Part shown: one piece after another, positions 1-64,000 of the stretch
Layout of the letters: the number at the start of each line of letters is the position of its first letter
How positions within the stretch are numbered: position 1 is the stretch's first letter
Source: Marine Group I thaumarchaeote SCGC AAA799-D11
Lineage (GTDB): Archaea > Thermoproteota > Nitrososphaeria > Nitrososphaerales > Nitrosopumilaceae
Length of the DNA stretch: 64,000 nt
Direction: 5' to 3'
Assembly: GCA_000746765.1 (NCBI GenBank)
Contig: JOSY01000033.1
Span: 62,001-126,000 of the forward strand
Program-made: the position numbers and the translations under genes
Notes under the pieces: model-generated
What the model saw: only the letters and a program-made list of their open reading frames with translations
The model's database searches: none
What the model was told of the DNA's origin: nothing

Positions 1-1631
1 CTAGTTCTCGTCATTACGACACTCCCCAATTCTCGAATAGTTAGATACAACGACGATTGTACAATCCCTATCCGGAAGCGAACTATATAGCTCAAACGCT
101 CCATGCAAGGTACTAGAATATTAACTAGTTTCCCATTCGGTGTACTCTGTTGAGGTACATCTTAGGATCGACTACCTCCAGGCTGATAACGCATTGCCTG
201 GAAACCCTTGCGCTTACGGTGGTATGGATTCTCACCATACTATGCTGTTACTGCCGCCAGGATCTGCAATAGAAACCGGTCCACAGGACGTTACCGCCCT
301 GCTTCGACCCAATCACTACGCCAACCTACCACGAAACATCCATTGATGTTTATCTAAAGTATCGGTACTTTGCTTTAGCCCCGTCCGTTTTTGAGGCATC
401 CCCCCTCGGCAGGTAAGTTGTTACACACTTTTTAAAGGATAGCTGCTTCTGAGCTTACCTCCCTGCTGTCTTGGCGAGAACACGCTCTTTAGCTTGACAC
501 TTAGCAAAAATTTGGGGACCTTAACTTCAGTCTGGGTTAAACCCCTTTCGGTCATGAGCCTTACGCCACATGAACCCGTGTCCCTGCTTCTACGATGTAT
601 ATCCGTTCGGAGTTTGAATGAGCGGTGAGGGATTTCTCCCCCGCGCCGCTCTATCAGTGCTCTACCGGAAACACTATCTCCACAGAGCACGCCCTGCGAG
701 ACGCTTCGGTTGGAACTAGCGAGCGCCAGTCTAGATTGGTTTTTGACCCCTATTCCCAGGTCACAACAACGATTTGCACGTCAGAACGTCTTAAGACCTC
801 CAGCGGGCTTTCGCCCGCCTTCATCTAGCCCAGGAATAGATCGACTGGCTTCTAGCCTAGCCGCCATGACTCTACGCACTTTCACACGCTTCTCCTCACA
901 ATGCTGCGAGAACTCGGTTTCCCTTCGCCTACATCTTTACAGATTTAAGCTTGCCATGACAGTTAGCTCCCTGGCCCGTGTTTCGAGACGGAACGCATGA
1001 CACTGATGACTTGAACATCAAATCTTCAACTCTATTGCTAGAATCTCCAAAATGAAAAAATCACCTTCCATGCCATGCACGTCTGTAAGTAATAGGTTTC
1101 ATGCACTTTTCGCCCCCCTTCCGGGGTACTTTTCAGCTTTCCCTCACGGTACTAGTCCACTATCGGTCTTGAGAGATATTTAGCCTCAGATGCTACTTTC
1201 ACCTGTATTCATTGCCCACTACCAAGGACAACTACTCGGGTATGAATAGGACTCTTCCCATTTCGCTTACGGGGATATCACCCTCTATGTCAGTACTTTT
1301 CAGAACATTTCAGCTGTGTTTCAAGATTCCATATTATCATACCAAAACACCACATCTCCCGAAGGATTCAGTTTGGGCTATTTCCTTTTCGATCGCCTCT
1401 ACTTGGGAAATCTCAATTGATTTCTTTTCCACGTGGTACTAAGATGCTTCAATTCCCACGGTTCGACTTCCAATACTAGTGTACTGGAATGCACAAAAGT
1501 GCAAGATTCTCATTCGGACATCTCGGGATCATAGGATGCGTGCGCCTACCCCGAGCTTATCGCAGCTTGCCACGTCCTTCATCTCTCCTCAAGCCTAGCA
1601 ATCCACCTATTACCGTCTTTACACCGGCAAA
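1..1631 (-). rRNA. 23S ribosomal RNA, 5' part (truncated by window edge)
   Basis: Large-subunit rRNA read on the minus strand; the 3' half lies beyond base 1. The conserved 5' domain is recognisable near 1550-1608, where the minus strand carries the GGTGGAT element and the GATGAAGGACGTGGCAAGCTG segment typical of the first domain of 23S rRNA. Conserved large-subunit blocks continue down to the edge. The mature 5' end is placed near 1631 from the offset of GGTGGAT relative to bacterial 23S; it may be off by about ten bases. It lies downstream of the 16S gene in the same transcript. Open frames inside it are not genes. Confidence 0.95.
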
Positions 1632-1777
1632 TTCAGCCACATATTACACGACTATGCACGACGATCATTGCAAGTCCCCTGGCAGGGACCCACTACATCC
1701 TTCATACACCACTTTCGTGATGCATTGCATCGATGATTTGATGTGAAGATTAGTGCATCCGAACACTTTCCTTATCT
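1632..1777 (-). other. 16S-23S internal transcribed spacer, no tRNA
   Basis: About 145 bases separate the two rRNAs. No tRNA cloverleaf or T-loop sequence is visible, whereas many euryarchaeal spacers carry tRNA-Ala. Short or tRNA-less spacers are usual in marine Thaumarchaeota. The 3' arm of the 16S processing stem lies at 1740-1761. Confidence 0.8.
1740..1761 (-). other. 16S rRNA processing stem, spacer arm
   Basis: This segment is the inverted complement of 3303-3325 in the 16S leader. Twelve bases pair on one side (GATGTGAAGATT) and nine on the other (GTGCATCCG), with a small 1/2-base internal asymmetry between. In archaea the 16S is excised from such a leader-spacer helix, usually at a bulge-helix-bulge. 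I see the long helix but cannot assign the canonical bulges by eye. Confidence 0.75.
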
Positions 1778-3249
<1,472 letters not shown>

Positions 3250-3302
3250 CTGAATTTTTGATTTTGATTATTGAAGTACATTTGTACTTTAATTGGAATT
3301 GA

Positions 3303-3325
3303 CGGATGCACATAATCTTCACATC
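3303..3325 (-). other. 16S rRNA processing stem, leader arm
   Basis: Leader arm of the long helix that brackets the 16S rRNA; it pairs with 1740-1761. It begins about 55 bases upstream of the mature 16S 5' end. Between it and the 16S lies a small palindrome (GTAC-ATTT-GTAC, about 3286-3297). Confidence 0.75.
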
Positions 3326-3465
3326 TCAGATATTGATCACTTGATCAAATCCTCATTTTTGTATGCGTAACTGGAGGCCCACGAATCACAAAATGGTACA
3401 ATACCATACTTCATCGCAAGCGCCGCCTATTGCGTTACGTATGCAAAAGGTAACCATGGCAGAAT

Positions 3466-3476
3466 CCATATAAACC
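3466..3476 (-). promoter_or_regulatory. Probable rRNA operon TATA box
   Basis: The minus strand reads GGTTTATATGG here, matching the archaeal TATA box (TTTATAT). Start of transcription would be expected near 3446, giving a leader of about 195 bases before the 16S that includes the processing-stem arm. The leader also holds a hairpin (ATGGTA/TACCAT at 3393-3407) and an imperfect inverted repeat pairing 3356-3371 with 3434-3449 (13 of 16 positions). Assignment rests on position and motif only. Confidence 0.6.
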
Positions 3477-3531
3477 ATGCGAGAAATTATGCCTGATCGA
3501 CCCCATTTCTTGTAAAAATTACAATTTTACT

Positions 3532-3588
3532 ACTATGCAAAACTATGCAGTTTTGAATAATCATGCCTGAAACTATGCCAAACTATGC
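3532..3588. repeat. Helically phased ACTATGC repeats upstream of the rRNA promoter
   Basis: The heptamer ACTATGC occurs at 3532, 3542, 3572 and 3582, that is with spacings of 10, 30 and 10 bases, so all four copies face the same side of the helix. A related octamer, ATGCCTGA, occurs at 3489-3496 and 3563-3570. The array lies between the rRNA TATA box and the divergent aminotransferase gene, where an activator of rRNA transcription could bind. Together with the leader it accounts for the gene-free stretch 3250-3622. Confidence 0.6.
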
Positions 3589-3622
3589 CACTTTCAATAG
3601 TTAAAATGATAGAAGTAATTTT

Positions 3623-4930
3623 GTGAATTTGCTTTTGGATTACATCAAAGAATACAAAAAGAAAACACCAACATCAGCAAAGCTGTTTGCAAAGTCTGCC
3701 AAACTTCACATAAATGGTGTTTCTCATAACATAAGATTTTATGAACCATATCCATTTGTTGTAAAAAAATCTGCAGGAAAAAATCTTGTTGATGTAGATG
3801 GCAACAAGTATACAGATTATTGGATGGGTCACTGGGCTTTGATTCTAGGACATGGTCCAAATTCAGTAAAGAAAAATTTGCAAAAACAGATTGAAAAATC
3901 TTGGATGTATGGAACTGTAAATGAGCAGACCATTTTATTATCAGAATTAATTTCTAAAGTAGTTCCAGTAGCTGAAAAGATTCGTTATGTCACATCTGGG
4001 ACAGAAGCAACAATGTATGCAGTTAGATTAGCACGTTCTGTAACTGGCAAAAAAATAATTGCAAAGATTGACGGAGGGTGGCACGGATATACTTCTGATT
4101 TACTAAAGTCAGTGAATTGGCCATTTTCAGAATCAGAGAGTTCAGGCATAGTAAATGAAGAGCAGATTGTCTCAATTCCTTACAATGATTTAGAAAAGTC
4201 ATTACCCATTTTGAAAAAATATTCTAAAGATTTGGCAGGGGTAATTATTGAACCAGTGCTAGGCGGAGGAGGATGCATTCCAGCTGAATCTGATTATCTT
4301 AAAGGGGTTCAGGAATTTTGTAAGAAGAATAATTCACTATTCATTTTAGATGAAATTGTTACAGGATTTCGATTCAGGTTTGGGTGTCTATACCCTACAA
4401 TGAAACTAGATCCAGACATTGTAACTTTGGGTAAAATTGTTGGAGGGGGAATGGCAATTGGAGTAATGTGCGGTAAAAAGGAAATCATGGAATTTGCAGA
4501 TACTACTGACAAAAAGAAATCAGAAAGAAGTTATGTTGGAGGAGGAACATTTTCTGCAAATCCAGCATCAATGGTTGCAGGACATGCTACACTAAATCAT
4601 CTAAAATCAAAAAAAGCAATTTACTCAAAAATTAACGATTTAGGTAAATTTGCAAGAAAAGAGATTGGCAAGGCATTTGATGGCAAAGTGGCAGTTACTG
4701 GAAAGGGCTCTCTATTCATGACTCATTTTCTAAAAGACGGAATCACAGAAATTAGTAATTCAACTCAGGCCGCAAAATGTGACGAGACATTACTGTCAAA
4801 ATATCATTTCAAGATGATATCTCATGATGGAATCTTCTTTTTACCAGGAAAACTTGGAGCAATATCAGATGCACATAGTAAATCAGACATCAAAAATATG
4901 GTAAAGGCATCAGAAGAATTTACTTGTTAG
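3623..4930 (+). CDS. Class III aminotransferase, glutamate-1-semialdehyde aminomutase-like
   Basis: A 435-residue PLP enzyme of the HemL branch of class III aminotransferases. Visible motifs are [14 protein letters not shown] (phosphate-binding region, about 125-138), the HG pair in [10 protein letters not shown], the cofactor aspartate in [10 protein letters not shown] (about 243), and the Schiff-base lysine K271 in TLGKIVGGG. HemL converts glutamate-1-semialdehyde to 5-aminolevulinate for haem and cobalamin synthesis. The gene is not beside other tetrapyrrole genes, so it may be a paralogue with another substrate rather than the housekeeping HemL. The start is GTG; the only nearby upstream ATG (3606) runs into a stop after six codons. 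It is divergent from the rRNA operon, and its last 11 bases overlap the next gene on the other strand. Confidence 0.8.
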
Positions 4931-5312
4931 AATCATTTGGGAAAAATTTGGATTTCCAAGATTTGAGTTTTGCAAAGATTTCCATGTATTCAGATGATTT
5001 TACAGTAATGTGAATATGAGCATACAATTCTCCAAATTGGGATTCAAATATCATCCTACATTCATCTTTGAAAAATGGAACAGAGATGCCAATTTTTTTG
5101 AGATGAGAGAATTCAAAATCCTGAATTTTAATTGATTTTTCAAAAACAGTGATCTTCTTTGAATCAGGGTTTTTTGAGATAGTTTCATCTAGTTTCTGTT
5201 TTACCGAATCATCCCACAGCGGAGTATCATGAGGCCATCTGTGGACAAAGACTTTTTCAGCTAGAAAGGAGATTTCAGGATCTTGCAATACAGGAAAAAA
5301 GTACAGATTCAA
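4920..5312 (-). CDS. Conserved hypothetical protein (130 aa)
   Basis: I do not recognise a family. The protein is soluble, without signal peptide or membrane segment, and mixes alpha and beta segments. Aromatic and basic residues are frequent (WPHDTPLW near 26-33; a [14 protein letters not shown] tail). It lies 21 bases downstream of the ATP-cone nuclease on the same strand, so the two are probably cotranscribed. Its 3' end overlaps the convergent aminotransferase gene by 11 bases. Base composition and codon use match the neighbours, which supports a real gene. Confidence 0.6.
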
Positions 5313-5333
5313 AATAAGCCTATCTTAGAAAAA

Positions 5334-6176
5334 CTAGTGTAAATTGAAAATTTTCTCAACTAGTTGTTGCAGATTGTAGATTCGTTTCTGAGAAATTCCA
5401 GTCATTTTGGAAATCTGATAGGAATCATATCTTAGCAAATCTTGTGCAATCATGATATTACTTTCTGAAAAGATATCTAGTTCTTTTTGAGATAGGTTTA
5501 GGATTGTTATTGGGTATAGGTTATGCCTTTCAATCATTTTTTCAAGACTGTTTTTTGCAGGATATCTCCAAGAGATAATTTCTTGACCAACACATTTTGC
5601 GTATTTTTTAGCATTGCCAGAAACTTTGGTGTTACAAAAAATCATTTCTCCTGAAAACTTTGATCTCATGTCAAGAAATCTAGCATGAGTATACATTGAT
5701 TCTTTAAGGCCAGTATAAACACCATGTTTTGAGTGATACTTGCATTCAATAAGGAATTTTTTGTTTTGTTTTAATCCAATCAAATCAATTTCATGAGTGA
5801 TGCATTCGCCCTTAATTTTGGAGCGAATTCCAGTTACTTGAAAATCATAGTATTCTAAAATGGCTGCAACATAATTCTCAAATGTAAATCCAGCAGGCCC
5901 CATTTTCATAATTGCATTTTTTAGTTGATATCTTTGATGGAGTGCTCTTAATCCTTTTTCTTCAGAGATTGCACGGAGGACTTTTTTGTAGATATCATTT
6001 GAAGTCATATCACGATACACTTCAGATTTTACTTTTTTCAAAATACGTTTTGCAGTTTTTTTGCTTGCACCGGCTCTAATACAGGTGCTGAGAATCTTGT
6101 TTTCATTAAATGGGACACGGCTTCCGTCTGCCTTGTAGATGAAAAATTTTCTTGGAGTTATATCGTTACTAGTCAC
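5334..6176 (-). CDS. ATP-cone domain fused to a Mrr-like PD-(D/E)XK nuclease
   Basis: A 280-residue fusion. Residues about 8-95 form an ATP-cone (KADGSRVPFNENKI then a helical bundle), the nucleotide-sensing module of ribonucleotide reductases and NrdR. Residues about 97-205 are a restriction-endonuclease-like fold: HEIDLIG with D131, then LIECKYH with E144 and K146, giving D-x12-E-C-K. This arrangement is typical of Mrr-type catalytic domains. The remaining C-terminal part is helical and includes SYQISKMTGISQKRIYNL, which resembles a small helix-turn-helix. Inference: a nuclease whose activity is gated by ATP or dATP. It probably shares a transcript with the 130-residue gene downstream. The ATG start follows a region with little other coding potential. 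Confidence 0.8.
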   Translation of the reverse strand: MTSNDITPRKFFIYKADGSRVPFNENKILSTCIRAGASKKTAKRILKKVKSEVYRDMTSNDIYKKVLRAISEEKGLRALHQRYQLKNAIMKMGPAGFTFENYVAAILEYYDFQVTGIRSKIKGECITHEIDLIGLKQNKKFLIECKYHSKHGVYTGLKESMYTHARFLDMRSKFSGEMIFCNTKVSGNAKKYAKCVGQEIISWRYPAKNSLEKMIERHNLYPITILNLSQKELDIFSESNIMIAQDLLRYDSYQISKMTGISQKRIYNLQQLVEKIFNLH

Positions 6177-6211
6177 ACCTTCAATTTAAAATTGAATACA
6201 AGAATCAAATT

Positions 6212-6220
6212 TTTATAAAA
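6212..6220 (+). promoter_or_regulatory. TATA box of a leaderless small gene
   Basis: TTTATAAAA centred about 24 bases before the ATG at 6240, the spacing expected when the transcript starts at or next to the start codon. Confidence 0.55.
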
Positions 6221-6239
6221 TTACAAACTCATCATTACC

Positions 6240-6362
6240 ATGGAAAAGAAGAAAGACGAAAAAGAAGCATATGTTACAGATGACCCAACCAAGGCAGATG
6301 CAAAATCTCAAGAAGACCTAGCAAGAGAAGCCATCAAGAAATTCAAATCATTGAATAATTAG
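6240..6362 (+). CDS. Small charged protein (40 aa)
   Basis: A 40-codon frame from ATG to TAG, starting MEKKKDEKEAYVTDDPTKAD and continuing into a predicted helix (DLAREAIKKFKSLNN). It is highly charged with no cysteines or membrane segment. A well-placed TATA box precedes it and the frame fills the gap between the divergent nuclease gene and the TPR gene. Function unknown. Confidence 0.6.
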   Translation: MEKKKDEKEAYVTDDPTKADAKSQEDLAREAIKKFKSLNN

Positions 6363-6398
6363 CAAGGTTTGATTATAGAAGAAAGGTTGTAGAAAATT

Positions 6399-7220
6399 AT
6401 GGGATTGTTTGGAAAAAAAGAAGACCCAGAGGATTTGATGTATGAAGGAATGAGGATGCTAGAAAAGAATCAGCCAAAGGCAGCGATTTCAATTTTCAAC
6501 AAGGTCCTAAAACAAGAGCCAGAAAATACAGAGGCATTGCTGCAAAAAGGACTGGCATTAAACTTGGTAAAAAAATATCAAGATGCGATAACTTGTTTTG
6601 ACAAACTTATAGCGGTGGATCCTAAAGATGCCCAGGCCCTAAACAACAGAGGAATATCTATGGCAGAAACTGGCAACATCCAAGGAGCTGCTGAATATTA
6701 TGACAAAGCAATAGAGGCTGATCCGAAATACGCTTCAGCTTATTTTAACAAGGGAGTTCTACTAGACAAACTCCAAGAGCATGAAGAGGCTCTGACAGTA
6801 CTAGAAAAAGCAATAACAATTGATCCAAGAAAGCCAAATGCTATGATCTACAAGGGAATTGTTTTGGGAAAATTGAAAAGAAATGAAGAAGCTCTGAATT
6901 GTTTTTCTAATGTTTGTAAGAAATATCCAAATAATCTTGATGCATTTTTCCAAAAAGGAGTGCAGTTAGCTGAATTAGGCCAACACAAAAAAGCATTAGA
7001 TGTCTTTGAGGATCTTTCAAAAAAATACAAAGATAACGTAAATGTCATTTATGCAAAATCACGTAGTTTAGCAGCACTTGAAAAGTATCCTGAGTCATTA
7101 GAGTTGTTAAAAAAAGCAGTTTCTACAAGTCCCAAAGTCATTCGAGCATGGGCAAAAGAAGAGCCAATTTTTACTAAATTACACAGCAATGATGAGTTTA
7201 GAAAGATTGTAAAATTATAG
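6399..7220 (+). CDS. Tetratricopeptide repeat protein
   Basis: A 273-residue protein made almost wholly of TPR units of about 34 residues, seven or so, from residue 12 to about 245 (for example NTEALLQKGLALNLVKKYQDA and ASAYFNKGVLLDKLQEHEEA). TPR arrays are protein-protein interaction scaffolds; no catalytic domain is attached and the partner is unknown. There is no signal peptide. The N-terminus MGLFGKKEDPED shares a MG(L/F)F-basic start with three other small proteins in this window (10640, 13055, 13469). The last six bases overlap the convergent gene at 7215. Confidence 0.85.
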   Translation: MGLFGKKEDPEDLMYEGMRMLEKNQPKAAISIFNKVLKQEPENTEALLQKGLALNLVKKYQDAITCFDKLIAVDPKDAQALNNRGISMAETGNIQGAAEYYDKAIEADPKYASAYFNKGVLLDKLQEHEEALTVLEKAITIDPRKPNAMIYKGIVLGKLKRNEEALNCFSNVCKKYPNNLDAFFQKGVQLAELGQHKKALDVFEDLSKKYKDNVNVIYAKSRSLAALEKYPESLELLKKAVSTSPKVIRAWAKEEPIFTKLHSNDEFRKIVKL

Positions 7221-7919
7221 AATCTTTTTACGAACTGCATCTATTCTAATTATTCCAACTTTCTTTTTTGGGCCAATTAGTCTTGCTTCAAAGACTGGGA
7301 CATAAAGTTCAGAAATATCACGTAACACAAATTCTTCAGAAAGTTCCCGGACATCTGCCTCAAGTGGTTTTTTTAGACGAGATTGAAGTTTTTCTAAAGC
7401 AGCATCATATGTCATTTCAGGTCTTTTGACATTAGGTTCATTTTTTTGCAGTAATCTTTTTGGATAGTTCTCTACAGTTTTGGAATTAACCTTGAAGGGG
7501 AATTTTATCTCTCGTCCATGATGATCAAATGCAATCTCATCTTCCTCTTCAACAAATACGTGTTCTTCTAATTTCATGTCAATCTTGTTTTTGCCTCTCT
7601 TGCCAACAAATGCCTTTTTCAGTCCAGATTTTGATCGAATTTGAAATACCCCATCGCCTAGTTCAACTTCTTTTACATTTGATGGAACAGAAATGGTATG
7701 GGTTGCCTTTCGGTAATAGTCAGCTATGTATTTTCCAGAAACCATCAAAATGCATTCATAGTATAGTTTGACCGAATGGATGTGAACCTGTTCTTTTTTT
7801 GGTCTAGACAATAATGATTTGAAGGGTTTTGTTTTTTTTGATTCTACAATTTCAATTGCATCCTCTAATTCAATATTTTTTCTAAGGACTACAGTCTTTA
7901 CATCATATGTCTTGCTCAA
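7215..7919 (-). CDS. Conserved hypothetical protein (234 aa)
   Basis: Not a family I can name. The protein is soluble, rich in beta strands, with charged segments such as HVFVEEEDEIAFDHHGREIKFPF and a conserved-looking C-terminal motif YVPVFEARLIGPKKKVGIIRIDA. The first 50 residues are lysine-rich. There is no cysteine cluster, so a zinc ribbon is unlikely. It is transcribed alone, divergent from the SHOCT-domain gene, and convergent with the TPR gene with a six-base overlap. Confidence 0.65.
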   Translation of the reverse strand: MSKTYDVKTVVLRKNIELEDAIEIVESKKTKPFKSLLSRPKKEQVHIHSVKLYYECILMVSGKYIADYYRKATHTISVPSNVKEVELGDGVFQIRSKSGLKKAFVGKRGKNKIDMKLEEHVFVEEEDEIAFDHHGREIKFPFKVNSKTVENYPKRLLQKNEPNVKRPEMTYDAALEKLQSRLKKPLEADVRELSEEFVLRDISELYVPVFEARLIGPKKKVGIIRIDAVRKKIL

Positions 7920-8000
7920 AACTATACAAAGTACACAATTCCATCTATTAAACCAATTCTGCTAGGAAAAGAATAATAGATTTGAGATTAATGAAAAAGT

Positions 8001-8363
8001 ATGGCTGTAAAAAAAGCAGGATATATTGAAAAATTTCTAAAAAAAGCAGACAAAGCACTTCAAGAAGGGGTAAAAAGAGCAGATGAAGCACTAGAAGATG
8101 CAGTAGAGTTTGGAACAATGACTGCAAAACAAGCAGCACAAGCAAGTAAAGAACTTCGCAGTCAGGCAAAAAAAGAAAGAGCAGAGTTGAAGAAGAGAGG
8201 AGTCAAAAAAATTACCGAAGGCATTACTGCTGCAAAAAATGTCACATCAAGTACAGAGGAGGATTTGGCAACACTTGAAAAATTAGGAAAACTCAGAAAG
8301 TCAGGAGTAATCACAGAAAAAGAGTTCCAAGCAAAGAAAAAGAAAATTTTAGGAAAAATCTAA
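8001..8363 (+). CDS. Helical protein with C-terminal SHOCT domain (120 aa)
   Basis: Residues 1-80 are a long Ala/Lys/Glu-rich helix (KKADKALQEGVKRADEALED and similar), probably coiled coil. Residues about 88-120 (LEKLGKLRKSGVITEKEFQAKK) match the SHOCT motif, a short helical module usually found at protein ends and thought to mediate oligomerisation. There is no membrane segment. It is followed after two bases by the first of two cupin genes, which suggests one transcript. Confidence 0.75.
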   Translation: MAVKKAGYIEKFLKKADKALQEGVKRADEALEDAVEFGTMTAKQAAQASKELRSQAKKERAELKKRGVKKITEGITAAKNVTSSTEEDLATLEKLGKLRKSGVITEKEFQAKKKKILGKI

Positions 8364-8365
8364 CA

Positions 8366-8821
8366 ATGAAAAAAACAAACATTAGTGGAACAAATGATAA
8401 AAGGAATGTAAATCCAAATTGGTTTACATCTAAAACATGGATGAAAGTTTTATCTGAAAAAATTAAATCAGAAGATCAAGACATCTATCACGTTCATTTT
8501 GAAAAGGGTTCTAGAACTAAACTTCATGCACATAATGGAAATCAAGTATTAATTGCAACAAAAGGCAAAGGTAGTTTAGAGATTTTTAGAAAGTATGGCA
8601 CAAGTAAAAATAATTTCAAGATAAAAAAGATTCAAAAAATTAATCTAAATGAAGGAGATATTGTGCACATACCAGCAAAGACGCTTCATACTCATGGTTC
8701 AGTCGATAAGAAAAAAACATTTTCCCATATTGCAATAAACATATTGCCACGAAAAAATGCAGAATACAAAACAGTTTGGTGGAAATCAGATTTTAAAACT
8801 AAAGCCACTACAATAATCTAA
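8366..8821 (+). CDS. Cupin-domain protein (151 aa)
   Basis: Small single-domain cupin. The first metal-binding motif is at about 46-58 (KGSRTKLHAHNGNQVLI) and the second around LNEGDIVHIPAKTLHTHGS, where His residues could hold a divalent metal. The substrate cannot be told. It lies two bases after the SHOCT gene and two bases before a second, different cupin gene, so the three form a tight unit. No signal peptide. Confidence 0.8.
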   Translation: MKKTNISGTNDKRNVNPNWFTSKTWMKVLSEKIKSEDQDIYHVHFEKGSRTKLHAHNGNQVLIATKGKGSLEIFRKYGTSKNNFKIKKIQKINLNEGDIVHIPAKTLHTHGSVDKKKTFSHIAINILPRKNAEYKTVWWKSDFKTKATTII

Positions 8822-8823
8822 AG

Positions 8824-9186
8824 ATGTCACTGATAAGAAATTCAGAAATAGAGTCAATTCAAGGAAACGAAGGAACTAGTATCAAACAATTTTTTCATCC
8901 TCATAATACTTTAGAGGGAATAGGATACAGTCTTGCCCAATTCACATTAGAGCCAGAAAAAAAATCAAAACTACACAAAATGAAATCATCAGAGATTTAC
9001 TACATATTGGAAGGCAAAGCAAATTTGAGAATTGATGACAGTACCATGGAACTCGGAAAGGATGATTCAGCGTATGTTCCACCAAATGCCAAGCAAAGTA
9101 TTGAGAATATAGGGGACGATAATTTGAGATTTTTGTGTATTGTAGAGCCAGCATGGAAAGCAGAAGATGAGATCATACTAGAATAA
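8824..9186 (+). CDS. Cupin 2 family protein (120 aa)
   Basis: A second small cupin, not closely similar to the one before it. It reads LHKMKSSEIYYILEGKANLRI for the first motif and DDSAYVPPNAKQSIENIGDDN for the second. The first motif has His and Glu but the second lacks the usual histidine, so metal binding may be incomplete. Tandem dissimilar cupins suggest a heteromeric pair or two steps on one substrate; this is inference. Confidence 0.8.
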   Translation: MSLIRNSEIESIQGNEGTSIKQFFHPHNTLEGIGYSLAQFTLEPEKKSKLHKMKSSEIYYILEGKANLRIDDSTMELGKDDSAYVPPNAKQSIENIGDDNLRFLCIVEPAWKAEDEIILE

Positions 9187-9248
9187 ACTACTCCTACGCA
9201 AAACAATATGAAATTATTTTTAAAATATGATGGGTTCCTAAAGATATA

Positions 9249-9914
9249 GTGAATACATATCAGGCGCTTAAAGTATTAGATATAGATTCCAACTCATCTC
9301 AAGAAGAGATAAAATCAGCATTTAGAAAAAAAGCATTGGAGCACCATCCAGACAAAAACAAGAACAAAAATGAAGATTTAGAATTTAAAAAAATTACAGA
9401 AGCATACGAGTTCCTTAAGAAAAACCATCATCAAAGAGATGATGTTTATCACAAACCACAATCAAAACCAAAATCAAATTTCAAAAGAAAACCATGGGGA
9501 GCACCAGATGATGAGAGAATTCCCGAGCAAGACTGGGGAAAATATACAAAAGAGTTTGAAGAAGGAGATCCCGATTTTTGGAAAGAATATGAGAAAAATT
9601 TCTGGGAAGAGTATAATGCAAGAGTTCGCCCAGATGGCAGAAATGGCGAGTACGAAAAGGCAAAGGAGCCTAAAAAGCAGCCTAATCTCTTTATAGACGT
9701 AGACAAGAGTTTGTGTATTGGATGTTGTAGTTGTGAGATAATTGCTCCAGATGTTTTTCAGATAAATAAAGAGAGAATGATGAATCCAAAATCATCAGTT
9801 ATTGATCCAAAAGGTGCAGGAGTAAACAAGATTATGGATGCAGCAATGACATGCCCTACAAAAGCAATAATTGTTGAAGACACAGACACAAAAGAACGAA
9901 TGTATCCTTACTAA
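9249..9914 (+). CDS. DnaJ-ferredoxin fusion protein (DnaJ-Fer)
   Basis: A 221-residue fusion. Residues 2-60 are a J domain with the HPD signature at 33-35 (LEHHPDKN), which stimulates a DnaK-type Hsp70. A basic, aromatic linker follows (60-145). Residues about 148-215 are a single-cluster ferredoxin with C156, C159, C162 and C202 as likely ligands (CIGCCSC, then MTCPTKA); C160 is an extra cysteine. DnaJ-Fer proteins are known from plant and algal chloroplasts and from Thaumarchaeota, where a published analysis (Petitjean and colleagues, 2012) proposed transfer of the chloroplast gene. The function of the cluster, perhaps redox sensing by the co-chaperone, is not settled. The start is GTG with the J domain beginning at once. 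Confidence 0.9.
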   Translation: MNTYQALKVLDIDSNSSQEEIKSAFRKKALEHHPDKNKNKNEDLEFKKITEAYEFLKKNHHQRDDVYHKPQSKPKSNFKRKPWGAPDDERIPEQDWGKYTKEFEEGDPDFWKEYEKNFWEEYNARVRPDGRNGEYEKAKEPKKQPNLFIDVDKSLCIGCCSCEIIAPDVFQINKERMMNPKSSVIDPKGAGVNKIMDAAMTCPTKAIIVEDTDTKERMYPY

Positions 9915-9916
9915 AA

Positions 9917-10324
9917 TTAGATTTTCAGTTTTTCATAGAGTTTGTTAATTTCAGATTCAGTTAATTTCAAGGCATCATCAAACATACTGTGTATTGCAGA
10001 TGCAGAATCATCAGAAGATCTTGGAACCAAGTGAACATGGACGTGAGGTACTTCTTGTCCTGCTTCTTTCCCATTGTGAACTGCAACTAGTGTTGCACCA
10101 GTAATTGAATCAACTTTTGAAATCATCTTATGTACAAGTGAAAATAAATCGGCATTTTCATCATTTGACATGTCTTGAATTTTTTGATGATGATTCTTTG
10201 GAATGACTAAAACATGTCCTTTTGCCAAAGGAAAAGCATCAAGAAACGAAATAGACGAGGATGTTTCTCCAAGAATTTTACACGGAATTTCCTTTGCGAT
10301 GATTTTACAAAAGATGCAATCCAT
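9917..10324 (-). CDS. HIT family hydrolase
   Basis: A 135-residue histidine-triad protein. The N-terminal zinc-site pair CIFC (3-6) and the triad HVHVHLVPR near residues 95-103 are both present. These enzymes hydrolyse nucleoside phosphoramidates or adenylated compounds. Length and order of motifs are normal for the Hint/HIT class. It is a single gene, convergent with DnaJ-Fer two bases away. Confidence 0.9.
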   Translation of the reverse strand: MDCIFCKIIAKEIPCKILGETSSSISFLDAFPLAKGHVLVIPKNHHQKIQDMSNDENADLFSLVHKMISKVDSITGATLVAVHNGKEAGQEVPHVHVHLVPRSSDDSASAIHSMFDDALKLTESEINKLYEKLKI

Positions 10325-10359
10325 GGTATTTCATAGTTTTTTTAATATTAAATCATTAA

Positions 10360-10638
10360 TCATGGTTCAGTAATTGTAGCCCAGGCCAAACCTTCACCAT
10401 ACGTAATAGTTACCACATCACCAGGTTCAAGTGTACAGTCTTCAATTATTTTTGGAATATTATCACTAGTTTCAACATAACACATTCCATCATCATTACT
10501 CAAAATTTTTACTTCTTCAGAGATGTCTTCCCTAATTAAATTCCAAAATGGGAAAACTAGAGTAGACAGTACCAATCCTGCCACTACTAAAGCACCACCA
10601 AAAGCTAATCCGCCTTTTTGACCTGAACTAAGTTCCAT
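10360..10638 (-). CDS. Small single-span membrane protein
   Basis: With the start MELSSGQKGG the protein has 92 residues: a short cytoplasmic head, one membrane helix (about 9-36, GGALVVAGLVLSTLVFPFW), and an extracytoplasmic acidic domain with two cysteines (C52 and C68) that could form a disulphide. An upstream ATG would add seven residues but would run into the previous gene; the chosen ATG lies one base after that gene's stop. Function unknown. Confidence 0.65.
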   Translation of the reverse strand: MELSSGQKGGLAFGGALVVAGLVLSTLVFPFWNLIREDISEEVKILSNDDGMCYVETSDNIPKIIEDCTLEPGDVVTITYGEGLAWATITEP

Positions 10639-10639
10639 T

Positions 10640-10807
10640 CTACCAAGTACCGCCATCACCTGCGTTAGGATCTAATTTCTTTGCAGGGACATTTCCATGT
10701 GCTTTTTTCATGTGTCTTTTCAGACGTTCAGGATCATGAAGTTCTGTACCACATGTATCACATTTTGTTTTACTTTCCTTGTCTTTGTTACGTTTGAACA
10801 AACCCAT
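10640..10807 (-). CDS. Single C2H2 zinc-finger protein (55 aa)
   Basis: A 55-codon gene starting MGLFKRNKDKES. It holds one C2H2 finger: C16-x2-C19-x12-H32-x4-H37 (CDTCGTELHDPERLKRHMKK). The rest is basic and polar. It could bind nucleic acid or a protein partner. It is cotranscribed with the membrane protein that starts one base after its stop. Its N-terminus shares the MGLF-basic pattern with neighbours at 6399, 13055 and 13469. Confidence 0.8.
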   Translation of the reverse strand: MGLFKRNKDKESKTKCDTCGTELHDPERLKRHMKKAHGNVPAKKLDPNAGDGGTW

Positions 10808-10861
10808 ATTTTGTTAAAATTTTGAAATACATTATAAAGGATACGTGATTTTTGGAAGAAT

Positions 10862-12001
10862 ATGACGATAAAAAACATCACAGTTTTGGGTTCAGGAGTA
10901 ATGGGACACGGTATTGCACAAGTATCAGCTACAGCAGGATACAATATTGTTCTAAGAGATATTGAGCAAGGATTTTTGGATAAAGCAATGGAGAAGATTA
11001 GATGGAGTTTAGATAAACTAGTTTCAAAAGAAAAAATTTCAAAAGAAGAAGGAGATGCAATTTTTGGCAGAATCAAACCAGTTGTAGACTTGAAAGAAGC
11101 AGTAAAAGATGCAGAATTGGTAATTGAAGTAGTTCCAGAAATTATGGATTTAAAGAAAAAAGTTTATGCAGAGCTTGATGAGGCAGCAGCACCAGAAGTA
11201 ATCTTTGCATCAAATACGAGTACATTACCAATTACAGAGATTGCAAATACAACATCAAGACCAGATAAATTCATTGGAATTCATTTCTTTAACCCCCCAC
11301 AACTAATGAAACTAGTAGAAGTAATTCCAGGGGAGAAAACATCTCAAGAGGTTACAGAGTTAACTAAAGATTATGTAAAGTCAGTCAACAAACAAGCAGT
11401 TCTATGTAGAAAAGATGTTCCAGGGTTTATCATAAACAGACTATTCATTCCAATGGTTCATGAAGCATGTTTTGTCAAAGACAGAACAGGTGCAACCCTT
11501 GAGGAAATTGATTCTGCAGTAAAATTCAAACTAGGATTCCCAATGGGCATCTTTGAATTAGCAGATTTTACAGGCATGGATGTTATTCACAAAGCAACAG
11601 TTGAGATGCATTTGAGAGACAAAAAAGTAATCAACCCACATCCACTGGTTGAAAAAATGTTTGATGAGAAGAAATTGGGACAAAAATCTGGAGAAGGATA
11701 TTACAAATATTCTGATGACAAATATGAAAGAGTGACATTGTCTGAAGAGTTAGCAGAGAAATGCAATCCAATTCAACTTGTGGCAAATATTCTAAATAAT
11801 GCAGCATGGCTTGTGACAAACGGAGCAAGCGACATTGAAGAAATTGAAAAAGCAGCTCAGTTAGGATTAGGACTAAGAAAGCCCCTATTTGAGACTGCAA
11901 AAGAGATAGGAATCAAAAACATTGTAGATGAATTAAACAAACTTGCTGAAGAGCATGGCGAATTCTACAAACCAGACCCACTGCTTGTGTCTATGCAATA
12001 A
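10862..12001 (+). CDS. 3-hydroxyacyl-CoA (3-hydroxybutyryl-CoA) dehydrogenase
   Basis: A 379-residue NAD-dependent dehydrogenase. The dinucleotide motif GSGVMGHGIAQVSA is at about 10-23. The catalytic region is IGIHFFNPPQLMKLVEVIPG (His about 139) and the C-terminal helical dimerisation domain (FIINRLFIPMVHEA onward) is complete, followed by a partial repeat of that domain. In Thaumarchaeota such an enzyme oxidises 3-hydroxybutyryl-CoA to acetoacetyl-CoA in the hydroxypropionate/hydroxybutyrate carbon-fixation cycle; that role is inferred from the group. It stands alone, with a TATA-like TTATAAAGG about 27 bases upstream, and ends one base before the next convergent gene. Confidence 0.88.
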   Translation: MTIKNITVLGSGVMGHGIAQVSATAGYNIVLRDIEQGFLDKAMEKIRWSLDKLVSKEKISKEEGDAIFGRIKPVVDLKEAVKDAELVIEVVPEIMDLKKKVYAELDEAAAPEVIFASNTSTLPITEIANTTSRPDKFIGIHFFNPPQLMKLVEVIPGEKTSQEVTELTKDYVKSVNKQAVLCRKDVPGFIINRLFIPMVHEACFVKDRTGATLEEIDSAVKFKLGFPMGIFELADFTGMDVIHKATVEMHLRDKKVINPHPLVEKMFDEKKLGQKSGEGYYKYSDDKYERVTLSEELAEKCNPIQLVANILNNAAWLVTNGASDIEEIEKAAQLGLGLRKPLFETAKEIGIKNIVDELNKLAEEHGEFYKPDPLLVSMQ

Positions 12002-12250
12002 TCAAACATCTAAACGTTTTTTGATTTCAGTAATATCTTCGCCAAGCATAGAAATCTGACTGCTCAATGCCAGTAAAGAATTTCTTGATTGAATGTTTTG
12101 ATTGTTAAGATATTTGATTAGAGTCATAGTAAATTCAGAATTTTTTGTTTTCTCAAGATAAGATATGAGTTCATCAATCATTTGAGGAGGTAAGCCTTTG
12201 TCCAATTTATCAATGAGTTCTTTGCATTCTTGGTCGTTTTCAATTGGCAT
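12002..12250 (-). CDS. Small helical protein (82 aa)
   Basis: Soluble, predicted all-helical, with no recognised family. It has a coiled-coil-like C-terminal half (SQISMLGEDITEIKKRLDV). Its 3' end abuts the dehydrogenase gene. Codon use matches the region, but with no motif the call rests on the open frame alone. Confidence 0.6.
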   Translation of the reverse strand: MPIENDQECKELIDKLDKGLPPQMIDELISYLEKTKNSEFTMTLIKYLNNQNIQSRNSLLALSSQISMLGEDITEIKKRLDV

Positions 12251-12283
12251 TGTCTAATGTATGGTGCTTTTGATTAAAGAGTA

Positions 12284-12793
12284 TTATGCAGATACTAATT
12301 CTAGAATTTTTTTAACTGCTTCCTGCGGAGTGTCTACACCGACTATCTTGACATTTTCTCTATGATCAATATATCCATCAATGAATGGATCAACTGAGCT
12401 ATCCAAATTTCTTATTGCAACCATTGGTTTTTTGTGCATGTATGCAGCACAAGTCTCAGATAAAGTTCCAGAGCCGCCACCTACAATGATAACGCCATCA
12501 GCTGACAAGGCATTTAGAAAGTCACGAGCCAACCCCATGCCAGTTGGAATAACAACATCACAAAACTCATTTGCTTCAGAGGGGTCATTTTGAGGAATGA
12601 TTCCAATAGTCAAACCATTTGCATCTTTTGCGCCATGAGCTGCTGCAGTCATCACGCCACCTAACCCACCACAAATTAGTACAGAATCAGATTTTGCAAT
12701 CTCTGTTCCAACGTCATAAGCAATTTTTTCATGTTCAGGCAAACATCCTTTGGTATTATGACCAATTACCAGGATCTGTCTTCTCTTAACCAT
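12284..12793 (-). CDS. SLOG/LOG-fold protein (TIGR00725-like)
   Basis: With the start MVKRRQILVIG the protein has 169 residues and a Rossmann-like fold. It carries ICGGLGGVMTAAAHGA and the signature IIVGGGSGTLSETCAAY, as in the TIGR00725 branch of the LOG/molybdenum-cofactor-carrier superfamily. True LOG cytokinin phosphoribohydrolases have PGGxGTxxE; the GGG variant suggests nucleotide-ligand binding rather than proven hydrolysis. A longer frame would add 22 hydrophobic residues, but it would leave little room for the divergent gene at 12868, so I use the internal ATG. Confidence 0.75.
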   Translation of the reverse strand: MVKRRQILVIGHNTKGCLPEHEKIAYDVGTEIAKSDSVLICGGLGGVMTAAAHGAKDANGLTIGIIPQNDPSEANEFCDVVIPTGMGLARDFLNALSADGVIIVGGGSGTLSETCAAYMHKKPMVAIRNLDSSVDPFIDGYIDHRENVKIVGVDTPQEAVKKILELVSA

Positions 12794-12867
12794 ACTCCAA
12801 AATAGAAAATTGGTTTGAAATATCTTCCGAGAGAAAAGGATATTAGTAAAAAATACCACTGTTATTC

Positions 12868-12990
12868 ATGGAAAGACGTTCAATGCCAGTATGTTTTACT
12901 GAAAAACAATACAAAATGATCGAAGAATATGCCAAGAGAAACGGCATGCTTAATGCAAGTCAGGCTCTTGAGAAAATCCTAAGCGAATAA
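12868..12990 (+). CDS. Ribbon-helix-helix-like small protein (40 aa)
   Basis: A 40-codon frame. It reads as one strand (RSMPVCF), helix (TEKQYKMIEEYAKRNGM) and helix (NASQALEKILSE), the layout of CopG/Arc ribbon-helix-helix DNA-binding proteins. The gene is divergent from the SLOG gene, with about 75 bases between the start codons for promoters. It might be a dimeric regulator; no toxin partner lies beside it. Confidence 0.65.
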   Translation: MERRSMPVCFTEKQYKMIEEYAKRNGMLNASQALEKILSE

Positions 12991-13054
12991 ACGCTTTTTT
13001 GTTATTTTTATTTTGTTTACATTTATAGAATAAGCTGTACTAAGGAGATTTGAA

Positions 13055-13465
13055 ATGGGATTATTTAGTAGGAAACCATCATTTTGTACCATTTGCAATA
13101 AAGAGCTAACTCACAAACATAAACCAAAAAGAGAGTGGAACATCAAAGGTCCACTTTGCGGAGATTGTCATTTTGAAAAACAAAAAGAGTACTATGAAGG
13201 AAAAGTAAGACAACCATGTGTTGAATGTGGTAAAACACAAAAAATTACAGACTTGTGGGAACCAAGATGGCAGTGGGACATGGAAGGGCTTCTATGCAAA
13301 CCATGTTTTGATAAAAAAGAAGAATCCCACGGGAAAAAGAAAAACTTCTGTGCGTTATGTGGCGGCAAGATGGGATTAATCAGATACAACCCAAAAGGAA
13401 AATGGAAGATCGAAGGTCAGTTGTGTAGAAAGTGTTGGGATGAGAAAAAAGCAGAGTTAGGATAA
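13055..13465 (+). CDS. Triple treble-clef/zinc-ribbon repeat protein (136 aa)
   Basis: Three tandem units of about 43 residues, each with CxxC, a Trp-containing beta segment, and a second CxxC preceded by (G)xLC: C11-C14 with LCGDC, then CVEC with LCKPC, then CALC with LCRKC. Each unit could bind one zinc. The N-terminus MGLFSRKP has the MGLF-basic pattern. A C2H2 protein gene follows three bases later. The pair probably works in nucleic-acid or protein binding; no specific function is known to me. Confidence 0.75.
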   Translation: MGLFSRKPSFCTICNKELTHKHKPKREWNIKGPLCGDCHFEKQKEYYEGKVRQPCVECGKTQKITDLWEPRWQWDMEGLLCKPCFDKKEESHGKKKNFCALCGGKMGLIRYNPKGKWKIEGQLCRKCWDEKKAELG

Positions 13466-13468
13466 GAA

Positions 13469-13666
13469 TTGGGATTTTTTAAAAAAATCAAATGTGATAT
13501 TTGCGATAGTAAATTTTCAAAACAAGAAGAGTTGATGAATCACGAACAGATAGTTCATGGAAAGGACTTACAATATGATTGCAAAGAATGCAACAAGTTT
13601 TTTTCAAACATGGAAGATATGAGAACCCATTTGCAAAGAGAACACAGCTACAAAAAAGACAGATAA
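13469..13666 (+). CDS. Tandem C2H2 zinc-finger protein (65 aa)
   Basis: Two fingers: CDICDSKFSKQEELMNHEQ with a further His (C-x2-C-x12-H-x4-H), then CKECNKFFSNMEDMRTHLQ, also C-x2-C-x12-H-x4-H. The fingers are joined by a short linker like HGKDLQYD. The start is TTG, giving MGFFKKIK, again the MG(L/F)F-basic N-terminus. It is cotranscribed with the triple zinc-ribbon gene and convergent with rpoP with no gap. Confidence 0.8.
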   Translation: MGFFKKIKCDICDSKFSKQEELMNHEQIVHGKDLQYDCKECNKFFSNMEDMRTHLQREHSYKKDR

Positions 13667-13861
13667 CTAAATTGCTTTTACTGTTTTAACTACAGGAGGT
13701 CTAACTTTGGTAAATACTCTGAAACCACAAATACATTTGATTTCAGGGAGTCTAGATAATTCGGTGTTTGAGACCATGGTTCCACATCTGAGGCAAGAAT
13801 AGTTTACATCAAATGTTTCAACAGGTGTTTCTTCTACTTCATCAAAGTTTTCTTCAGCCAT
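13667..13861 (-). CDS. rpoP: DNA-directed RNA polymerase subunit P (Rpo12)
   Basis: With the start MAEENFDE the protein has 64 residues. An acidic N-terminal tail is followed by the zinc ribbon YSCLRCGTMV and IKCICGFRVFTKVRPP, the Rpb12/Rpo12 signature. The acidic extension is longer than in many archaeal Rpo12 proteins. It follows rps10 and EF-1alpha on the same strand. An ATG 12 bases upstream is possible. It is a core subunit of archaeal RNA polymerase. Confidence 0.85.
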   Translation of the reverse strand: MAEENFDEVEETPVETFDVNYSCLRCGTMVSNTELSRLPEIKCICGFRVFTKVRPPVVKTVKAI

Positions 13862-13892
13862 GTTTATCATCAAAATTTCTGTAATTTAGAGA

Positions 13893-14201
13893 TTATGTTA
13901 ATGAGAGTTCAATGTAGACGTCATCAGGGATTTTTAGTCTCATTAATTGTCGGATTGCTTTATCATCAGCATTAATGTTAATAATTCTTCTATGCATCTT
14001 CATCTCCCATTTTTCATAGGTTTCAGTTCCATTACCACATGGAGATTTTCTAGTAGCAACATGTAGTCTTTTTACAGGTAGTGGAGTTGGACCCTTTACC
14101 TTAACACCGGTTTTTTTACCGATACCCATGATTTCCCCACATACTCCATCTAGTTTTGGTAGACTGGTTGATGTGAGTTTTACACGGGCGGTTTGGGTCA
14201 T
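13893..14201 (-). CDS. rps10: 30S ribosomal protein S10
   Basis: A 102-residue S10: it contains VKVKGPTPLPVKRLHVATRK and the mid-chain motif HRRIININADDKAIRQLMRL. It lies 11 bases after the EF-1alpha stop, the usual archaeal pairing of the two translation genes. It is part of the 30S head. Confidence 0.95.
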   Translation of the reverse strand: MTQTARVKLTSTSLPKLDGVCGEIMGIGKKTGVKVKGPTPLPVKRLHVATRKSPCGNGTETYEKWEMKMHRRIININADDKAIRQLMRLKIPDDVYIELSLT

Positions 14202-14212
14202 AAAAAATCCGC

Positions 14213-15511
14213 CTATGGTTTGTACTCTTCGGTAATTTCCTTAACGATTCCTGCTGCGATAGTTGCGCCCATATCTCTAAGAGCAAATCTACCCATTTCA
14301 GGGAAATCTTGGAATGTTTCAATACAAGTTGGTCTTACCGGTCTAATTTTTACAATTGCGGAATCACCAACTTTGAGGAATTTTGGATTTTCTTCCTCAA
14401 CTGCACCAGATGCTGGGTTGATCTTTTGCAAGAACTCAGTAACTGTTGCTGCAACTTGTGCAGTATGTGCGTGCATAACTGGAGTATAACCAGGTGCGAT
14501 TGCTGTTGGGTGATGAATTACAATAATTTGTGCTTTGAATTCTTTTGCAACTGCTGGAGGTGAATCAGGACTTCCGAGAACATCTCCTCTCTTGATATCT
14601 TTCTTTTCAACACCTCTAAGGTTGAAGCCAATGTTATCACCTGCTTCTGCAGATGGCATCTCTTGGTGGTGAGTCTCAATAGATTTGATTTCACCAGGAG
14701 CACCTGAAGGCATTACAACAATTTTGTCTCCTGCTTTCATAGTTCCTGTCTCAACTCTACCTACTGGAACAGTACCAACACCAGTGATGGTATAAACATC
14801 TTGAATTGGAACACGTAGTGGTTTTCCAACTGGTTTTTCTGCGACAGTAAAGTCATCAAATGCTTCAAGTAGTGTTTTACCATTGTACCATGGCATATTC
14901 TCAGATTTTTTAACCAAGTTGTCGCCTTTCCATCCAGAAACTGGAATGAATGGTACGTTTTCTAGTTTGTAACCTACAGATTTAACTAATTTTTCACCTT
15001 TTTCTTTGGCTACTTTGAATGCTTCTTCAGAATAGTTGCTATCATCCATCTTGTTGATTGCAACGATTAGTTGGTTTACACCTAAAGTCTTGAGCAAGAA
15101 TGCGTGCTCTCTTGCTTGACCACCTGCTGCGATTGCAGTGTCGGTTTCACCTTCTTTTGCTGAAAGTACTAAGACTGCTGCGTCGGCTTCAGAAGCACCA
15201 GTAATCATGTTTTTAATAAAGTCCCTGTGACCAGGAGCGTCAATCAAAGTAAAGAAGTACTTTGGAGACTCAAACTTTTGGAATGCAAGATCGATTGTAA
15301 TACCTCTCTCTCTTTCATCCTTAATGTTATCCATAACCCATGCATACTTGAAAGTATCACCTTTTCCGGTCTTCTCGGATTCGGATGCATGTGCTGCAAT
15401 TGTTCTTTCATCTACAACACCAAGATCCATCAAGAAATGACCCATAGTTGTTGATTTTCCATTATCAATATGACCTGTAACAATCAGGTTCAAGTGTGGT
15501 TTATCTGCCAT
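14213..15511 (-). CDS. tuf: Translation elongation factor EF-1alpha
   Basis: A 432-residue archaeal EF-1A. The P-loop is GHIDNGKST (13-21; the more common form is GHVDHGKST), followed by the switch segment RERGITIDLAF, DAPGHRDFIKNM (G3) and AINKMDDS (G4). Domains 2 and 3 are complete through GRFALRDMGATIAAG. It delivers aminoacyl-tRNA to the ribosome. It is the first gene of the EF-1alpha, S10, rpoP group and is divergent from the FBPase gene. Confidence 0.97.
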   Translation of the reverse strand: MADKPHLNLIVTGHIDNGKSTTMGHFLMDLGVVDERTIAAHASESEKTGKGDTFKYAWVMDNIKDERERGITIDLAFQKFESPKYFFTLIDAPGHRDFIKNMITGASEADAAVLVLSAKEGETDTAIAAGGQAREHAFLLKTLGVNQLIVAINKMDDSNYSEEAFKVAKEKGEKLVKSVGYKLENVPFIPVSGWKGDNLVKKSENMPWYNGKTLLEAFDDFTVAEKPVGKPLRVPIQDVYTITGVGTVPVGRVETGTMKAGDKIVVMPSGAPGEIKSIETHHQEMPSAEAGDNIGFNLRGVEKKDIKRGDVLGSPDSPPAVAKEFKAQIIVIHHPTAIAPGYTPVMHAHTAQVAATVTEFLQKINPASGAVEEENPKFLKVGDSAIVKIRPVRPTCIETFQDFPEMGRFALRDMGATIAAGIVKEITEEYKP

Positions 15512-15632
15512 GTAGAGTGCGTATCTGAGGGCATTTATTACTGTTATGAATTTTTGAAAAAAAATCTAAAATTTTTCAATTAATTTCAGATCAGAAGACT
15601 TTGCTAAAAGCACATAAATCAAAGGTGCAAAA

Positions 15633-16778
15633 ATGGTAGATATGAAAATTACAGTTTCAGTTATCAAAGCCGATGTTGGCGGTGTCGGAGGACATACAAA
15701 ACCTAGTGACGGATTACTAGACGCAATTAGAAATACCGTTAAAAATTCAGCAGATTTGCTTATCGATTATTACATAGGATATTGTGGAGACGATACCCAC
15801 ATCGTAATGTCTCATACTCATGGAGTAGACAATCAACAGATTCACAAATTAGCATGGGATGCATTCATGGCAGGAACTCAAGTTGCAAAAGATGAGGGAT
15901 TGTATGGAGCAGGACAAGACTTGCTCAAAGATTCATTTTCTGGAAACGTAAAAGGCATGGGTCCAGGAGTTGCAGAGATGGAATTTGAAGAAAGACCAAA
16001 CGAAGCATTTACAGTATTTGCAGCTGATAAAACAGAACCAGGTGCATTCAACTATCCAATCTACAGAATGTTTGTAGATGCTCTAAGTAACACAGGATTA
16101 ATTGTAAACAAGAGTCTTGCAGGCGGAGTAAAAATGAACATCATGGATGTAGAAAAAGCACAGATTGCAGAACTTGAGTTGTGGGAAGACAAACCAACAA
16201 TTGAAGCAGCATTAATGTATCCAGGAAGATATGTTGTCGATTCAGTTACAACAAAAGATGGAGAACCAATTCTTGCAGCATCAACTGATAGATTACATAA
16301 CATTGCAGGAACATATGTTGGAAAAGATGACCCAATTTGTGTTGTTAGAACACAAAAGAAGTTCCCTGCAACTGAAGAAGTAGGAAGTGTCTTTAACAAC
16401 CCACATTTTGTTGCAGGAAATACAAGAGGAAGTCACAACATGCCATTAATGCCGGTTAAATTAAACTCTGCAGCTACAATCAACTTTTGTATTCCAATAG
16501 TCGAGGCACTAGTGTTTAGTATGCACAATGGAAAGTTTACTGGACCATTTGATGGATTCTCAACTCCAGATTGGGATCTAATCAGAGAAAGAGCAACAGA
16601 AAAAGCAATGGCAATTAGAAGTCAAGGATTTATCCATCCAGCAACACTTGTCCCATCAGAGCTAGAATATGCAGAAGGATATAGAGCAAGAATGGATGTT
16701 CTTGAAAGCAAGATGAAACCAATGGAAGAAACTGCATCCAGCAGCGATAGAAAAGAGAATTACGAAGATCCGGATTAG
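15633..16778 (+). CDS. Fructose-1,6-bisphosphate aldolase/phosphatase
   Basis: A 381-residue archaeal bifunctional FBPA/P, the gluconeogenic enzyme that joins triose phosphates and then removes the 1-phosphate. Typical motifs are SVIKADVGGVGGHTKPSD at the N-terminus, YYIGYCGDDTHIVMSHTHG (metal ligands) and AGGVKMNIMDVEKAQ. Full length for the family. The first four codons (MVDMK) may be an extension, with the family start at MKITVSV (15642). This enzyme fits an autotroph that must build hexoses from carbon fixation. Confidence 0.95.
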   Translation: MVDMKITVSVIKADVGGVGGHTKPSDGLLDAIRNTVKNSADLLIDYYIGYCGDDTHIVMSHTHGVDNQQIHKLAWDAFMAGTQVAKDEGLYGAGQDLLKDSFSGNVKGMGPGVAEMEFEERPNEAFTVFAADKTEPGAFNYPIYRMFVDALSNTGLIVNKSLAGGVKMNIMDVEKAQIAELELWEDKPTIEAALMYPGRYVVDSVTTKDGEPILAASTDRLHNIAGTYVGKDDPICVVRTQKKFPATEEVGSVFNNPHFVAGNTRGSHNMPLMPVKLNSAATINFCIPIVEALVFSMHNGKFTGPFDGFSTPDWDLIRERATEKAMAIRSQGFIHPATLVPSELEYAEGYRARMDVLESKMKPMEETASSSDRKENYEDPD

Positions 16779-16847
16779 TTATTTTCAAAATCTGCAAATC
16801 ATAAGAAATAGTTAAATCAAAAAAGACCGTACCAAAGTCAGGCAGAA

Positions 16848-17255
16848 ATGGATTTTCAAAAGATTTTTGATTGGAAGACGTACATTTTCACAGCTTTAGC
16901 AGTAATCTCATTTTCAAATTTTATGGCAGTGTTATTTGGTAAGACCATACCAGTAGTAATCTTAGATTTTTTCAAAGTTGCAGGAGAATATGTAGTACTA
17001 GGAGCAGTCTTTGTATTTGCACTTGCATGGCTACTCAAAGCAAAACCTCACAATCGTCCAAAACAGTACTCAGTAGTAGTCTTTGACGTATATGGAAAAA
17101 AGAGCCAGATTGATGGATTGAGAACAGAGTTCAAGACACATGATGTTGCATGGAGTTTTATGAAACAGTACAAGAAATCTTATCCACTATACAACTTTGC
17201 CCTCGTATCAGATCTTCCTAAGTCAGACAAACCAACAATTTTCAGATACATCTAG
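16848..17255 (+). CDS. Two-span membrane protein (135 aa)
   Basis: Two predicted membrane helices (about 13-30 and 41-63) followed by a soluble domain of about 70 residues that looks alpha/beta (YSVVVFDVYGKKSQIDGLRTE, then HDVAWSFMKQYKKSYP). No family recognised. It stands between FBPase and DNA ligase on the same strand, 36 bases before the ligase start. Confidence 0.65.
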   Translation: MDFQKIFDWKTYIFTALAVISFSNFMAVLFGKTIPVVILDFFKVAGEYVVLGAVFVFALAWLLKAKPHNRPKQYSVVVFDVYGKKSQIDGLRTEFKTHDVAWSFMKQYKKSYPLYNFALVSDLPKSDKPTIFRYI

Positions 17256-17291
17256 ATTCAGTTTTTATTCAACATTACACAAAGAAATAGA

Positions 17292-19058
17292 ATGGAGTTT
17301 TCCATATTAGCTGATTCATTTAACAAAATGGAATCAACAAGAAAGCGACTAGAGTTAACGCAGTATCTTGTTGAGTTATTTGAAAAAACCCCACAAGAAG
17401 TAATTTCAAAGATAGTCTATCTATTACAAGGAAAACTTAGACCAGATTTTGAAGGAGTAGAGTTAGGGGTTGCAGAAAAGCTTGCAATAAGAGCAATCTC
17501 AAAATCCTCAGGAATTCCAATTAAGAAAATTGAAGAAGAATATAGAAAAGGAGGAGATCTAGGACATGCTGCCACCATAATCTTAGAGCAAAAAACTCAG
17601 ACAACATTTCTTGTAGAAGACATTACAGTTGAACGTGTCTATGAAACACTGTTTAAAATTGCAAAATTAGAAGGCAGTAGATCACAAGACATGAAAATGA
17701 AATACATTTCAAGTTTGCTTAATGACGCAAGTCCACTAGAAGCAAGTTTTATTCTAAAAATATTGCTAGGAACACTAAGGCTTGGAATTGCTGAAAACAC
17801 AGTAATGGATGCACTAGCATTAGCATTTTCTGGAAACAAAGAAAACAGAAAAGTATTGGAGCACGCATATAATGTTTCAAGTGATTTAGGGAAAGTTGCA
17901 GAAGTTTTAGCAATTGATGGATTAGAAGGGGTTGAAAAATTCAAAATAATTTTGTTTAATCCAATTCGGCCAATGCTTGCAGACAGAGTAAAAAGTGAAC
18001 AAGAAGCAATTGAAAAAATGGGGAATGAATTTGCAGCTGAATACAAACTAGATGGAGAAAGAGTACAACTACATATTGAAGGAGATAAAGTAGTTTTGTT
18101 TTCAAGAAGTTTGGAAAACATTTCAAGTTATTATCCAGACATCATAGAACAAATTCCAAAAACAATTCATGCAGAAAACATCATACTAGAAGCAGAAGCT
18201 GTTGCAATCAATGAAAACACTGGAGAATTTTTGCCATTTCAAGAACTTATGCATAGAAGAAGAAAATACAAAATAGAAAAAGCAGTTACACAATATCCAA
18301 TAACAGTTAATCTGTTTGACATTTTATACTGTAATGGAAAAAGTTGTTTAGAATTAGACTATAAAGAAAGAAGAGAAAAGATGGAAAAAGTGGTAAAAGA
18401 AGATGACTTTGTAAAGCACATACCAATGACGATAGTAAAAAATGAAAACGACATTGAAGACTTTTTTGAAAACAGTATCAATGCGGGAAGTGAAGGATTG
18501 ATGTTAAAGATGCTTGATAAACCATATCAAGCAGGTTCTAGAGGAAGTCATTGGCTCAAACTTAAAAGAGAATATCAAAATGAACTTGGAGATAGTTTAG
18601 ATCTTGTTGTAATAGGAGGATTCTTTGGAAAAGGGAGAAGAACCGGAAATTACGGAACGTTACTTTTAGCAACATATGAAGAAGATGAAGACACATTCAC
18701 CAGTATTTGTAAAGTTGGTACTGGATTTTCAGATGAAGATTTGGATCAATTGTATCAAATTCTAAATCCCAAAGTAACAATCAAGAAAAATCCACGTATT
18801 GATAGTGAAATGGAAGCAGATGTTTGGTTTGAACCAGAGTTAGTAATCGAAGTAGTTGCATCAGAAATTACACTCAGTCCAATTCACAAAGCAGCTAGAG
18901 ACAAAGTTAGAAAAGGTGCAGGACTTGCATTAAGATTCCCAAAATTCACAGGAAAGATAAGAGTTGAAAAAATGGCAGAAGATGCATCTACAAATGAAGA
19001 AGTGATCACATTATACCAAGGTCAGAAAAAAGTAGCACATGACAAAAGTCTCATGTAA
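17292..19058 (+). CDS. lig: ATP-dependent DNA ligase
   Basis: A 588-residue archaeal replicative ligase. An N-terminal helical DNA-binding domain (1-215) is followed by the adenylation domain with the nucleotidyl lysine K252 in EYKLDGERVQ, motif III-like FDILYCNGKSCLELDY, motif IV EGLMLK, motif V WLKLKREY, and an OB domain ending with ALRFPKF. All expected motifs are present. It seals nicks in replication and in repair; two glycosylase genes lie elsewhere in this window (33434-34565). Confidence 0.96.
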   Translation: MEFSILADSFNKMESTRKRLELTQYLVELFEKTPQEVISKIVYLLQGKLRPDFEGVELGVAEKLAIRAISKSSGIPIKKIEEEYRKGGDLGHAATIILEQKTQTTFLVEDITVERVYETLFKIAKLEGSRSQDMKMKYISSLLNDASPLEASFILKILLGTLRLGIAENTVMDALALAFSGNKENRKVLEHAYNVSSDLGKVAEVLAIDGLEGVEKFKIILFNPIRPMLADRVKSEQEAIEKMGNEFAAEYKLDGERVQLHIEGDKVVLFSRSLENISSYYPDIIEQIPKTIHAENIILEAEAVAINENTGEFLPFQELMHRRRKYKIEKAVTQYPITVNLFDILYCNGKSCLELDYKERREKMEKVVKEDDFVKHIPMTIVKNENDIEDFFENSINAGSEGLMLKMLDKPYQAGSRGSHWLKLKREYQNELGDSLDLVVIGGFFGKGRRTGNYGTLLLATYEEDEDTFTSICKVGTGFSDEDLDQLYQILNPKVTIKKNPRIDSEMEADVWFEPELVIEVVASEITLSPIHKAARDKVRKGAGLALRFPKFTGKIRVEKMAEDASTNEEVITLYQGQKKVAHDKSLM

Positions 19059-19124
19059 TCATGCTCAAAAAATATCAAAAATCATAGAGGATTTAAATTA
19101 CCATATGATTTGGTAGTTTTTGTT

Positions 19125-19778
19125 ATGTATAGCGGAGAGCTTGAGGTTCAAGCAAAAAGAAAGGCTATAGCAGTTTTACAAGACGAAATCAACAGAATTC
19201 TAAATGCATCCAGAGAACTAGCTGCACTTCCTGAACTAATGATGAAAAAAGACAAGACAGGAATCAAAAACACACTAGAACAGATTTCTACAATCGAAGA
19301 AGAGGTAGAAACTCTAAGAAGAAAAATTACACGTGAAGTAGCAGATGTCGGAGGTTTGATCATGAATAGAGAAAATCTTCTAAACACAGCATATACAATG
19401 GATGAGATTGCTGGTTACATTACAGGAATTTCATTCAAACTGTCAAATGTAAAACCAACAACTCTGAAAAGTGCAAAGCTAGACAAAGACTTGACAAAAC
19501 TAATCGAATTAGTAGTAGACGAAGTCTACAAACTAAATGAAATTATCCGAAGTCTAAATACAAACACTGCCAATGCAATCGAATTAGCACAAGAAACACA
19601 AACAATTGAAAGAGAAATCGACACAAAATACAGACAAGCAACAATAAAACTTCTAACAGGAGTAACAAACACCAAAGAATTGATGTTAATGAAAGACGTG
19701 ATTGAGGGGATTGAAGAGATGGCAGATAAATGCCAGAGAGTATCAGATTCTTTCATTTTGTTAGCATTGAGCCTATAG
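19125..19778 (+). CDS. PhoU-like helical protein (DUF47 family)
   Basis: A 217-residue all-helical protein matching the DUF47/UPF0111 group, relatives of PhoU often linked to phosphate transporters. Seen here are long amphipathic helices with acidic metal-ligand-like positions, for example EMADKCQRVSDSFI at the C-terminus. No phosphate transporter gene adjoins it. A TTG five codons upstream is in frame, but the ATG at 19125 gives the more usual beginning. Confidence 0.75.
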   Translation: MYSGELEVQAKRKAIAVLQDEINRILNASRELAALPELMMKKDKTGIKNTLEQISTIEEEVETLRRKITREVADVGGLIMNRENLLNTAYTMDEIAGYITGISFKLSNVKPTTLKSAKLDKDLTKLIELVVDEVYKLNEIIRSLNTNTANAIELAQETQTIEREIDTKYRQATIKLLTGVTNTKELMLMKDVIEGIEEMADKCQRVSDSFILLALSL

Positions 19779-19869
19779 ACAAATCACACCTACATTTTCA
19801 CTTTATTTTCTATTTTAAAAAACATCAAAAATCTAATGAATTCATATACACTAAAGTTTTTGAAAAATC

Positions 19870-20406
19870 ATGAAAGGGGAACTTATCGAAAACAGAGTAA
19901 TCGTTTGGAATATTGAAGACTCTCGTAAACTTTTCAGTGGCGGATATTATGGAAAGCCAATAGGAATTCCAAAACCAAAGATTGAAGAAATTGATGCACC
20001 TCTTGTTTTAGATTTAATCGAATCATTGTATTTGCTTGAACATAAAAAAATTACAATTTCAAAATCAAAGCGTAAAGTTACAGTCGAGCAAATGATAGAA
20101 ATTTGCAAAAACGAACATCATGACTTTGATAAAAAATATCTAGTTTACAAAAACTTTAGAGATAAAGGATACATTATCAATCCAGGAATAAAGTTTGGTT
20201 GTGATTTTGCAGTGTATGAAAAAGGTCCCGGAATAGACCATGCACCATTTTTGATTCAAGTGTATAATAGAAATGAGCCAATAACATCAACAGGTATAGT
20301 ACTTGCAGGAAGACTGGCAACTTCAGTAAAAAAGCAATTCATCTTGGCAATTCCTAAAGGTAAAGACAATGTTGACTTTTTGGCTTTAGATTGGTGGAAA
20401 GCCTAA
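19870..20406 (+). CDS. endA: tRNA-splicing endonuclease
   Basis: A 178-residue archaeal EndA subunit. The C-terminal nuclease domain has KNFRDKGYIINPGIKFGCDF (catalytic Tyr), the histidine in GPGIDHAPFLIQV, and the lysine in ATSVKKQFILA. The enzyme cuts bulge-helix-bulge introns in tRNA and takes part in rRNA processing. Its size fits the single-domain homomeric or heteromeric type. A TATA-like ATATACAC lies about 27 bases upstream. Its last four bases overlap the convergent gene. Confidence 0.92.
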   Translation: MKGELIENRVIVWNIEDSRKLFSGGYYGKPIGIPKPKIEEIDAPLVLDLIESLYLLEHKKITISKSKRKVTVEQMIEICKNEHHDFDKKYLVYKNFRDKGYIINPGIKFGCDFAVYEKGPGIDHAPFLIQVYNRNEPITSTGIVLAGRLATSVKKQFILAIPKGKDNVDFLALDWWKA

Positions 20407-20780
20407 ATTGATTTTATGTGACCTGCAATACGGTCATAGATATCAAAAAGATCTTTTGTAATTCCAAATGCCAAATGATTATCCCATTTGCTGCGAATTC
20501 TTACTGCATTCTCTGTTGGTTCTACATAGATTGTTGCATCTTTTACAGACTGTTTTGCAATTATCTCATTTAACTCAGAATCTTGATTTAGTTTTTCTGC
20601 AAGAGCACCAGGACCGTTCCAACTTACACTTTCAACAGTTTTTGATGCAAAATGACCCCTAGTTTGGAGTTGTGTCTTTGCAACAAAGTTTCCAACATTT
20701 CTACCAGTGTCTTTTCTTACAATAAAATGTGCTTGATATCGGTCAAGTGCGCCCCAAGGCAGTGGATTTGGATCTTGCAT
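20403..20780 (-). CDS. Conserved hypothetical protein (125 aa)
   Basis: Not recognised. It starts MQDPNPLPWGALDRYQAHF and appears to be an alpha/beta soluble protein; no cysteine motif, no membrane helix. It sits two bases after the 78-residue gene and is probably cotranscribed with it. Confidence 0.65.
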   Translation of the reverse strand: MQDPNPLPWGALDRYQAHFIVRKDTGRNVGNFVAKTQLQTRGHFASKTVESVSWNGPGALAEKLNQDSELNEIIAKQSVKDATIYVEPTENAVRIRSKWDNHLAFGITKDLFDIYDRIAGHIKSI

Positions 20781-20782
20781 TT

Positions 20783-21019
20783 TTACCCCTTTTGAATAAT
20801 TTGAATTACGTCAATGTTAGAGTTCTTGACATCAAGACATCCCCTATTTGTTATCATTCGTGCTGTATGAGCAAAATATCTACTGTAATAATCACCTTGT
20901 TCAACATCATCGGTTCCAATCTCTTTGGATTCAGAATCTACACCGATCTCCTTTAACATACTACTAAATTTTTCAGGCCATGTCTGATAGACAAATGTAT
21001 CTGGCTCTGTATCATGCAT
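20783..21019 (-). CDS. Conserved hypothetical protein (78 aa)
   Basis: An acidic small protein (MHDTEPDTFVYQTWPEKF at the start) with no recognised domain. It is first in a two-gene unit with the 125-residue protein, two bases apart, and divergent from the SDR fusion gene. Confidence 0.6.
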   Translation of the reverse strand: MHDTEPDTFVYQTWPEKFSSMLKEIGVDSESKEIGTDDVEQGDYYSRYFAHTARMITNRGCLDVKNSNIDVIQIIQKG

Positions 21020-21115
21020 TAAAAATCATGAATCATACCCACAAATAAAGATATCAAGAAAAATTTTCTAGAGATCAATCCAATTAAATATCACAAAAGA
21101 TTTGAGACTTTTATC

Positions 21116-22882
21116 TTGCTGAAATTCCAAGACAAAGTCGCACTGGTTACAGGAAGCGGAACAGGGATTGGAAAAGCAATCGCAACAAAATTTGTAGAAA
21201 ATGGAGCAAGTGTGATTATTCTAGGTAGAAGAAAAGAGCCACTTCAAGAAGCTGCAAAAGAACTTGAAGGAAAAATACCACAAGGAGTAAATGCAACAGT
21301 CAAAATTTTTGCAGGAGTAGATGTTGCAGATGAGACAGCAATGAATGAAATGTTCAATACTCTAAAAAATGAGGGAACAAATGTAGATTACATAATTAAC
21401 AACGCAGGGGTATCAGGTCCTGTAACATGTTTTGCAAATTCACCACTAGATGAATTCAAAAGTACAATTGCAATTCATCTCACGGGAACATTTTGGGGTT
21501 CAGTTCAAGCACTAAAAGTAATGAAAGAAGGTGGAAAAATAATTACAATTTCAACTTTCTTTACTGAAGAAAGACCATTAGAGCAAAGACCATACAGATT
21601 CAGAAGTCCATACACTGCATCACAGGGTGCAAAGAACAGGCTAGCTGAATGCATGTCATGGGAATTAACTGACAAAGAAATTATCTCAATTGCAACAAAC
21701 CCTGGTCCAGTCCACTCAGATAGAATTTACAAAACAGTATACCCAAAAGCAGCAGCAGAATTTATGAGAGTAAGTGGATTTGAAGATCTAACGCCAGTAG
21801 AAGTTGAAGAAGCAAAAGATGACTTGTTAGAATGCATACAAGCAGATGGAATAGATAAAGAAGGAATTGCAAAGACTGCAGAAAAATTAGCAAACGGAAG
21901 AGATGTTGCAAAGCTAACAGAGACATTTACAAATCTATTAACCAAAATTCAAACTATCGCAGAAAAGGTACAAAACAACACATCACACATGATTGCAAAC
22001 AGAGAATTTTTGTCACAATCACAAGTTGCAGAATCGGTTCTCAATTTATGTGATGATGAAATTGCAAAGATTCTCAACGGTAAAGTCATTCCAGGAGACA
22101 GAGTATTTTATCCAGTAAAACCACACATTGGAACTACAACTCCAGGAGTTCATCAACCAGACTTTACAGGAAAGGCAGTAGTCTTTACTATTGATGGAAC
22201 AGACAAAGCCGATGCAGAAAGAGTAGAATTTTTGGCAGGACACGTAGAGAAAAATGGGGGTAAAGTTGCATGTTTCATTTCACAATCAACACCTCAAGAA
22301 ATTCAGGATTCCATTAGTGGAAAATTCCATTCTCATGTTGTAGATATTAAAAATCCTGAAGAAATAGAAAGATGGCTAAATACTGCCAAGACAAACATTG
22401 GTGAGATTCTAGCAGTAGTTCATGTTACAGGAAAACTACCAGAGGTAGGAAATCTAACTGAATTAACCAGAGCAGGATGGGAAGAATTAGTTGCAAAATT
22501 CATCTCAACCCCAGCAACGGTTGCACAAAGAACACTAGAACAATTTGTTCCAGGAGGAGGTAAAGACCCAAGACTCTTCAAAGATAAGACAGGAGCAATC
22601 ATGATAATTGGTCCAGACTTACCAGTGGGAAGAAAAGTCACTGGAACTCAAAGAGCACAAGTAGAAGTGTTCAGAGGAGCATTAAGACCATTTACAACTA
22701 CGGTCAATCAAGAACTAAGTGATGTTCTAAAATCTAAAATCAGAATGTTCACTATTTTCCCAGGTTCTGTAACAGGTATAGAACCAGACAATCAAAAGAT
22801 TGCAGATGCATTTAATTTCCTAGTATCAGAAAATGCGGCTTCATCATCTGAAGTAACTTTCTGTGTTGATGAATCAAGATAA
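21116..22882 (+). CDS. Two-domain short-chain dehydrogenase/reductase fusion
   Basis: A 588-residue protein with two SDR-like domains. The first (1-250) has the NAD(P) motif VTGSGTGIGKAI, INNAGVSGP, and a catalytic YTASQGAK-type Tyr-x3-(Lys) element, with Tyr at about 171 and Lys shifted by one place (YTASQGAKNR). A helical insert (about 250-340) follows. The second domain (345-588) keeps the fold but shows no TGxxxGxG motif and no clear YxxxK, so it is probably non-catalytic. The substrate is unknown; the architecture loosely recalls multi-SDR acyl-CoA reductases. The start is TTG. A MaoC-like gene follows after two bases, suggesting an acyl-thioester pathway. Confidence 0.75.
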   Translation: MLKFQDKVALVTGSGTGIGKAIATKFVENGASVIILGRRKEPLQEAAKELEGKIPQGVNATVKIFAGVDVADETAMNEMFNTLKNEGTNVDYIINNAGVSGPVTCFANSPLDEFKSTIAIHLTGTFWGSVQALKVMKEGGKIITISTFFTEERPLEQRPYRFRSPYTASQGAKNRLAECMSWELTDKEIISIATNPGPVHSDRIYKTVYPKAAAEFMRVSGFEDLTPVEVEEAKDDLLECIQADGIDKEGIAKTAEKLANGRDVAKLTETFTNLLTKIQTIAEKVQNNTSHMIANREFLSQSQVAESVLNLCDDEIAKILNGKVIPGDRVFYPVKPHIGTTTPGVHQPDFTGKAVVFTIDGTDKADAERVEFLAGHVEKNGGKVACFISQSTPQEIQDSISGKFHSHVVDIKNPEEIERWLNTAKTNIGEILAVVHVTGKLPEVGNLTELTRAGWEELVAKFISTPATVAQRTLEQFVPGGGKDPRLFKDKTGAIMIIGPDLPVGRKVTGTQRAQVEVFRGALRPFTTTVNQELSDVLKSKIRMFTIFPGSVTGIEPDNQKIADAFNFLVSENAASSSEVTFCVDESR

Positions 22883-22884
22883 GA

Positions 22885-23334
22885 ATGAAGAAATTCTCAG
22901 AGTTTAGAGTAGGAGACACATTTCATTCTACATGCAGTATTTCAGAAAAAGAATTAGAAGAATATCTAAATTTTTCAAGAGTCAGAAACGCATTCTTAGA
23001 AGACAAACAAAGTGGAGAGCAAATTGTTTCAGGAAGAGCAATCTTATCAAGAATGGAAGGAGAATTTACAAGACTAAGTCAGATTTATGGAAACCATATT
23101 ATTTTTCTTGGGACTGATGGAGACCCAGAATGGAAAAACAGAAACACACGTTTTCTAAAACCGCTATACACAGATCAAGTTTTGAAATTAAAATTCACAA
23201 TATCACAAGTAGAAGATATGGATGATGAGTTTGGAAAAATTGCAGTAGACTATGAGGGAACAGATAACGAAGGAGAAACCATAGTACTGTCCAAAAGAAA
23301 CATCTACAGAATTAAGAAAGAACCGCCAAGATAA
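22885..23334 (+). CDS. MaoC-like hot-dog fold protein
   Basis: A 149-residue protein resembling MaoC-type enoyl-thioester hydratases: the N-terminal FSEFRVGDTFHST segment, a central helix region with VSGRAILSRMEGEF, and a beta-rich C-terminal half. I do not see the complete D-x4-H hydratase motif (the expected G-x-x-H site reads VSGRAI), so catalysis is uncertain. It is translationally close to the SDR fusion and probably acts with it on an acyl-CoA. Confidence 0.65.
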   Translation: MKKFSEFRVGDTFHSTCSISEKELEEYLNFSRVRNAFLEDKQSGEQIVSGRAILSRMEGEFTRLSQIYGNHIIFLGTDGDPEWKNRNTRFLKPLYTDQVLKLKFTISQVEDMDDEFGKIAVDYEGTDNEGETIVLSKRNIYRIKKEPPR

Positions 23335-23344
23335 TAATAAAACA

Positions 23345-23388
23345 GGAGAGCCGACTCGTCTCCCCCGCCCTCAGATCATAAGATCTGA
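23345..23388. other. GC-rich island with two inverted repeats
   Basis: Between two convergent genes lies a short GC-rich stretch in AT-rich surroundings. It holds GGAGA/TCTCC (23345-23349 with 23359-23363) and a perfect seven-base hairpin TCAGATC-ATAA-GATCTGA (23371-23388). It could be a transcription end element, the tail of the MaoC mRNA, or a small RNA. A C-box-like CTGATGA is present at 23385-23391, but no matching D box with the right spacing is clear. Confidence 0.45.
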
Positions 23389-23440
23389 TGAACAACATAC
23401 ATTACAAAATTTGTATAAAAGCATAAAGAGTATTTTGAGC

Positions 23441-24226
23441 CTAAAATCCTAGAAATGTAGAATTTTCAGTTAATGAATCAAAGAATAATTTTCCTGCAGC
23501 AATCAAAATAACTACAGATACCAAAATTTGGAGATATCTTTCTTTGATATCAATGGACAATCTTGCTCCAACTAATCCACCAATAAAAGAACCAATTGCA
23601 AGAAATCCTGCTTGAAGAAAATCAGGATGTCCCAACAAACTATGAACAATTACTCCAGAAGATGAAGCAAACAACAATATCATTTGAGAAGTTGGTGCTG
23701 CTTTTTTCATCGCCATTCCCATTCCAACTACCATCAATGGAACAAACACAATGCCGCCACCTATTCCAAAGAAGGAAGAGATTATTCCTGCAAAGAAACT
23801 AGCACCTATTGCAAAAATCATCATTTGCAAAGAAACTTTTTTTTCTTTTGTTTCGATTTTTTTTCTCAAAAAGATGTAAGCAGCTGAGGCAATCAATACA
23901 AATCCAAACAATATCTTAAAAATATCAGGAGTAACATCACTAGAAATAATAGCACCTAACACAGTTCCAGGAACAGATAACAATCCAAGTTTTAATCCTA
24001 AAGAATACTCAATTCGTTTTTGTTTAGAGTAAGATATGGTGGATGCAATAGCGTTGCTAAGAGCTGCAAAGAGACTATTACTTGCAGCGGCAGTTGGAGG
24101 AAAACCTAAGAAGGTTAAAACTGGAACAACAATAATGCCACCGCCTAAGCCTATCATAGAACCCAACACACCTGCTGCAAATCCTAAAGGAATAAGCCAT
24201 AGTTGATCAATCATAGTAATCGCCAA
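23441..24226 (-). CDS. TauE/SafE family membrane protein (sulfite exporter type)
   Basis: A 261-residue, eight-helix permease with two related halves: the GLGGGIIVVPVLTFLGF motif near residue 25-41 and its counterpart FGIGGGIVFVPLMVVGMG near 150. TauE/SafE proteins export sulfonates, sulfite or related organic anions; the substrate here is not determinable. Single gene on the minus strand. Confidence 0.9.
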   Translation of the reverse strand: MAITMIDQLWLIPLGFAAGVLGSMIGLGGGIIVVPVLTFLGFPPTAAASNSLFAALSNAIASTISYSKQKRIEYSLGLKLGLLSVPGTVLGAIISSDVTPDIFKILFGFVLIASAAYIFLRKKIETKEKKVSLQMMIFAIGASFFAGIISSFFGIGGGIVFVPLMVVGMGMAMKKAAPTSQMILLFASSSGVIVHSLLGHPDFLQAGFLAIGSFIGGLVGARLSIDIKERYLQILVSVVILIAAGKLFFDSLTENSTFLGF

Positions 24227-24249
24227 TCAAAGAATTTTGTCGTATATAA

Positions 24250-24900
24250 TTAGACGTGTTTTGTAATAATTAATGTCTGCAATACAGAATTATCTTTAGA
24301 GGTTATTTCAAAGAGAATTTCAGTGTCAGCCAAATTATCAATTTTTGATTTGATGTTACGCTCATCAGAGTCATAATAGAAAGTATGCACAGTATCTAGC
24401 CAATCAGGAATGGTTTCAAAGCCAATAGATTCTTCTTCTTCCCAACAATCACAAACAAGTGTTTGGATTACAGTAGTAAATATTGCATATGTTGTTTCTT
24501 TATCAGATTCCAAAGTATCGGTTTCAAGATTTGCAATTGCCAGAATTGGAGATGCAGTACTTCCGCCAATGTTGATATTTCCAATAGTGTTACCATCAGA
24601 ATCCAAAACAGCAGTGGTTGTACAATATTCTACATTTCTTGGAAGCCCTTTCTCAAAAAATGTACAGTATTGACTAATAGTATGATCAGTTATAGCCGTA
24701 GGAGATGAAACAAAAATGTCATATTCTTTTAGAGATGTTTGGATTGTTTCAATATCATAATAAGTAAAACCAGAATTATAGATTGGTGTTGTAAGTGGTT
24801 CAGAAGATTCTTCAGGAATTAGCATAGAATACGATACAATAGCTGCAATACCAAGAATTATTGGAATTATAATTAATTTATTCATAAACAACAAATCCAT
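24250..24900 (-). CDS. Membrane-anchored extracytoplasmic protein (216 aa)
   Basis: One N-terminal membrane helix or signal anchor (about 6-27, IIIPIILGIAAIVSYSMLI) followed by an extracytoplasmic domain of about 185 residues with four or so cysteines (YCTFF, YCTTT, VCDCW). No family recognised. The ATG at 24885 (MNKLIIIPII) is an alternative start that gives a tighter signal sequence. It lies 25 bases downstream of the DUF192 gene and may share its transcript. Confidence 0.65.
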   Translation of the reverse strand: MDLLFMNKLIIIPIILGIAAIVSYSMLIPEESSEPLTTPIYNSGFTYYDIETIQTSLKEYDIFVSSPTAITDHTISQYCTFFEKGLPRNVEYCTTTAVLDSDGNTIGNINIGGSTASPILAIANLETDTLESDKETTYAIFTTVIQTLVCDCWEEEESIGFETIPDWLDTVHTFYYDSDERNIKSKIDNLADTEILFEITSKDNSVLQTLIITKHV

Positions 24901-24925
24901 TATTCAAAGATAAGGTTTTGCAATT

Positions 24926-25417
24926 CTAAATTGAGATGATAGTTAGAACAGATTCTTTTGTGATATTGTTTTGTTCAACGAATCCAGCAGTTACCTCAAG
25001 AATGTAAACTGCTTCATTTTCAGGAACTACACTTTGACATGTTGCAATTTCTAGAGCGGCTTTGCATGGAGGAACATCTTGTTCTATATGAACAACTTTA
25101 CCGTTTTCATCAAACCAGATCATATCAAGTGGAAATTGCATGTTAAGCATCCACAAAGAATAGAGACCAGGTTCGCTGAATACAAAGATCATTCCTTGAT
25201 CATAGGGTAATTGATCTTGGAACATCAAACCACGAACTCTTCGAGGCTCAGTATCTGCTATCTGCACCTCAAGCGGGACATCATCAACCTTGATTGTACC
25301 TATAGGAAATTCAACTGATTCTAGTTTACTTTCACTAGGAATAGACATCAAACCTACAACTCCGATAATAACAGCAGCAATTGAGATGGGAATTAGTGCC
25401 TGTGCCCTAGTAGTCAC
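24926..25417 (-). CDS. DUF192 family exported protein
   Basis: A 163-residue protein with an N-terminal membrane anchor (about 8-25) and a DUF192 domain (about 40-160). Family motifs are RVRGLMFQDQLPYDQGMIFVF and MLNMQFPLDMIWFD, ending with the YILEVTAGFV segment. DUF192 is a small beta-barrel of unknown function. It is the first gene of a probable two-gene unit with the 216-residue anchored protein. Confidence 0.9.
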   Translation of the reverse strand: MTTRAQALIPISIAAVIIGVVGLMSIPSESKLESVEFPIGTIKVDDVPLEVQIADTEPRRVRGLMFQDQLPYDQGMIFVFSEPGLYSLWMLNMQFPLDMIWFDENGKVVHIEQDVPPCKAALEIATCQSVVPENEAVYILEVTAGFVEQNNITKESVLTIISI

Positions 25418-25503
25418 AATTCAATTTGGCCAGGCCTTTTAAAATACGTTAATCATTTTCAAAATCGAGGACATTTATACAAACAATCAGAAATTCCATG
25501 TGA

Positions 25504-26247
25504 TTGTCTGAAGATAAAACACTTCCAAAGGATATTGATTCAGATGACAGTTTGCCGGGCCGTTATGAAGAAAGTAATTTTGAATATCAACAACCAATTT
25601 CACCACAAGAAACTGCACCAAAATCAAAAAGTAAAAGTCTTGCAATAGGAATCATAGTTTTTGCAATTGTTTCAGCAGGATTCTTTTCATATTACTTTAT
25701 GAATCAAAATGAAATTGATTCACAAATTGTTCAAAATACATTAAACATGAGTCCTGAACAGATTTTAGCTGAACAATACAATGTTGGAAAATATGGTAGT
25801 GACCACGCACATGCTGCAATGCTTGTTGTATTAGATGGAGAGCAGTTGAATTTTGGATTGCCGCAATTTCAACTATCAAGCAAGTACATTCATTTTGAAG
25901 ATCATAACCCATACTTGATTCACAAGCACGCTACAGGAGTACCATTGGATATGCTTTTTGTATCAATAGGATTGAAAGTAACACAAGATTGTATTTTTGT
26001 AGAGTATGATTTTTCGAAAAGTGCTAATGAATTTTGCACAGAAGGCAAGAAAACAGTTCAAGTTTATGTAAATGGAGAGAGATTCCTATCAGATATTTCA
26101 CAATATGAAGTCCAACATAATGATAGAATATTAATCACATTAGATGATAAATCAATTTCAAAACATTTGAAATATTTGGATTCATTTAAAATATTTGATG
26201 TGCCAAAAAAGCCATTAGTAAATTCAGAAAAAGATATTTTTATCTAA
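25504..26247 (+). CDS. Membrane-anchored His-rich protein (247 aa)
   Basis: A polar N-terminal tail of about 44 residues, one membrane helix (46-66, LAIGIIVFAIVSAGFFSYYF), and an extracytoplasmic domain. The domain contains DHAHAAMLVVLDG, YIHFEDHNPYLIHKHATG and two cysteines (QDCIFV, EFCTEG). The histidine cluster suggests metal (copper or zinc) binding; this is inference. The start is TTG (an ATG seven bases before runs into TGA at once). A TATA-like TTTATAC precedes it by about 30 bases. Confidence 0.7.
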   Translation: MSEDKTLPKDIDSDDSLPGRYEESNFEYQQPISPQETAPKSKSKSLAIGIIVFAIVSAGFFSYYFMNQNEIDSQIVQNTLNMSPEQILAEQYNVGKYGSDHAHAAMLVVLDGEQLNFGLPQFQLSSKYIHFEDHNPYLIHKHATGVPLDMLFVSIGLKVTQDCIFVEYDFSKSANEFCTEGKKTVQVYVNGERFLSDISQYEVQHNDRILITLDDKSISKHLKYLDSFKIFDVPKKPLVNSEKDIFI

Positions 26248-26256
26248 AAATAAGAT

Positions 26257-26613
26257 CTAGCGATTCATCACAGAAGATTTAAAATCACTAATTGATGAGA
26301 ATGTGTTTTTTGTTTGATGGCCAATATCATGAATTGTGGCACTGTTGTATTTTTTTTCCAGGTATCTTCCTGCAACTATCATAGGACCACCAACTGCACA
26401 GGTAACACCTGTTGGTTCAGGTATCCATAGCATCAAAAATCCGATTTTTTGAAGTTTTTTTCCAGGAGCAGGGGCTTTTTGAAGTGCACCTAATGAACGG
26501 GCAGTATGCCCATCATCCATTTTTGCAACATCAGAGTACAAACTTGCTCTTCTTTTTGCAGATTCAGAGATTTTTCGGAGTTTTTCTAGTCGTTCCTTTA
26601 GAGGGTCTGCCAT
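26257..26613 (-). CDS. Hypothetical protein (118 aa)
   Basis: A charged helical N-terminal region (KERLEKLRKISESAKRRASL) is followed by a short hydrophobic segment (about 58-85, IGFLMLWIPEPTGVTCAVGG) that may contact the membrane, and a polar tail. Family unknown. It converges on the previous gene with nine bases between. Confidence 0.6.
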   Translation of the reverse strand: MADPLKERLEKLRKISESAKRRASLYSDVAKMDDGHTARSLGALQKAPAPGKKLQKIGFLMLWIPEPTGVTCAVGGPMIVAGRYLEKKYNSATIHDIGHQTKNTFSSISDFKSSVMNR

Positions 26614-26662
26614 TCCTATATTGAATATTGGAAAAAATAGTTAAGATTCAAAGATCAACAAC

Positions 26663-26691
26663 GGTTACTTCTGAGTCAACAAAGAGTAACC
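26663..26691. promoter_or_regulatory. Inverted repeat upstream of the DtxR-type regulator
   Basis: GGTTACT (26663-26669) and AGTAACC (26685-26691) form seven-base arms with a 15-base spacer. It lies in the intergenic region between divergent genes, about 60 bases before the regulator start. A binding site for that or another dimeric regulator is possible. Confidence 0.4.
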
Positions 26692-26749
26692 AAAAATCTC
26701 TGAAAAAGACACTCAATTATAGTAGATAAAATTTAGATACAAAGATTAG

Positions 26750-27214
26750 ATGAAAAACAAAAATTCCAAGAGACTAGATTCTATCAAAGCAGCCCATCAA
26801 TCAGAGAGGGCTCGTTCTAGTACCAGAATGGAAGATTATTTGGAAATAATCTCAGAACTAGTAGAATTGAAAGGCTATGCAACTACTTTAGATATTTCAA
26901 GACACATGAATGTAAGTGCGCCAAGTGTTACCAAAATGTTGCAAAGACTAGATGAGGGAGGGTACTTGGAATATGAAAAATATCACGGAATCAATCTAAC
27001 AAAAAAAGGAACAGAAGTAGCAGAGGGAATAAGACAAAAACATGGAATCTTGTTAGAATTTTTTGAAATTCTAGGTATTGGATATGATACTGCAAATCAA
27101 GATGCAGAAGGAATTGAACACCATCTAAATCCAAAAACAATCAAACAGTTAAGAAAATTCATCACATTTCTAAAAGCAAATCCAAAGATTATTGAAAATT
27201 TTAAAAATCTTTGA
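26750..27214 (+). CDS. DtxR/MntR family metal-dependent regulator
   Basis: A 154-residue protein. A winged helix at about 27-90 (EDYLEIISELVELKGYATTL, then ISRHMNVSAPSVTKMLQRLDEGGYLEYE) is followed by the dimerisation helices with KKGTEVAEGIRQKHGIL and EGIEHHLNPKT, where Glu, His and Cys-replacing residues form the metal site in the family. It has no SH3 domain, like MntR. It probably senses manganese or iron. Its last 14 bases overlap the convergent PIN-ATPase gene. Confidence 0.88.
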   Translation: MKNKNSKRLDSIKAAHQSERARSSTRMEDYLEIISELVELKGYATTLDISRHMNVSAPSVTKMLQRLDEGGYLEYEKYHGINLTKKGTEVAEGIRQKHGILLEFFEILGIGYDTANQDAEGIEHHLNPKTIKQLRKFITFLKANPKIIENFKNL

Positions 27215-29018
27215 GGAATAGTTGAATATCATTTTGAGAGGATGCAAGTTTCATTAAATTTCTTGCAACATCAGAACGTTTTGGAATTTTAATTTGCCCC
27301 TTTTTACCAATTCTAGTGGATGTAATGTACTCATCATTAACATAAATGTCAGCATACATTGCAGTGTACTCTTTACTAACAGTAAGAATCAAAGCTGTTT
27401 TAGATTCTGAAAAAGTAAAAGGTAAATCGCTGGAATCTAAATTATAATGCTCAGAGTCCTTTTGTACCACGTCAACATGCACTTGTAATAATTTTTCAAT
27501 TTCATTAATGTTAGAACCACCCCTACCAATGATAGATGGAATGTATTGTTCATCAACTAGTACCTTAACTCTATTATCAGATAGAATCTCAACTTGAGCC
27601 CGAGGATCATATTTTTTGAAGGTCTCACGGATTTTGTCCTCAGCTAGTTTTTCTATTCCTATTTTAGTCTTTTTTCCAACAGGGACTATCACATTTTCTT
27701 CTCCAAATGTGTAGATTTCATGCTCTAATGTGTTGTCAGCAAAATTTCGAATTTCAATGACAGGTCTAGCAAGATCAGATTCAGTCATTCCAAAGGGAAC
27801 CTTTACCTTTAATTCTAGATCATAGACTTTTTCGATTTGGCCATCTTTAACAAACACTACAGTATCCAAGACATTTGGGATAATCCCAAGTTCAATTTTT
27901 CCAATGAATCTTTGAATTGCATCTAATGGAGAATTTGCATGAACAACTCCAACCATACCAACTCCAGTTAATCTCAAATCAGCAAATGTTCTAAAGTCTT
28001 CACGCCTTCTTACTTCATCAAACACAGTGTAATCTGGACGAACAAGAAGTAAGATATCAGCAGTATTATCAAAACTGCCATCAAGTTTGCTGTATTGAGT
28101 AATTCCAGGGTCAACTTGCAAATCACGCGGGGATTCAAATGTTTTTACAATCTTTCCCTTGCTGTGATAAAAATTTGCAAGTCCTGAGGCCAAAGTACTT
28201 TTTCCAGAACCAGGAGCACCAGAAATAACAATTCCTTCTGCCCTATCAGAAAATCGTTCCATTAGTTTTTCAGATATACTGTAATCATCAAGAGACAGTT
28301 GTACTATTGGATGAACTATCGTTATCTCAAAGGATTCAGAAAAAGGAGGATGAGTAATTGCAATTCTATAATCTTCATGTTGAACTACTGATGCACCAGT
28401 TTTAGATATTTCAATAGTATTAGAATCACTTGCATTTGCAACATCTAGAATTTGAGAAGAAATCATCTCCAAATAATCTCGTGAAAGAATGTCATCATTG
28501 ATTTTTGTGAGTAAAAAGGCACCAGGTTTTCCCCTTTTAGCAAGAGGAGATTGGTTTTCTTTTAGATGCACACTCATTGTTTCAGCATCAAAAAATTTTA
28601 AAAATTCCAATGTTTCTTTTTGAACTTCTGTTTTTAGAAATACAGTAGGGATTCCTTCTGCTTGTGCAACTAAATGTTGAACATGATCAGAGGTGTAAAG
28701 TGTAGCATCGTCTTGTTTTGCCATATCAGCAATTAACGCATCAATTCTTCCACCTCCAGCAAGTTTAATTTCATCAGAAGATAGATGAGAGCCTTTTAGA
28801 ATTACTTCCAAACCAAAACTGCCAGAAAGATCTTTTAGTTTACGAATTTTTTCTAATCCAACAAACCCTTGTTCTTTTTTGTTTGATGCTTGAGATTGTA
28901 ATTCATCTAAGACAGCTTGAGGAATAATGATTTGTGTATCTCTTACAGATCCTTTTTCTATTTGAGATATTAGCTGGCCATTAATTATAACGCTAGTATC
29001 AGCTACGATTTTCAACAA
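27201..29018 (-). CDS. PIN domain-ATPase-KH protein (COG1855)
   Basis: A 605-residue protein of the archaeal PilT-like family. Residues 1-135 are a PIN domain with acidic residues (VADTSVIING, VLDELQ, DALIAD, YTSDHV). Residues about 215-480 are a type II/IV secretion-type ATPase with Walker A GAPGSGKST (267-275, K273) and the downstream acidic motif YTVFDEVRRREDF. Residues about 490-545 are a KH domain (IPSIIGRGGSNINEIEKLL). The combination suggests an RNA-binding, ATP-driven ribonuclease; the substrate is unknown. The response regulator gene lies upstream on the same strand, 30 bases away. Confidence 0.93.
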   Translation of the reverse strand: MLKIVADTSVIINGQLISQIEKGSVRDTQIIIPQAVLDELQSQASNKKEQGFVGLEKIRKLKDLSGSFGLEVILKGSHLSSDEIKLAGGGRIDALIADMAKQDDATLYTSDHVQHLVAQAEGIPTVFLKTEVQKETLEFLKFFDAETMSVHLKENQSPLAKRGKPGAFLLTKINDDILSRDYLEMISSQILDVANASDSNTIEISKTGASVVQHEDYRIAITHPPFSESFEITIVHPIVQLSLDDYSISEKLMERFSDRAEGIVISGAPGSGKSTLASGLANFYHSKGKIVKTFESPRDLQVDPGITQYSKLDGSFDNTADILLLVRPDYTVFDEVRRREDFRTFADLRLTGVGMVGVVHANSPLDAIQRFIGKIELGIIPNVLDTVVFVKDGQIEKVYDLELKVKVPFGMTESDLARPVIEIRNFADNTLEHEIYTFGEENVIVPVGKKTKIGIEKLAEDKIRETFKKYDPRAQVEILSDNRVKVLVDEQYIPSIIGRGGSNINEIEKLLQVHVDVVQKDSEHYNLDSSDLPFTFSESKTALILTVSKEYTAMYADIYVNDEYITSTRIGKKGQIKIPKRSDVARNLMKLASSQNDIQLFLKDF

Positions 29019-29048
29019 ATTTCTTACAAATTCTAATTAAAATGTGTC

Positions 29049-29417
29049 CTAATTATCGTTTCCTGAGATATCAGTGATTGATTTTAGAACACTGTTAAAA
29101 TCAAAAGGTTTTGAAATGTAAGATTTAGCACCAGATTTTATACAGGCATTGATAATTTTTTGATCATCACTTGCAGTAATCAAAACTATTTTTGCATTGG
29201 AGTCATAAGCAATTACATCCTTTACTACCTCCAAGCCATCTTTTTTTGGCATAGCCAAATCTAGCAAAAGAATTTCAGGATTATGTTGTTTGTAGAAATC
29301 AACGGCTTCAGCACCATCAACGGCTTCAACAACCACCTCATGCTCACCAATAGACAAGATGTCTTTCAAAACTAAACGAATAGCATCAGAGTCATCAGCT
29401 ATCATTATTTTTGCCAT
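29049..29417 (-). CDS. Single-domain response regulator (CheY-like)
   Basis: A 122-residue receiver: acidic pair D8-D9, phospho-acceptor D53 in LLLDLAMPKKDG, Thr near 80 in LITASDD, and the conserved lysine in YISKPFDF. There is no output domain. It lies 38 bases downstream of the HPt gene, with which it forms a phosphorelay together with the divergent kinase. Confidence 0.95.
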   Translation of the reverse strand: MAKIMIADDSDAIRLVLKDILSIGEHEVVVEAVDGAEAVDFYKQHNPEILLLDLAMPKKDGLEVVKDVIAYDSNAKIVLITASDDQKIINACIKSGAKSYISKPFDFNSVLKSITDISGNDN

Positions 29418-29455
29418 ACAAAATTTAAAATCACTACACGTAAAAATATTTAGGA

Positions 29456-29809
29456 TTACATATCATTTAGGAAATTTTTTACTTTCTCAATCATAGGCTC
29501 TAAATCAGAATCATTGTTCATGTTTTGTACCAGTTCTGCATGAGATATAGTCATTACATCAAATATTCCCTGAGGAGTTTTGCCAGCCATAACTTGTTTT
29601 AAAATATCATCAAGAACAGTTGCTAGATTTCCCATAGTATGTTTTCCCATCATTGGGGCTAGCCCTTTGATTTTGTGAGTATGTTTTTGAAGTTTGTCAG
29701 AGTTTTCAAATATCTTGGCATCATCAGAACAAGAGTTTAGAATACTTCCTATGCCTGAGAGTTCTTCATTGATTTCGTTAGTTGCTAGTTTGATAAACTC
29801 ATCAGACAT
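29456..29809 (-). CDS. Histidine phosphotransfer (HPt) protein
   Basis: From the start MSDEFIKLATNEI the protein has 117 residues, a four-helix HPt domain. The likely phospho-histidine is H45 in HTHKIKGLAPMMG, with the HxxKG signature. A longer open frame reaches 29980, but it would cover the promoter and 5' end of the divergent kinase gene; a TATA-like GTATAAAAG lies about 36 bases before the chosen ATG. It would carry phosphate between the kinase and the response regulator encoded next. Confidence 0.8.
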   Translation of the reverse strand: MSDEFIKLATNEINEELSGIGSILNSCSDDAKIFENSDKLQKHTHKIKGLAPMMGKHTMGNLATVLDDILKQVMAGKTPQGIFDVMTISHAELVQNMNNDSDLEPMIEKVKNFLNDM

Positions 29810-29841
29810 TACAATACCAACAGCTAAAATCTGACCATTAC

Positions 29842-29848
29842 TTTTATA
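29842..29848. promoter_or_regulatory. TATA element between divergent HPt and kinase genes
   Basis: TTTTATA on the plus strand, read as TATAAAA on the minus strand. Its centre is about 27 bases before the kinase ATG (29872) and about 36 before the HPt ATG (29809). In 62 bases of intergenic DNA it is the only good TATA candidate, so one element may serve both directions. Confidence 0.45.
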
Positions 29849-29871
29849 CTCTATGCTGGCTGTTTTTTCAT

Positions 29872-31764
29872 ATGAAAATAGTAAGCAAGACATATCTTTT
29901 GATATCAGTGTTGGTTGCAGTAGCTGCACTAAATTTATTCTTGCTATATCAAGAAGAGTCAGGTCAATATGACGAATCAAATTCCATTATCAAATTATCA
30001 GACATCAAAGTAAAAGCTGAGTCTGTTTCAGGATATGCAGTATCAGTTGCAAGTGGGAATTTGGAAGACAAAGAAAATTTAGACAATGAGGTAACCAATG
30101 TTGAAACAATATTAAACAAAATACAAACCGGAGGAGAAATTGGAGGTATGGTAGTTGCTAAAACTCCCAATTCTGAAATCACCACACACCTTAATCATAT
30201 CATAACAGAATGGGAGGATTACAGACATAAAGTTGAAAATGTAAAGTCTACACCCGTCTTTGACAAAGAAGCTACAAATGCAGTTAATTACGTACTGCAA
30301 AAGAACCAAGATTTGGTTTTGCTAACAGATCAATTAATCAAGGAATTAGAGCCTCTAGATAGAGATTATAACAAACATAAACAAATTGCAGAAGAATTAG
30401 CAGAAAATGCCAGAATAATAGGTCAGCAGACTTTGTTAATTTCAATTGGAGAAGAAGGAAACTCTCAAGAAATTCTAAGAGAGAAAAACTTAGAATTTGA
30501 AATCGGACTCAGAAAGTTATTAGGAATTCCAACACTAGGACTAGACGTAGAAAGTGTTGGAAAAACTCATGAAGAATTAGAGAGTATCCCTAGAGAAAAT
30601 TCAAGCGTATTACGACAATTAGAGCCATTATGGGAATCAATTCAAATAAGAATTCAAATTCTAGAAGAACGAGCACTTTTATCTCCAGAATTTAATGTGG
30701 CTAAAAACGAAATGAATGAGCAAAAATTAGTCTTGTTTGAACATGTAGATGAGACAATTGAAACGTGGAATGCAAGATTGATTTCAGAACACTCATCAGG
30801 GGAAGGAATTGTTCAAGCATTATTAGCAGCAAACATTGCAATTTTTGCAGTAGTTGTGATTGTTATCAGGCAATCAATGTCACCACTTGAATCAATCACA
30901 CGTGCAATTTCTAAGGTAAAAGAGGGAGTATATGGTGAAAAGATATCATATTCAGGTTCAGATGAAGTAGGAGAACTTGTAAGTAATTTCAACATAATGT
31001 CTAATACAATTAAAGAAAAAGAAGAAGAAGCAAAACAAACAGACATTGCAAAAGATGAATTCCTTGCAATGATTACACATGAATTAAAAACTCCATTGGT
31101 TCCAATTCAAGGATATGCAGATATTTTACTTAGTGAGCATTTGGGAAAACTGACTGCTAAACAAAAAGAAAGAATTTCAATTATAAAAAATAGTTCTGAG
31201 ACATTGTTAGGAATTATTTCAGATTTACTTGATGCACAAAAATTAGAGTTAGGTCAACTTAGAATAAAAAAAGAAGTCAAAAACATCAATGAAACAGTGT
31301 GTAGTTCAGTAAATGCATTATTACCAGAGGCAGAACGAAATAATATCGAATTAACTTCAAACATTAAAGATTTGGAAATAAATCATGATCCTGAAAGAAT
31401 TAAACAAGTCATTACTAATTTAATCAAAAACAGTTTAACTGCAGTATCTCCAGGAACAGGTAAAATAAAAGTTACAATGGAAGAATCTCCAACAGATATC
31501 AAAATCAATGTTTCAGATAATGGGATGGGTATTCCAGCTGATAAACAAAAAGATCTATTCAAGAAATTCTATCAAGTAGATGCCACATTAACTAGAGAGT
31601 CTGGAGGAAGCGGTTTAGGTCTAGCAATTTGTAAGGGAATTATAGATAACCACGGAGGAAAAATTTCAGTACAAAGTAGCCCTAACCAAGGAGCTACATT
31701 TTCAATAACATTACCAAAAACCAATTCCAATGAGCAATCAAGAGGTCCAATAGGAACTGCTTAA
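29872..31764 (+). CDS. Membrane sensor histidine kinase
   Basis: A 630-residue kinase. Membrane helix 1 (about 8-25), a helical extracytoplasmic sensor (about 26-315), membrane helix 2 (about 320-337), HAMP linker (about 338-395), HisKA with H403 in ITHELKTPLVPIQGYA, and HATPase with N-box IKNSLTAV, DNGMGIP and GGSGLGLAICKG. No receiver or HPt domain is attached; these are encoded by the divergent genes at 29456 and 29049. The long helical sensor resembles those of chemotaxis receptors in layout. The signal is unknown. Confidence 0.93.
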   Translation: MKIVSKTYLLISVLVAVAALNLFLLYQEESGQYDESNSIIKLSDIKVKAESVSGYAVSVASGNLEDKENLDNEVTNVETILNKIQTGGEIGGMVVAKTPNSEITTHLNHIITEWEDYRHKVENVKSTPVFDKEATNAVNYVLQKNQDLVLLTDQLIKELEPLDRDYNKHKQIAEELAENARIIGQQTLLISIGEEGNSQEILREKNLEFEIGLRKLLGIPTLGLDVESVGKTHEELESIPRENSSVLRQLEPLWESIQIRIQILEERALLSPEFNVAKNEMNEQKLVLFEHVDETIETWNARLISEHSSGEGIVQALLAANIAIFAVVVIVIRQSMSPLESITRAISKVKEGVYGEKISYSGSDEVGELVSNFNIMSNTIKEKEEEAKQTDIAKDEFLAMITHELKTPLVPIQGYADILLSEHLGKLTAKQKERISIIKNSSETLLGIISDLLDAQKLELGQLRIKKEVKNINETVCSSVNALLPEAERNNIELTSNIKDLEINHDPERIKQVITNLIKNSLTAVSPGTGKIKVTMEESPTDIKINVSDNGMGIPADKQKDLFKKFYQVDATLTRESGGSGLGLAICKGIIDNHGGKISVQSSPNQGATFSITLPKTNSNEQSRGPIGTA

Positions 31765-31810
31765 AGAAAATAAGCTCTGAGAACTAAAATCACTCACTCT
31801 TGCCAAAAAA

Positions 31811-31823
31811 TGTCAATTTGACA
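31811..31823. promoter_or_regulatory. 13-base palindrome before a small gene
   Basis: TGTCAATTTGACA, perfect six-base arms around a central T, ten bases before the ATG at 31833. It may be an operator overlapping the start of transcription, or chance in AT-rich DNA. Confidence 0.35.
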
Positions 31824-31832
31824 AGATAAGGT

Positions 31833-31970
31833 ATGGACGAGTACGAAAAAAACAAAGAATTTTACAAAAACTGTACGCAATACTTTGAATTCTTACGCAA
31901 AGTTGGAAAAAAAGACTATGAGTTTGAAGATGAGTACTACTTTACCATGCCTGCAATTTCAAATAAATAA
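31833..31970 (+). CDS. Small aromatic-rich protein (45 aa)
   Basis: A 45-codon frame from ATG to TAA (MDEYEKNKEFYKNCTQYFEF at the start) with many Tyr, Phe and acidic residues and a single Cys. It occupies the gap between the kinase and tldD. No family recognised; it could be a false frame, though the amino-acid make-up looks protein-like. Confidence 0.5.
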   Translation: MDEYEKNKEFYKNCTQYFEFLRKVGKKDYEFEDEYYFTMPAISNK

Positions 31971-32011
31971 AAACCAGAAGACTTAGGAATGCCTTCAAAT
32001 TCCAATAGCAT

Positions 32012-33433
32012 ATGGATACTCAGTTACAAGAGTTAGCAGATCATACCATAAAATATTCACTAGATGCAGGAGTTCAGTACTGCGATGCAAGAGCTGAGGA
32101 ACAAGAAAGAAAATCAGTTTTAATTGAAAACGGAGAGATTGAGCACGTAAGATCAATTAACGATGCAGGGATAGGAATCAGACTAGTTAAAGACGGAACA
32201 TGGAGTTTTTGTTCTATTACAAATCCAAAATCAAAAGAACAAATCAAACAAGCAATTGATGATTCAATCAAAAACTCTGTCCATTATGCCAAAAATAAGA
32301 AAGAAAAATTAAATCTATATCCAAACTATACAGTAAAAGAAAAAATAGATTATCCAACTTTAGAAAAACCAGATTTAGAAAAATTAATCAAAATCGGAAC
32401 AGAGTGTAACAAAATTATTTCAGATACACCAAAAATCATCAAATCAGTTGTAAATCCATGGTATACAAATAATTCAAAATATTTTACAAACAGTGAAGGT
32501 TCTAAAATTTTACAAAATTTTTCAGATGTTGTAATTGATATGATTGCCACTGCACATGAATCTGGATTAACACAATCAGTAAACATCACAGAAGGTGGGA
32601 GAGGAGGATTAGAGCAAATAACAAAAAACAATAAATCACAAAATAGTGCACAAGAAATTGCCCAAAAAGCATCAGAATTATTATCTGCAAAACCTGCAAA
32701 AGAGGAAAAAGCAACTGTTGTTATGAATCCTGATTTTGTTTCATTGCTTACGCATGAAATTTTAGGTCACCCATCAGAGGCAGACAGGGTTTTAGGAAAA
32801 GAGATGGCATGGGCAGGAGGGGCATGGTGGAAAGGAAAAATTGGAGAAAAAATAGGTTCTGAAAATCTAAATGTCTTTGATGATCCTACCATCAAGGGAA
32901 GTTTAGGATGGTATTTTTTTGATGATGAAGGAGTTCAAACAAAAAAGACAACACTAGTTGAAGAAGGAGTTTTGAAAAAACATATGCAAAATAGAGAAAC
33001 AGGACAAATTTTCAATGAAAAACCTACAGGAAACATGAGAGCAACAAACTTTCGATTCATGCCATTAATTCGAATGGCATGCACATGTATTGGAAACGGA
33101 GATTGGAATGTAGATGAAATGATAAAAGAAGTAAAAAACGGATACCTAATTTCCAATATGAAAATACCATCAATTGACATGAAACGATACAATTGGAGCA
33201 TATCTTGTCAATATGCACAAAAAATTGAGAATGGGGAAGTGACAGATTTGCTCAGAGATGTAATTGTCATGGGAACTGCACCAGAATTTTTTGAATCAAT
33301 TGATGCTTGTGGAAATGACTTTACAGTCAGACCAATTACAAATTGTGGAAAAGGTGATCCGATGCAATCAATGATTATGGGAAATGGAGGACCTTCAATT
33401 AGAGGAGTTGCAACAGTAAAGAGTGTGAACTAG
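32012..33433 (+). CDS. tldD: TldD/PmbA family metalloprotease
   Basis: A 473-residue TldD-type protein with the metal motif HEILGH (H248 to H253) in LLTHEILGHPSEADR, and the C-terminal barrel ending QSMIMGNGGPSIRGVA. TldD/TldE heterodimers cleave unfolded peptides and mature some peptide products. No TldE partner gene adjoins it. The UDG gene begins at the base after its stop, so it heads a three-gene unit. Confidence 0.92.
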   Translation: MDTQLQELADHTIKYSLDAGVQYCDARAEEQERKSVLIENGEIEHVRSINDAGIGIRLVKDGTWSFCSITNPKSKEQIKQAIDDSIKNSVHYAKNKKEKLNLYPNYTVKEKIDYPTLEKPDLEKLIKIGTECNKIISDTPKIIKSVVNPWYTNNSKYFTNSEGSKILQNFSDVVIDMIATAHESGLTQSVNITEGGRGGLEQITKNNKSQNSAQEIAQKASELLSAKPAKEEKATVVMNPDFVSLLTHEILGHPSEADRVLGKEMAWAGGAWWKGKIGEKIGSENLNVFDDPTIKGSLGWYFFDDEGVQTKKTTLVEEGVLKKHMQNRETGQIFNEKPTGNMRATNFRFMPLIRMACTCIGNGDWNVDEMIKEVKNGYLISNMKIPSIDMKRYNWSISCQYAQKIENGEVTDLLRDVIVMGTAPEFFESIDACGNDFTVRPITNCGKGDPMQSMIMGNGGPSIRGVATVKSVN

Positions 33434-34024
33434 ATGAATCAGTTAGAAGTAATAAAACAAAATGTAATCAAATGCACAAAATGCGATTTATGTAAAACTA
33501 GAACAAATTCGGTTCCAGGTAAAGGAAATTTTCAATCAGATGTGATATTTGTCGGAGAAGCCCCTGGAAGAAATGAGGATAAAAATGGAGAGCCATTTGT
33601 AGGGGCAGCAGGTAAAAAGCTCTCTGCAGCCCTTGAAGGAGCAGGAATCTCCAGAGAAGAGGTATACATTACTAATGTTGTAAAATGCAGACCTCCAAAT
33701 AACAGAGTGCCAAATACAAAAGAAAGAGACACATGTAAGAAATACCTAAAAGAGGAAATATCAATTATCAAGCCGAAAATTATTTGTGTTTTAGGAAATA
33801 CAGCATTTAATTCAATTTTAGGAGGTTCTGAAATTACAAAATTTAGAGGAAAGTTAGTGAGAAAAGACAGTCAATTGTATTTTTTGACAATTCATCCAGC
33901 TGCAACAATATACAATCAAGAGTTAATCTCAACACTAAATGAGGACATTGTAAAGCTCTTTGATTTAATCAGAGAATTAAAAAACAACAAAACTGTTTCC
34001 ATAGATATTGAATACTCTTCCTAG
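33434..34024 (+). CDS. Uracil-DNA glycosylase, family 4 (4Fe-4S)
   Basis: A 196-residue UDG of the type found in archaea and thermophiles. Cluster ligands include C14 and C17 (CTKCDLC), with later cysteines in VVKCRPP and RDTCKKYL. Active-site motif GEAPGRNEDKNGEPFVGAAG and the C-terminal IHPAATIYN are present. It removes uracil from deaminated DNA. It is immediately downstream of tldD, and overlaps the next glycosylase gene by 17 bases. Confidence 0.95.
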   Translation: MNQLEVIKQNVIKCTKCDLCKTRTNSVPGKGNFQSDVIFVGEAPGRNEDKNGEPFVGAAGKKLSAALEGAGISREEVYITNVVKCRPPNNRVPNTKERDTCKKYLKEEISIIKPKIICVLGNTAFNSILGGSEITKFRGKLVRKDSQLYFLTIHPAATIYNQELISTLNEDIVKLFDLIRELKNNKTVSIDIEYSS

Positions 34025-34565
34025 AAAATTCTATCTTCAAGACACAGTAACTGTCGCAAAAAACCTGCTTGGCAAAAAGATTGTCAGAAAAATAGGAAGA
34101 GTAGAAATTTCAGGAATCATAACAGAAACTGAGGCCTACAGACACAAAGATGATCCTGCAAGTCATGCATATAGAAAAATTACTGACAGAAATAAGGCAA
34201 TGTTTGGAGATGCAGGAATGGCGTATGTCTATTTCACATATGGGATGTACCACTGTTTTAATGTAGTAGCTAGAAATCCAAGGGTTGCCGCAGGGGCAGT
34301 TTTGATTCGTGCAATTGAACCAGAAAAAGGGATAAAGAGAATGCAAGAAAATAGAAACAAAAGAGATTTGAAAAATCTTACAAACGGACCTGCAAAACTA
34401 ACTCAAGCATTAGAAATCACAAAAGAACACTATGGCGTAGATTTAACAAAAAATTCAAAATTATACATTACAGAAGGAATAAAGACAAAAAAAATTGTTT
34501 CGTCGCCTAGAATAGGAATCAAAGAAGCAACAGACAAGTTATGGAATTTTAAAATAAACATCTAA
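34008..34565 (+). CDS. 3-methyladenine (alkyladenine) DNA glycosylase
   Basis: A 185-residue AAG/MPG-type glycosylase. Recognisable are LLGKKIVRKI, the catalytic-region ITETEAYRHKDDPASHAY (catalytic Glu), GMAYVYFTYGMYHCFNVV, and GPAKLTQALEI. It excises alkylated and deaminated purines. The TTG start gives 17 bases of overlap with the UDG gene, implying coupled translation of two base-excision repair enzymes. Its last four bases overlap a convergent membrane gene. Confidence 0.93.
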   Translation: MNTLPRKFYLQDTVTVAKNLLGKKIVRKIGRVEISGIITETEAYRHKDDPASHAYRKITDRNKAMFGDAGMAYVYFTYGMYHCFNVVARNPRVAAGAVLIRAIEPEKGIKRMQENRNKRDLKNLTNGPAKLTQALEITKEHYGVDLTKNSKLYITEGIKTKKIVSSPRIGIKEATDKLWNFKINI

Positions 34566-35194
34566 TCTTTGTTGTTTTCATCTAGAGTCCAAGGAGCAAA
34601 TTTACCAAGAATTCTTTGCCAATCTAATCTTAAGAGTAAAACTACAACCGTAGTCATCATAGCCCCAAAAATAATAATTCCAATGTAAATAGGGGTAGCA
34701 TCATCAATGTTTTCAAGTAATGGTTCAACCAGAGACAAACCAAGATAGTGGGAAACAAAGACAATAGTATAGCTTAGAACAAATTTTCCTGTAAGAGTCG
34801 CAATAAAGAATCGTTTTGGATTGTATTTTGCAAGTCCTAATGGAACATAAACTAAATCATCAGGGATAGGGGTAGCAGCTGCAAAAAATGCTGCTCCAGC
34901 ACCATATCTTTTTACTAATCTTTCAAAAGGTCTCATTCTTTTTCGAGTTTTTTCGTTAATGATTTTTCTCCCACCATAACTAACATAGAAAATAATTTGT
35001 TTTGCAATAGTTGCAGTAACTGCAGATAATATTGCCAATACATGTAAGTCAAATTGATCACCTACAGACATTGTAGCTAACAAGAGAAATCCAGGTAAAG
35101 GAACAAACGGAACTAAAGAGCCAATAAAATTGACAAGTGCTAAGCTAAGATAACCCACTTCTGGTGCAAATGGAAAAAGATCAACAAAATCCAC
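34562..35194 (-). CDS. VTT-domain (DedA/SNARE-associated) membrane protein
   Basis: A 210-residue integral membrane protein with about five hydrophobic segments. The core resembles the VTT/DedA domain: VPFVPLPGFLLLATMS, a basic loop (KTRKRMRPFERLVKRYG), then AAATPIPDDLVYVPLG. Such proteins act in lipid scrambling or membrane homeostasis. It is a single gene, convergent with the AAG gene with a four-base overlap. Confidence 0.82.
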   Translation of the reverse strand: MDFVDLFPFAPEVGYLSLALVNFIGSLVPFVPLPGFLLLATMSVGDQFDLHVLAILSAVTATIAKQIIFYVSYGGRKIINEKTRKRMRPFERLVKRYGAGAAFFAAATPIPDDLVYVPLGLAKYNPKRFFIATLTGKFVLSYTIVFVSHYLGLSLVEPLLENIDDATPIYIGIIIFGAMMTTVVVLLLRLDWQRILGKFAPWTLDENNKD

Positions 35195-35284
35195 GGTTCA
35201 AACTGTCTTCATGTGTTATTTAATTAAAACTAGATCAGAGATGATAACAATCATTAAAATATCATATTTTAACAACTCCAGTAA

Positions 35285-35659
35285 ATGGAGCAAAAAGAAT
35301 ACAGAGATATTTGCGACACAATAGCAACAATTAGCCCATACATCAGATTTGTAGGAGTAATAGGCGAAAGTGGTGAATTATTGGCATACAAAAGAAGAGA
35401 TGATTTAGTGCCATTATTGAATGAAAAAAATACTCAGTATCAATTCTCACATATTGCTATCAAGACAGATTTAGAGGGATTTTTTGATAAGAACTTAGGG
35501 GAAATCGAGTTTGTATGGGAGGAAAGAAAGAAGGTTCAGACCATATCATTTGCCATCAAAAAAGAAAGAGTGTGGATTTCGATTGATAAAAAAGTTATCA
35601 GATCAGAGATGCTCAGAATTATTGATTCTTGCCTACCAATTGTAAAGAAATATTCCTAG
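35285..35659 (+). CDS. Small alpha/beta protein, roadblock-like (124 aa)
   Basis: Residues 18-75 read FVGVIGESGELLAYKRRDDL and similar, recalling the roadblock/longin-type beta sheet with a central helix, but similarity is weak. No motif allows a function. A 31-residue zinc-finger-like frame follows after three bases, probably on the same transcript. Confidence 0.65.
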   Translation: MEQKEYRDICDTIATISPYIRFVGVIGESGELLAYKRRDDLVPLLNEKNTQYQFSHIAIKTDLEGFFDKNLGEIEFVWEERKKVQTISFAIKKERVWISIDKKVIRSEMLRIIDSCLPIVKKYS

Positions 35660-35662
35660 AAA

Positions 35663-35758
35663 TTGAAATGCCCATATTGTGAAATTGATTTAGATTCACT
35701 TAGTATGACAGATGGATTAAAGCACGTATTAGAGCATAAAAAAGAAAATCAGAATTAA
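35663..35758 (+). CDS. Tiny C2H2-like zinc-binding protein (31 aa)
   Basis: From TTG, 31 codons encode MKCPYCEIDLDSLSMTDG, then a helix with two histidines (LKHVLEHKK). The spacing C-x2-C-x15-H-x4-H could hold one zinc. It starts three bases after the preceding gene. Smallness and the TTG start lower certainty; conservation would settle it. Confidence 0.5.
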   Translation: MKCPYCEIDLDSLSMTDGLKHVLEHKKENQN

Positions 35759-35789
35759 CTTTTTTTTATTACTTGGAATATGCAATAAC

Positions 35790-36083
35790 ATGGATGAACC
35801 TGATGAAATTCAAAAACTAATTGATGAAATTAGTTTTAGAAAATCAAATTATAAAGATTATCAGAAAATGAATACCGAAGAAATAGGTAAAGAATTAAGA
35901 GACATTATGAAATTTGAGCAAGAATCTTTTAAAAAAATAGAAGAGTTTGAAAAAACACAAGATAATCCCGATTTGATAAAATATGCCAAAATGATTTGTA
36001 AAAATACTACACAAAGAGAAATTACACAAATTCAAGAAGTTTATTTAGAAAAAATTGATGAAGAGTATCTTAAATCAAAATAA
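35790..36083 (+). CDS. Small helical protein (97 aa)
   Basis: A highly charged, predicted all-helical protein (EIQKLIDEISFRKSNYKDYQ at the start). No domain recognised and no cysteine pair. It ends one base before the convergent ABC ATPase gene. Confidence 0.6.
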   Translation: MDEPDEIQKLIDEISFRKSNYKDYQKMNTEEIGKELRDIMKFEQESFKKIEEFEKTQDNPDLIKYAKMICKNTTQREITQIQEVYLEKIDEEYLKSK

Positions 36084-36084
36084 A

Positions 36085-37020
36085 TTATTTGTCTTCATAC
36101 AACCAACAACGAACATAGCCAGTTTCAGTTTTGAATTTGGGCGGTAGTTGTTTGCATTTTTCAACAACCAAAGGACATCTATCAATGAATCTGCATTGAG
36201 TGGGGGCTTCAAGTAAGCTTGGAGGAATTCCTTTGATGTATTTTGGTTTATTTCCTTGCAAAGTTGGAATTGATTCTAAGAGTCCTTGGGTGTATGGATG
36301 TTTTGGGTTTTTGTAAAGTTCTTCTGCAGAACCAAATTCTATCATTTGCCCACCATACATTATGCCAATTTTATCAGCAATCTCAGATAGAACTGCCAAA
36401 TCATGCGTAATTAGCATAAAGGACATACCTGATTTTTTTAGAGATTTTAAGAGATTGATAATTTGAGCCTGAATTAGAACATCAAGTGCAGTGGTAGGCT
36501 CATCAGCAATTACAAATTTAGGTTTCAATAATAAGCCCATAGCAATTACAACTCTTTGTTTCATCCCACCACTAAGTTCGTGAGGGTATTTTTTTAGAAC
36601 ATTCTCATCAAGATTTACAGAACTCATTGCATCAGAGATTACCTGTTTTGTGTCACCTTCAAATTCATGTTGTTTTAGAATTTCAAGAAATTGTTCGTTT
36701 ATGGTAAAAACCGGATCAAGAGAGTTCATTGCTCCTTGAAAAATCATAGAGATTTTTTTCCATCTAAATCTCTCATTAAATTCAGTTTCATCAATATCTA
36801 AAATTGATTCATCATTAAAGACAATCTTTCCTTGGGTTTTCCCTCCCAAAAGCATACGAATAATTGACAATCCCAAAGTGCTTTTCCCACATGCACTTTC
36901 ACCTGCAATTCCTATGGATTCACCATCATTTAATGAAAAATCTACATCATCTACAGCATAAACAGGGCCCTTTGAAGAATCATATCTAGATGTTAATCCA
37001 GTAACAGATAGAAATACCAT
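36085..37020 (-). CDS. Oligopeptide/dipeptide ABC transporter ATP-binding protein (DppD-like)
   Basis: A 311-residue ABC ATPase: Walker A GESACGKSTLGLS, signature LSGGMKQRVVIAMGL, Walker B FVIADEPTTALD, and the C-terminal oligopeptide-transporter extension with the CRFIDRCPL and CKQLPP cysteines that bind a 4Fe-4S cluster in some DppD proteins. No permease, binding protein or DppF partner lies next to it, so the rest of the transporter is elsewhere. It is divergent from the NusA-like gene. Confidence 0.9.
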   Translation of the reverse strand: MVFLSVTGLTSRYDSSKGPVYAVDDVDFSLNDGESIGIAGESACGKSTLGLSIIRMLLGGKTQGKIVFNDESILDIDETEFNERFRWKKISMIFQGAMNSLDPVFTINEQFLEILKQHEFEGDTKQVISDAMSSVNLDENVLKKYPHELSGGMKQRVVIAMGLLLKPKFVIADEPTTALDVLIQAQIINLLKSLKKSGMSFMLITHDLAVLSEIADKIGIMYGGQMIEFGSAEELYKNPKHPYTQGLLESIPTLQGNKPKYIKGIPPSLLEAPTQCRFIDRCPLVVEKCKQLPPKFKTETGYVRCWLYEDK

Positions 37021-37100
37021 GATTAATCATATCTAAACTAGAATTTTTGTTTTGCACTAAGGGATATAAACAACTTTATCAGAATGAAAAATCGACTCAA

Positions 37101-37619
37101 ATGAAATTACCAATATGTGGCTTTGATGCAAAAAATGCAATACTATGTCCTCAATGTGAAGGCAAAGTAGAATCAGGAGAGTTAACACAAGCTGATGTCG
37201 ATGCATCAATAGTTTTGGCCAAAGTTGCAAAATCAAATAGTGAAATTGAAAATTTCACACTATACTCATGCAAAGAGTTTCAAGGTAATTTTGTATTGTA
37301 TTTGGCAAAAAATGACATTATGATCATTAGACAAAGCAGGACCTTATACAGACTCCTCCAAGACCAATTCAAAGGCAAAATTTGGCTTGTTGAGGCAGAT
37401 GAGACAGACAAGAAATTCATAGAAGATTTGTTTTTTCCAACCAAAATTCTTTCAATTAACTCAGTTTGGGCTCCCGGAGGAGTTCAGAAGACAAAGGCAG
37501 TGGTATCAGGCAAATGGACTCCCAAATTCCCAATTGATACAGAAAAAGTCATTGAAATTGTGAAAAATGCCCGAAACCTTGACATTGAGATAGAATTTGA
37601 GGATAAAGGTAGAAAATAA
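37101..37619 (+). CDS. NusA-like KH-domain transcription factor
   Basis: From MKLPICGFDAKN the protein has 172 residues. A short zinc-binding start (C5, C13, C16) is followed by an alpha/beta region and a KH-like C-terminal domain with LSINSVWAPGGVQKTKAVVSG. Such proteins, distant relatives of NusA KH domains, are often encoded next to aspartyl-tRNA synthetase in archaea. It ends in a TAATG, sharing one base with aspS, so translation may be coupled. A TTG 54 bases upstream is in frame but would add an unlikely extension. Confidence 0.75.
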   Translation: MKLPICGFDAKNAILCPQCEGKVESGELTQADVDASIVLAKVAKSNSEIENFTLYSCKEFQGNFVLYLAKNDIMIIRQSRTLYRLLQDQFKGKIWLVEADETDKKFIEDLFFPTKILSINSVWAPGGVQKTKAVVSGKWTPKFPIDTEKVIEIVKNARNLDIEIEFEDKGRK

Positions 37620-38905
37620 TGGTATTTGTAAAAACTCACGACATCTCTGAACTCACATCAGAACTCATTGGGAAGCAAGTTGTTTTAGGTGGATGGATTG
37701 AAGATTTGAGAAAATTAGGAAAAATGTCATTTATCACATTACGTGATGTGTCTGGAATTTCTCAAGTTATTGTAAAAGGAGAATTAAATGATAACTTAGG
37801 AGAGATCAATCGACAAAGCGTAGTAAGTGTAAAAGGAATAGTACAAGAAACTAAAGCAAGAGATTTTGCATTTGAAATTAAAGCTGAAGAAATTGAAGTG
37901 TTAGGAAAAGCAATCCATCCATTACCAGTTGATCCTATTGGAAGAGTAGAAAGTAACATTGACACAAGATTGAATCATCGTGCATTAGATATGAGAAATC
38001 AAAAAACAGCATCTATTTTCAAATTAAGACATTATGTTTTACAATCATTAAGAAAAACATTAGCAGAAAAAAAATTCATAGAAATTACTACACCAAAAAT
38101 TATTGGCAGCGCAAGTGAAGGAGGAGCAAATCTATTTTCATTAGAATATTTTGGAAAGAAAGCATACTTGGCACAAAGCCCACAATTATACAAAGAACAA
38201 ATGACAATTGGACTAGAAAGAGTGTTTGAGATTTCAAACTTTTACAGAGCAGAAAACTCCCATACTGGAAGACACCTTAGTGAATTTACCAGTGTAGACA
38301 TTGAAGCAGCATTCATGGACTACAATGATGTCATGGATGTCTTAGAATCACTAGTAATGGATGTGTACAAGTTTACTGCAGAAAATTGTAAAAAAGAGCA
38401 AGAAATTATTGGTCACACAATAGAAGTTCCAAAATCACCATTTGAGAGAATTACATACAACCAATGTATTGATGAACTAAAGAACGCAGGTGAAAAGGTA
38501 GAATTTGGCGATGACTTGCTAGATTCTCACCTCAGAATCATAGGAGACAACCACCCAGGATTCTTCTTTTTGACAGACTGGCCTATGAAACTAAAACCGT
38601 TTTACATCAGAGAAAAAGATGAAGACCCAGAATTATCACGCTCATTTGACTTACAATATGGATACCTAGAGTTATCATCAGGAGGAACTAGACTTCACAA
38701 TCCAGAGATGCTAAAGGCTAGACTAAAAGAGCAAGATTTAGATCCTGCACTATTTACTGACCATCTTAAGGCATTTGATTGGGGAATGCCACCACATTCA
38801 GGATGGGGAATGGGACTAGATAGATTGATGACTACATTGATTGGAATCGATAATGTCCGTGAAGTGGTACTTTATCCAAGAGATCCAGATAGATTAAGTC
38901 CATAG
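37619..38905 (+). CDS. aspS: Aspartyl-tRNA synthetase
   Basis: A 428-residue class IIb synthetase: N-terminal OB fold (1-105), then motif 2 FYRAENSHTGRHLSEF and motif 3 GWGMGLDRLMTTLIG. The length is that of archaeal AspRS, which in many archaea is non-discriminating and also charges tRNA-Asn for later amidation. The start overlaps the previous stop by one base. Confidence 0.96.
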   Translation: MVFVKTHDISELTSELIGKQVVLGGWIEDLRKLGKMSFITLRDVSGISQVIVKGELNDNLGEINRQSVVSVKGIVQETKARDFAFEIKAEEIEVLGKAIHPLPVDPIGRVESNIDTRLNHRALDMRNQKTASIFKLRHYVLQSLRKTLAEKKFIEITTPKIIGSASEGGANLFSLEYFGKKAYLAQSPQLYKEQMTIGLERVFEISNFYRAENSHTGRHLSEFTSVDIEAAFMDYNDVMDVLESLVMDVYKFTAENCKKEQEIIGHTIEVPKSPFERITYNQCIDELKNAGEKVEFGDDLLDSHLRIIGDNHPGFFFLTDWPMKLKPFYIREKDEDPELSRSFDLQYGYLELSSGGTRLHNPEMLKARLKEQDLDPALFTDHLKAFDWGMPPHSGWGMGLDRLMTTLIGIDNVREVVLYPRDPDRLSP

Positions 38906-38943
38906 TCATTCAGATTTTTATTGTAATAGGATTACATCAATTT

Positions 38944-39189
38944 ATGATTGAACAAGAAGACGCAAAGAAGGTCATCGAAGTTATCGGAAATAATCTGATT
39001 GGAGTTTCACATGATTCAAGTAGTTTTCAAAAGCTACCAGATTCTTTTTGGGGATATTTTGCCAGAGGTCATGATAAAAAGGGAAACTTTGGAGTAATAG
39101 TAACATATTCTGAAGACGGAAAAGACGTAGATGAATTAATCAAAATGTACGAAGAATGGGCAGAAAAGAACAAACCAAAATCAGAATAG
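38944..39189 (+). CDS. Conserved hypothetical protein (81 aa)
   Basis: A small soluble protein with an alpha/beta pattern (EVIGNNLIGVSHDSSSFQKL then GVIVTYSEDGKDVDELIKMY). No family recognised. It follows aspS after 38 bases and converges with the zinc-ribbon gene two bases on. Confidence 0.6.
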   Translation: MIEQEDAKKVIEVIGNNLIGVSHDSSSFQKLPDSFWGYFARGHDKKGNFGVIVTYSEDGKDVDELIKMYEEWAEKNKPKSE

Positions 39190-39190
39190 A

Positions 39191-39322
39191 TTATTTTGTT
39201 TCTAACAATAGTTTTCGATAGCCCTGACATTCTTTACAGATAGGTTTTCCTTTGTATTTGGGATTACCATCTTTAATTTTAAGCGTACCTTCGACAAGTT
39301 TACAGATACAACATTTTGCCAT
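39191..39322 (-). CDS. Small zinc-ribbon protein (43 aa)
   Basis: A 43-codon frame with two knuckles, C4/C7 (CCIC) and C29/C32 (ICKEC), separated by a basic beta-like segment (LKIKDGNPKYKGKP). The spacing suits a zinc ribbon or treble clef. The ATG at 39322 has a TATA-like TTTTTATTAA about 23 bases upstream. It resembles free-standing zinc ribbons common in archaea. Confidence 0.65.
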   Translation of the reverse strand: MAKCCICKLVEGTLKIKDGNPKYKGKPICKECQGYRKLLLETK

Positions 39323-39395
39323 CAAAGATTCATCAAAAATGTGATTAATAAAAATTGGGAATTTGAAAAAGAGATAAATTCAAAGAGGCAGATCT

Positions 39396-39755
39396 ATGTT
39401 AGTGTACAAATGTGATTTTTGTGGATCAAGTTTTGGAGACCGAGTCTGTTATTTTTGTGAGAAAAATTGCTGCACATCATGCATGACAGATGATAGAACA
39501 CGTTGTAAAGAGTGTTATATTCATAAAAGAAAATTAAGTGTAAAACAGCTTGTTAGAAAAAACAGACTCGTTTTCGTTTTTATTGGATTTTTGTGGTTTT
39601 ATGCGGTGTTTCCAGGTCCATTCATGCCTGGATTAGAGGGGGGATTCTATGTAATCTCAGTTGTTGCAGCAGTTTTAATTTTGATTCCAGTGTGTTTGGC
39701 AATGTTCTTTTGGTCACTGAATCCACCAAAATCAGATGTTAAGAAAAGAAAGTAA
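39396..39755 (+). CDS. Zinc-finger membrane protein (119 aa)
   Basis: Residues 5-42 hold a B-box-like cluster of cysteines: CDFC, CYFCEKNCCTSC and CKEC, able to bind two zinc ions. Two membrane helices follow (about 57-76 and 83-108) and a basic tail. The cytoplasmic zinc module attached to a small membrane anchor suggests protein-protein contact at the membrane; no function known. Confidence 0.7.
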   Translation: MLVYKCDFCGSSFGDRVCYFCEKNCCTSCMTDDRTRCKECYIHKRKLSVKQLVRKNRLVFVFIGFLWFYAVFPGPFMPGLEGGFYVISVVAAVLILIPVCLAMFFWSLNPPKSDVKKRK

Positions 39756-39759
39756 AGGT

Positions 39760-39793
39760 GTTAAAAGCAGGAACGGGTCTAGGGGCTTTTAAC
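39760..39793. terminator. Hairpin between convergent genes
   Basis: GTTAAAAGC (39760-39768) and GCTTTTAAC (39785-39793) form a perfect nine-base stem around a 16-base GC-rich loop. It follows the zinc-finger membrane gene by five bases, upstream of the 3' end of leuB on the other strand. It could act in transcript ending, as an RNA 3' structure or as a protein site. Confidence 0.45.
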
Positions 39794-39869
39794 AACTTTA
39801 GCTTAATTTTCAATCACAAATAAAATACTTAAGAAAATGTGTGTTCAAATCAAAACACAAAATCAGATT

Positions 39870-40883
39870 TTAGAGATTGTCAGTGATTTGTTTTGTGAAT
39901 TCGGATGTAGTTTTGTCTCCACCAATATCTTTTGTTTTAACTCCAGTTTTTACTAAATCAAATATTGTAGATTCTAACTTTTGACCAACATCAAAACATT
40001 TGGAATCATTGTGTTTTGTTCCAAGCCAATCAAGCATCATTTTGATTGAAAGTAAAAATGATGAAGGGTTTGCAATGTTTTGTCCTGCAATATCAAATGC
40101 AGCACCATGAACGGGTTCAAACAAAGCAAAATTATCACCAATATTTGCAGCTGGAGCCATCCCCAAACCACCTACAACCTGAGAAGATTCATCAGATAAG
40201 ATATCACCAAAAAGATTTGTTGTGACAATGACATCAAATTGTTCAGGTTGTCGAATCAAGTTCATAGCACATGCATCAACATACATTTGTTCAAATGTAA
40301 TGTCGGGATAATCTTTTGAGACTTCAGTACAGGCTTTGGCAAATAATCCATCTGTAACTCTCATCACATTAGACTTGTGCACACATGTTACTTTTCTCAT
40401 AGAATCACGTTGTTTTGCAGATTCAAATGCATATTTTGCAATTCTCTTTGATGCGTTTTCTGAAATTATTCTCAAAGCTACTGCAGAGTCACCCAAACTG
40501 AATTCTTTTCCAGTGTAAAGATCCTCAGTATTTTCTCGAACAATCACCATATCAATATCATCACGTAATGCAGGCATATGAGGATATGATTTTGCAGGCC
40601 TGATATTGGCATAAAGGTCAAGCATTCTTCTTAAAACCACAATCACATCAGCAGCACTTTCACCAACAGGTGCCTTCATACAAGCATCAGACTGTTTTAT
40701 TGCATCAACTGTCTCATCAGGAAGTGCTTTTCCTGTTTGCTCTAATGCCTTATCTCCAGCAGATAATTTTGTAATGTCAAATTTCAAATCAAGTTTGTCA
40801 TGAATAGTAGTCAATACAGAAATTGCAGATTCTGATAATTCAGGTCCAATTCCATCACCAGTAATTAATGAGATTTTATACAT
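39870..40883 (-). CDS. leuB: 3-isopropylmalate dehydrogenase
   Basis: A 337-residue beta-decarboxylating dehydrogenase. Motifs: LITGDGIGPEL at the N-terminus, ANIRPAKSYP, VRENTEDLYTGKE, CVHKSNVMR with the catalytic lysine, and TTNLFGDILSDESS. The same fold serves isocitrate dehydrogenase and homoisocitrate dehydrogenase; the leuA-ilvN-ilvB context favours leucine biosynthesis. It is last in the operon, 26 bases after leuA. Confidence 0.85.
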   Translation of the reverse strand: MYKISLITGDGIGPELSESAISVLTTIHDKLDLKFDITKLSAGDKALEQTGKALPDETVDAIKQSDACMKAPVGESAADVIVVLRRMLDLYANIRPAKSYPHMPALRDDIDMVIVRENTEDLYTGKEFSLGDSAVALRIISENASKRIAKYAFESAKQRDSMRKVTCVHKSNVMRVTDGLFAKACTEVSKDYPDITFEQMYVDACAMNLIRQPEQFDVIVTTNLFGDILSDESSQVVGGLGMAPAANIGDNFALFEPVHGAAFDIAGQNIANPSSFLLSIKMMLDWLGTKHNDSKCFDVGQKLESTIFDLVKTGVKTKDIGGDKTTSEFTKQITDNL

Positions 40884-40909
40884 ACAATCACTTTATCAGA
40901 GTTTTGAGA

Positions 40910-42424
40910 TTAACTTATCTGTTTTTCTTGAAGTAGTTTTTTGAGCATAATTCTGTTAACTGCATCAATCACTGCTTTGACTGAAGTAGTAACAATATCT
41001 TCACCTACAGATTTTGCTGAAACTTTGTTTCCTAATGCATCCTCAACCTTTACTGTAACCTCACATAAAGCACCAGAACCTCCTGAAATAGATGCTAATC
41101 CATAATCTTTGATTCTAATTTCAGAAAGTTTTCCAGTAACTTTTTGAATTGCATTAAGTGCAGCGTCAACTGGACCGACACCATAGTCAGTTCCAACATG
41201 ATCTTCTCCATCTACATTTAATTTTACAAATGCATAAGGCATAGTTCCAATTCCAGTAGATACTGAAAATCCAGTTAATTGTACAATTCGTTTAAGATCT
41301 TTATCACCCATTACTTCACTAGCAATAGATAACAATTCTACATCAGTGAGTTGTTTTCCTTGGTCACCAATTACTTTGACTTTGTCTAAGATTTGTTTTG
41401 ATTGTTCTTCATTTGGTTTTACGCCATATTCAGCCAACATGGCATTCATTCCATGAACACCGGCATGTTTTCCAACTTGAAGCCATCTTCTTCTACCAAC
41501 AAGTTCAGGACTAATTGGCTCATAGGTAAGAGGATTATTCAATACACCATGAGTGTGAATGCCTGATTCATGACCAAAGGCATTTGCTCCAACAATTGCC
41601 TTGTTAGGCTGAACAATTATGCCCACAGTCTTTGAGATATACCTAGAGGTATCATAGATTAACTCAGATTTGATGTTAGTCTCATACTTTTGTTCATATG
41701 GCAAACATTTGAGGGCCATAGAAAGTTCTTCTAAAGAAGCATTACCTGCTCTTTCACCAATTCCATTAATTGTAACATGAGCACATGCAGCACCTGCATG
41801 AATTCCAGCTAAAGAGTTTGCAACTGCTAATCCAAAATCATTGTGACAGTGAACACTAACAGGAAGTTTTGTAGCTTCAATCGTATCTTTTGTAATTTGT
41901 GCCATGTATTCAGGAGTAGAGTAACCAACAGTGTCAGGAATGTTTACTCTATCAGCACCTGTTTTTGCAACTTCACCAAATACTTTTTTCAAGAATTCTC
42001 TATCAGTTCTTGATGCATCTTCAGCAGAAAATTCTACTTGGAGACCACGAGATTTTCCATATTCAACTGCCTCAATTGCTTTTTCAAGTGCTTGTTCTCT
42101 TGTCATCTGAAGTTTGTGTTCCAAGTGAATATCAGAAGTTGCAATGAATGTATGAACATAGTTTAATCCAGCATCAACTGCAGCATCAATGTCTTTTTTG
42201 ATTGTTCTTGTTAATCCTGCAATCTCACAAGATAACCCTTCAGAAGTTATCATTTTTACTGCTTTTAATTCACCATCAGAAATTACTGGGAATCCTGCCT
42301 CTATTGCATCTACTCCTAATTCGTCAAGTTTTTTTGCAATAGACAATTTTTGTTCTGGAGATAAAGATACGCCGATTGTTTGTTCTCCATCTCTTAATGT
42401 TGTATCAAATATTCTAACTTTCAT
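40910..42424 (-). CDS. leuA: 2-isopropylmalate synthase
   Basis: A 504-residue enzyme of the HMGL/DRE-TIM family. The DTTLRDGEQTIGVSL motif opens the barrel, and SVHCHNDFGLAVANSLAGI carries the metal histidines. The C-terminal regulatory LeuA domain (about 365-504) is intact, so leucine feedback is possible. Citramalate synthase has the same architecture and cannot be excluded. Its start overlaps the ilvN stop by four bases. Confidence 0.88.
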   Translation of the reverse strand: MKVRIFDTTLRDGEQTIGVSLSPEQKLSIAKKLDELGVDAIEAGFPVISDGELKAVKMITSEGLSCEIAGLTRTIKKDIDAAVDAGLNYVHTFIATSDIHLEHKLQMTREQALEKAIEAVEYGKSRGLQVEFSAEDASRTDREFLKKVFGEVAKTGADRVNIPDTVGYSTPEYMAQITKDTIEATKLPVSVHCHNDFGLAVANSLAGIHAGAACAHVTINGIGERAGNASLEELSMALKCLPYEQKYETNIKSELIYDTSRYISKTVGIIVQPNKAIVGANAFGHESGIHTHGVLNNPLTYEPISPELVGRRRWLQVGKHAGVHGMNAMLAEYGVKPNEEQSKQILDKVKVIGDQGKQLTDVELLSIASEVMGDKDLKRIVQLTGFSVSTGIGTMPYAFVKLNVDGEDHVGTDYGVGPVDAALNAIQKVTGKLSEIRIKDYGLASISGGSGALCEVTVKVEDALGNKVSAKSVGEDIVTTSVKAVIDAVNRIMLKKLLQEKQIS

Positions 42425-42915
42425 TCAGCCCCACTCCTTTGTAATGCAGCAACTCCGGTTCTTGCAACATCAATAATTCCAAATGGTTTTGCTAATTCTT
42501 CAAATGCTTTGATTTGATCAGGGGTTGCAGTTAATTCCACCATGATTGACTCTTTTTTGACATCATGTACTTTACCGCCATATGCATTAGCCAATTTGTT
42601 TACTTCCATACTATCATTAGCATTACTTAGTTTAATCTTAAAAATACTAAGTTCTCTATAGACGGTTTTGTGCTCATCTAAGCGTTCTACTTTTACAGTA
42701 TCAATCATTTTATCGAGTTGTTTTACAATCTGGGCTATCTGCTTTTCATCACCAAAAGTAGTGATTGTCATTTTAGAGTATTCAGGGTTTTCAGTCACAC
42801 CTACAGAGATACTATCAATATTGAAATCTCTTGCACGAAATAGGTGCGTAACCTTGAATAAAATTCCAGGTTTGTTTTCAACTAAAAGAGAAAGAATTGC
42901 CCACATGTTTATCAC
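42421..42915 (-). CDS. ilvN: Acetolactate synthase, small regulatory subunit
   Basis: A 164-residue IlvN/IlvH with an N-terminal ACT domain (ILSLLVENKPGILFKVTHLF, DIDSISVG) and the C-terminal domain (VDVARTGVAALQRSG at the end). It controls and stabilises the catalytic subunit. It overlaps ilvB by one base and leuA by four, implying translational coupling. Confidence 0.93.
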   Translation of the reverse strand: MINMWAILSLLVENKPGILFKVTHLFRARDFNIDSISVGVTENPEYSKMTITTFGDEKQIAQIVKQLDKMIDTVKVERLDEHKTVYRELSIFKIKLSNANDSMEVNKLANAYGGKVHDVKKESIMVELTATPDQIKAFEELAKPFGIIDVARTGVAALQRSGAE

Positions 42916-44627
42916 TATGATGGTAAAATCATGTCCTTAAGCGAAGTTCCAGGAGCTACAAATGGTAATACATCTTCTTCAGGATCAATTGGAATGTCAA
43001 TGACTGTAGCAACATCACTGCTTAATGCATCTCTGATTGCTTTGTCAAGTTCATCCATTGATTGTGCTCTTATTCCTTGAGCTCCATAAGATTGTGCTAG
43101 TTTAACATAATCAGGACAATGTCCTTGGTCTACACCAATCATTCTTCTATCATAGAATGTTCTTTGCCATTGGGCTACCATTCCCAATGTAAAGTTGTTT
43201 AATACAAATACAATTACTGGAATGTCTTCTAACACAGCAGTTGCAAGAGAGTTTTCAGTCATTGCAAAGCTACCATCACCAGCAATGTCTACAACAGGAA
43301 CATCGGGTTTTGCAACTTTAGCACCAATTGCAGCTGGGAATCCCCAACCCATAGTACCAAGTCCTGTAGAACTAAAGAAGGTTCCAGGTTGTATTACATC
43401 ATAGAATAATGATGCCCACATTTGATGTTGTCCTACTTCAGTAGTGATGATTGATTCTTTTGGTAAAATTTCTCTTAGTTTGCGTAAAATTTTAGCTGCT
43501 CCCATTTCACCAGGATGAAGTTTCAAATTTTCTTGCCAGTAGGATTTAGTTTCTTTAACATGTTTTACCCATGGGGTCTCTTCAGTCTTTTTGATTGCTT
43601 TTTGCAAGAGTAACTTTACCATAATTCTGAGATTCATCTGTACATCACCAACCACAGCAAGCTGTGCTGTTTGATTTTTACCAATCTCTGCAGGATCAAC
43701 ATCCATATGAATAATCTTGAGATTTCTCTCAAATTCTTCAAAAGTTCCAACAGACCTGTCAGAGAATCTAGTTCCTATTGCTAAAACACAATCTGCCTCA
43801 GACATGATTTTGTTAGCTTCTGCATGACCATGCATTCCAATAGGACCTAAAGACAAAGGATGATTTTCAGGAAATGCACCTTTACCTTTGAAGGTGGTTA
43901 CTACAGGAAGCATTAATGCTTCAGCAATAGCTTGTAATTCTGCAAATGCTGATGAAATAATTGTACCGCCACCAGCTAAGATTACAGGTTTTTGAGAATG
44001 AAGTAACATATCAATTGCTTTTTCAACTGCAACAATATCAGGATCAGCCCAAGGATGATAACCCTGAATTTTAAATTCATCAGGAAAAACCATTTCAGCC
44101 TCATTTTGTTGTACATCTTTTGGAATGTCAATTAATACAGGTCCAGGTCTTCCAGTTTCTGCAATGAAGAATCCTTTCTTTACAACCTCGGGGATTTCTG
44201 AAGCATGTCTTGGTTGAAATGCATATTTTACAACAGGATTAGCCATTCCAATAATATCACTTTCTTGAAATGCATCTTTTCCAATCATAGGAGTAGGGAC
44301 TTGTCCAGTTACTGCAACCATTGGTGCAGAGTCAGCTTGTGCAGTTGCAATTCCAGTCAAAATATTGGTGGCTCCAGGTCCAGAAGTAGCAAAACAAACT
44401 CCAGGTTTTCGACTTACTCTTCCAAAACCATCTGCCATATGGGCTGCAGATTGTTCATGTCTTGCCAAGATATGTCTAATATTACATCTAGCAAACTCAT
44501 CATACATTGGAAGATTTGCACCTCCCGGTAAACCAAATACTTCCTTGACGCCTTCTTTTTCCATTGCCGTCATCAAGGCCTTTGCACCAATCATATTTTC
44601 CATATTATTCATCAAATTTCTCTCCAT
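42915..44627 (-). CDS. ilvB: Acetolactate synthase, large catalytic subunit
   Basis: A 570-residue ThDP enzyme. The N-terminal domain has FGLPGGANLPMYDEF and the catalytic Glu in ARHEQSAAHMADG. The ThDP motif is DIAGDGSFAMTENSLATA with the following NN (VLNNFTLGMV). It makes acetolactate from pyruvate, or acetohydroxybutyrate, at the head of the valine, leucine and isoleucine pathways. In-frame ATGs at residues 6 and 9 are alternative starts. The 5' region carries nested inverted repeats (44650-44716). Confidence 0.95.
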   Translation of the reverse strand: MERNLMNNMENMIGAKALMTAMEKEGVKEVFGLPGGANLPMYDEFARCNIRHILARHEQSAAHMADGFGRVSRKPGVCFATSGPGATNILTGIATAQADSAPMVAVTGQVPTPMIGKDAFQESDIIGMANPVVKYAFQPRHASEIPEVVKKGFFIAETGRPGPVLIDIPKDVQQNEAEMVFPDEFKIQGYHPWADPDIVAVEKAIDMLLHSQKPVILAGGGTIISSAFAELQAIAEALMLPVVTTFKGKGAFPENHPLSLGPIGMHGHAEANKIMSEADCVLAIGTRFSDRSVGTFEEFERNLKIIHMDVDPAEIGKNQTAQLAVVGDVQMNLRIMVKLLLQKAIKKTEETPWVKHVKETKSYWQENLKLHPGEMGAAKILRKLREILPKESIITTEVGQHQMWASLFYDVIQPGTFFSSTGLGTMGWGFPAAIGAKVAKPDVPVVDIAGDGSFAMTENSLATAVLEDIPVIVFVLNNFTLGMVAQWQRTFYDRRMIGVDQGHCPDYVKLAQSYGAQGIRAQSMDELDKAIRDALSSDVATVIDIPIDPEEDVLPFVAPGTSLKDMILPS

Positions 44628-44649
44628 AATTTTAATGTGTTAAAATTTT

Positions 44650-44716
44650 GAGCACACTTTACAGTGTTAGGACAACTGGCAATTCTTTGCCAAATGTTAT
44701 AGTTAATCTTGTGCTC
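44650..44716 (-). promoter_or_regulatory. Nested inverted repeats upstream of ilvB
   Basis: An outer pair GAGCACA (44650-44656) and TGTGCTC (44710-44716) encloses a perfect hairpin TGGCAA-TTCT-TTGCCA (44677-44692) and overlaps a small one, ACACT/AGTGT (44654-44667). A further nine-base pair, TTAGGACAA (44667-44675) with TTGTCCTAA (44780-44788), reaches towards the divergent gene. A TATA-like element on the minus strand near 44741-44753 would place all but the last in the ilvB leader. It might be a leader RNA control element or a set of operators. Confidence 0.5.
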
Positions 44717-44812
44717 ATTGAAATCAAAAAAACAATCAATCTATAATTAATAAAGATTATCTAAAGAATAATCAGGATTTTGTCCTAATTCGTACAGAAG
44801 ACTTAAACTGAT

Positions 44813-44832
44813 TATTTTCATATTCGAAAATA
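44813..44832. promoter_or_regulatory. Palindrome at the start of the NTF2-like gene
   Basis: TATTTTC (44813-44819) and GAAAATA (44826-44832) are perfect seven-base arms with a six-base spacer, ending five bases before the TTG start at 44838. It is placed to block or recruit transcription initiation. Confidence 0.4.
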
Positions 44833-44837
44833 CGGTT

Positions 44838-45242
44838 TTGTCAGATAGTGAAGAGATCATCAAAGTAATTGAAGTATTATTTCAGGCAGGAATCACAAAA
44901 GATACATCAGTTCTAAAAGACATCCATCTAAACGACCCAAAATTTTCTAGTTTTAGTGATTTACCACCATATGATCTGAAAGATTATCAAAACACCATAG
45001 AGTTAGAAGAGCTCAAGTTTGTCAGCATTTCAGATTATAGTTATGAAATAAAGAATCCAAAAATCAGTATTTTTGGAGATTCAGCAGTTGTTGCAATGGA
45101 ACTAAATCAAAAAGGAATGCTGGTAGACACAAAAGCATACACCGGAGAACATATGGAGATTCAAGGAAGAGCAACTTTTGTTTTAGTAAAGCAACCAACA
45201 TGGAAAATTGCACATATTCATCTATCAAAGATTAATGGATGA
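44838..45242 (+). CDS. NTF2-like (SnoaL-type) protein (134 aa)
   Basis: The order of one helical N-terminal segment and a C-terminal sheet (KISIFGDSAVVAMELNQKG, then GRATFVLVKQPTWKIAHIHL) fits the NTF2-like fold used by DUF4440 and SnoaL proteins. No catalytic residues can be assigned. The start is TTG. It is divergent from ilvB and stops one base before the repeat-tailed aldolase gene. Confidence 0.7.
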   Translation: MSDSEEIIKVIEVLFQAGITKDTSVLKDIHLNDPKFSSFSDLPPYDLKDYQNTIELEELKFVSISDYSYEIKNPKISIFGDSAVVAMELNQKGMLVDTKAYTGEHMEIQGRATFVLVKQPTWKIAHIHLSKING

Positions 45243-45243
45243 A

Positions 45244-46209
45244 TTAGTTCTTTTTTGGTTGGGAGTTATTTTGTGGTTTGTTTGATTTGTTTTGATTAGG
45301 TTTTTTGCCTTTTGATTTGTTTTGATTAGGTTTTTTGCCTTTTGATTTGTTTTGATTAGGTTTTTTGCCTTTTGATTTGTTTTGATTAGGTTTTTGGCCT
45401 TTTGATTTTTGTTTTTTACCTGATTCTTCGTTTGATAGTTTTTTGTATAATTTGAAAGCTTGATCAACATTTGCATTTTGGTGAATGATTGCTCTTGTTG
45501 CTCTAATCATGGCAACAGGATGTTCAGATTGCCAGATGTTTCTTCCCATATCAACACCAACAGCACCTGCTTTTACAGCATTGTAAGTTAGTTGTAATGC
45601 ATCGCGTTCTGGGATTTTCTTTCCCCCTGCAACAATAATGGGAACAGGGCAAGATTCAACAACTTTTTCAAAGTTTTCACAATAGTATGTTTTTACAATA
45701 TGTGCGCCTTGTTCAGCTGCCATTCTACATGCTAATGAAAGATATCTTGCATCCTTTCCCAATTCTTTTCCTACTGCAGTTACGGCCAATACTGGAATTC
45801 CGTATTGTTCTGCTTCACTGACTAATTTTCCTAGATTTACAACTGTTTGATATTCATATTTTGAGCCTACAAAGATAGACATTGCAAGTGCACTAGCGTT
45901 TAGTCTAATTGCATCTTGAATTGATACTGTAATATCTTCTTGAGACAAGTCTTCTCCAATAATGCTAGAGCCACCAGATACACGAAGTACCATAGGAGTG
46001 TCAGTTTCTGCAGGAACAGATGTTCTCTGAACACCTCTAGTCAACATCAAAGAATCACAATGTTTCAACAAAGGTGCAATTGCCTTTTTTGGATTTTCTA
46101 GCTTTTCAGTTGGGCCAAGAAAATATCCATGATCAACTGCTAACATTAGTGCACGATTGTTATGTGGTTTAATTATACTAGATAAGCGGTTTTTTAATCC
46201 CCAATCCAT
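45244..46209 (-). CDS. LsrF/DhnA-type class I aldolase with lysine-rich repeat tail
   Basis: Residues 1-262 resemble LsrF and archaeal class I aldolases: DWGLKNRLSSI, LAVDHGYFLGPTEKL, LTRGVQRTSVP, the Schiff-base lysine in HIVKTYYCENF, VAGGKKIPERDALQ and GVDMGRNIWQSEHPVAM. LsrF is a thiolase of autoinducer-2 breakdown; relatives make aromatic-pathway precursors, so the reaction here is open. The last 60 or so residues are a Lys/Asn/Gln tail with four copies of a ten-residue unit like KSKGKKPNQN, not usual for the family. The zinc dehydrogenase gene lies 37 bases upstream on the same strand. Confidence 0.82.
   Translation of the reverse strand: MDWGLKNRLSSIIKPHNNRALMLAVDHGYFLGPTEKLENPKKAIAPLLKHCDSLMLTRGVQRTSVPAETDTPMVLRVSGGSSIIGEDLSQEDITVSIQDAIRLNASALAMSIFVGSKYEYQTVVNLGKLVSEAEQYGIPVLAVTAVGKELGKDARYLSLACRMAAEQGAHIVKTYYCENFEKVVESCPVPIIVAGGKKIPERDALQLTYNAVKAGAVGVDMGRNIWQSEHPVAMIRATRAIIHQNANVDQAFKLYKKLSNEESGKKQKSKGQKPNQNKSKGKKPNQNKSKGKKPNQNKSKGKKPNQNKSNKPQNNSQPKKN
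45281..45410. repeat. 30-base tandem repeat encoding the aldolase tail
   Basis: Three exact 30-base units span 45301-45390, with partial or diverged copies on both sides. The unit is ten codons, so gain or loss of copies keeps the frame. It codes for the Lys-rich tail of the LsrF-like protein. Exact identity at the DNA level implies recent slippage. Confidence 0.9.
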
Positions 46210-46246
46210 ATTTCATCGAATTTGAAATGCCTTTCTTAAGCCTTTC

Positions 46247-47275
46247 TTATTTTGTTATGATTATTTTCATTGCATTTTCACCACTGCGTGCATGATCAAA
46301 TGCTTTCTGAGTATCATCAATTGTGTAAGTATGTGTGATTAATTGTTTGACATCAATTTGGGAGGACTCAATTAGATTCAATGCTTCTTTGGTATCATTA
46401 TCAGATGCAGCATAACTAGTAACAAGAGTAATTTCTTTTGAATAGATTTTACTCATATCTAAATCCATTTTTGCTCCTTTTGAAGGAACACCAAACATCA
46501 TCACAGCCCCACCTTTTCGAACCATGTCAATTGCATCATCAAGGGCTTTAAGACTACTAGTTGCAACAATAGCAACATCTACTCCTCTATTTTCAGTATG
46601 ACCTAAGATTTTTTGTTTCCTAGTTTCATCAGTAGAATTGATAGATTCTGTAATATTGAATTTTTTTGCAAAATCTAATCGGAAATCATTAACATCAAAA
46701 CAGAAAATTTTTGAGAATTTTTTTGCTTGAGCAAGCATAACATGCATCATTCCAGTAGGACCAACACCAAAGATTGCAGCACTGTCTCCTTCTTGATAAG
46801 AGAATTTTGTCCAAGCCCGAACACAACATGCAAGGGGTTCAATCATTGCTGCTTCTTCAAAACTAAGAGAATCAGATATTTTCAAAACCCCTCCATGAGA
46901 TACATTCCATGCAGGAACCACATATTGTTCAGATAAACCACATGGAGATAGATTGGTTTCATAGTATTTTTTGCACATTGTTTCATTTCCATGATTGCAA
47001 AAATGACAGTCATAACAAGGAACATGATGATGAGTAAACACTCTGTCACCTTTTTTGAATTCAGCTACATCAGAACCAACATCTAAAACCACACCTGCAG
47101 GTTCATGACCTAAACGCATTGATGGTTGTCCATATTGTCCAAATACTTTTTCTAAATCAGAACCACAGATCCCACATGCATGCATCTGAACTAAAATATC
47201 ACCTGATTCCAGAGAAGGATTTTCTGTTTCACTAACAGAAATCACAGATGGTTCTTTAACAGACGCAGTTTTCAT
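46247..47275 (-). CDS. Zinc-dependent alcohol/polyol dehydrogenase (MDR family)
   Basis: A 342-residue medium-chain dehydrogenase. Catalytic zinc site HACGICGSDLE and GHEPAGVV; structural zinc cysteines CYDCHFCNHGNETMC; coenzyme-binding FGVGPTGMMHVMLAQ. It resembles threonine or sorbitol dehydrogenases; the substrate is not determinable. It is upstream of the LsrF-like aldolase, and the two may act on one sugar-phosphate-like compound. Confidence 0.88.
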   Translation of the reverse strand: MKTASVKEPSVISVSETENPSLESGDILVQMHACGICGSDLEKVFGQYGQPSMRLGHEPAGVVLDVGSDVAEFKKGDRVFTHHHVPCYDCHFCNHGNETMCKKYYETNLSPCGLSEQYVVPAWNVSHGGVLKISDSLSFEEAAMIEPLACCVRAWTKFSYQEGDSAAIFGVGPTGMMHVMLAQAKKFSKIFCFDVNDFRLDFAKKFNITESINSTDETRKQKILGHTENRGVDVAIVATSSLKALDDAIDMVRKGGAVMMFGVPSKGAKMDLDMSKIYSKEITLVTSYAASDNDTKEALNLIESSQIDVKQLITHTYTIDDTQKAFDHARSGENAMKIIITK

Positions 47276-47312
47276 GATGAGTCATTAGAAAATTGAGTAT
47301 AAGTAGATTAAA

Positions 47313-47606
47313 TCAAACACCGAGAATCTTCTTTAGCATTACCCTATAGTCAACTTCGGTTTTCTCACTGCCTGTTGCAGGTAATGCAAATACCAAAGTA
47401 GATTTTTCAGCTCTTAACGCAGTTAACTCATCATTGATAGATTCAGTGATATCATCACTAACTAGAATCAATCCTACATCAGAGTCATCAGTCAGTTTCT
47501 TGATATCTTCTAATGCCTTCTGAGGAGATTCGGAGATAATACCTGGAACACCAGCTAACTGAAAGCTGGTTACGAATGATTTGCTTCCCACAGTGAATAT
47601 TTTCAC
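47313..47606 (-). CDS. atpF: V/A-type ATP synthase subunit F
   Basis: A 97-residue subunit F: MKIFTVGSKSFVTSFQLAGV start, LILVSDDITESINDEL, and the typical short C-terminal part. It sits on the rotor stalk of the archaeal ATP synthase. No other subunit gene is in the window on either side, so it is separated from the rest of the complex. Confidence 0.85.
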   Translation of the reverse strand: MKIFTVGSKSFVTSFQLAGVPGIISESPQKALEDIKKLTDDSDVGLILVSDDITESINDELTALRAEKSTLVFALPATGSEKTEVDYRVMLKKILGV

Positions 47607-47695
47607 AAATTAAATTTTTGTGCATTCTAATTTAACCCTTTTTGGAACATAGCAGATCAGGAAAGGTTGATTTAGTTTAAAAAATTAGTAATTTC

Positions 47696-47995
47696 ATGGC
47701 AGAAATTGACACTCAAAAAGACGTCTATCTATTCTTGCATGGAAAAATGGATCTTAGAGAAAAAGCAACAAATGCATTAACTGCAAAAGGATTTGCAGCA
47801 GAGAAAATAACAATGGCATCTCCAAACAAAGTTGGAAATGTTGGAGATTATATGGCAATGTTATGGAGACCACCCACACCAGATCAAATCAAAATTCAAC
47901 AAATAACCAAAGTTGAAGAAGTAGAACCAGAAGGAATGATAGGTCTTTGGAAAGGAGTTTCACAAGAAGATATAGAATCTATTCCACTAGGATAA
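47696..47995 (+). CDS. Conserved hypothetical protein (99 aa)
   Basis: Alpha/beta soluble protein (MAEIDTQKDVYLFLHGKMD at the start, then MAMLWRPPTPDQIKIQ). No recognised family. It is divergent from atpF and convergent with the next gene two bases on. A segment VEEVEPEGMIGLWKGVSQED ends it. Confidence 0.65.
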   Translation: MAEIDTQKDVYLFLHGKMDLREKATNALTAKGFAAEKITMASPNKVGNVGDYMAMLWRPPTPDQIKIQQITKVEEVEPEGMIGLWKGVSQEDIESIPLG

Positions 47996-47997
47996 AC

Positions 47998-48258
47998 TCA
48001 ACTAAATCCAGCACCAAAATCAGAGCCCTTGTCTAAAAGGTCACCAGAATCTGAACTTTTTAATTTTCTAAATAACAATGTCTCATAAACGAGTTTCATT
48101 GCATCTTCATCATTTAGGTTACAGTCTTCTTTAATTTGATTTTTGTATTTTTCTAATTTTCCTGAATCTTGTTCATCAGGGGAAACACCATCATGAACCA
48201 TTAGATTGGCTATCTTTTCAATTTCAGAATTTCGTTGTTCTTCATCCATATTTGGCAA
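47998..48258 (-). CDS. Hypothetical acidic protein (86 aa)
   Basis: An acidic, predicted helical protein (MPNMDEEQRNSEIEKIANLM at the start) with a disordered Gly/Asp/Ser tail. It follows the SWIM gene on the same strand, 39 bases away. No family recognised. Confidence 0.6.
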   Translation of the reverse strand: MPNMDEEQRNSEIEKIANLMVHDGVSPDEQDSGKLEKYKNQIKEDCNLNDEDAMKLVYETLLFRKLKSSDSGDLLDKGSDFGAGFS

Positions 48259-48297
48259 TAAATTTTCTAGTTATTAATACATTCGAATAAAAAATCA

Positions 48298-48600
48298 TTA
48301 CAAATCTGAAAGCAATCCTAAAAGGAAATCAGAAAACTCATCATCAGAAAAAATAATTTTTTCGACTTTGTTTTCATTTTGAGCAAGCTTTACTGAATCT
48401 AAATGATAACAAGTCTCCTTTCCGTTTAATTTACCAAAATAAAATCCAGGACAAGAGCAGTAAAGGCCAGATGGATCAACCCAATGTTCTTCACCCTTTC
48501 CAACTACAGTCCAAATCTTCCTTTGACTAGGCTCAAAAACATGTAGTTTTACTCGTTTTTCTGAAACAAGAGATTCAATTCTATCAGGGTCTTTGTTCAC
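48298..48600 (-). CDS. SWIM zinc-finger protein (100 aa)
   Basis: A SWIM-type zinc site: C48 and C50 (YCSCPGFYF), then C64 and H66 (CYHLDS), giving CxC...CxH. The N-terminal half has beta strands (RVKLHVFEPSQRKIWTVVG), as in archaeal SWIM proteins; the tail is acidic. SWIM domains bind DNA or proteins. The divergent neighbour is an Mre11/SbcD-like phosphoesterase, so a nucleic-acid context is plausible. Confidence 0.85.
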   Translation of the reverse strand: MNKDPDRIESLVSEKRVKLHVFEPSQRKIWTVVGKGEEHWVDPSGLYCSCPGFYFGKLNGKETCYHLDSVKLAQNENKVEKIIFSDDEFSDFLLGLLSDL

Positions 48601-48634
48601 AAGAATTTAATCAGATATCTGCAGTATAACTTTG

Positions 48635-49384
48635 ATGTTACAAACCAGAATCATACCATCAAAACCGGCATTAATTTTGGAAGGAGAGAGAAAACATCTT
48701 GTTGTAACAGATCTTCACATAGGATTTGAAAGTAGTATGGCATCAAATGAAATTTTCATTGGAAAAAATTCCACAATAAATGAAACAATTCAAGAGTTAT
48801 CACAAATGGTTGATGCAGAAAAACCTGATTCTGTGATACTACTAGGAGATGTAAAATCAAGTGTTAAAAGTATCTCAAAAAGCGAATGGGATGAAGTTCC
48901 ATTGTTTTTTGAAAAAATGAGTGAAAAATGTGAAGTGGTTTTGGTTCCTGGAAATCACGATTCAAACATTTCAAGACTTGTTCCTCAAAATGTCACAATG
49001 ATTAGTTCAACTGGAATAGTAGAAGAAAATGTATTGTTAACTCACGGACACACTATGCCATCAGAGAATTTTTCACATGTAGGCAAGATAATCATGGGCC
49101 ACGTTCATCCCGTTTTTTTTCAAGAAGATTCTGTAATAAATGGACAAAGGGTTTGGGTTTCAATGAAAATAGAAAAAGAAAAAATTTTTCCAAACAAATC
49201 AGGAGAATTAGAAATCACAATAATCCCTTCATTTAACAAGTACTTTTATGCAACTCATAGAAAAAAATACAAAAAATCAATTTCCCCAATAATAGACAGA
49301 ATAAAATCAGTTGCAAAGGCAAGAATTGTTACACTTGATGGGACAATTATTGGGAATGAATCAATTATTGATCAAGTTTTGTGA
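48635..49384 (+). CDS. Metallophosphoesterase (COG1407 type)
   Basis: A 249-residue calcineurin-like phosphoesterase. Metal motifs are DLHIG, LLGDVK, VPGNHDSN, LTHGHT and MGHVHPV. It matches the COG1407 family, related to the ligase-associated nuclease/phosphodiesterase group and often near DNA-repair helicases. A TTG one codon upstream is in frame; ATG at 48635 is chosen. It is divergent from the SWIM gene and convergent with carB, three bases apart. Confidence 0.88.
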   Translation: MLQTRIIPSKPALILEGERKHLVVTDLHIGFESSMASNEIFIGKNSTINETIQELSQMVDAEKPDSVILLGDVKSSVKSISKSEWDEVPLFFEKMSEKCEVVLVPGNHDSNISRLVPQNVTMISSTGIVEENVLLTHGHTMPSENFSHVGKIIMGHVHPVFFQEDSVINGQRVWVSMKIEKEKIFPNKSGELEITIIPSFNKYFYATHRKKYKKSISPIIDRIKSVAKARIVTLDGTIIGNESIIDQVL

Positions 49385-49387
49385 TAA

Positions 49388-52300
49388 TTACTCAAGAACA
49401 TCATATGGCTCAATAGGATCTTTTGTTGTTTCATTATGTTGAAGCCATTCAAGAGTCTTAACAAAAGAATCTGCCAACTCGAGTGTAGTAAGAACAGGAA
49501 TTCCCAATTCCAAAGATTTTCTTCGTATTTGATATTCATCATCTAACATTCCAACATATTTTTCCAAAGATAACGTACTTGGAATATTTATGATAAAGTC
49601 AATTTTTTTCTCATAAAGCAAATCAGAGATGTTTGGTTTTCGTTCTGGCTCTGAAATTTTGTGTACAATTTCAACATCACCAATTTTTTCTTCAAAGAAT
49701 TCAGCAGTGTGTTCAGTTGCTAATATTTTAAATCCTAATTGTTTAAGCTTGGCAATACTTGGCAAAAGTTTTTCTTTATTTGCAGAACCGCCAACAGTTA
49801 CAAGTGCAGTTCCCTTATCAGGAAGATTGTATCCAACAGAAGTCAAACCTTTTGATAACGCATCATAGAAACTACTACCAAAACATGCAGCCTCACCAGT
49901 TGACTGCATCTCGACACCTAATGCAATATCTGCACCATCTAGTTGCATGAATGAAAATTGAGGTACTTTGATTCCATAGTTGTGAATCTTTTGCCATTTA
50001 TTTTCAGGGATTTTAGGAAGTGGTTTGTCCAAAATAGCCTTAGATGCAAGTGAAATCAGGTTGGTTTTTACTAGTTTTGAGACAAATGGCATGGAACGCG
50101 AAGCGCGAATGTTTAGCTCAATGACATAGACATGATCATCATGAATTAGAAATTGCAGGTTAAATGGACCTTTGATATTAAAGGTCAGTGCAATCTTTTT
50201 TGTATAATCATTAATTGTTTCAATTATTTTGTTGTTTAACCTCCAAGGAGGGATACACATCATTGCATCGCCAGAGTGTACACCAGCTGAATCAATGTGT
50301 TCGACTATTGCGCCAATAACAACTTCTTTTCCGTTACTGATTCCATCAACATCTACTTCAAGTGAATTTAACATGAATTTTGAGATTACAACTGGATGAT
50401 CAGGAGAAACATCTGTTGCTTCTTTGACATATGTTTTTAGTTCATCTTGAGACCATACAACTTTCATTGCAGCGCCAGACAAAACGTAAGATGGTCTAAC
50501 AATTACAGGGAATCCAACTTCTTGTGCAAAGTTCTTTGCTTCATTAAGGTTTGAAAATGCTTGCCATTTTGGTTGTTGAATATGTAATTTATCAAGTTCA
50601 GCACTGAATTTTGAACGGTCTTCAGCTCTATCAACATCTATTGCACTTGTTCCCATAATATTGATTCCGCGCTGTGCAAGTCCAGGAGTCAAATTATTGG
50701 CAGTTTGTCCACCAACACAAGTGATTACACCTTTTGGATTTTCAAACTCTGTAATGTCAAGAATCCGTTCTTGAGTTAATTCTTCAAAGTATAATCTTGT
50801 ACAAATATCATAATCAGTTGAAACAGTTTCAGGATTACAATTAACTACCGATACATTTTTCTCACCATTTTCTTGTAATCCCCATACCATGTTTACAGTT
50901 CCCCAATCAAACTCCACACTACTTCCAATTCTGTAAGGACCAGCACCAACAACGATTATTCCTTTCTCAGTGTCAGGAACTTCAATATCATGAGAATTTC
51001 CACCATAGGTAAGATAGAGGTAGTTTGTGACAGCAGGCCATTCTGCAGCCAAGGTATCAATTTGCTTCACAGAAGGAATTACACCTAATTTTTTGCGGAT
51101 TTCACGCACTTCATCAGGAGTTTTGTCCTTTAATCGTGCAATCTGCTTATCTGAGAAGCCCATCTTTTTGGCATTCCACATCATAGATTCATCAAGTTCA
51201 GATTCTTTGAGTTTTGATTCAGTGTCAACTATGTTTTGGATTTTTTCTATAAACCAAGGATCAATTGCAGATAGTTTGTAGATTCTCTCAACAGATATTC
51301 CCATCTTTAGCGCAATTGCAACATTGTACAATATTTGATCATCATGATGAGATAGTTTGTATTCAATTTCTTCTTCAGTGTATGTTTGGCCGTTTGCACG
51401 ATTCAAAACAAGTCCATCATTTCCAATGTCAAGCATTCTGATTGCTTTTTGTAAAGATTCTTCAAAGGTTCTACCAACTGCCATGACTTCTCCAACAGAT
51501 TTCATAGTAACTCCAAGTTTACGATTAACAAGTTCAAATTTTGAGAAATCCCATCGAGGGTGTTTGCATACAATATAATCAAGGGAGGGTTCAAAACATG
51601 CAGTGGTACTTTTTGTAATTCTGTTTACAAGTTCAGATAAACTATAACCTAAACCAATTTTTGCAGACATGTATGCAAGTGGGTAACCAGTTGCTTTACT
51701 TGCAAGAGCTGATGAACGTGACAAACGAGGATTGATTTCAATTGCAACATATCTATCAGAGTCAGAATCTAACGCATATTGAATATTACATTCTCCAACT
51801 ATTCCAACATGTTTTGTGGCACGCAATGCTGCTGAACGTAACATGTGGTATTCGTGATTGTCAATTGTTTGTGATGGCGCAACCACAATATTATCACCAG
51901 TGTGAACTTTCATTGAAAGAACATTTTCCATGTTACACACAATCACATTATTGCCATCATAGTCTTGCATTACTTCATACTCGATTTGTTTCCAGTGACC
52001 AATGTACTCTTCAATTAAGACTTGCCCCACAAGACTTGCCTTTAGTCCTCGTTCAACAATTTCATGTAGTTCAATCTCATTGTGTGCAATACCACCGCCA
52101 CGGCCACCCAGAGTATAGGCCACTCTAATTATGACAGGATAAGATAGTTCTTCAGCGACCTTCTTTGCATCATCAAAGTTGGTTACAGTCTTGCTTTTGA
52201 GCACAGGAACTCCTGCTTCATTCATCTGATCCTTGAAAAGCTGTCTGTCTTCAGTGTTTTTGATGCCTTGAACCTGAGTTCCAAGAACACTTACTCCATA

Positions 52301-52630
52301 TTTTTTGAGAACACCTGCTTCTTCAAGTTTAACTCCACAATTTAGAGCAGTCTGTCCACCATATGCCAACATGATTCCATCAGGTCTTTCTTTTTCGACA
52401 ATGGATTCAACATACGATGGGTTTACTGGTAGAAGATACACTTGATCTGCAAATCTAGTATCTGTTTGGATTGTTGCAATGTTTGGATTAATTAGAACAC
52501 TTTTGATTCCATCTTCATGGATTGCTTTAAGACATTGACTTCCTGAATAATCAAATTCCCCAGCTTCACCAATTTTAATTGCCCCACTACCAAGTACTAA
52601 GATTTTTTTTAGAGATTCATTTTTTGGCAA
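49388..52630 (-). CDS. carB: Carbamoyl-phosphate synthase, large subunit
   Basis: A 1080-residue enzyme with two ATP-grasp halves and a C-terminal MGS-like regulatory domain. Seen are KILVLGSGAIKIGEAGEFDY, GGRGGGIAHN and INPRLSRSSALASKATGYP in the first half, with GPYRIGSSVEFDW and LNIRASRSMPFVSK in the second. It is full length. It makes carbamoyl phosphate for arginine and pyrimidine synthesis. The gene starts three bases after carA. Confidence 0.97.
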   Translation of the reverse strand: MPKNESLKKILVLGSGAIKIGEAGEFDYSGSQCLKAIHEDGIKSVLINPNIATIQTDTRFADQVYLLPVNPSYVESIVEKERPDGIMLAYGGQTALNCGVKLEEAGVLKKYGVSVLGTQVQGIKNTEDRQLFKDQMNEAGVPVLKSKTVTNFDDAKKVAEELSYPVIIRVAYTLGGRGGGIAHNEIELHEIVERGLKASLVGQVLIEEYIGHWKQIEYEVMQDYDGNNVIVCNMENVLSMKVHTGDNIVVAPSQTIDNHEYHMLRSAALRATKHVGIVGECNIQYALDSDSDRYVAIEINPRLSRSSALASKATGYPLAYMSAKIGLGYSLSELVNRITKSTTACFEPSLDYIVCKHPRWDFSKFELVNRKLGVTMKSVGEVMAVGRTFEESLQKAIRMLDIGNDGLVLNRANGQTYTEEEIEYKLSHHDDQILYNVAIALKMGISVERIYKLSAIDPWFIEKIQNIVDTESKLKESELDESMMWNAKKMGFSDKQIARLKDKTPDEVREIRKKLGVIPSVKQIDTLAAEWPAVTNYLYLTYGGNSHDIEVPDTEKGIIVVGAGPYRIGSSVEFDWGTVNMVWGLQENGEKNVSVVNCNPETVSTDYDICTRLYFEELTQERILDITEFENPKGVITCVGGQTANNLTPGLAQRGINIMGTSAIDVDRAEDRSKFSAELDKLHIQQPKWQAFSNLNEAKNFAQEVGFPVIVRPSYVLSGAAMKVVWSQDELKTYVKEATDVSPDHPVVISKFMLNSLEVDVDGISNGKEVVIGAIVEHIDSAGVHSGDAMMCIPPWRLNNKIIETINDYTKKIALTFNIKGPFNLQFLIHDDHVYVIELNIRASRSMPFVSKLVKTNLISLASKAILDKPLPKIPENKWQKIHNYGIKVPQFSFMQLDGADIALGVEMQSTGEAACFGSSFYDALSKGLTSVGYNLPDKGTALVTVGGSANKEKLLPSIAKLKQLGFKILATEHTAEFFEEKIGDVEIVHKISEPERKPNISDLLYEKKIDFIINIPSTLSLEKYVGMLDDEYQIRRKSLELGIPVLTTLELADSFVKTLEWLQHNETTKDPIEPYDVLE

Positions 52631-52633
52631 TTA

Positions 52634-53788
52634 TTATTTCTCCATTAGTTTTTTAAGTTCTTCAAAGACGTACTTACAATCAAAAGGACCAGGTGCAGCT
52701 TCTGGATGAAATTGAACTGCAATACAATTTTGTGTTTTGTGTTTTATCCCTTCAACTGTTTTATCATCTGCATTTGTAAACCATAATTTAAAATCAGATT
52801 TTTCTAAAGATTCAGGTTTTATACCGTAACCATGATTCTGACTTGTGACATATACTTGATTTGTTTCTAAATTAATACATGGTTTGTTTTGTCCTCGATG
52901 CCCATACTTTAGTTTGTAAGTTTCAGTATTTCCAGCAAGTCCAATTATTTGAGCGCCTAAACAAATTCCTAATGTAGGCACATTATTTTCAATTAATTTT
53001 TTTGCTGTATCAACAGTTGCAGGGCAATTTTGTGGGTCACCAGGTCCACTACTCAACACCACACCTTTTGGATTATGAGCCATAACTTTCTCATAGGGAG
53101 TATTCCATGGAACAACTATTGCATTGTATCCTAATTCGCGAACATTTCTTACAATAGCATTTTTTGCACCAGTGTCAATTACTACAACAGATTCAGAATC
53201 ATGTCCATAGGTTTTTTCCTCTTTAGTGGAGACAGAATCCATAAATTTCTCAGAATTGTAATCAGTTGCCTCTGCCAAGTCTTTTTTGATTTTTTCAACA
53301 TCAATAGGTTCTTCAGATACAACAAGTGCGGCCATCATAACACCGCTACTTCGAAGTTTCTTAGTTACAGCTCTAGTATCAATGCCAGATATTCCAGGTA
53401 CTTTTTCATTATACATCCACTCATCCAAAGTCATTTTGAGATTCCAATGACTTGCAGTCAAAGAGAGTTCGTGAACAACAAGACCCCTAATTTGCATTAC
53501 ATTAGATTCAAAGAATTTTGAGATTCCATCCTCGTCTTTAATCTCTGGATCGGGAACACCATAATTTCCAACAAGAGGATAGGTTAGTGTAAGAATTTGA
53601 CCGTTGTAAGAAGGGTCAGTCAGAGCTTCTGTGTAGCCAACCATACCAGTGTTAAAGACAATTTCACCAAAAACAGTCGTTGAATAACCAAAACCTTGAC
53701 CGTCAAAAACGGTGCCATCATCAAAGATCAGCTTTCCATGTTTGTTTGCGTGGATTGATTTCTTTGTGGTTATTGTGACCCTCAGCAA
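52634..53788 (-). CDS. carA: Carbamoyl-phosphate synthase, small (glutaminase) subunit
   Basis: A 384-residue glutamine amidotransferase. The N-terminal CPSase domain starts with GKLIFDDGTVFDGQGFGY, and the triad is C276 in LGICLGAQIIG with His/Glu in QFHPEAAPG. It delivers ammonia to CarB. No ATG is available near the start; TTG at 53788 gives a 15-residue basic lead before the family domain. Confidence 0.95.
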   Translation of the reverse strand: MLRVTITTKKSIHANKHGKLIFDDGTVFDGQGFGYSTTVFGEIVFNTGMVGYTEALTDPSYNGQILTLTYPLVGNYGVPDPEIKDEDGISKFFESNVMQIRGLVVHELSLTASHWNLKMTLDEWMYNEKVPGISGIDTRAVTKKLRSSGVMMAALVVSEEPIDVEKIKKDLAEATDYNSEKFMDSVSTKEEKTYGHDSESVVVIDTGAKNAIVRNVRELGYNAIVVPWNTPYEKVMAHNPKGVVLSSGPGDPQNCPATVDTAKKLIENNVPTLGICLGAQIIGLAGNTETYKLKYGHRGQNKPCINLETNQVYVTSQNHGYGIKPESLEKSDFKLWFTNADDKTVEGIKHKTQNCIAVQFHPEAAPGPFDCKYVFEELKKLMEK

Positions 53789-53867
53789 TTCCGTTGTAAT
53801 ACGAATTTAAGTTTTGTGTGTATCAGAAACTTAGATTTTTGATCGCAATCAAAAGATGGCATGCAAA

Positions 53868-54248
53868 CTATGTCAAAGATTCTTGAATTTTCTGCGAATC
53901 AGTGAATTGTCTAAATTGAACAATTTTCTTATCTTGAATTAGATACACATGAGAAAATGTAATCGTGAATTCTTTATTGGTATTTGAAATTCCATGATAT
54001 TTTCCAACTACCATTACATGGTCTTTAAAATCCAAAAAGCGTTCAGGGAGGGCATGAAATTCTTTAAAGTTTGAGAGCATTTTTGGAAAATAATCTTCAA
54101 AGACAGATTTTATTCCAACATAAATCCCTCCATTGGGCATATCATCCATTGTAATCCATTCAATGTTTTCATGACAGAAATCAGAAAAATCAGTCTCTTT
54201 ATTTTGAAAAGAGATGTAAAAGTTTTTGATGAGTTCTTGGTTAGACAT
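53868..54248 (-). CDS. SnoaL-like (NTF2-fold) protein (126 aa)
   Basis: An NTF2-like fold: helical start NQELIKNFYISFQNKETDF, WITMDDMPNGGIYVGIKSV and a C-terminal sheet with VYLIQDKKIVQFRQFTDS. SnoaL proteins are small-molecule isomerases or binding proteins; substrate unknown. It begins nine bases after the cdvC stop, so it may be the last gene of that operon. Confidence 0.8.
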   Translation of the reverse strand: MSNQELIKNFYISFQNKETDFSDFCHENIEWITMDDMPNGGIYVGIKSVFEDYFPKMLSNFKEFHALPERFLDFKDHVMVVGKYHGISNTNKEFTITFSHVYLIQDKKIVQFRQFTDSQKIQESLT

Positions 54249-54257
54249 TCAAGTTTT

Positions 54258-55451
54258 CTAAAGTGCTTGGAACTCCTCGCTCCATTTATGATATGCTCGG
54301 ATCATTTCTGTTGAAACACTTGGTTTTCTTCTTGCCATGATATCTTTGAAATCAGAAGAAGTTAGTTCTCTTGGTTGTACTGGTTCTTCACCTTCTACTG
54401 GCTCATGATAATCAGGAGCATTGAAAATTTCATGTACTGTTTTGATTTGGGCAGCTTGACATACGTCTTTGATGTCACTAGCACTGTATCCATCAAACAA
54501 TTTTGCCAATTCAGTAGGATTGACTTTGTAATCTTTGTTTAGTTTAGCAGTATATTGCTCAAAGAGATTTTCTCTTGCTGCCTGAGTGGGTAAGGACACA
54601 TAGATTCTTTTTTGAAACCTTCTAAGGAAAGGCCAATCAAGACTCCAAGGTTTGTTTGTTGCGCCAATTACATACATCATCAAATCTTTTCCTTTACCAT
54701 TAACACCATCCATCTCAGTTAGGAATTGGTTCTTTGTTCTAACTTCTCCACCAACCTCACTGTTTCTGGAACCTAAAAGGGAATCAACTTCATCTACAAA
54801 TAAAATAACAGGTTTGCCTTCTTTTTCAGCATAACTTCTTGCCATTGCAAATAATTTTGAAACATTCTTTTCTGCTTCACCTAACCATTTACTCATCATA
54901 GATGATGCATCTACATTGATAAAATAACCATCCATCTCATTTGCAGTAGCAGCTGCTAACATTGTTTTACCAGTTCCAGGTGGGCCATAAAGCAACATTC
55001 CTTTTGGCCATCCTAGTGGGAACAAATCAGGTCTTTTAGTTGGATATACAATTGATTCACGTAGTGCGCTTTTAGCATCTTCTAAACCTATGACTTGGTC
55101 CCAAGTTACATCGGGTTTTTCTTTCATGATAAGGTCTTCAAAATCATTTTCTGCCTCTTGTCTTTGAACAGATTTTTTCTGGTCTTCTTCAGAAGCTTTA
55201 GGATCAACTACAGGTTCTACGCCATGGGCTTGTTGTAATGCATTAATTCTATTATGATAAGAGTTACATCTTTCTTTGTAAATTGGATTGAGTTTACTGT
55301 TTGGATATAATTGCAGTAATTTTACCAAAGCATCAATTGCTTGCTGATAGTATGTGATTGCCTGACCGCGTGCCCCTTGGGAGTCAAATTTGATAGCCTC
55401 AGAAGCATATTTGCTAGCAGTATTTTCTAGTTCTTGGGGAGCCATACTCAT
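54258..55451 (-). CDS. cdvC: CdvC, Vps4-like AAA ATPase of cell division
   Basis: A 397-residue protein. The MIT domain is at about 5-85 (SKYASEAIKFDSQGARGQAI and following helices), and the AAA domain follows with Walker A GPPGTGKT (K162), Walker B ILFVDEVDSLLG, and a second-region-of-homology segment NKPWSLDWPFLRRFQKRIYV. CdvC disassembles ESCRT-III polymers in archaeal cytokinesis. It is third in an operon after two helical protein genes (56507 to 55462), ten bases from the second. Confidence 0.95.
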   Translation of the reverse strand: MSMAPQELENTASKYASEAIKFDSQGARGQAITYYQQAIDALVKLLQLYPNSKLNPIYKERCNSYHNRINALQQAHGVEPVVDPKASEEDQKKSVQRQEAENDFEDLIMKEKPDVTWDQVIGLEDAKSALRESIVYPTKRPDLFPLGWPKGMLLYGPPGTGKTMLAAATANEMDGYFINVDASSMMSKWLGEAEKNVSKLFAMARSYAEKEGKPVILFVDEVDSLLGSRNSEVGGEVRTKNQFLTEMDGVNGKGKDLMMYVIGATNKPWSLDWPFLRRFQKRIYVSLPTQAARENLFEQYTAKLNKDYKVNPTELAKLFDGYSASDIKDVCQAAQIKTVHEIFNAPDYHEPVEGEEPVQPRELTSSDFKDIMARRKPSVSTEMIRAYHKWSEEFQAL

Positions 55452-55461
55452 TTCAAATTAC

Positions 55462-55962
55462 CTACGCAGTATTCTCTTGAGAATTTTGTTGGTATCCTAT
55501 GGTGTTAATCTCTGTAGCAAAATTGGTTAAATTAATTGCACTCGTTTCATGCTCATCATAGTCAGGACCATCATGATATTTCTTCTTAAAATCGGATTTT
55601 TCTGAGATATCCACATGGATTCCCTTTACCTTACTGATGGAGTCTTCAGCAGACATGATCAATTCTGAAATTTCATCATCCAAATCTTCAATAGAGCCTG
55701 CAGCATCTGAAATTACAGAAACAAAATATTTGAGAATTGAACGCATCTCTTTTTTATCAGCATATTTGACAAGCATAAAATCAGCAATTCCAACAATTTT
55801 ATCTAAATCTTGTAACTCTTCTAAGGTTAATTTTTCAATATTTTTATCATCAGAAGACTTTACCTCAGAAATTTTTTTATCAATTTTGGAGGATAGTGAT
55901 TTTATACGCTCAAGGTCCTTTGAAAAATCACGTTTGGTGTTTAACACATTCAAGTATTGCAT
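55462..55962 (-). CDS. Helical protein of the cdvC operon (166 aa)
   Basis: Predicted almost wholly helical: FSKDLERIKSLSSKIDKKIS, LTLEELQDLDKIVGIADFML, YADKKEMRSILKYFVSVIS and IEDLDDEISELIMSAEDSIS, followed by a polar tail (about 120-166). No known family by eye. It may be a second ESCRT-III-type or adaptor protein, but similarity is weaker than for the gene before it. It overlaps that gene by 13 bases and precedes cdvC by ten. Confidence 0.75.
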   Translation of the reverse strand: MQYLNVLNTKRDFSKDLERIKSLSSKIDKKISEVKSSDDKNIEKLTLEELQDLDKIVGIADFMLVKYADKKEMRSILKYFVSVISDAAGSIEDLDDEISELIMSAEDSISKVKGIHVDISEKSDFKKKYHDGPDYDEHETSAINLTNFATEINTIGYQQNSQENTA

Positions 55963-56507
55963 AATTTAAAAAAATCAACATTAGGATACTGCTTACTTAT
56001 TTTAGAGTCCACCATCAATTTTACTTCATCAAGTAGAGTTGATGACTCGATGTTTGATTGACTAAAATCAAAACTAGCATGAGTAAGTGCTGCAGAATCA
56101 AGTACTATACTGCCCAAATGAACAGAAAGTTCGGATAATTTTTGACTGCAATCAGGAACTAATTCATAGAGTTGCGCGCTAATTGTTCTAATTAGTGGAA
56201 TAGATGAAGGTAGGATTTGAGGGATTGATTGAACATTTGTGATGCTTCTAGTCTTCCTTTTTGTCAGAGTCAAAATCTCAAGAGAAAATGCCATGATTCG
56301 TTCAAGTTCAATTGCTTGTAGGTGAGTTTTATCTGATTCATCAAAATCAGAAACTAAATCCTTGTTTGATTGTTTCAAATCATCTCGTTTTTGGGATATG
56401 ACATCTACAATCTCTTCAAGTAGAGATACAGAGTAATCTAATCTAGGAGTTAAAGTGACAGAGTGAGAGATGTTCTCAGTATCTATCTCTACACATTTAA
56501 CCGACAT
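55950..56507 (-). CDS. Divergent ESCRT-III (CdvB/Snf7)-like protein (185 aa)
   Basis: The helix layout resembles CdvB. A long helical hairpin (about 27-90) carries LEEIVDVISQKRDDLKQSNK and QAIELERIMAFSLEILTL. A short loop with proline is followed by IPLIRTISAQLYELVPD (103-119) and KLSELSVHLGSIVLDS (123-138), matching the CdvB pattern in which a helix ending in Pro-acidic is followed by an L-x3-L-x2-I helix. A tail of about 45 residues follows. The pattern match is mine, not a database result. It is the first gene of the cdvC operon, which strengthens the reading. Confidence 0.7.
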   Translation of the reverse strand: MSVKCVEIDTENISHSVTLTPRLDYSVSLLEEIVDVISQKRDDLKQSNKDLVSDFDESDKTHLQAIELERIMAFSLEILTLTKRKTRSITNVQSIPQILPSSIPLIRTISAQLYELVPDCSQKLSELSVHLGSIVLDSAALTHASFDFSQSNIESSTLLDEVKLMVDSKISKQYPNVDFFKLCNT

Positions 56508-56558
56508 GAGATATTCTATTGAGATTTTGTATTTGAGGACGATGTCACAATTAATTTA

Positions 56559-56572
56559 GTAACTACAGTTAC
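56559..56572. promoter_or_regulatory. Inverted repeat between the cdvC operon and a TrmB-type gene
   Basis: GTAAC-TACA-GTTAC, five-base arms in the divergent intergenic region. It could be an operator for the TrmB-like regulator; short arms make chance possible. Confidence 0.3.
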
Positions 56573-56664
56573 ACCTATCTGCAGATACAATTTTGATTTT
56601 TTTTGAGTATTTGTGTAAAGGAATTTAGCTCTCAATTTTACCTAATAACAAATCAACCATAATC

Positions 56665-57825
56665 ATGGTCAATGAGCACGCATTAACAGTTAGCCTTGAA
56701 GAATTTGGTTTAAGCAAGTATGAGGCACAAGCATATGTTGCATTAATTGCCAAAGGCACTATTTCAGCAGGGGAATTGGCATATTATTCAGAAATTCCAA
56801 GAACCAAGATTTATCCAACTTTACTAAAACTTGAAAATAAAAAGCTCGCAATAATTTCAAAAAGCAAACCAATAATGTGTACTGCTATTGCACCCGAAGA
56901 TGCATTTGATGGAATAATTCATGAACAAATTAACAAAGTAAATGCAATGAATACTCTAGTATCCAATCTCAAAAAGGCCAGTGAGGAAAGTAGAAAATCA
57001 AGAGGTTCAGAAGAAAAAAGATATTTTCACATTAGTGCAAACAATGTTCTATCACAACTTCAAACCATGATTGATGGTAGTAAATCATCAATCAAGATCA
57101 TGGCAGATCAGTGGGGTTTTGGGTTATTAGCAGAATGTAAAGAACAACTAGTTTCAGTGTTACGTAGAAGTATAGATGTCAAAGTTCTAGTTTCTCCAAC
57201 ACAAATTTGTTCAGAGTCATATAGAGCAATTCCAGATGGAGTGGAAATTAGAGCATCAGACATTACACAAAACTGCTTCATCTTTGATGAAACAGAATTA
57301 CTAATGGTAAATAACGAGAATGGTAAAGGCGCTATATTTTCATCAACTGACATTCTGGGAGTAAATCAAGAAAGAGTATTTTCACACATATGGAAAAATG
57401 CAACAAAAACAAAAGCACTTGCAGACATGACAAAAACAGAAGCCCAAGAAATTTACAAAATAATCAAGACCGTTAATGAAACAGGATTGACACACATATT
57501 GAATTCAACAATGTTCTCAAAAAAACCAGAATTTGACTTGTTTAAATTATTAGAAAAGAGTGGTGTTTCACTAAAATCAAAATCACTGGATGACATCATT
57601 GAGATAATGGATGCAGTGCTACAGATTACATGTTCAGGACATGTGAATTTTGAGGCAAATACAAAAAACATTACAGTTGAATCAAAGCTAAATAGCGGCC
57701 ATTCTCTTCCATGGGTTTCAATTTTAGATGGATGCCTTCAAAAACAAGGGTACAAAACCAGAACAGTGTTTCAGAATAATTCAAGTAAGGGCGAAAAAGT
57801 CCACATCAAGATAAGTAAAAACTAA
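56665..57825 (+). CDS. TrmB family transcriptional regulator with extra C-terminal domain
   Basis: A 386-residue protein. The TrmB-type winged helix is at about 5-80 (LEEFGLSKYEAQAYVALIA, SEIPRTKIYPTLLKLENK), a helix, then a PLD-like ligand domain (about 110-255, with VSVLRRSIDVKVLVSPTQI and NCFIFDETELLMVNN). The last 100 residues are an additional alpha/beta domain not seen in simple TrmB proteins. TrmB regulators in thaumarchaea control metabolic genes. It is divergent from the cdvC operon. Confidence 0.85.
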   Translation: MVNEHALTVSLEEFGLSKYEAQAYVALIAKGTISAGELAYYSEIPRTKIYPTLLKLENKKLAIISKSKPIMCTAIAPEDAFDGIIHEQINKVNAMNTLVSNLKKASEESRKSRGSEEKRYFHISANNVLSQLQTMIDGSKSSIKIMADQWGFGLLAECKEQLVSVLRRSIDVKVLVSPTQICSESYRAIPDGVEIRASDITQNCFIFDETELLMVNNENGKGAIFSSTDILGVNQERVFSHIWKNATKTKALADMTKTEAQEIYKIIKTVNETGLTHILNSTMFSKKPEFDLFKLLEKSGVSLKSKSLDDIIEIMDAVLQITCSGHVNFEANTKNITVESKLNSGHSLPWVSILDGCLQKQGYKTRTVFQNNSSKGEKVHIKISKN

Positions 57826-57854
57826 AATCAGACAAAATTGACGCAACAATCGTC

Positions 57855-58310
57855 ATGTCTGAAGAAAAACTCAAAGAATTAGGAATAGAATTACCAGAAG
57901 CCCCAACACCTGCAGGAAATTACATCCCAGTGGTAAAAACAGGAAATTTACTTTTCATTTCAGGACAAATTCCACTTGAAAACGGCAAAGTGGCATACAC
58001 TGGAAAAGTTTCAGATGACAACCTAGAGACTGCTCAAAAATCAGCTAAAAGTTGCGCAATAAACATACTAGCTCAGATCAAAAGAGAAGCAGGAAGTTTG
58101 GACAAAGTTTCAAGAATTATCAGACTTTCAGGATTTGTAAATGCAGTTCCAGAATTTACACAGCATCCAAAAGTGATCAATGCAGCATCAGATTTGATGT
58201 TTGAGATTTTTGGAGAAAAGGGAAAGCATACAAGAATTGCATTAGGAGCAGGAAGTTTACCACTTGATTCGATGACAGAGATTGATGCAATCGTAGAGAT
58301 CTCAGAATAA
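57855..58310 (+). CDS. RidA family deaminase
   Basis: A 151-residue RidA/YjgF-type protein: GNLLFISGQIPLENGKVAY, a helical middle and KHTRIALGAGSLPLDSMTEI with the conserved Arg and acidic residue. RidA proteins hydrolyse reactive enamines from amino-acid metabolism. It lies 29 bases after the TrmB-type gene. Confidence 0.92.
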   Translation: MSEEKLKELGIELPEAPTPAGNYIPVVKTGNLLFISGQIPLENGKVAYTGKVSDDNLETAQKSAKSCAINILAQIKREAGSLDKVSRIIRLSGFVNAVPEFTQHPKVINAASDLMFEIFGEKGKHTRIALGAGSLPLDSMTEIDAIVEISE

Positions 58311-58361
58311 CTTGAGAATCAGCTTAGAATTATTATACGAGTAAAGTATGAGCTCAACAAA

Positions 58362-60362
58362 TTGAAAATAAACAGGAATATTGTGATTTTTCCAATAATG
58401 TTTTTTGGAGTAATATTTTTTTCTCAATGCATCGATAATGCATATTCACAAGAATGGACAGACCATAATGATTCTGATCCAGGATTGAGTAAAATTCCTG
58501 ATTGGGTAAAGCAAGTGGTTAGATGGTGGTCAGAAGACACCATCAGTGATCACGAGTTTGCTAACGGGTTAGGATTTCTTATCAAAGAAAAAGTAATTGA
58601 AGTAGATATCAGAATAGTATTTGGAACTACAAATCAGGAGATTCTTCAAACAAAAGACATCGAGATTAGTGTTGATAAAGACATAGAGATTCCTGATTGG
58701 ATTAGAAATAGTGCAAAATGGTATACGACAGGAGAAATTCCAGAGGAACATTTTCTTGGAGGAGTGGAACATTTGATTAATGAGAATATTATTTCATTTG
58801 GAGAAAAATCTGAATACGATTATGAAAAAATACAAAATAAACTTGTTGCAAATGCATCTCCAATATATCTAGAGAATAATCAAAATGTAGAGTTTTCAGT
58901 AGACAAAATTGAAAAAATTATTGATGGTGAAAAAGTTAAGATGTTTGGATACAATAATCAAAGTCCAGGTCCAATGCTAATAGCAAATCAAGGAGATACA
59001 GTCACCATTAACGTGAAAAATAACTTAGATATTCCAACTACAACACATTGGCACGGTTTAAGATTAGATTACAAAAGTGATGGAGTACCACACATTACAC
59101 AAGATCCTATTCAGCCAGGAGAAACCTTCCAGTATACTCTAAAATTCCCTGATACCGGAATCTATGTCTATCATCCACATACAAGAACTGAAATGCAAGT
59201 GGATATGGGGCTGTATGGGAATATCTTAGTCCAAGAGAAAGATGATAATTACCAAAATTTCCAAATTCCATTAATTTTAGATGATATCAAAATTAATGAA
59301 AAAAATGTCATAGAATATGATGAGGATGTTGTTGATCATGTCTTAATGGGAAGGTTTGGAAATACTATGCTCATTAATGGAGAACCAGATTATGTTTTAG
59401 AAGTACCGCAAAATGAAATTCTAAAGTTTTACCTAACAAATACAGCAAATACTAGAACATTTAACTTCCAAATTGAAGGACAAGATCTCAAGCTAGTAAC
59501 ATCAGACATGAGTGACTATGGAGAAAGTAAATTTGTTGATTCTGTGATTATTTCTCCATTTGAAAGGAGAGCGGTTGAAGTTATGATTGAATCACCAGGT
59601 GTATATGACATAATTCATTTAACTCCCGAAAAAAAATACAGTATTGGAAAAATCATTGTAAACAAATCAATGATTCAGCCCAATGATGAATTTTTCAACG
59701 TATCAAAGAATTCAGAAATAAAATACGAAATGTCAACATTTAAAAAATATTTTTCAATTGAACCAGAGTTAGAGTTAGAATTTGATTTAGAAAGTACATT
59801 AGATCTATCCATGCATTCAATGGAGCATGATCATTCAATTATGGAAGATTCAATGCAACAAGACCATCAAATAGTAGACAGTACAATGGATCATGCAAGT
59901 ATTATTGCACAAGGCATGTCAATGGATCATCATGAAGATTCAATGAGTCATCATGGTTCAGATGGAATTGAATGGGAAGATGAAATGCCAAATATGAACA
60001 AAATGTCAAATGAAAAAAATACAAAGTGGGTTTTACGTGATAAAAATTCAGGAAAGGAAGGATTGGATATTGATTTTGAAGTCAACGTAGGGGATGTTAA
60101 GAAAATCAGATTGATTAACAGCGAAGATTCGATTCATCCAATGCAACATCCATTTCACTTGCACGGACAAAGATTCATTGTTCTCTCAGAAAATGGCGAG
60201 ATGAATTCTAATTTATCATGGCAAGATAGTGTTTTGGTGCCCAAAGGAAAAACAATCGATATCCTAGTAGAGTTCTCTAATCCAGGAGAATGGCTAATGC
60301 ATTGTCACATTTTAGAGCATCATGAATCAGAAATGACGGCAAAAATCAGTGTCAAATCTTAG
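58362..60362 (+). CDS. Multicopper oxidase with N-terminal repeats and His/Met-rich insert
   Basis: A 666-residue exported copper enzyme. A signal segment (about 8-28) is followed by two degenerate repeats, IPDWVKQVVRWWSEDTISDH (about 46) and IPDWIRNSAKWYTTGEIPEE (about 112), each ending in a hydrophobic F/I pattern; such modules are common on thaumarchaeal exported proteins. The oxidase then has HWHG, YHPHTR, HPMQHPFHLHGQ and HCHILEHHESEM with C648, giving all four copper motifs. An insert (about 480-540) is rich in His and Met. Substrate unknown; a role in copper handling or nitrogen metabolism is inference. The start is TTG. Confidence 0.93.
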   Translation: MKINRNIVIFPIMFFGVIFFSQCIDNAYSQEWTDHNDSDPGLSKIPDWVKQVVRWWSEDTISDHEFANGLGFLIKEKVIEVDIRIVFGTTNQEILQTKDIEISVDKDIEIPDWIRNSAKWYTTGEIPEEHFLGGVEHLINENIISFGEKSEYDYEKIQNKLVANASPIYLENNQNVEFSVDKIEKIIDGEKVKMFGYNNQSPGPMLIANQGDTVTINVKNNLDIPTTTHWHGLRLDYKSDGVPHITQDPIQPGETFQYTLKFPDTGIYVYHPHTRTEMQVDMGLYGNILVQEKDDNYQNFQIPLILDDIKINEKNVIEYDEDVVDHVLMGRFGNTMLINGEPDYVLEVPQNEILKFYLTNTANTRTFNFQIEGQDLKLVTSDMSDYGESKFVDSVIISPFERRAVEVMIESPGVYDIIHLTPEKKYSIGKIIVNKSMIQPNDEFFNVSKNSEIKYEMSTFKKYFSIEPELELEFDLESTLDLSMHSMEHDHSIMEDSMQQDHQIVDSTMDHASIIAQGMSMDHHEDSMSHHGSDGIEWEDEMPNMNKMSNEKNTKWVLRDKNSGKEGLDIDFEVNVGDVKKIRLINSEDSIHPMQHPFHLHGQRFIVLSENGEMNSNLSWQDSVLVPKGKTIDILVEFSNPGEWLMHCHILEHHESEMTAKISVKS

Positions 60363-60435
60363 AAAACAAATCAAATCCAGTTTTTCCAAGTAGTTCTTAT
60401 ATCAAATGAGAATGGTGAAAATCTAAGGATATTCC

Positions 60436-61713
60436 ATGACATTGAAAAATTATATTTTCAAACAATTGTGGTTTCAAGTTGTAATATCCTTACTGATTGG
60501 ATTAGTAGTAGGTTTAGTTTTAGGAGACGATGTGGGTGTGGGTCTAGATGATAACACTTTAGATTCTCTTTCAGCATATCTCAAAATTCCTGCTAACATA
60601 TTTTTGAGTATAATTTTGATGATCATAGTTCCATTAATTTTTGCATCAATCATAGTGGCCATCACTAATTTAGGGACAAAAGAGAAAATGAAAACTCTCG
60701 GATTAGGCATTGGGGTTTATTTTGTAATTACTACAACAATTTCAATTCTAATTGCAATAACTCTTGCATCAATTATTGCTCCTGGAAGCATTCTGGATCT
60801 TACTGCACTTCAAGAAACACATGACCTTTCTGAAGATGATTTGAAAGTTACAGAAGGCTTCTCAGTAGACGACATACCAGAAATAGCATCAAACATCATT
60901 CCAAGAAATCCAATTGTGTCTTATCTTGAAGGACAAATGTTAAGCATTTTGATAATGGCAATGATAGTTGGTCTGGCAATGGCAGCACTTCCAAAAGATT
61001 CAGTCAAACCATTACTAGATTTACTGGAATCCATTCAAAAAATTACATTATACATTCTAATCATGGCAATGAAGATTGTACCGTTTGCAGTTTTTGGTTT
61101 GATTGTAGGCATGGTTGCCAAAGTCGGAATAGAAACGATGGCAGGGCTTGGAGTGTACATGGCAACTGTAATCCTAGGACTAGGAGCTATGTTGTTAGTA
61201 TACACAATGATCATAAAGTTTGTAGCAAAAAGACCAATTTCATCTACATTTTCAAAATTCCGCAATCCACAGACTTTGGCTTTCTCAACTGCAAGTTCAA
61301 TGGCAACAATGCCAATGACATTAAAGACTGCAGAAGAGGATCTTAAACTAGACACACGTGTCTCAAAATTTGTAATTCCACTTGGAACTACAATAAACAT
61401 GGATGGTACTGCTTTATACCAAGTAATAGCAGTCTTCTTTTTGGCACAGTTATTTGCAATTGAGTTGAGTATGTTTTCTATACTTGTGATTATCATTACT
61501 TCACTTTTAGCATCAATTGGAACTCCTGCAGTTCCAGGAGCTGGAACAATCGTCCTAACTACAATACTGATAACAGTTGGAATTCCACCAGTCGGGATTT
61601 TGTTATTACTTTCAGTAGATAGAATCTTAGATATGATCAGGACCATGGTTAATGTTACAGGGGATCTGACTGCATCGTGTGCGTTTGATGAAATAACGCG
61701 AGAAAAGAATTGA
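60436..61713 (+). CDS. Dicarboxylate/amino-acid:cation symporter (SDF/DAACS family)
   Basis: A 425-residue transporter with eight helices and two re-entrant loops. Family motifs: the serine-rich loop near FSTASSMATMPMTLK, NMDGTALYQ in helix 7, and ASIGTPAVPGAGTIV in the second re-entrant loop. Likely substrates are glutamate, aspartate or C4-dicarboxylates with Na+ or H+. An extracytoplasmic loop with many acidic residues (about 115-150) is longer than usual. Confidence 0.93.
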   Translation: MTLKNYIFKQLWFQVVISLLIGLVVGLVLGDDVGVGLDDNTLDSLSAYLKIPANIFLSIILMIIVPLIFASIIVAITNLGTKEKMKTLGLGIGVYFVITTTISILIAITLASIIAPGSILDLTALQETHDLSEDDLKVTEGFSVDDIPEIASNIIPRNPIVSYLEGQMLSILIMAMIVGLAMAALPKDSVKPLLDLLESIQKITLYILIMAMKIVPFAVFGLIVGMVAKVGIETMAGLGVYMATVILGLGAMLLVYTMIIKFVAKRPISSTFSKFRNPQTLAFSTASSMATMPMTLKTAEEDLKLDTRVSKFVIPLGTTINMDGTALYQVIAVFFLAQLFAIELSMFSILVIIITSLLASIGTPAVPGAGTIVLTTILITVGIPPVGILLLLSVDRILDMIRTMVNVTGDLTASCAFDEITREKN

Positions 61714-61758
61714 ATGATTTGGAAATTATCTTAAATATATTTTCAAAGAATTTGATTC

Positions 61759-61956
61759 ATGGTTCAAATGTGCAAAGGAGTATGTGAGCGATTAAAATCA
61801 ACCTCATTTACAAATAATCTTCGTTACAAAATAGGACAAAAATGGTGTTCATTATGTGCAATATTTTTTCTCACAGAAGAAAACACATGCCCATGTTGTA
61901 AAACAAGATTAAGATCAAAAGCTAGAAGTAAAAAATATGATTTGCCAAGAATGTAA
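61759..61956 (+). CDS. Small zinc-ribbon protein (65 aa)
   Basis: Cysteines in MCKGVCERL, WCSLC and CPCC could bind one or two zinc ions; the tail is basic (KTRLRSKARSKKYDL). It overlaps the next small Cys-rich frame by 20 bases. Probably a nucleic-acid-binding or structural zinc protein. Confidence 0.65.
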   Translation: MVQMCKGVCERLKSTSFTNNLRYKIGQKWCSLCAIFFLTEENTCPCCKTRLRSKARSKKYDLPRM

Positions 61957-62092
61957 TCATGAAAAAGGCAAGTGTCAATGTTTTTGCTGTTGCTCCATTC
62001 GTGAAATAGGATGCCCATACTGTATACCTCCAGTTTTAGCATATAGACAGGTAAAGAAAATCATCAGAAAACTCAAAAATACATCAAAATGA
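61937..62092 (+). CDS. Cys-rich small protein (51 aa)
   Basis: A 51-codon frame with nine cysteines in 29 residues (MICQEC, then KCQCFCCCS, then GCPYC), followed by a basic helix (YRQVKKIIRKLKNTSK). It starts inside the previous gene, in another frame, and ends 19 bases before the next. The cysteine density suggests zinc, iron-sulfur or copper binding. The overlap makes it uncertain. Confidence 0.55.
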   Translation: MICQECNHEKGKCQCFCCCSIREIGCPYCIPPVLAYRQVKKIIRKLKNTSK

Positions 62093-62111
62093 TTCTAAAA
62101 TCGAGGCTAAA

Positions 62112-62480
62112 TTGAAGTACTTGGAAGAAATAGAATCTGAAAAATACATCTCAGTTGAAACATACAAGAAAAACGGTGACCCAATAAGGACACCAGTTTG
62201 GTTTACAATAAAAAATAATCAAATTTTTGTAGTAACTAGAGACCAAACAGGAAAAGTAAAGAGACTAAAAAACAACACTCAGGTAAAAATTGCAACATGT
62301 ACCATTAAAGGGGAGATAAAAGGAAAGTGGGTCTCAGGAATTGCAGAAATTTTAGATGAAGAAAAAACAAAAGATGCAGTAAAAAGAAGAGATAAAAAAT
62401 ATGGGTTCTTTTCTAAGATGGCAAGGTTTCTAACTAAAAGTAAAGGAGAACTTTTAGCATTCTCAATTAAGATTAAATGA
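62112..62480 (+). CDS. Pyridoxamine-phosphate-oxidase fold flavoprotein (F420-type)
   Basis: A 122-residue split beta-barrel protein: RTPVWFTIKNNQIFVVTRD, then VKRLKNNTQVKIATCTIKGE and a WVSGIAEIL strand, as in PPOX-class F420- or FMN-dependent reductases. F420 is used by Thaumarchaeota. TTG start. Its last 18 bases overlap a convergent membrane gene. Confidence 0.85.
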   Translation: MKYLEEIESEKYISVETYKKNGDPIRTPVWFTIKNNQIFVVTRDQTGKVKRLKNNTQVKIATCTIKGEIKGKWVSGIAEILDEEKTKDAVKRRDKKYGFFSKMARFLTKSKGELLAFSIKIK

Positions 62481-62951
62481 ATTTTGTAATTTTTGTTCCT
62501 TCTTTAGTTTCACTGCAGTCAATCCTGCAAATCCAAATATGATTACCAGTCCAACGTATGCCAACACTTGACTGTATTCTATTAGAACTGCAGACACTCC
62601 AGTTCCAACAACACTTGGAAGTAAAGATAATGCATAGAGCCACCAACCACAACAACCAAGTGGAACTAGAGAAAAGAAAGAGAAGAAAGAGGTTGCAGCA
62701 GTACTTCCAGAGTTTCCACCAAATGCTTTTCGTTTAACATCAAGTTTGCATCCAAGAAGTTTACTTTTTTCAGATAAAAAGACTTGCAGACCAATACCGA
62801 TTCCCATACCAATTATCACAATAGAGTTTAGTTGAAATGCAGCACTAATTGCAGCATATGGTTCTAATGCAGGAGTAGTTGCCACCACTACTGCCAAATA
62901 GATTACAACTGTAAGAACTCCAACGATTGTCGCCTTTTGGATAGGTCTCAT
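62463..62951 (-). CDS. Four-span membrane protein (162 aa)
   Basis: Hydrophobic helices near 8-26, 33-58, 86-112 and 122-146, with a charged loop LDVKRKAFGGNSGSTAATS between and a CC pair in helix 3 (GCCGWW). No family named. Its start overlaps the stop of the DUF3179 gene by one base, so it is probably cotranscribed with it. Confidence 0.72.
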   Translation of the reverse strand: MRPIQKATIVGVLTVVIYLAVVVATTPALEPYAAISAAFQLNSIVIIGMGIGIGLQVFLSEKSKLLGCKLDVKRKAFGGNSGSTAATSFFSFFSLVPLGCCGWWLYALSLLPSVVGTGVSAVLIEYSQVLAYVGLVIIFGFAGLTAVKLKKEQKLQNSFNLN

Positions 62952-64000
62952 CAGACATCACCATAAACTAGAGTTTGAGGATGAAATGCAACCCATTCAA
63001 ACCAAAATCCAGGCTCAATTGGCAATCTTTCTAGTTGCTTTCCCTCATATTGGCCAGATATTGCCAATCCATCATAATTCCATTCAGAGTTTGATTGAAG
63101 ATCAATTATTTTCCCATCTAAATATTGAAAATCTAAAACATTCCCATCAATTGTTCTCTCAAATGCACGAGAGTTTTCAGAATATAATGAAATTAGCATA
63201 ACAGGGATTGTGCCGACTGAATCATTAATCACAATTTCAGATTCAATATCGCTTTGCTTGAATGCTTTTGAAACATCGTCTTGATTAAATCCAATGATAA
63301 TTTCTTTTGGATGCATTCTATCATCACTATGCTCTACTGGAAACATTATTCGAGGTTCTGTGTAATAATTTCCGTAAGGGTCAGTAGCATATGATCTTAA
63401 ATGACCAGTATCAGTTGTCAACACCAAGGTATCAGGATGTAATGCTTTCCAATCACCCCAAGTAATTACATCAAAAGGAACCAAGTTTAGTTGATATCCG
63501 GTTAATTCTCCTTTTACTGCAATACCAAGTGCTTGACTCCAATAAGATTCAGTTAGTCTATCATACATCAACAAATTACTGTTGTATAACTTTCCAGAAG
63601 TGCCAAATTCTACTTCTTGTCCGTTAATGATTCTCTCAAATACTTGATTGGTATAACACAATGGACAATACGTAACAGAGACAGGCACATCTCCAACTTT
63701 ATCATTTACAATTTCATGCCAAACCAAAATGAATAGCGGATATGCTTTTGCCTCTCCATTAATTTCCAAACCAATTACAGTATCTGAATCAGACATAAAT
63801 TGAGAATCAGAGATAGTAGCAAAAACAGGATCATCAATTGAGGGTATTCCATCTTTTGGAGGGCCCCCTCCTTTGATCTTATCTAATGGAATCAGATGTT
63901 TGATACCATCAGTTTCCATCATTTGGAGTTCAGATATGCCTGTTTCAGGAATTGTAACTGAAGAGGATGTAGGGGTAATTGTAACATAAGGCTGAGAGTC
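62951..64000 (-). CDS. DUF3179 family protein, 5' end beyond the window
   Basis: The frame is open from the stop at 62951 to the right edge without a break, so the true start probably lies beyond base 64000; the ATG at 63922 is internal or an alternative. The domain is DUF3179: NGEAKAYPLFILVWHEIVND, VSVTYCPLCYTNQVFER and AVKGELTGYQLNLVPF. The visible N-terminal part is Thr/Ser/Pro-rich, suggesting a secreted or anchored protein. Function unknown. Confidence 0.85.
   Translation of the reverse strand, partial: DSQPYVTITPTSSSVTIPETGISELQMMETDGIKHLIPLDKIKGGGPPKDGIPSIDDPVFATISDSQFMSDSDTVIGLEINGEAKAYPLFILVWHEIVNDKVGDVPVSVTYCPLCYTNQVFERIINGQEVEFGTSGKLYNSNLLMYDRLTESYWSQALGIAVKGELTGYQLNLVPFDVITWGDWKALHPDTLVLTTDTGHLRSYATDPYGNYYTEPRIMFPVEHSDDRMHPKEIIIGFNQDDVSKAFKQSDIESEIVINDSVGTIPVMLISLYSENSRAFERTIDGNVLDFQYLDGKIIDLQSNSEWNYDGLAISGQYEGKQLERLPIEPGFWFEWVAFHPQTLVYGDV

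Follow-up and report, generated by a model that had tools for sequence, protein, structure and literature searches.

A candidate ribosome-sensing leader upstream of the branched-chain amino acid operon in Nitrosopumilaceae and related archaea

The DNA upstream of ilvB in the marine thaumarchaeote SCGC AAA799-D11 holds four interleaved inverted repeats, which raises the question of whether they belong to an RNA leader that controls branched-chain amino acid synthesis or have some other role. A preliminary description had proposed leader control by competing RNA folds. That proposal appears right in kind and incomplete in content: its centre is a conserved leader ORF, which the description did not contain, and the repeats are secondary to it. 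Taken together, our data make it quite probable that the region is a ribosome-sensing leader of ilvB–ilvN–leuA–leuB, which would attenuate the operon according to the supply of branched-chain aminoacyl-tRNA.

In the window (the whole 64,000-nt stretch of contig JOSY01000033.1 that was analysed), the genes downstream of this region follow one another on the minus strand in the order ilvB (acetolactate synthase large subunit, 42915–44612), ilvN (acetolactate synthase small subunit, 42421–42915), a leuA-type 2-isopropylmalate synthase (40910–42424), and a leuB-type isopropylmalate dehydrogenase (39870–40883). The divergent neighbour at 44838 on the plus strand encodes a SnoaL-like protein. Further along, at 45281–45408, an aldolase-like gene ends in a tandem 30-bp repeat (4.3 copies, 98% match) that codes for a repetitive Lys/Asn/Gln-rich tail. 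The longest ORF would start ilvB at ATG 44627 (window 44613–44627, minus strand), and this start is probably wrong, as relatives (L008, L015, L020, and L024–L026) have in-frame stops just past the equivalent position and before the next ATG; the likely start is ATG 44612 or 44603. A Shine–Dalgarno (SD)-like GGAG lies at 44622–44625 on the minus strand, the 3′ end of the 16S rRNA being GGATCACCTCC.

The leader ORF and its codons

On the minus strand of the window, a predicted TATA box (44747–44754) is followed by TTTGATTTCAATG and then by a 19-codon ORF (44659–44718), which encodes MSTRLTITFGKELPVVLTL and ends in the codons CCA GTT GTC CTA ACA CTG TAA. This leader ORF (uORF) occurs family-wide and in other families of the order; relatives carry the peptides MNAKLTTTFSKDLPIVILL, MSTELTKTVGKNLPVIVLL, and MDVKLTKKFGNDLPLVILL, and other genera MSTTITGKLGVLLLVDLVL or MTIYSSTAPTVLLLVELVL, all written here up to the stop codon. 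The family sample consisted of ilvB upstream regions from 131 loci. With one region containing N left out, 98 of 130 regions hold an ATG ORF with at least four Ile/Val/Leu among its last seven residues and a stop 30–85 nt before ilvB, compared with 5.2 in dinucleotide shuffles, and such an ORF precedes 1 of 57 other window ORFs longer than 120 aa that served as a control. Another filter, demanding an ORF of 12–22 codons with at least three Ile/Val/Leu within the last six residues, retained 104 of the 131 regions, five of them with a TTG start (L120, L141, L168, L204, and L205). Among the 27 regions that failed it, L012 and L200 carry the ORF by eye and most others do not; in L144 the ORF is broken. 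The leader is also found in two Nitrosotalea loci (L044 and L045), a Nitrosotenuis record (L039), and two unclassified loci (L041 and L043), and is absent from L042.

Counting back from the stop, Ile, Val, or Leu occupies positions 1–7 in 94, 83, 86, 57, 90, 59, and 75% of the leaders, compared with a background of 23% in eight window genes; these per-position figures are partly selected, as the filter itself demanded Ile/Val/Leu. The base composition within the codons depends less on the filter. At codons −1, −3, and −5, the second base is nearly fixed (entropy 0.28, 0.51, and 0.48) and the third is variable (1.51, 1.53, and 1.26), a combination that is the mark expected of a conserved residue class; at codons −2, −4, −6, and −7, the second base is less fixed (0.81, 1.36, 1.30, and 0.99). 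The Leu codons found there are also ones that the window genes seldom use, with CTG making up 31% in the leader end codons compared with 3% in the eight window genes, and CTA 30% compared with 11%; the 67 Nitrosopumilus-like leaders give 28% and 32%, respectively. This choice may also reflect pairing, as the last codons take part in the hairpin P2 described below. The pooled pN/pS of the leader ORF is 0.84, which falls between those of the other two frames (0.64 and 1.03), so that the peptide body is without clear protein-level constraint and the ratio is uninformative as proof of coding.

These features bear on the possibility that the ORF product is a small protein with a function apart from ilvB control. 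Such a protein would fit the wide occurrence of the ORF and its own promoter-like box, and is nevertheless highly improbable, as the length varies across the family from 13 to 20 codons, conservation is for the Ile/Val/Leu class close to the stop, and the ORF precedes ilvB in many families.

RNA helices around the leader ORF

All four inverted repeats of the preliminary description are present and correctly placed. As written in the window, repeat 1 joins TGAGCACA at 44649–44656 with TGTGCTCA at 44710–44717 (GAGCACA/TGTGCTC core) and links both ends of the conserved leader ORF; repeat 2 joins TGGCAA (44677–44682) with TTGCCA (44687–44692); repeat 3, ACACT/AGTGT, lies inside 44654–44667; and repeat 4 joins TTAGGACAA (44667–44675) with TTGTCCTAA (44780–44788). 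Between 44628 and 44837, there are 13 perfect 7-nt inverted repeats with arms 3–120 nt apart, compared with 3.9 after dinucleotide shuffling (1 of 300 shuffles reaches 13), and five with at least three G/C, compared with 0.16 (0 of 500). The counts for 6-, 8-, and 9-nt repeats are less extreme, with 9, 6, and 20 of 300 shuffles, respectively, having as many.

In the predicted leader RNA, read from the minus strand, repeat 1 would form a helix (P1) whose 5′ arm (TGAGCACA, 44710–44717) overlaps the leader start codon and whose 3′ arm (TGTGCTCA, 44649–44656) begins 2 nt past the leader stop codon. Repeat 3 would form the hairpin P2, ACACT-GTAA-AGTGT, which spans the leader stop (44654–44667), and repeat 2 a small hairpin within the ORF, TTGGCAA/TTGCCA (44677–44693), which is part of the minimum-energy fold. 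P1 and P2 exclude each other because they share bases (TGTG overlap), and the mutual exclusion of folds that had been proposed for the repeats therefore applies to this pair. The repeat TTAGGACAA/TTGTCCTAA was rejected as an RNA pairing and as a part of the switch; one of its arms lies upstream of the TATA box, which places that arm outside the predicted RNA.

In 98 distinct leaders of the 104, the pairing energy of each species' own segments was compared with that of segments swapped between species, a test that only partly removes sequence relatedness, as is also true of the covariation measures below. Pairing of the ORF start with the 15 nt after the stop (P1) reached −7.0 kcal/mol compared with −4.7 kcal/mol for swapped segments (z −10.3, 0 of 5000 permutations), and pairing of the last four codons with the same 15 nt (P2) gave z −5.8 (0 of 5000), while the control pair, ORF start with last codons, gave z +2.0. 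The swap for TGGCAA/TTGCCA gave z −4.1 (0 of 5000). When 250 pairs of segments were scanned in the 90 of 101 leaders having the proximal promoter box described below, P1 accounted for the four best pairs (z −7.2 to −8.7); the other scanned pairs, pairings with the ilvB start included, lie at the level of noise, as the next z was −3.6 and the opposite tail reached +5.1. The scan covered pairs 3 nt or more apart and hence neither P2 nor the inner hairpin.

Of 61 leaders with 19 residues, 55 were aligned for P1, a choice that favours P1 because the six leaders left out (L125, L147, L150, L172, L211, and L213) belong to groups with the other helix. In this alignment, 84.9% of the cells are paired and six of the eight pairs changed on both sides, with 32 both-side-changed cells compared with 10.9 in shuffles; the covariation is 0.317 compared with 0.229 ± 0.013 (0 of 500 shuffles) and at most 0.198 with the partner slid. 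Two of the five measures, the number of pairs with both-side changes (185 of 500) and the number of pair types (425 of 500), lie within the shuffles. RNAalifold yields P1 alone from this alignment, and seven consecutive P1 pairs are found in 28 of 95 leaders. For TGGCAA/TTGCCA, 74.5% of the cells are paired and the covariation is 0.305 compared with 0.260 ± 0.019 (reached by 4 of 500 shuffles), and does not exceed 0.168 once the partner is slid.

Covariation had been named in the preliminary description as a check on the repeats. The comparison strongly supports GAGCACA/TGTGCTC as an RNA helix and moderately supports the TGGCAA/TTGCCA hairpin; ACACT/AGTGT is moderately supported as a pairing between the end codons and the post-stop bases, and TTAGGACAA/TTGTCCTAA, both arms of which occur in 1 of the 131 upstream regions (the window's own), is best read as chance.

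The same data bear on two other accounts of the repeats. Lrp-type regulators are common in archaea, and the P1 arms in the window form a perfect 8-bp inverted repeat, as might be found if the repeats were operator sites on the DNA, bound by a dimeric regulator of, for instance, the Lrp type. This is very unlikely, because the arms change together between species (TGAGCAC/GTGCTCA, TGGATAC/GTGTCCA, TGAATAC/GTGTTCA, and TGAGTAC/GTACTCA), which a conserved operator would not do, and because the helix is tied to the start and stop of the ORF. Moreover, the aligned helix holds 34 G-U compared with 19 of the mirror A-C, as expected for a one-strand RNA, with looser counts giving a weaker excess (28:21 in 7-nt windows and 21:20 in 8-nt windows). 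A branched-chain amino acid riboswitch, with the ORF as a by-product, would account for the leader position and the alternative helices and is extremely improbable: what is conserved is a class of codons, and a conserved unpaired core was not seen in the alignments. The window leader has no Rfam match at the gathering score (best E 0.17, at chance level), and 20 related loci have none at E ≤ 1, so that membership of an Rfam family was rejected, no covariance model being matched by any of them.

Distribution and promoters of the leader

Outside the family, we examined 19 loci from 14 families of the order, drawn from 24 such genomes of which G045, G052, G055, G058, and G059 were left out with no, partial, or distant match only. 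By a loose filter and by eye, 16 of the 19 loci have a leader ORF that ends in Ile/Val/Leu codons, for example EVLLVILI, TPLVLVVV, SILLLSLLL, and LPLVVLL before the stop, and 15 of the 19 have at least four Ile/Val/Leu in the last seven residues. L222, L223, and L226 were judged to be without a leader and L221 is weak; an ORF in L223 with four Ile/Val/Leu in the last seven and a stop 22 nt before ilvB was not counted, nor was one in L226 with three, whereas L221, also with three, was.

P1 is not significant in the 16 loci outside Nitrosopumilaceae (z −1.3). There, a stem-loop follows the leader stop at a distance of 1 to 6 nt, measured to its first paired base, and the arms of this post-stop hairpin match within species (z −6.8, 0 of 5000). 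For the post-stop fold, 15 of 23 loci have z below −2, and L221 has +0.8. The shared feature is that the 12–15 nt right past the leader stop serve as a helix arm, of P1/P2 in Nitrosopumilaceae and of a local hairpin elsewhere.

Beyond the order, a leader with a hairpin was recognized by eye in 3 of 44 loci (L349, L350, and L351), the set excluding L360 (126 bases); the filter also gave scattered others, e.g. L353 and L387. With filters that differ from the ilvB filter, no consistently placed leader was found at hisG (19 loci), ilvD (19), ilvC (18), or trpE (22), out of 30 loci each, where only scattered matches occur (hisG: L240, L245, L250, L253, L254, and L268; ilvD: L282 and L290; ilvC: L302, L304, L306, and L317; trpE: L400, L401, and L404). 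In other families of the phylum, different short ORFs stand before ilvB, for example MRDGTLQV, MSGGTLQVH, MKRDQALQVH, MIGGYTLQV, and MRCFILYV, each followed by a stop. The ten loci with this different element (L361, L362, L373, L375, L376, L377, L385, L386, L388, and L389) include several with a GAGGG..CCCTC-like hairpin under the ORF, and nine of them (all but L375) have no Rfam match at E ≤ 1; this element is possibly a second kind of ilvB leader.

In 102 of 104 leaders, compared with 42 in shuffles, a loose TATA-like pattern is located 27 to 38 nt upstream of the ORF start, and the strict form CTTTATWA is present in 79 of 104 compared with 0.3. Given a TATA-like box at this distance (TTTATTAA in the window), the predicted start lies a few nt before the leader ORF and the leader mRNA is probably near-leaderless. 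A second, proximal TATA-like box (ATTAAAATT, 44628–44636, minus strand) precedes the likely ilvB ATG at 44603 by ∼32 nt. A box at about this spacing is present in 95 of 104 regions with the uORF and in 24 of 27 without (119 of 131 in total); set against shuffles, the count is 118 of 130 compared with 11.4. As the box stands beside the leader in 95 of the 104, the window's group is likely to have two promoters, of which the proximal one appears suited to a leaderless ilvB mRNA that would bypass the switch. A start site at ilvB had been put forward as the observation that would speak against a leader; the predicted box before ATG 44603 suggests that such a start may coexist with it.

It is also conceivable that there are two promoters and no attenuation, i.e. 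that leaderless ilvB mRNA comes from the proximal box, while the separate short transcript of the distal promoter interferes or regulates otherwise. The frequency of the proximal box with and without the uORF and its excess over shuffles agree with this, and regions that lack the uORF presumably depend on that box. The explanation is unlikely, as six loci (L203, L208, L211, L213, L217, and L220) have no box at the proximal place and yet retain the leader, together with an SD-like site ahead of ilvB, as a box at that spacing past the leader stop was not seen by eye in any of the 16 other-family loci, and as the Ile/Val/Leu codons and the helices would remain unexplained. From this distribution, the switch seems to be the older element; the second promoter would have been gained in the window's group and would now stand by itself in regions without the uORF. 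Fifteen relatives without the leader ORF (L019, L021, L022, L024–L026, L123, L143, L149, L161, L162, L165, L176, L184, and L190) have the proximal TATA-like box within similar sequence (CATTTTAAATTATGG or near) and may serve as a natural experiment on loss of the switch.

Proposed mechanism and known systems

For a ribosome-sensing leader, we propose the following sequence of events. The leader ORF would be translated, and under a shortage of charged Ile-, Val-, or Leu-tRNA, ribosomes would stall on its last codons, covering the stop and the following bases and so keeping the helix open. With a good supply, the ribosome would terminate and leave, the helix would close, and ilvB output would fall. 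Two features that attenuation calls for are found: a short ORF rich in end-product codons precedes the operon, both in the family (98 of 130 regions compared with 5.2 by chance) and in the other families (16 of 19 loci), and the helices could be opened by a ribosome on the control codons, as P1 and the post-stop hairpin both use the bases after the stop. The closed helix may act on transcription, for example through access of FttA/aCPSF1 to the nascent RNA, or on translation, and steric hindrance of initiation is another possible action. According to PMC8116511, FttA/aCPSF1 is a termination factor that binds nascent RNA.

A bacterial-type terminator was not seen: there is no G+C-rich hairpin with a U-run in window 44400–45000 and no five-T run in the 12 nt past the hairpins of 23 loci, and five-T runs past the leader stop are at chance level in the 104 family leaders (15 compared with 13.2). 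Four-T runs at this position are enriched (62 of 104 compared with 33.4), which makes a weak archaeal U-tract possible.

Occlusion of the SD site by the leader fold likewise finds no consistent support. Of 24 loci, 22 have an SD-like match of 4–8 nt; in these, the mean unpaired fraction of this site is 0.35 with the leader free and 0.38 with the ribosome stalled, without a consistent shift, the change being as expected in L230, L351, and L225 and opposite in L235 and L045. Within the family, no pairing with the ilvB start was supported by the swaps of the 250-pair scan, although a minimum-energy helix near that start is found in the window alone. In the 16 other-family loci, pairing of the post-stop segment with the SD region gave z −2.1 (105 of 5000), which is partly the hairpin itself. 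By sequence, the loop of the post-stop hairpin contains a stretch complementary to the downstream SD site in L228 (CACCTC/GAGGTG) and L237 (CTCCT/AGGAG), where a loop–SD contact is possible.

A wider reading, to which we give even chances, is that this is an ancient archaeal ribosome-sensing attenuator, present throughout the order and beyond and the first to be described in archaea, in which a near-leaderless mini-ORF reads branched-chain tRNA charging and a stop-anchored helix, rather than a bacterial-type terminator or an SD mask, sets the output, perhaps via FttA/aCPSF1. A conserved and covarying case in nitrifying archaea would mean that archaeal metabolism is regulated by tRNA charging as sensed by the translating ribosome, and would be a test bed for attenuation without bacterial terminators. 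For ammonia-oxidizing archaea, the leader is a candidate starvation sensor, of a kind known from bacteria, before the genes for leucine, isoleucine, and valine; its analysis also suggests that the longest-ORF start of ilvB is wrong and that the region has two promoters.

Ribosome-mediated attenuation is textbook bacterial control. In the ilv, leu, trp, and his attenuators of E. coli, a leader peptide rich in the end product is combined with exclusive RNA folds that are set by the position of the ribosome. The archaeal leader shares the end-product-rich peptide and the exclusive folds and differs in that its control codons abut the stop, no U-run terminator was seen, its predicted start is near-leaderless, and the polymerase is archaeal. 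In the open literature searched (including PMC11456600, PMC13158618, PMC8116511, PMC7531240, PMC10219788, and PMC10272879), the available text yielded no archaeal leader-peptide attenuator, only bacterial ilvB uORFs and general archaeal uORFs; archaea are named among the domains with functional uORFs in PMC10219788, in whose text 'ilv' does not occur. Close counterparts are given in PMC10272879. The Corynebacterium ilvB-II motif there has, as here, a uORF rich in branched-chain codons before ilvB, with attenuation proposed; that motif is bacterial and the attenuation proposed for it transcriptional, while the leader described here is archaeal, was not seen to have a hairpin-plus-U-run terminator, and has a helix arm directly past the uORF stop. 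The ilvB-OMG and Leptospira ilvB motifs of the same source also have predicted uORFs rich in branched-chain codons before ilvB; they belong to bacterial lineages, and the archaeal leader matches no Rfam model. Finally, compared with translational attenuation of the ermC type, as described in PMC10219788, the proposed signal here is amino acid supply and not a drug, and SD exposure is without consistent support; the principle shared with it is that a ribosome stalled on a leader ORF alters the local RNA structure.

Follow-up and report, generated by a model that had tools for sequence, protein, structure and literature searches.

The window, a 64,000-nucleotide stretch of the archaeal assembly AAA799-D11, carries cdvC, the archaeal Vps4 gene, preceded by two small genes, designated P0001 and P0002. 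The features of this region are as follows.

54258..55451, minus strand: cdvC, Vps4-type AAA ATPase with MIT, AAA and Vps4_C domains, 397 aa
55462..55962, minus strand: P0002, helical protein of the arCOG08707 type and probably a divergent ESCRT-III paralog, 166 aa, ATG start
55486..55542, minus strand: P0002 codons 141-159, conserved tail motif SAINLTNFATEINTIGYQQ, from motif count and alignment
55950..56507, minus strand: P0001, almost certainly a short CdvB-type ESCRT-III subunit, 185 aa, helices alpha1-alpha5, ATG start
56508..56664, no strand assigned: intergenic region, presumed transcription origin of the three-gene cluster and of the divergent TrmB-like gene, judged from sequence layout
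56665-57825, plus strand: TrmB-like regulator gene, divergent from the cdv cluster
57855-58310: RidA-like gene

Organization of the cdvC cluster

The coordinates of the open reading frames (ORFs) agree with a sequence-only reading of this DNA, which had placed two small genes directly upstream of cdvC: P0001 and P0002 overlap by 13 bases on the same strand, and a 10-base gap separates the end of P0002 from the start of cdvC (55451). The downstream gene was identified as cdvC by its NCBIfam CdvC match (1.4e-151) and by its MIT, AAA and Vps4_C domains. As orthologs of both small ORFs lie beside cdvC in unchanged order across the family, we regard them as real genes. This is the main thaumarchaeal cdv locus, in which a short cdvB, arCOG08707 and cdvC presumably share one transcript. 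The TrmB-like regulator may share the promoter region 56508-56664 with this cluster and may control it.

The same reading had assumed that the classical cdvB and cdvA genes lie elsewhere. The remaining CdvB genes of the genome indeed lie on a different contig (loci L001 and L002); CdvA was not detected in the AAA799-D11 assembly, which is 87% complete, and in relatives it lies away from cdvC.

P0001 is almost certainly a CdvB-type ESCRT-III protein

As a single sequence, P0001 matched NCBIfam CdvB1/B2 (1.3e-6) and CdvB2 in the PDB (2.3e-7), the NCBIfam score being 28 bits against an equivalog cut-off of 350 bits. CdvB1/B2 was matched by all 45 relatives in the alignment, 24 of which also matched CdvB. 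With the family profile, the PDB matches rose to 1e-33 for CdvB2 and 9.5e-14 for CdvB, and hhalign aligned the family with canonical CdvB (99.6%, 6.9e-24). P0001 did not reach the Pfam Snf7 threshold. A Pfam DNA_topoisoIV match of P0001 (0.0017) was under the cut-off and was dismissed as chance.

The AlphaFold model of P0001 was confident (pLDDT 86.7, pTM 0.81), with helices at residues 10-52, 60-87, 92-98/102-113, 118-142 and 148-173, a layout corresponding to the alpha1-alpha2 hairpin, alpha3-alpha4 and alpha5 of the ESCRT-III fold. Foldseek searches with this model ranked CdvB2 filament subunits (4e-6) and closed CdvB (2.2e-4) at the top with a probability of 1.00. The CdvB helix layout and the VPD step read earlier from the sequence were both recovered: VPD occupies residues 117-119, and alpha4 begins at residue 118. 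The proline of this step is nearly invariant among relatives, and P21, R22, L131, P118 and P175 are invariant or nearly invariant positions of the protein. Taken together, the profile matches and the predicted structure make it almost certain that P0001 is a CdvB-type ESCRT-III protein, as the sequence-only reading had proposed.

The C-terminus of P0001 departs from that of canonical CdvB. Its YPNVDF occupies the place of the MIM2 core, which binds the MIT domain of CdvC and was scored as hydrophobic-P-x-hydrophobic-P. This core was found in 25 of 28 canonical CdvB proteins and 13 of 19 main-locus CdvB proteins of other lineages, compared with 1 of 81 P0001 orthologs. Instead, 73 of the 81 orthologs end in [YF]-P-x-hydrophobic-[DEN], the final MIM2 proline having been replaced (YPNVD for FPxLP). 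The search for a C-terminal motif binding the CdvC MIT domain, suggested earlier, therefore showed the standard MIM2 to be missing from P0001. This is compatible with membership in ESCRT-III, since the CdvB3 class likewise lacks MIM2 (PMC8970359). With the motif missing, loading by CdvC, as envisaged in the sequence-only reading, is only a possibility.

P0002 is very probably a divergent ESCRT-III paralog

P0002 gave no usable family match in single-sequence or profile searches of Pfam, NCBIfam and the PDB; scattered weak matches of single relatives (TrpR, EzrA, RinA and others) were taken as chance. When the Nitrosopumilaceae proteins alone were compared with canonical CdvB by hhalign, the result was below significance (1.4%). 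The P0002 model was of low confidence (pLDDT 67), with helices at 13-36, 47-66 and 71-122 followed by a disordered tail, and Foldseek returned no significant match with it, several ESCRT-III entries being among the non-significant ones. Thus, of the Snf7/CdvB profile and structure comparisons proposed earlier for both proteins, those with CdvB succeeded for P0001, whereas P0001 did not reach Pfam Snf7 and P0002 gave no direct match.

The relatives of P0002 at the same position are more informative. At a deeper Nitrososphaeria locus with the order CdvB, middle gene, cdvC (L262), the middle gene matched CdvB1/B2 (4e-11), CdvB (3e-6) and CdvB2 in the PDB (1.1e-7); the middle gene of Nitrosocaldus (L257) matched CdvB at 1.1e-4. 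Stepwise hhalign comparisons connected Nitrosopumilaceae P0002 with its Nitrososphaeraceae relatives (97.1%, 7.5e-11), these with the deep set (95.4%, 1.7e-8), and the deep set with canonical CdvB (97.2%, 3.9e-11), a chain that rests partly on three deep sequences. The pooled P0002 families aligned with canonical CdvB at 91.4-94.5% (9.1e-7 to 8.1e-8), collinearly over alpha1-alpha4 and with the proline before alpha4 coinciding. Profile matches between helical, coiled-coil-like proteins can be spurious; the reversed control and 20 column-shuffled controls for the pooled comparison all remained below 1%. Kinship with CdvA was rejected, as hhalign against ten CdvA proteins gave only 0.1-1.0% (0.3% for the pooled family).

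Because this chain of same-position relatives ends in plain CdvB proteins, P0002 is most likely an ESCRT-III paralog. We consider it very probable that P0002 is a fast-evolving, ESCRT-III-derived protein, stepwise homology being weaker than a direct match. Its ancestor was most likely a second, neighboring CdvB copy, of which P0002 would retain shortened alpha1-alpha4 helices, with the disordered tail in place of alpha5 and MIM2. The second helical partner of the earlier reading is helical in the model, and its probable ESCRT-III descent goes beyond what had been claimed. In P0002, D52, L50 and K66 are invariant or nearly so.

A conserved motif lies in the disordered tail. The pattern [IN]NLT[NKS] was present near the C-terminus in 63 of 83 Nitrosopumilaceae family members, compared with 12 of 1546 other ORFs, and the INLT(N/K) motif is usually followed by a tyrosine. 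It is retained in genera without P0001 beside cdvC (L081-L084), which makes P0001 an improbable partner; that CdvC is the partner is a guess. In a relative with a 3.2-Mb genome (G023), the P0002 homolog (L073, 382-3027, minus strand) has a tail of (AEAPPPA) repeats, about 700 residues long, and ends about 80 bases before cdvC.

Conservation and loss of the pair

Throughout Nitrosopumilaceae, the order P0001-type, P0002-type, cdvC is kept on one strand. In an independent collection, 50 of 80 loci had both types immediately upstream of cdvC, a count made by eye in which several of the other loci are contig ends. In Nitrososphaeraceae the order is the same, an ordinary CdvB being followed by a distant relative of P0002 and then by cdvC, so that P0001 is the positional counterpart of their main-locus CdvB; Nitrosocaldus likewise has CdvB, middle gene and cdvC (L257; L177 by resemblance). 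Conservation of the pair beside cdvC, which the sequence-only reading had left to be checked, thus extends over these three lineages.

Divergence is rapid and parallel in the two proteins: in genera whose CdvC is 72-75% identical to that of the window, P0001 and P0002 retain about 30-40% identity. In the tree, the P0001 orthologs formed a single clade (100/100) on a very long stem, adjoining the Nitrososphaeraceae main-locus CdvB with weak support (85/57), and the P0002-types of Nitrososphaeraceae and the deep set formed one group (98/77). These joins of the P0001 and P0002-type groups are provisional because of the long branches.

P0001 is absent or relocated in several genera. Some genomes that have lost or moved the complete gene retain relics of its last 19-20 codons upstream of P0002, as seen in L081 (about 2167-2226, minus strand) and L101 (2321-2377). 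In L102 (G123:C8), about 3.7 kb separate P0001 from P0002-cdvC, reflecting an insertion or rearrangement. In Nitrosopelagicus (L243, L246, L247), P0001, P0002 and the TrmB-like gene are all absent, so that the RidA-like gene becomes the next neighbor of cdvC. Neither P0001 nor P0002 was found beside cdvC in Nitrosocosmicus. Canonical CdvBs are kept in G019, a genome apparently belonging to Nitrosopelagicus. The absence of the pair beside cdvC in Nitrosopelagicus and Nitrosocosmicus indicates that it can be lost.

Comparison with known systems

The three-gene cluster is known in outline, with a short cdvB and the coiled-coil arCOG08707 upstream of cdvC. Nitrosopumilus maritimus has four CdvB paralogs, and its main-locus cdvB is short and distant from every Sulfolobales cdvB class (PMC5840170); three of four Thaumarchaeota have a CdvB gene near cdvC (PMC8970359). 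We found no essential difference between this fourth, main-locus short CdvB and P0001, which is likewise short, of the CdvB type and encoded at the cdvC locus; P0001 appears to be this protein in another species. The complete relative G086 also has four CdvB-type genes. The coiled-coil protein arCOG08707 is encoded directly upstream of thaumarchaeal cdvC and was described as resembling no known protein, with a hairpin that also occurs in ESCRT-III and in the steadiness box of CdvA (PMC10936438). By position, helical make-up and lineage, we equate P0002 with arCOG08707, the two sharing a coiled-coil or helical hairpin directly upstream of cdvC; whereas arCOG08707 was left there without known relatives, P0002 is traced here to CdvB through intermediates. 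As the locus is the main thaumarchaeal cdv locus with these known genes (PMC5840170, PMC10936438), the earlier idea of an extra, divergent ESCRT-III system was overstated.

P0001 shares the ESCRT-III fold with Sulfolobales CdvB1, CdvB2 and CdvB3 (PDB 9s97-9s99, CdvB2 filament; 9s9j/9s9k, CdvB; PMC12818579) and, like CdvB3, lacks a standard MIM2. It differs from them in scoring far under the equivalog cut-off, in its MIM2 region and in adjoining cdvC. Among eukaryotic proteins, IST1 and IST1-CHMP1B copolymers were among the weaker Foldseek matches and CHMP2A was a sub-threshold match of the family profile (0.76), and P0001 has no sequence-level membership in Vps2, Vps24, Did2 or IST1.

In the open-access papers covered, we found no assignment of arCOG08707 to ESCRT-III, no report of the C-terminal motifs of P0001 and P0002, and no report that the pair is absent beside cdvC in Nitrosopelagicus or Nitrosocosmicus.

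Proposed function and alternatives

The order and strand conserved in three lineages, together with the parallel divergence, suggest that P0001 and P0002 probably act jointly with CdvC. On balance, we favor an explanation in which two products of the main cdv locus, the ESCRT-III protein P0001 and a derived partner, P0002, would work with CdvC. At membrane necks, P0001 would enter ESCRT-III polymers, either by itself or together with canonical CdvBs. P0002, a reduced partner of probable ESCRT-III descent, may attach to this polymer by way of its helical core, regulating P0001 or linking it to CdvC. Some lineages without the pair beside cdvC keep CdvC and canonical CdvB, so the pair would tune the ESCRT process rather than be indispensable to it. 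More tentatively, the INLT tail of P0002 might recruit or regulate CdvC and so make up for the MIM2 proline that P0001 has lost. It is doubtful, if conceivable, that in Nitrosopumilaceae the main-locus CdvB, whose MIM2 tail lacks the final proline, has handed the recruitment of CdvC over to the tail of arCOG08707 as a strongly remodelled second ESCRT-III protein, giving a two-protein ESCRT-III unit directed to its ATPase in trans.

The pair could instead form a separate ESCRT-III polymer with a task other than cytokinesis, such as the production of extracellular vesicles, with CdvC shared. Nitrosopelagicus has lost the pair while its canonical CdvBs apparently stay, the pair was not found beside cdvC in Nitrosocosmicus, and in Sulfolobales ESCRT serves vesicle formation besides division (PMC10936438). 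However, the pair occupies the main cdv locus, where Nitrososphaeraceae have an ordinary MIM2-bearing CdvB, which suggests the same pathway for both and makes a separate polymer rather unlikely. If only P0001 belonged to ESCRT-III, P0002 could be an unrelated helical adaptor, for example a CdvA- or ESCRT-I-like hairpin, that bridges CdvC or the membrane to the polymer. The published lack of relatives of arCOG08707 and the hairpin it shares with ESCRT-III and CdvA (PMC10936438) would fit such an adaptor, as would the missing direct family match and the low-confidence model. The profile comparisons argue otherwise, with CdvA negative (0.1-1%), CdvB reached at 91-97% through positional orthologs, and the alignment with CdvB collinear over alpha1-alpha4, and we regard the adaptor as unlikely.

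Fast divergence, the loss of P0001 more than once, of which L081 and L101 keep short relics, and loss in streamlined genomes might also mark the pair as a decaying remnant of a main-locus CdvB duplication, with little function and drifting to loss. Long reading frames are nevertheless retained in most genera, P21, R22, L131, P118 and P175 of P0001 and D52, L50 and K66 of P0002 are invariant or nearly so, and the C-terminal motifs are conserved; decay is therefore very improbable.

The points without a counterpart in the papers covered are the probable ESCRT-III ancestry of arCOG08707, the replacement of the last MIM2 proline in P0001, the INLT(N/K) motif of P0002 and the absence of the pair beside cdvC in some lineages. 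In N. maritimus, a mid-cell band is formed by CdvA and CdvC and not by the CdvB paralogs examined (PMC5840170, PMC8970359); the GFP fusions were made with the paralogs Nmar_0029, 0061 and 0816, none of which is a gene beside cdvC (PMC3684127). How ammonia-oxidizing archaea divide is unsettled. As proteins that appear to derive from CdvB and whose genes adjoin cdvC, P0001 and P0002 would be direct, testable candidates for the polymer that is missing.
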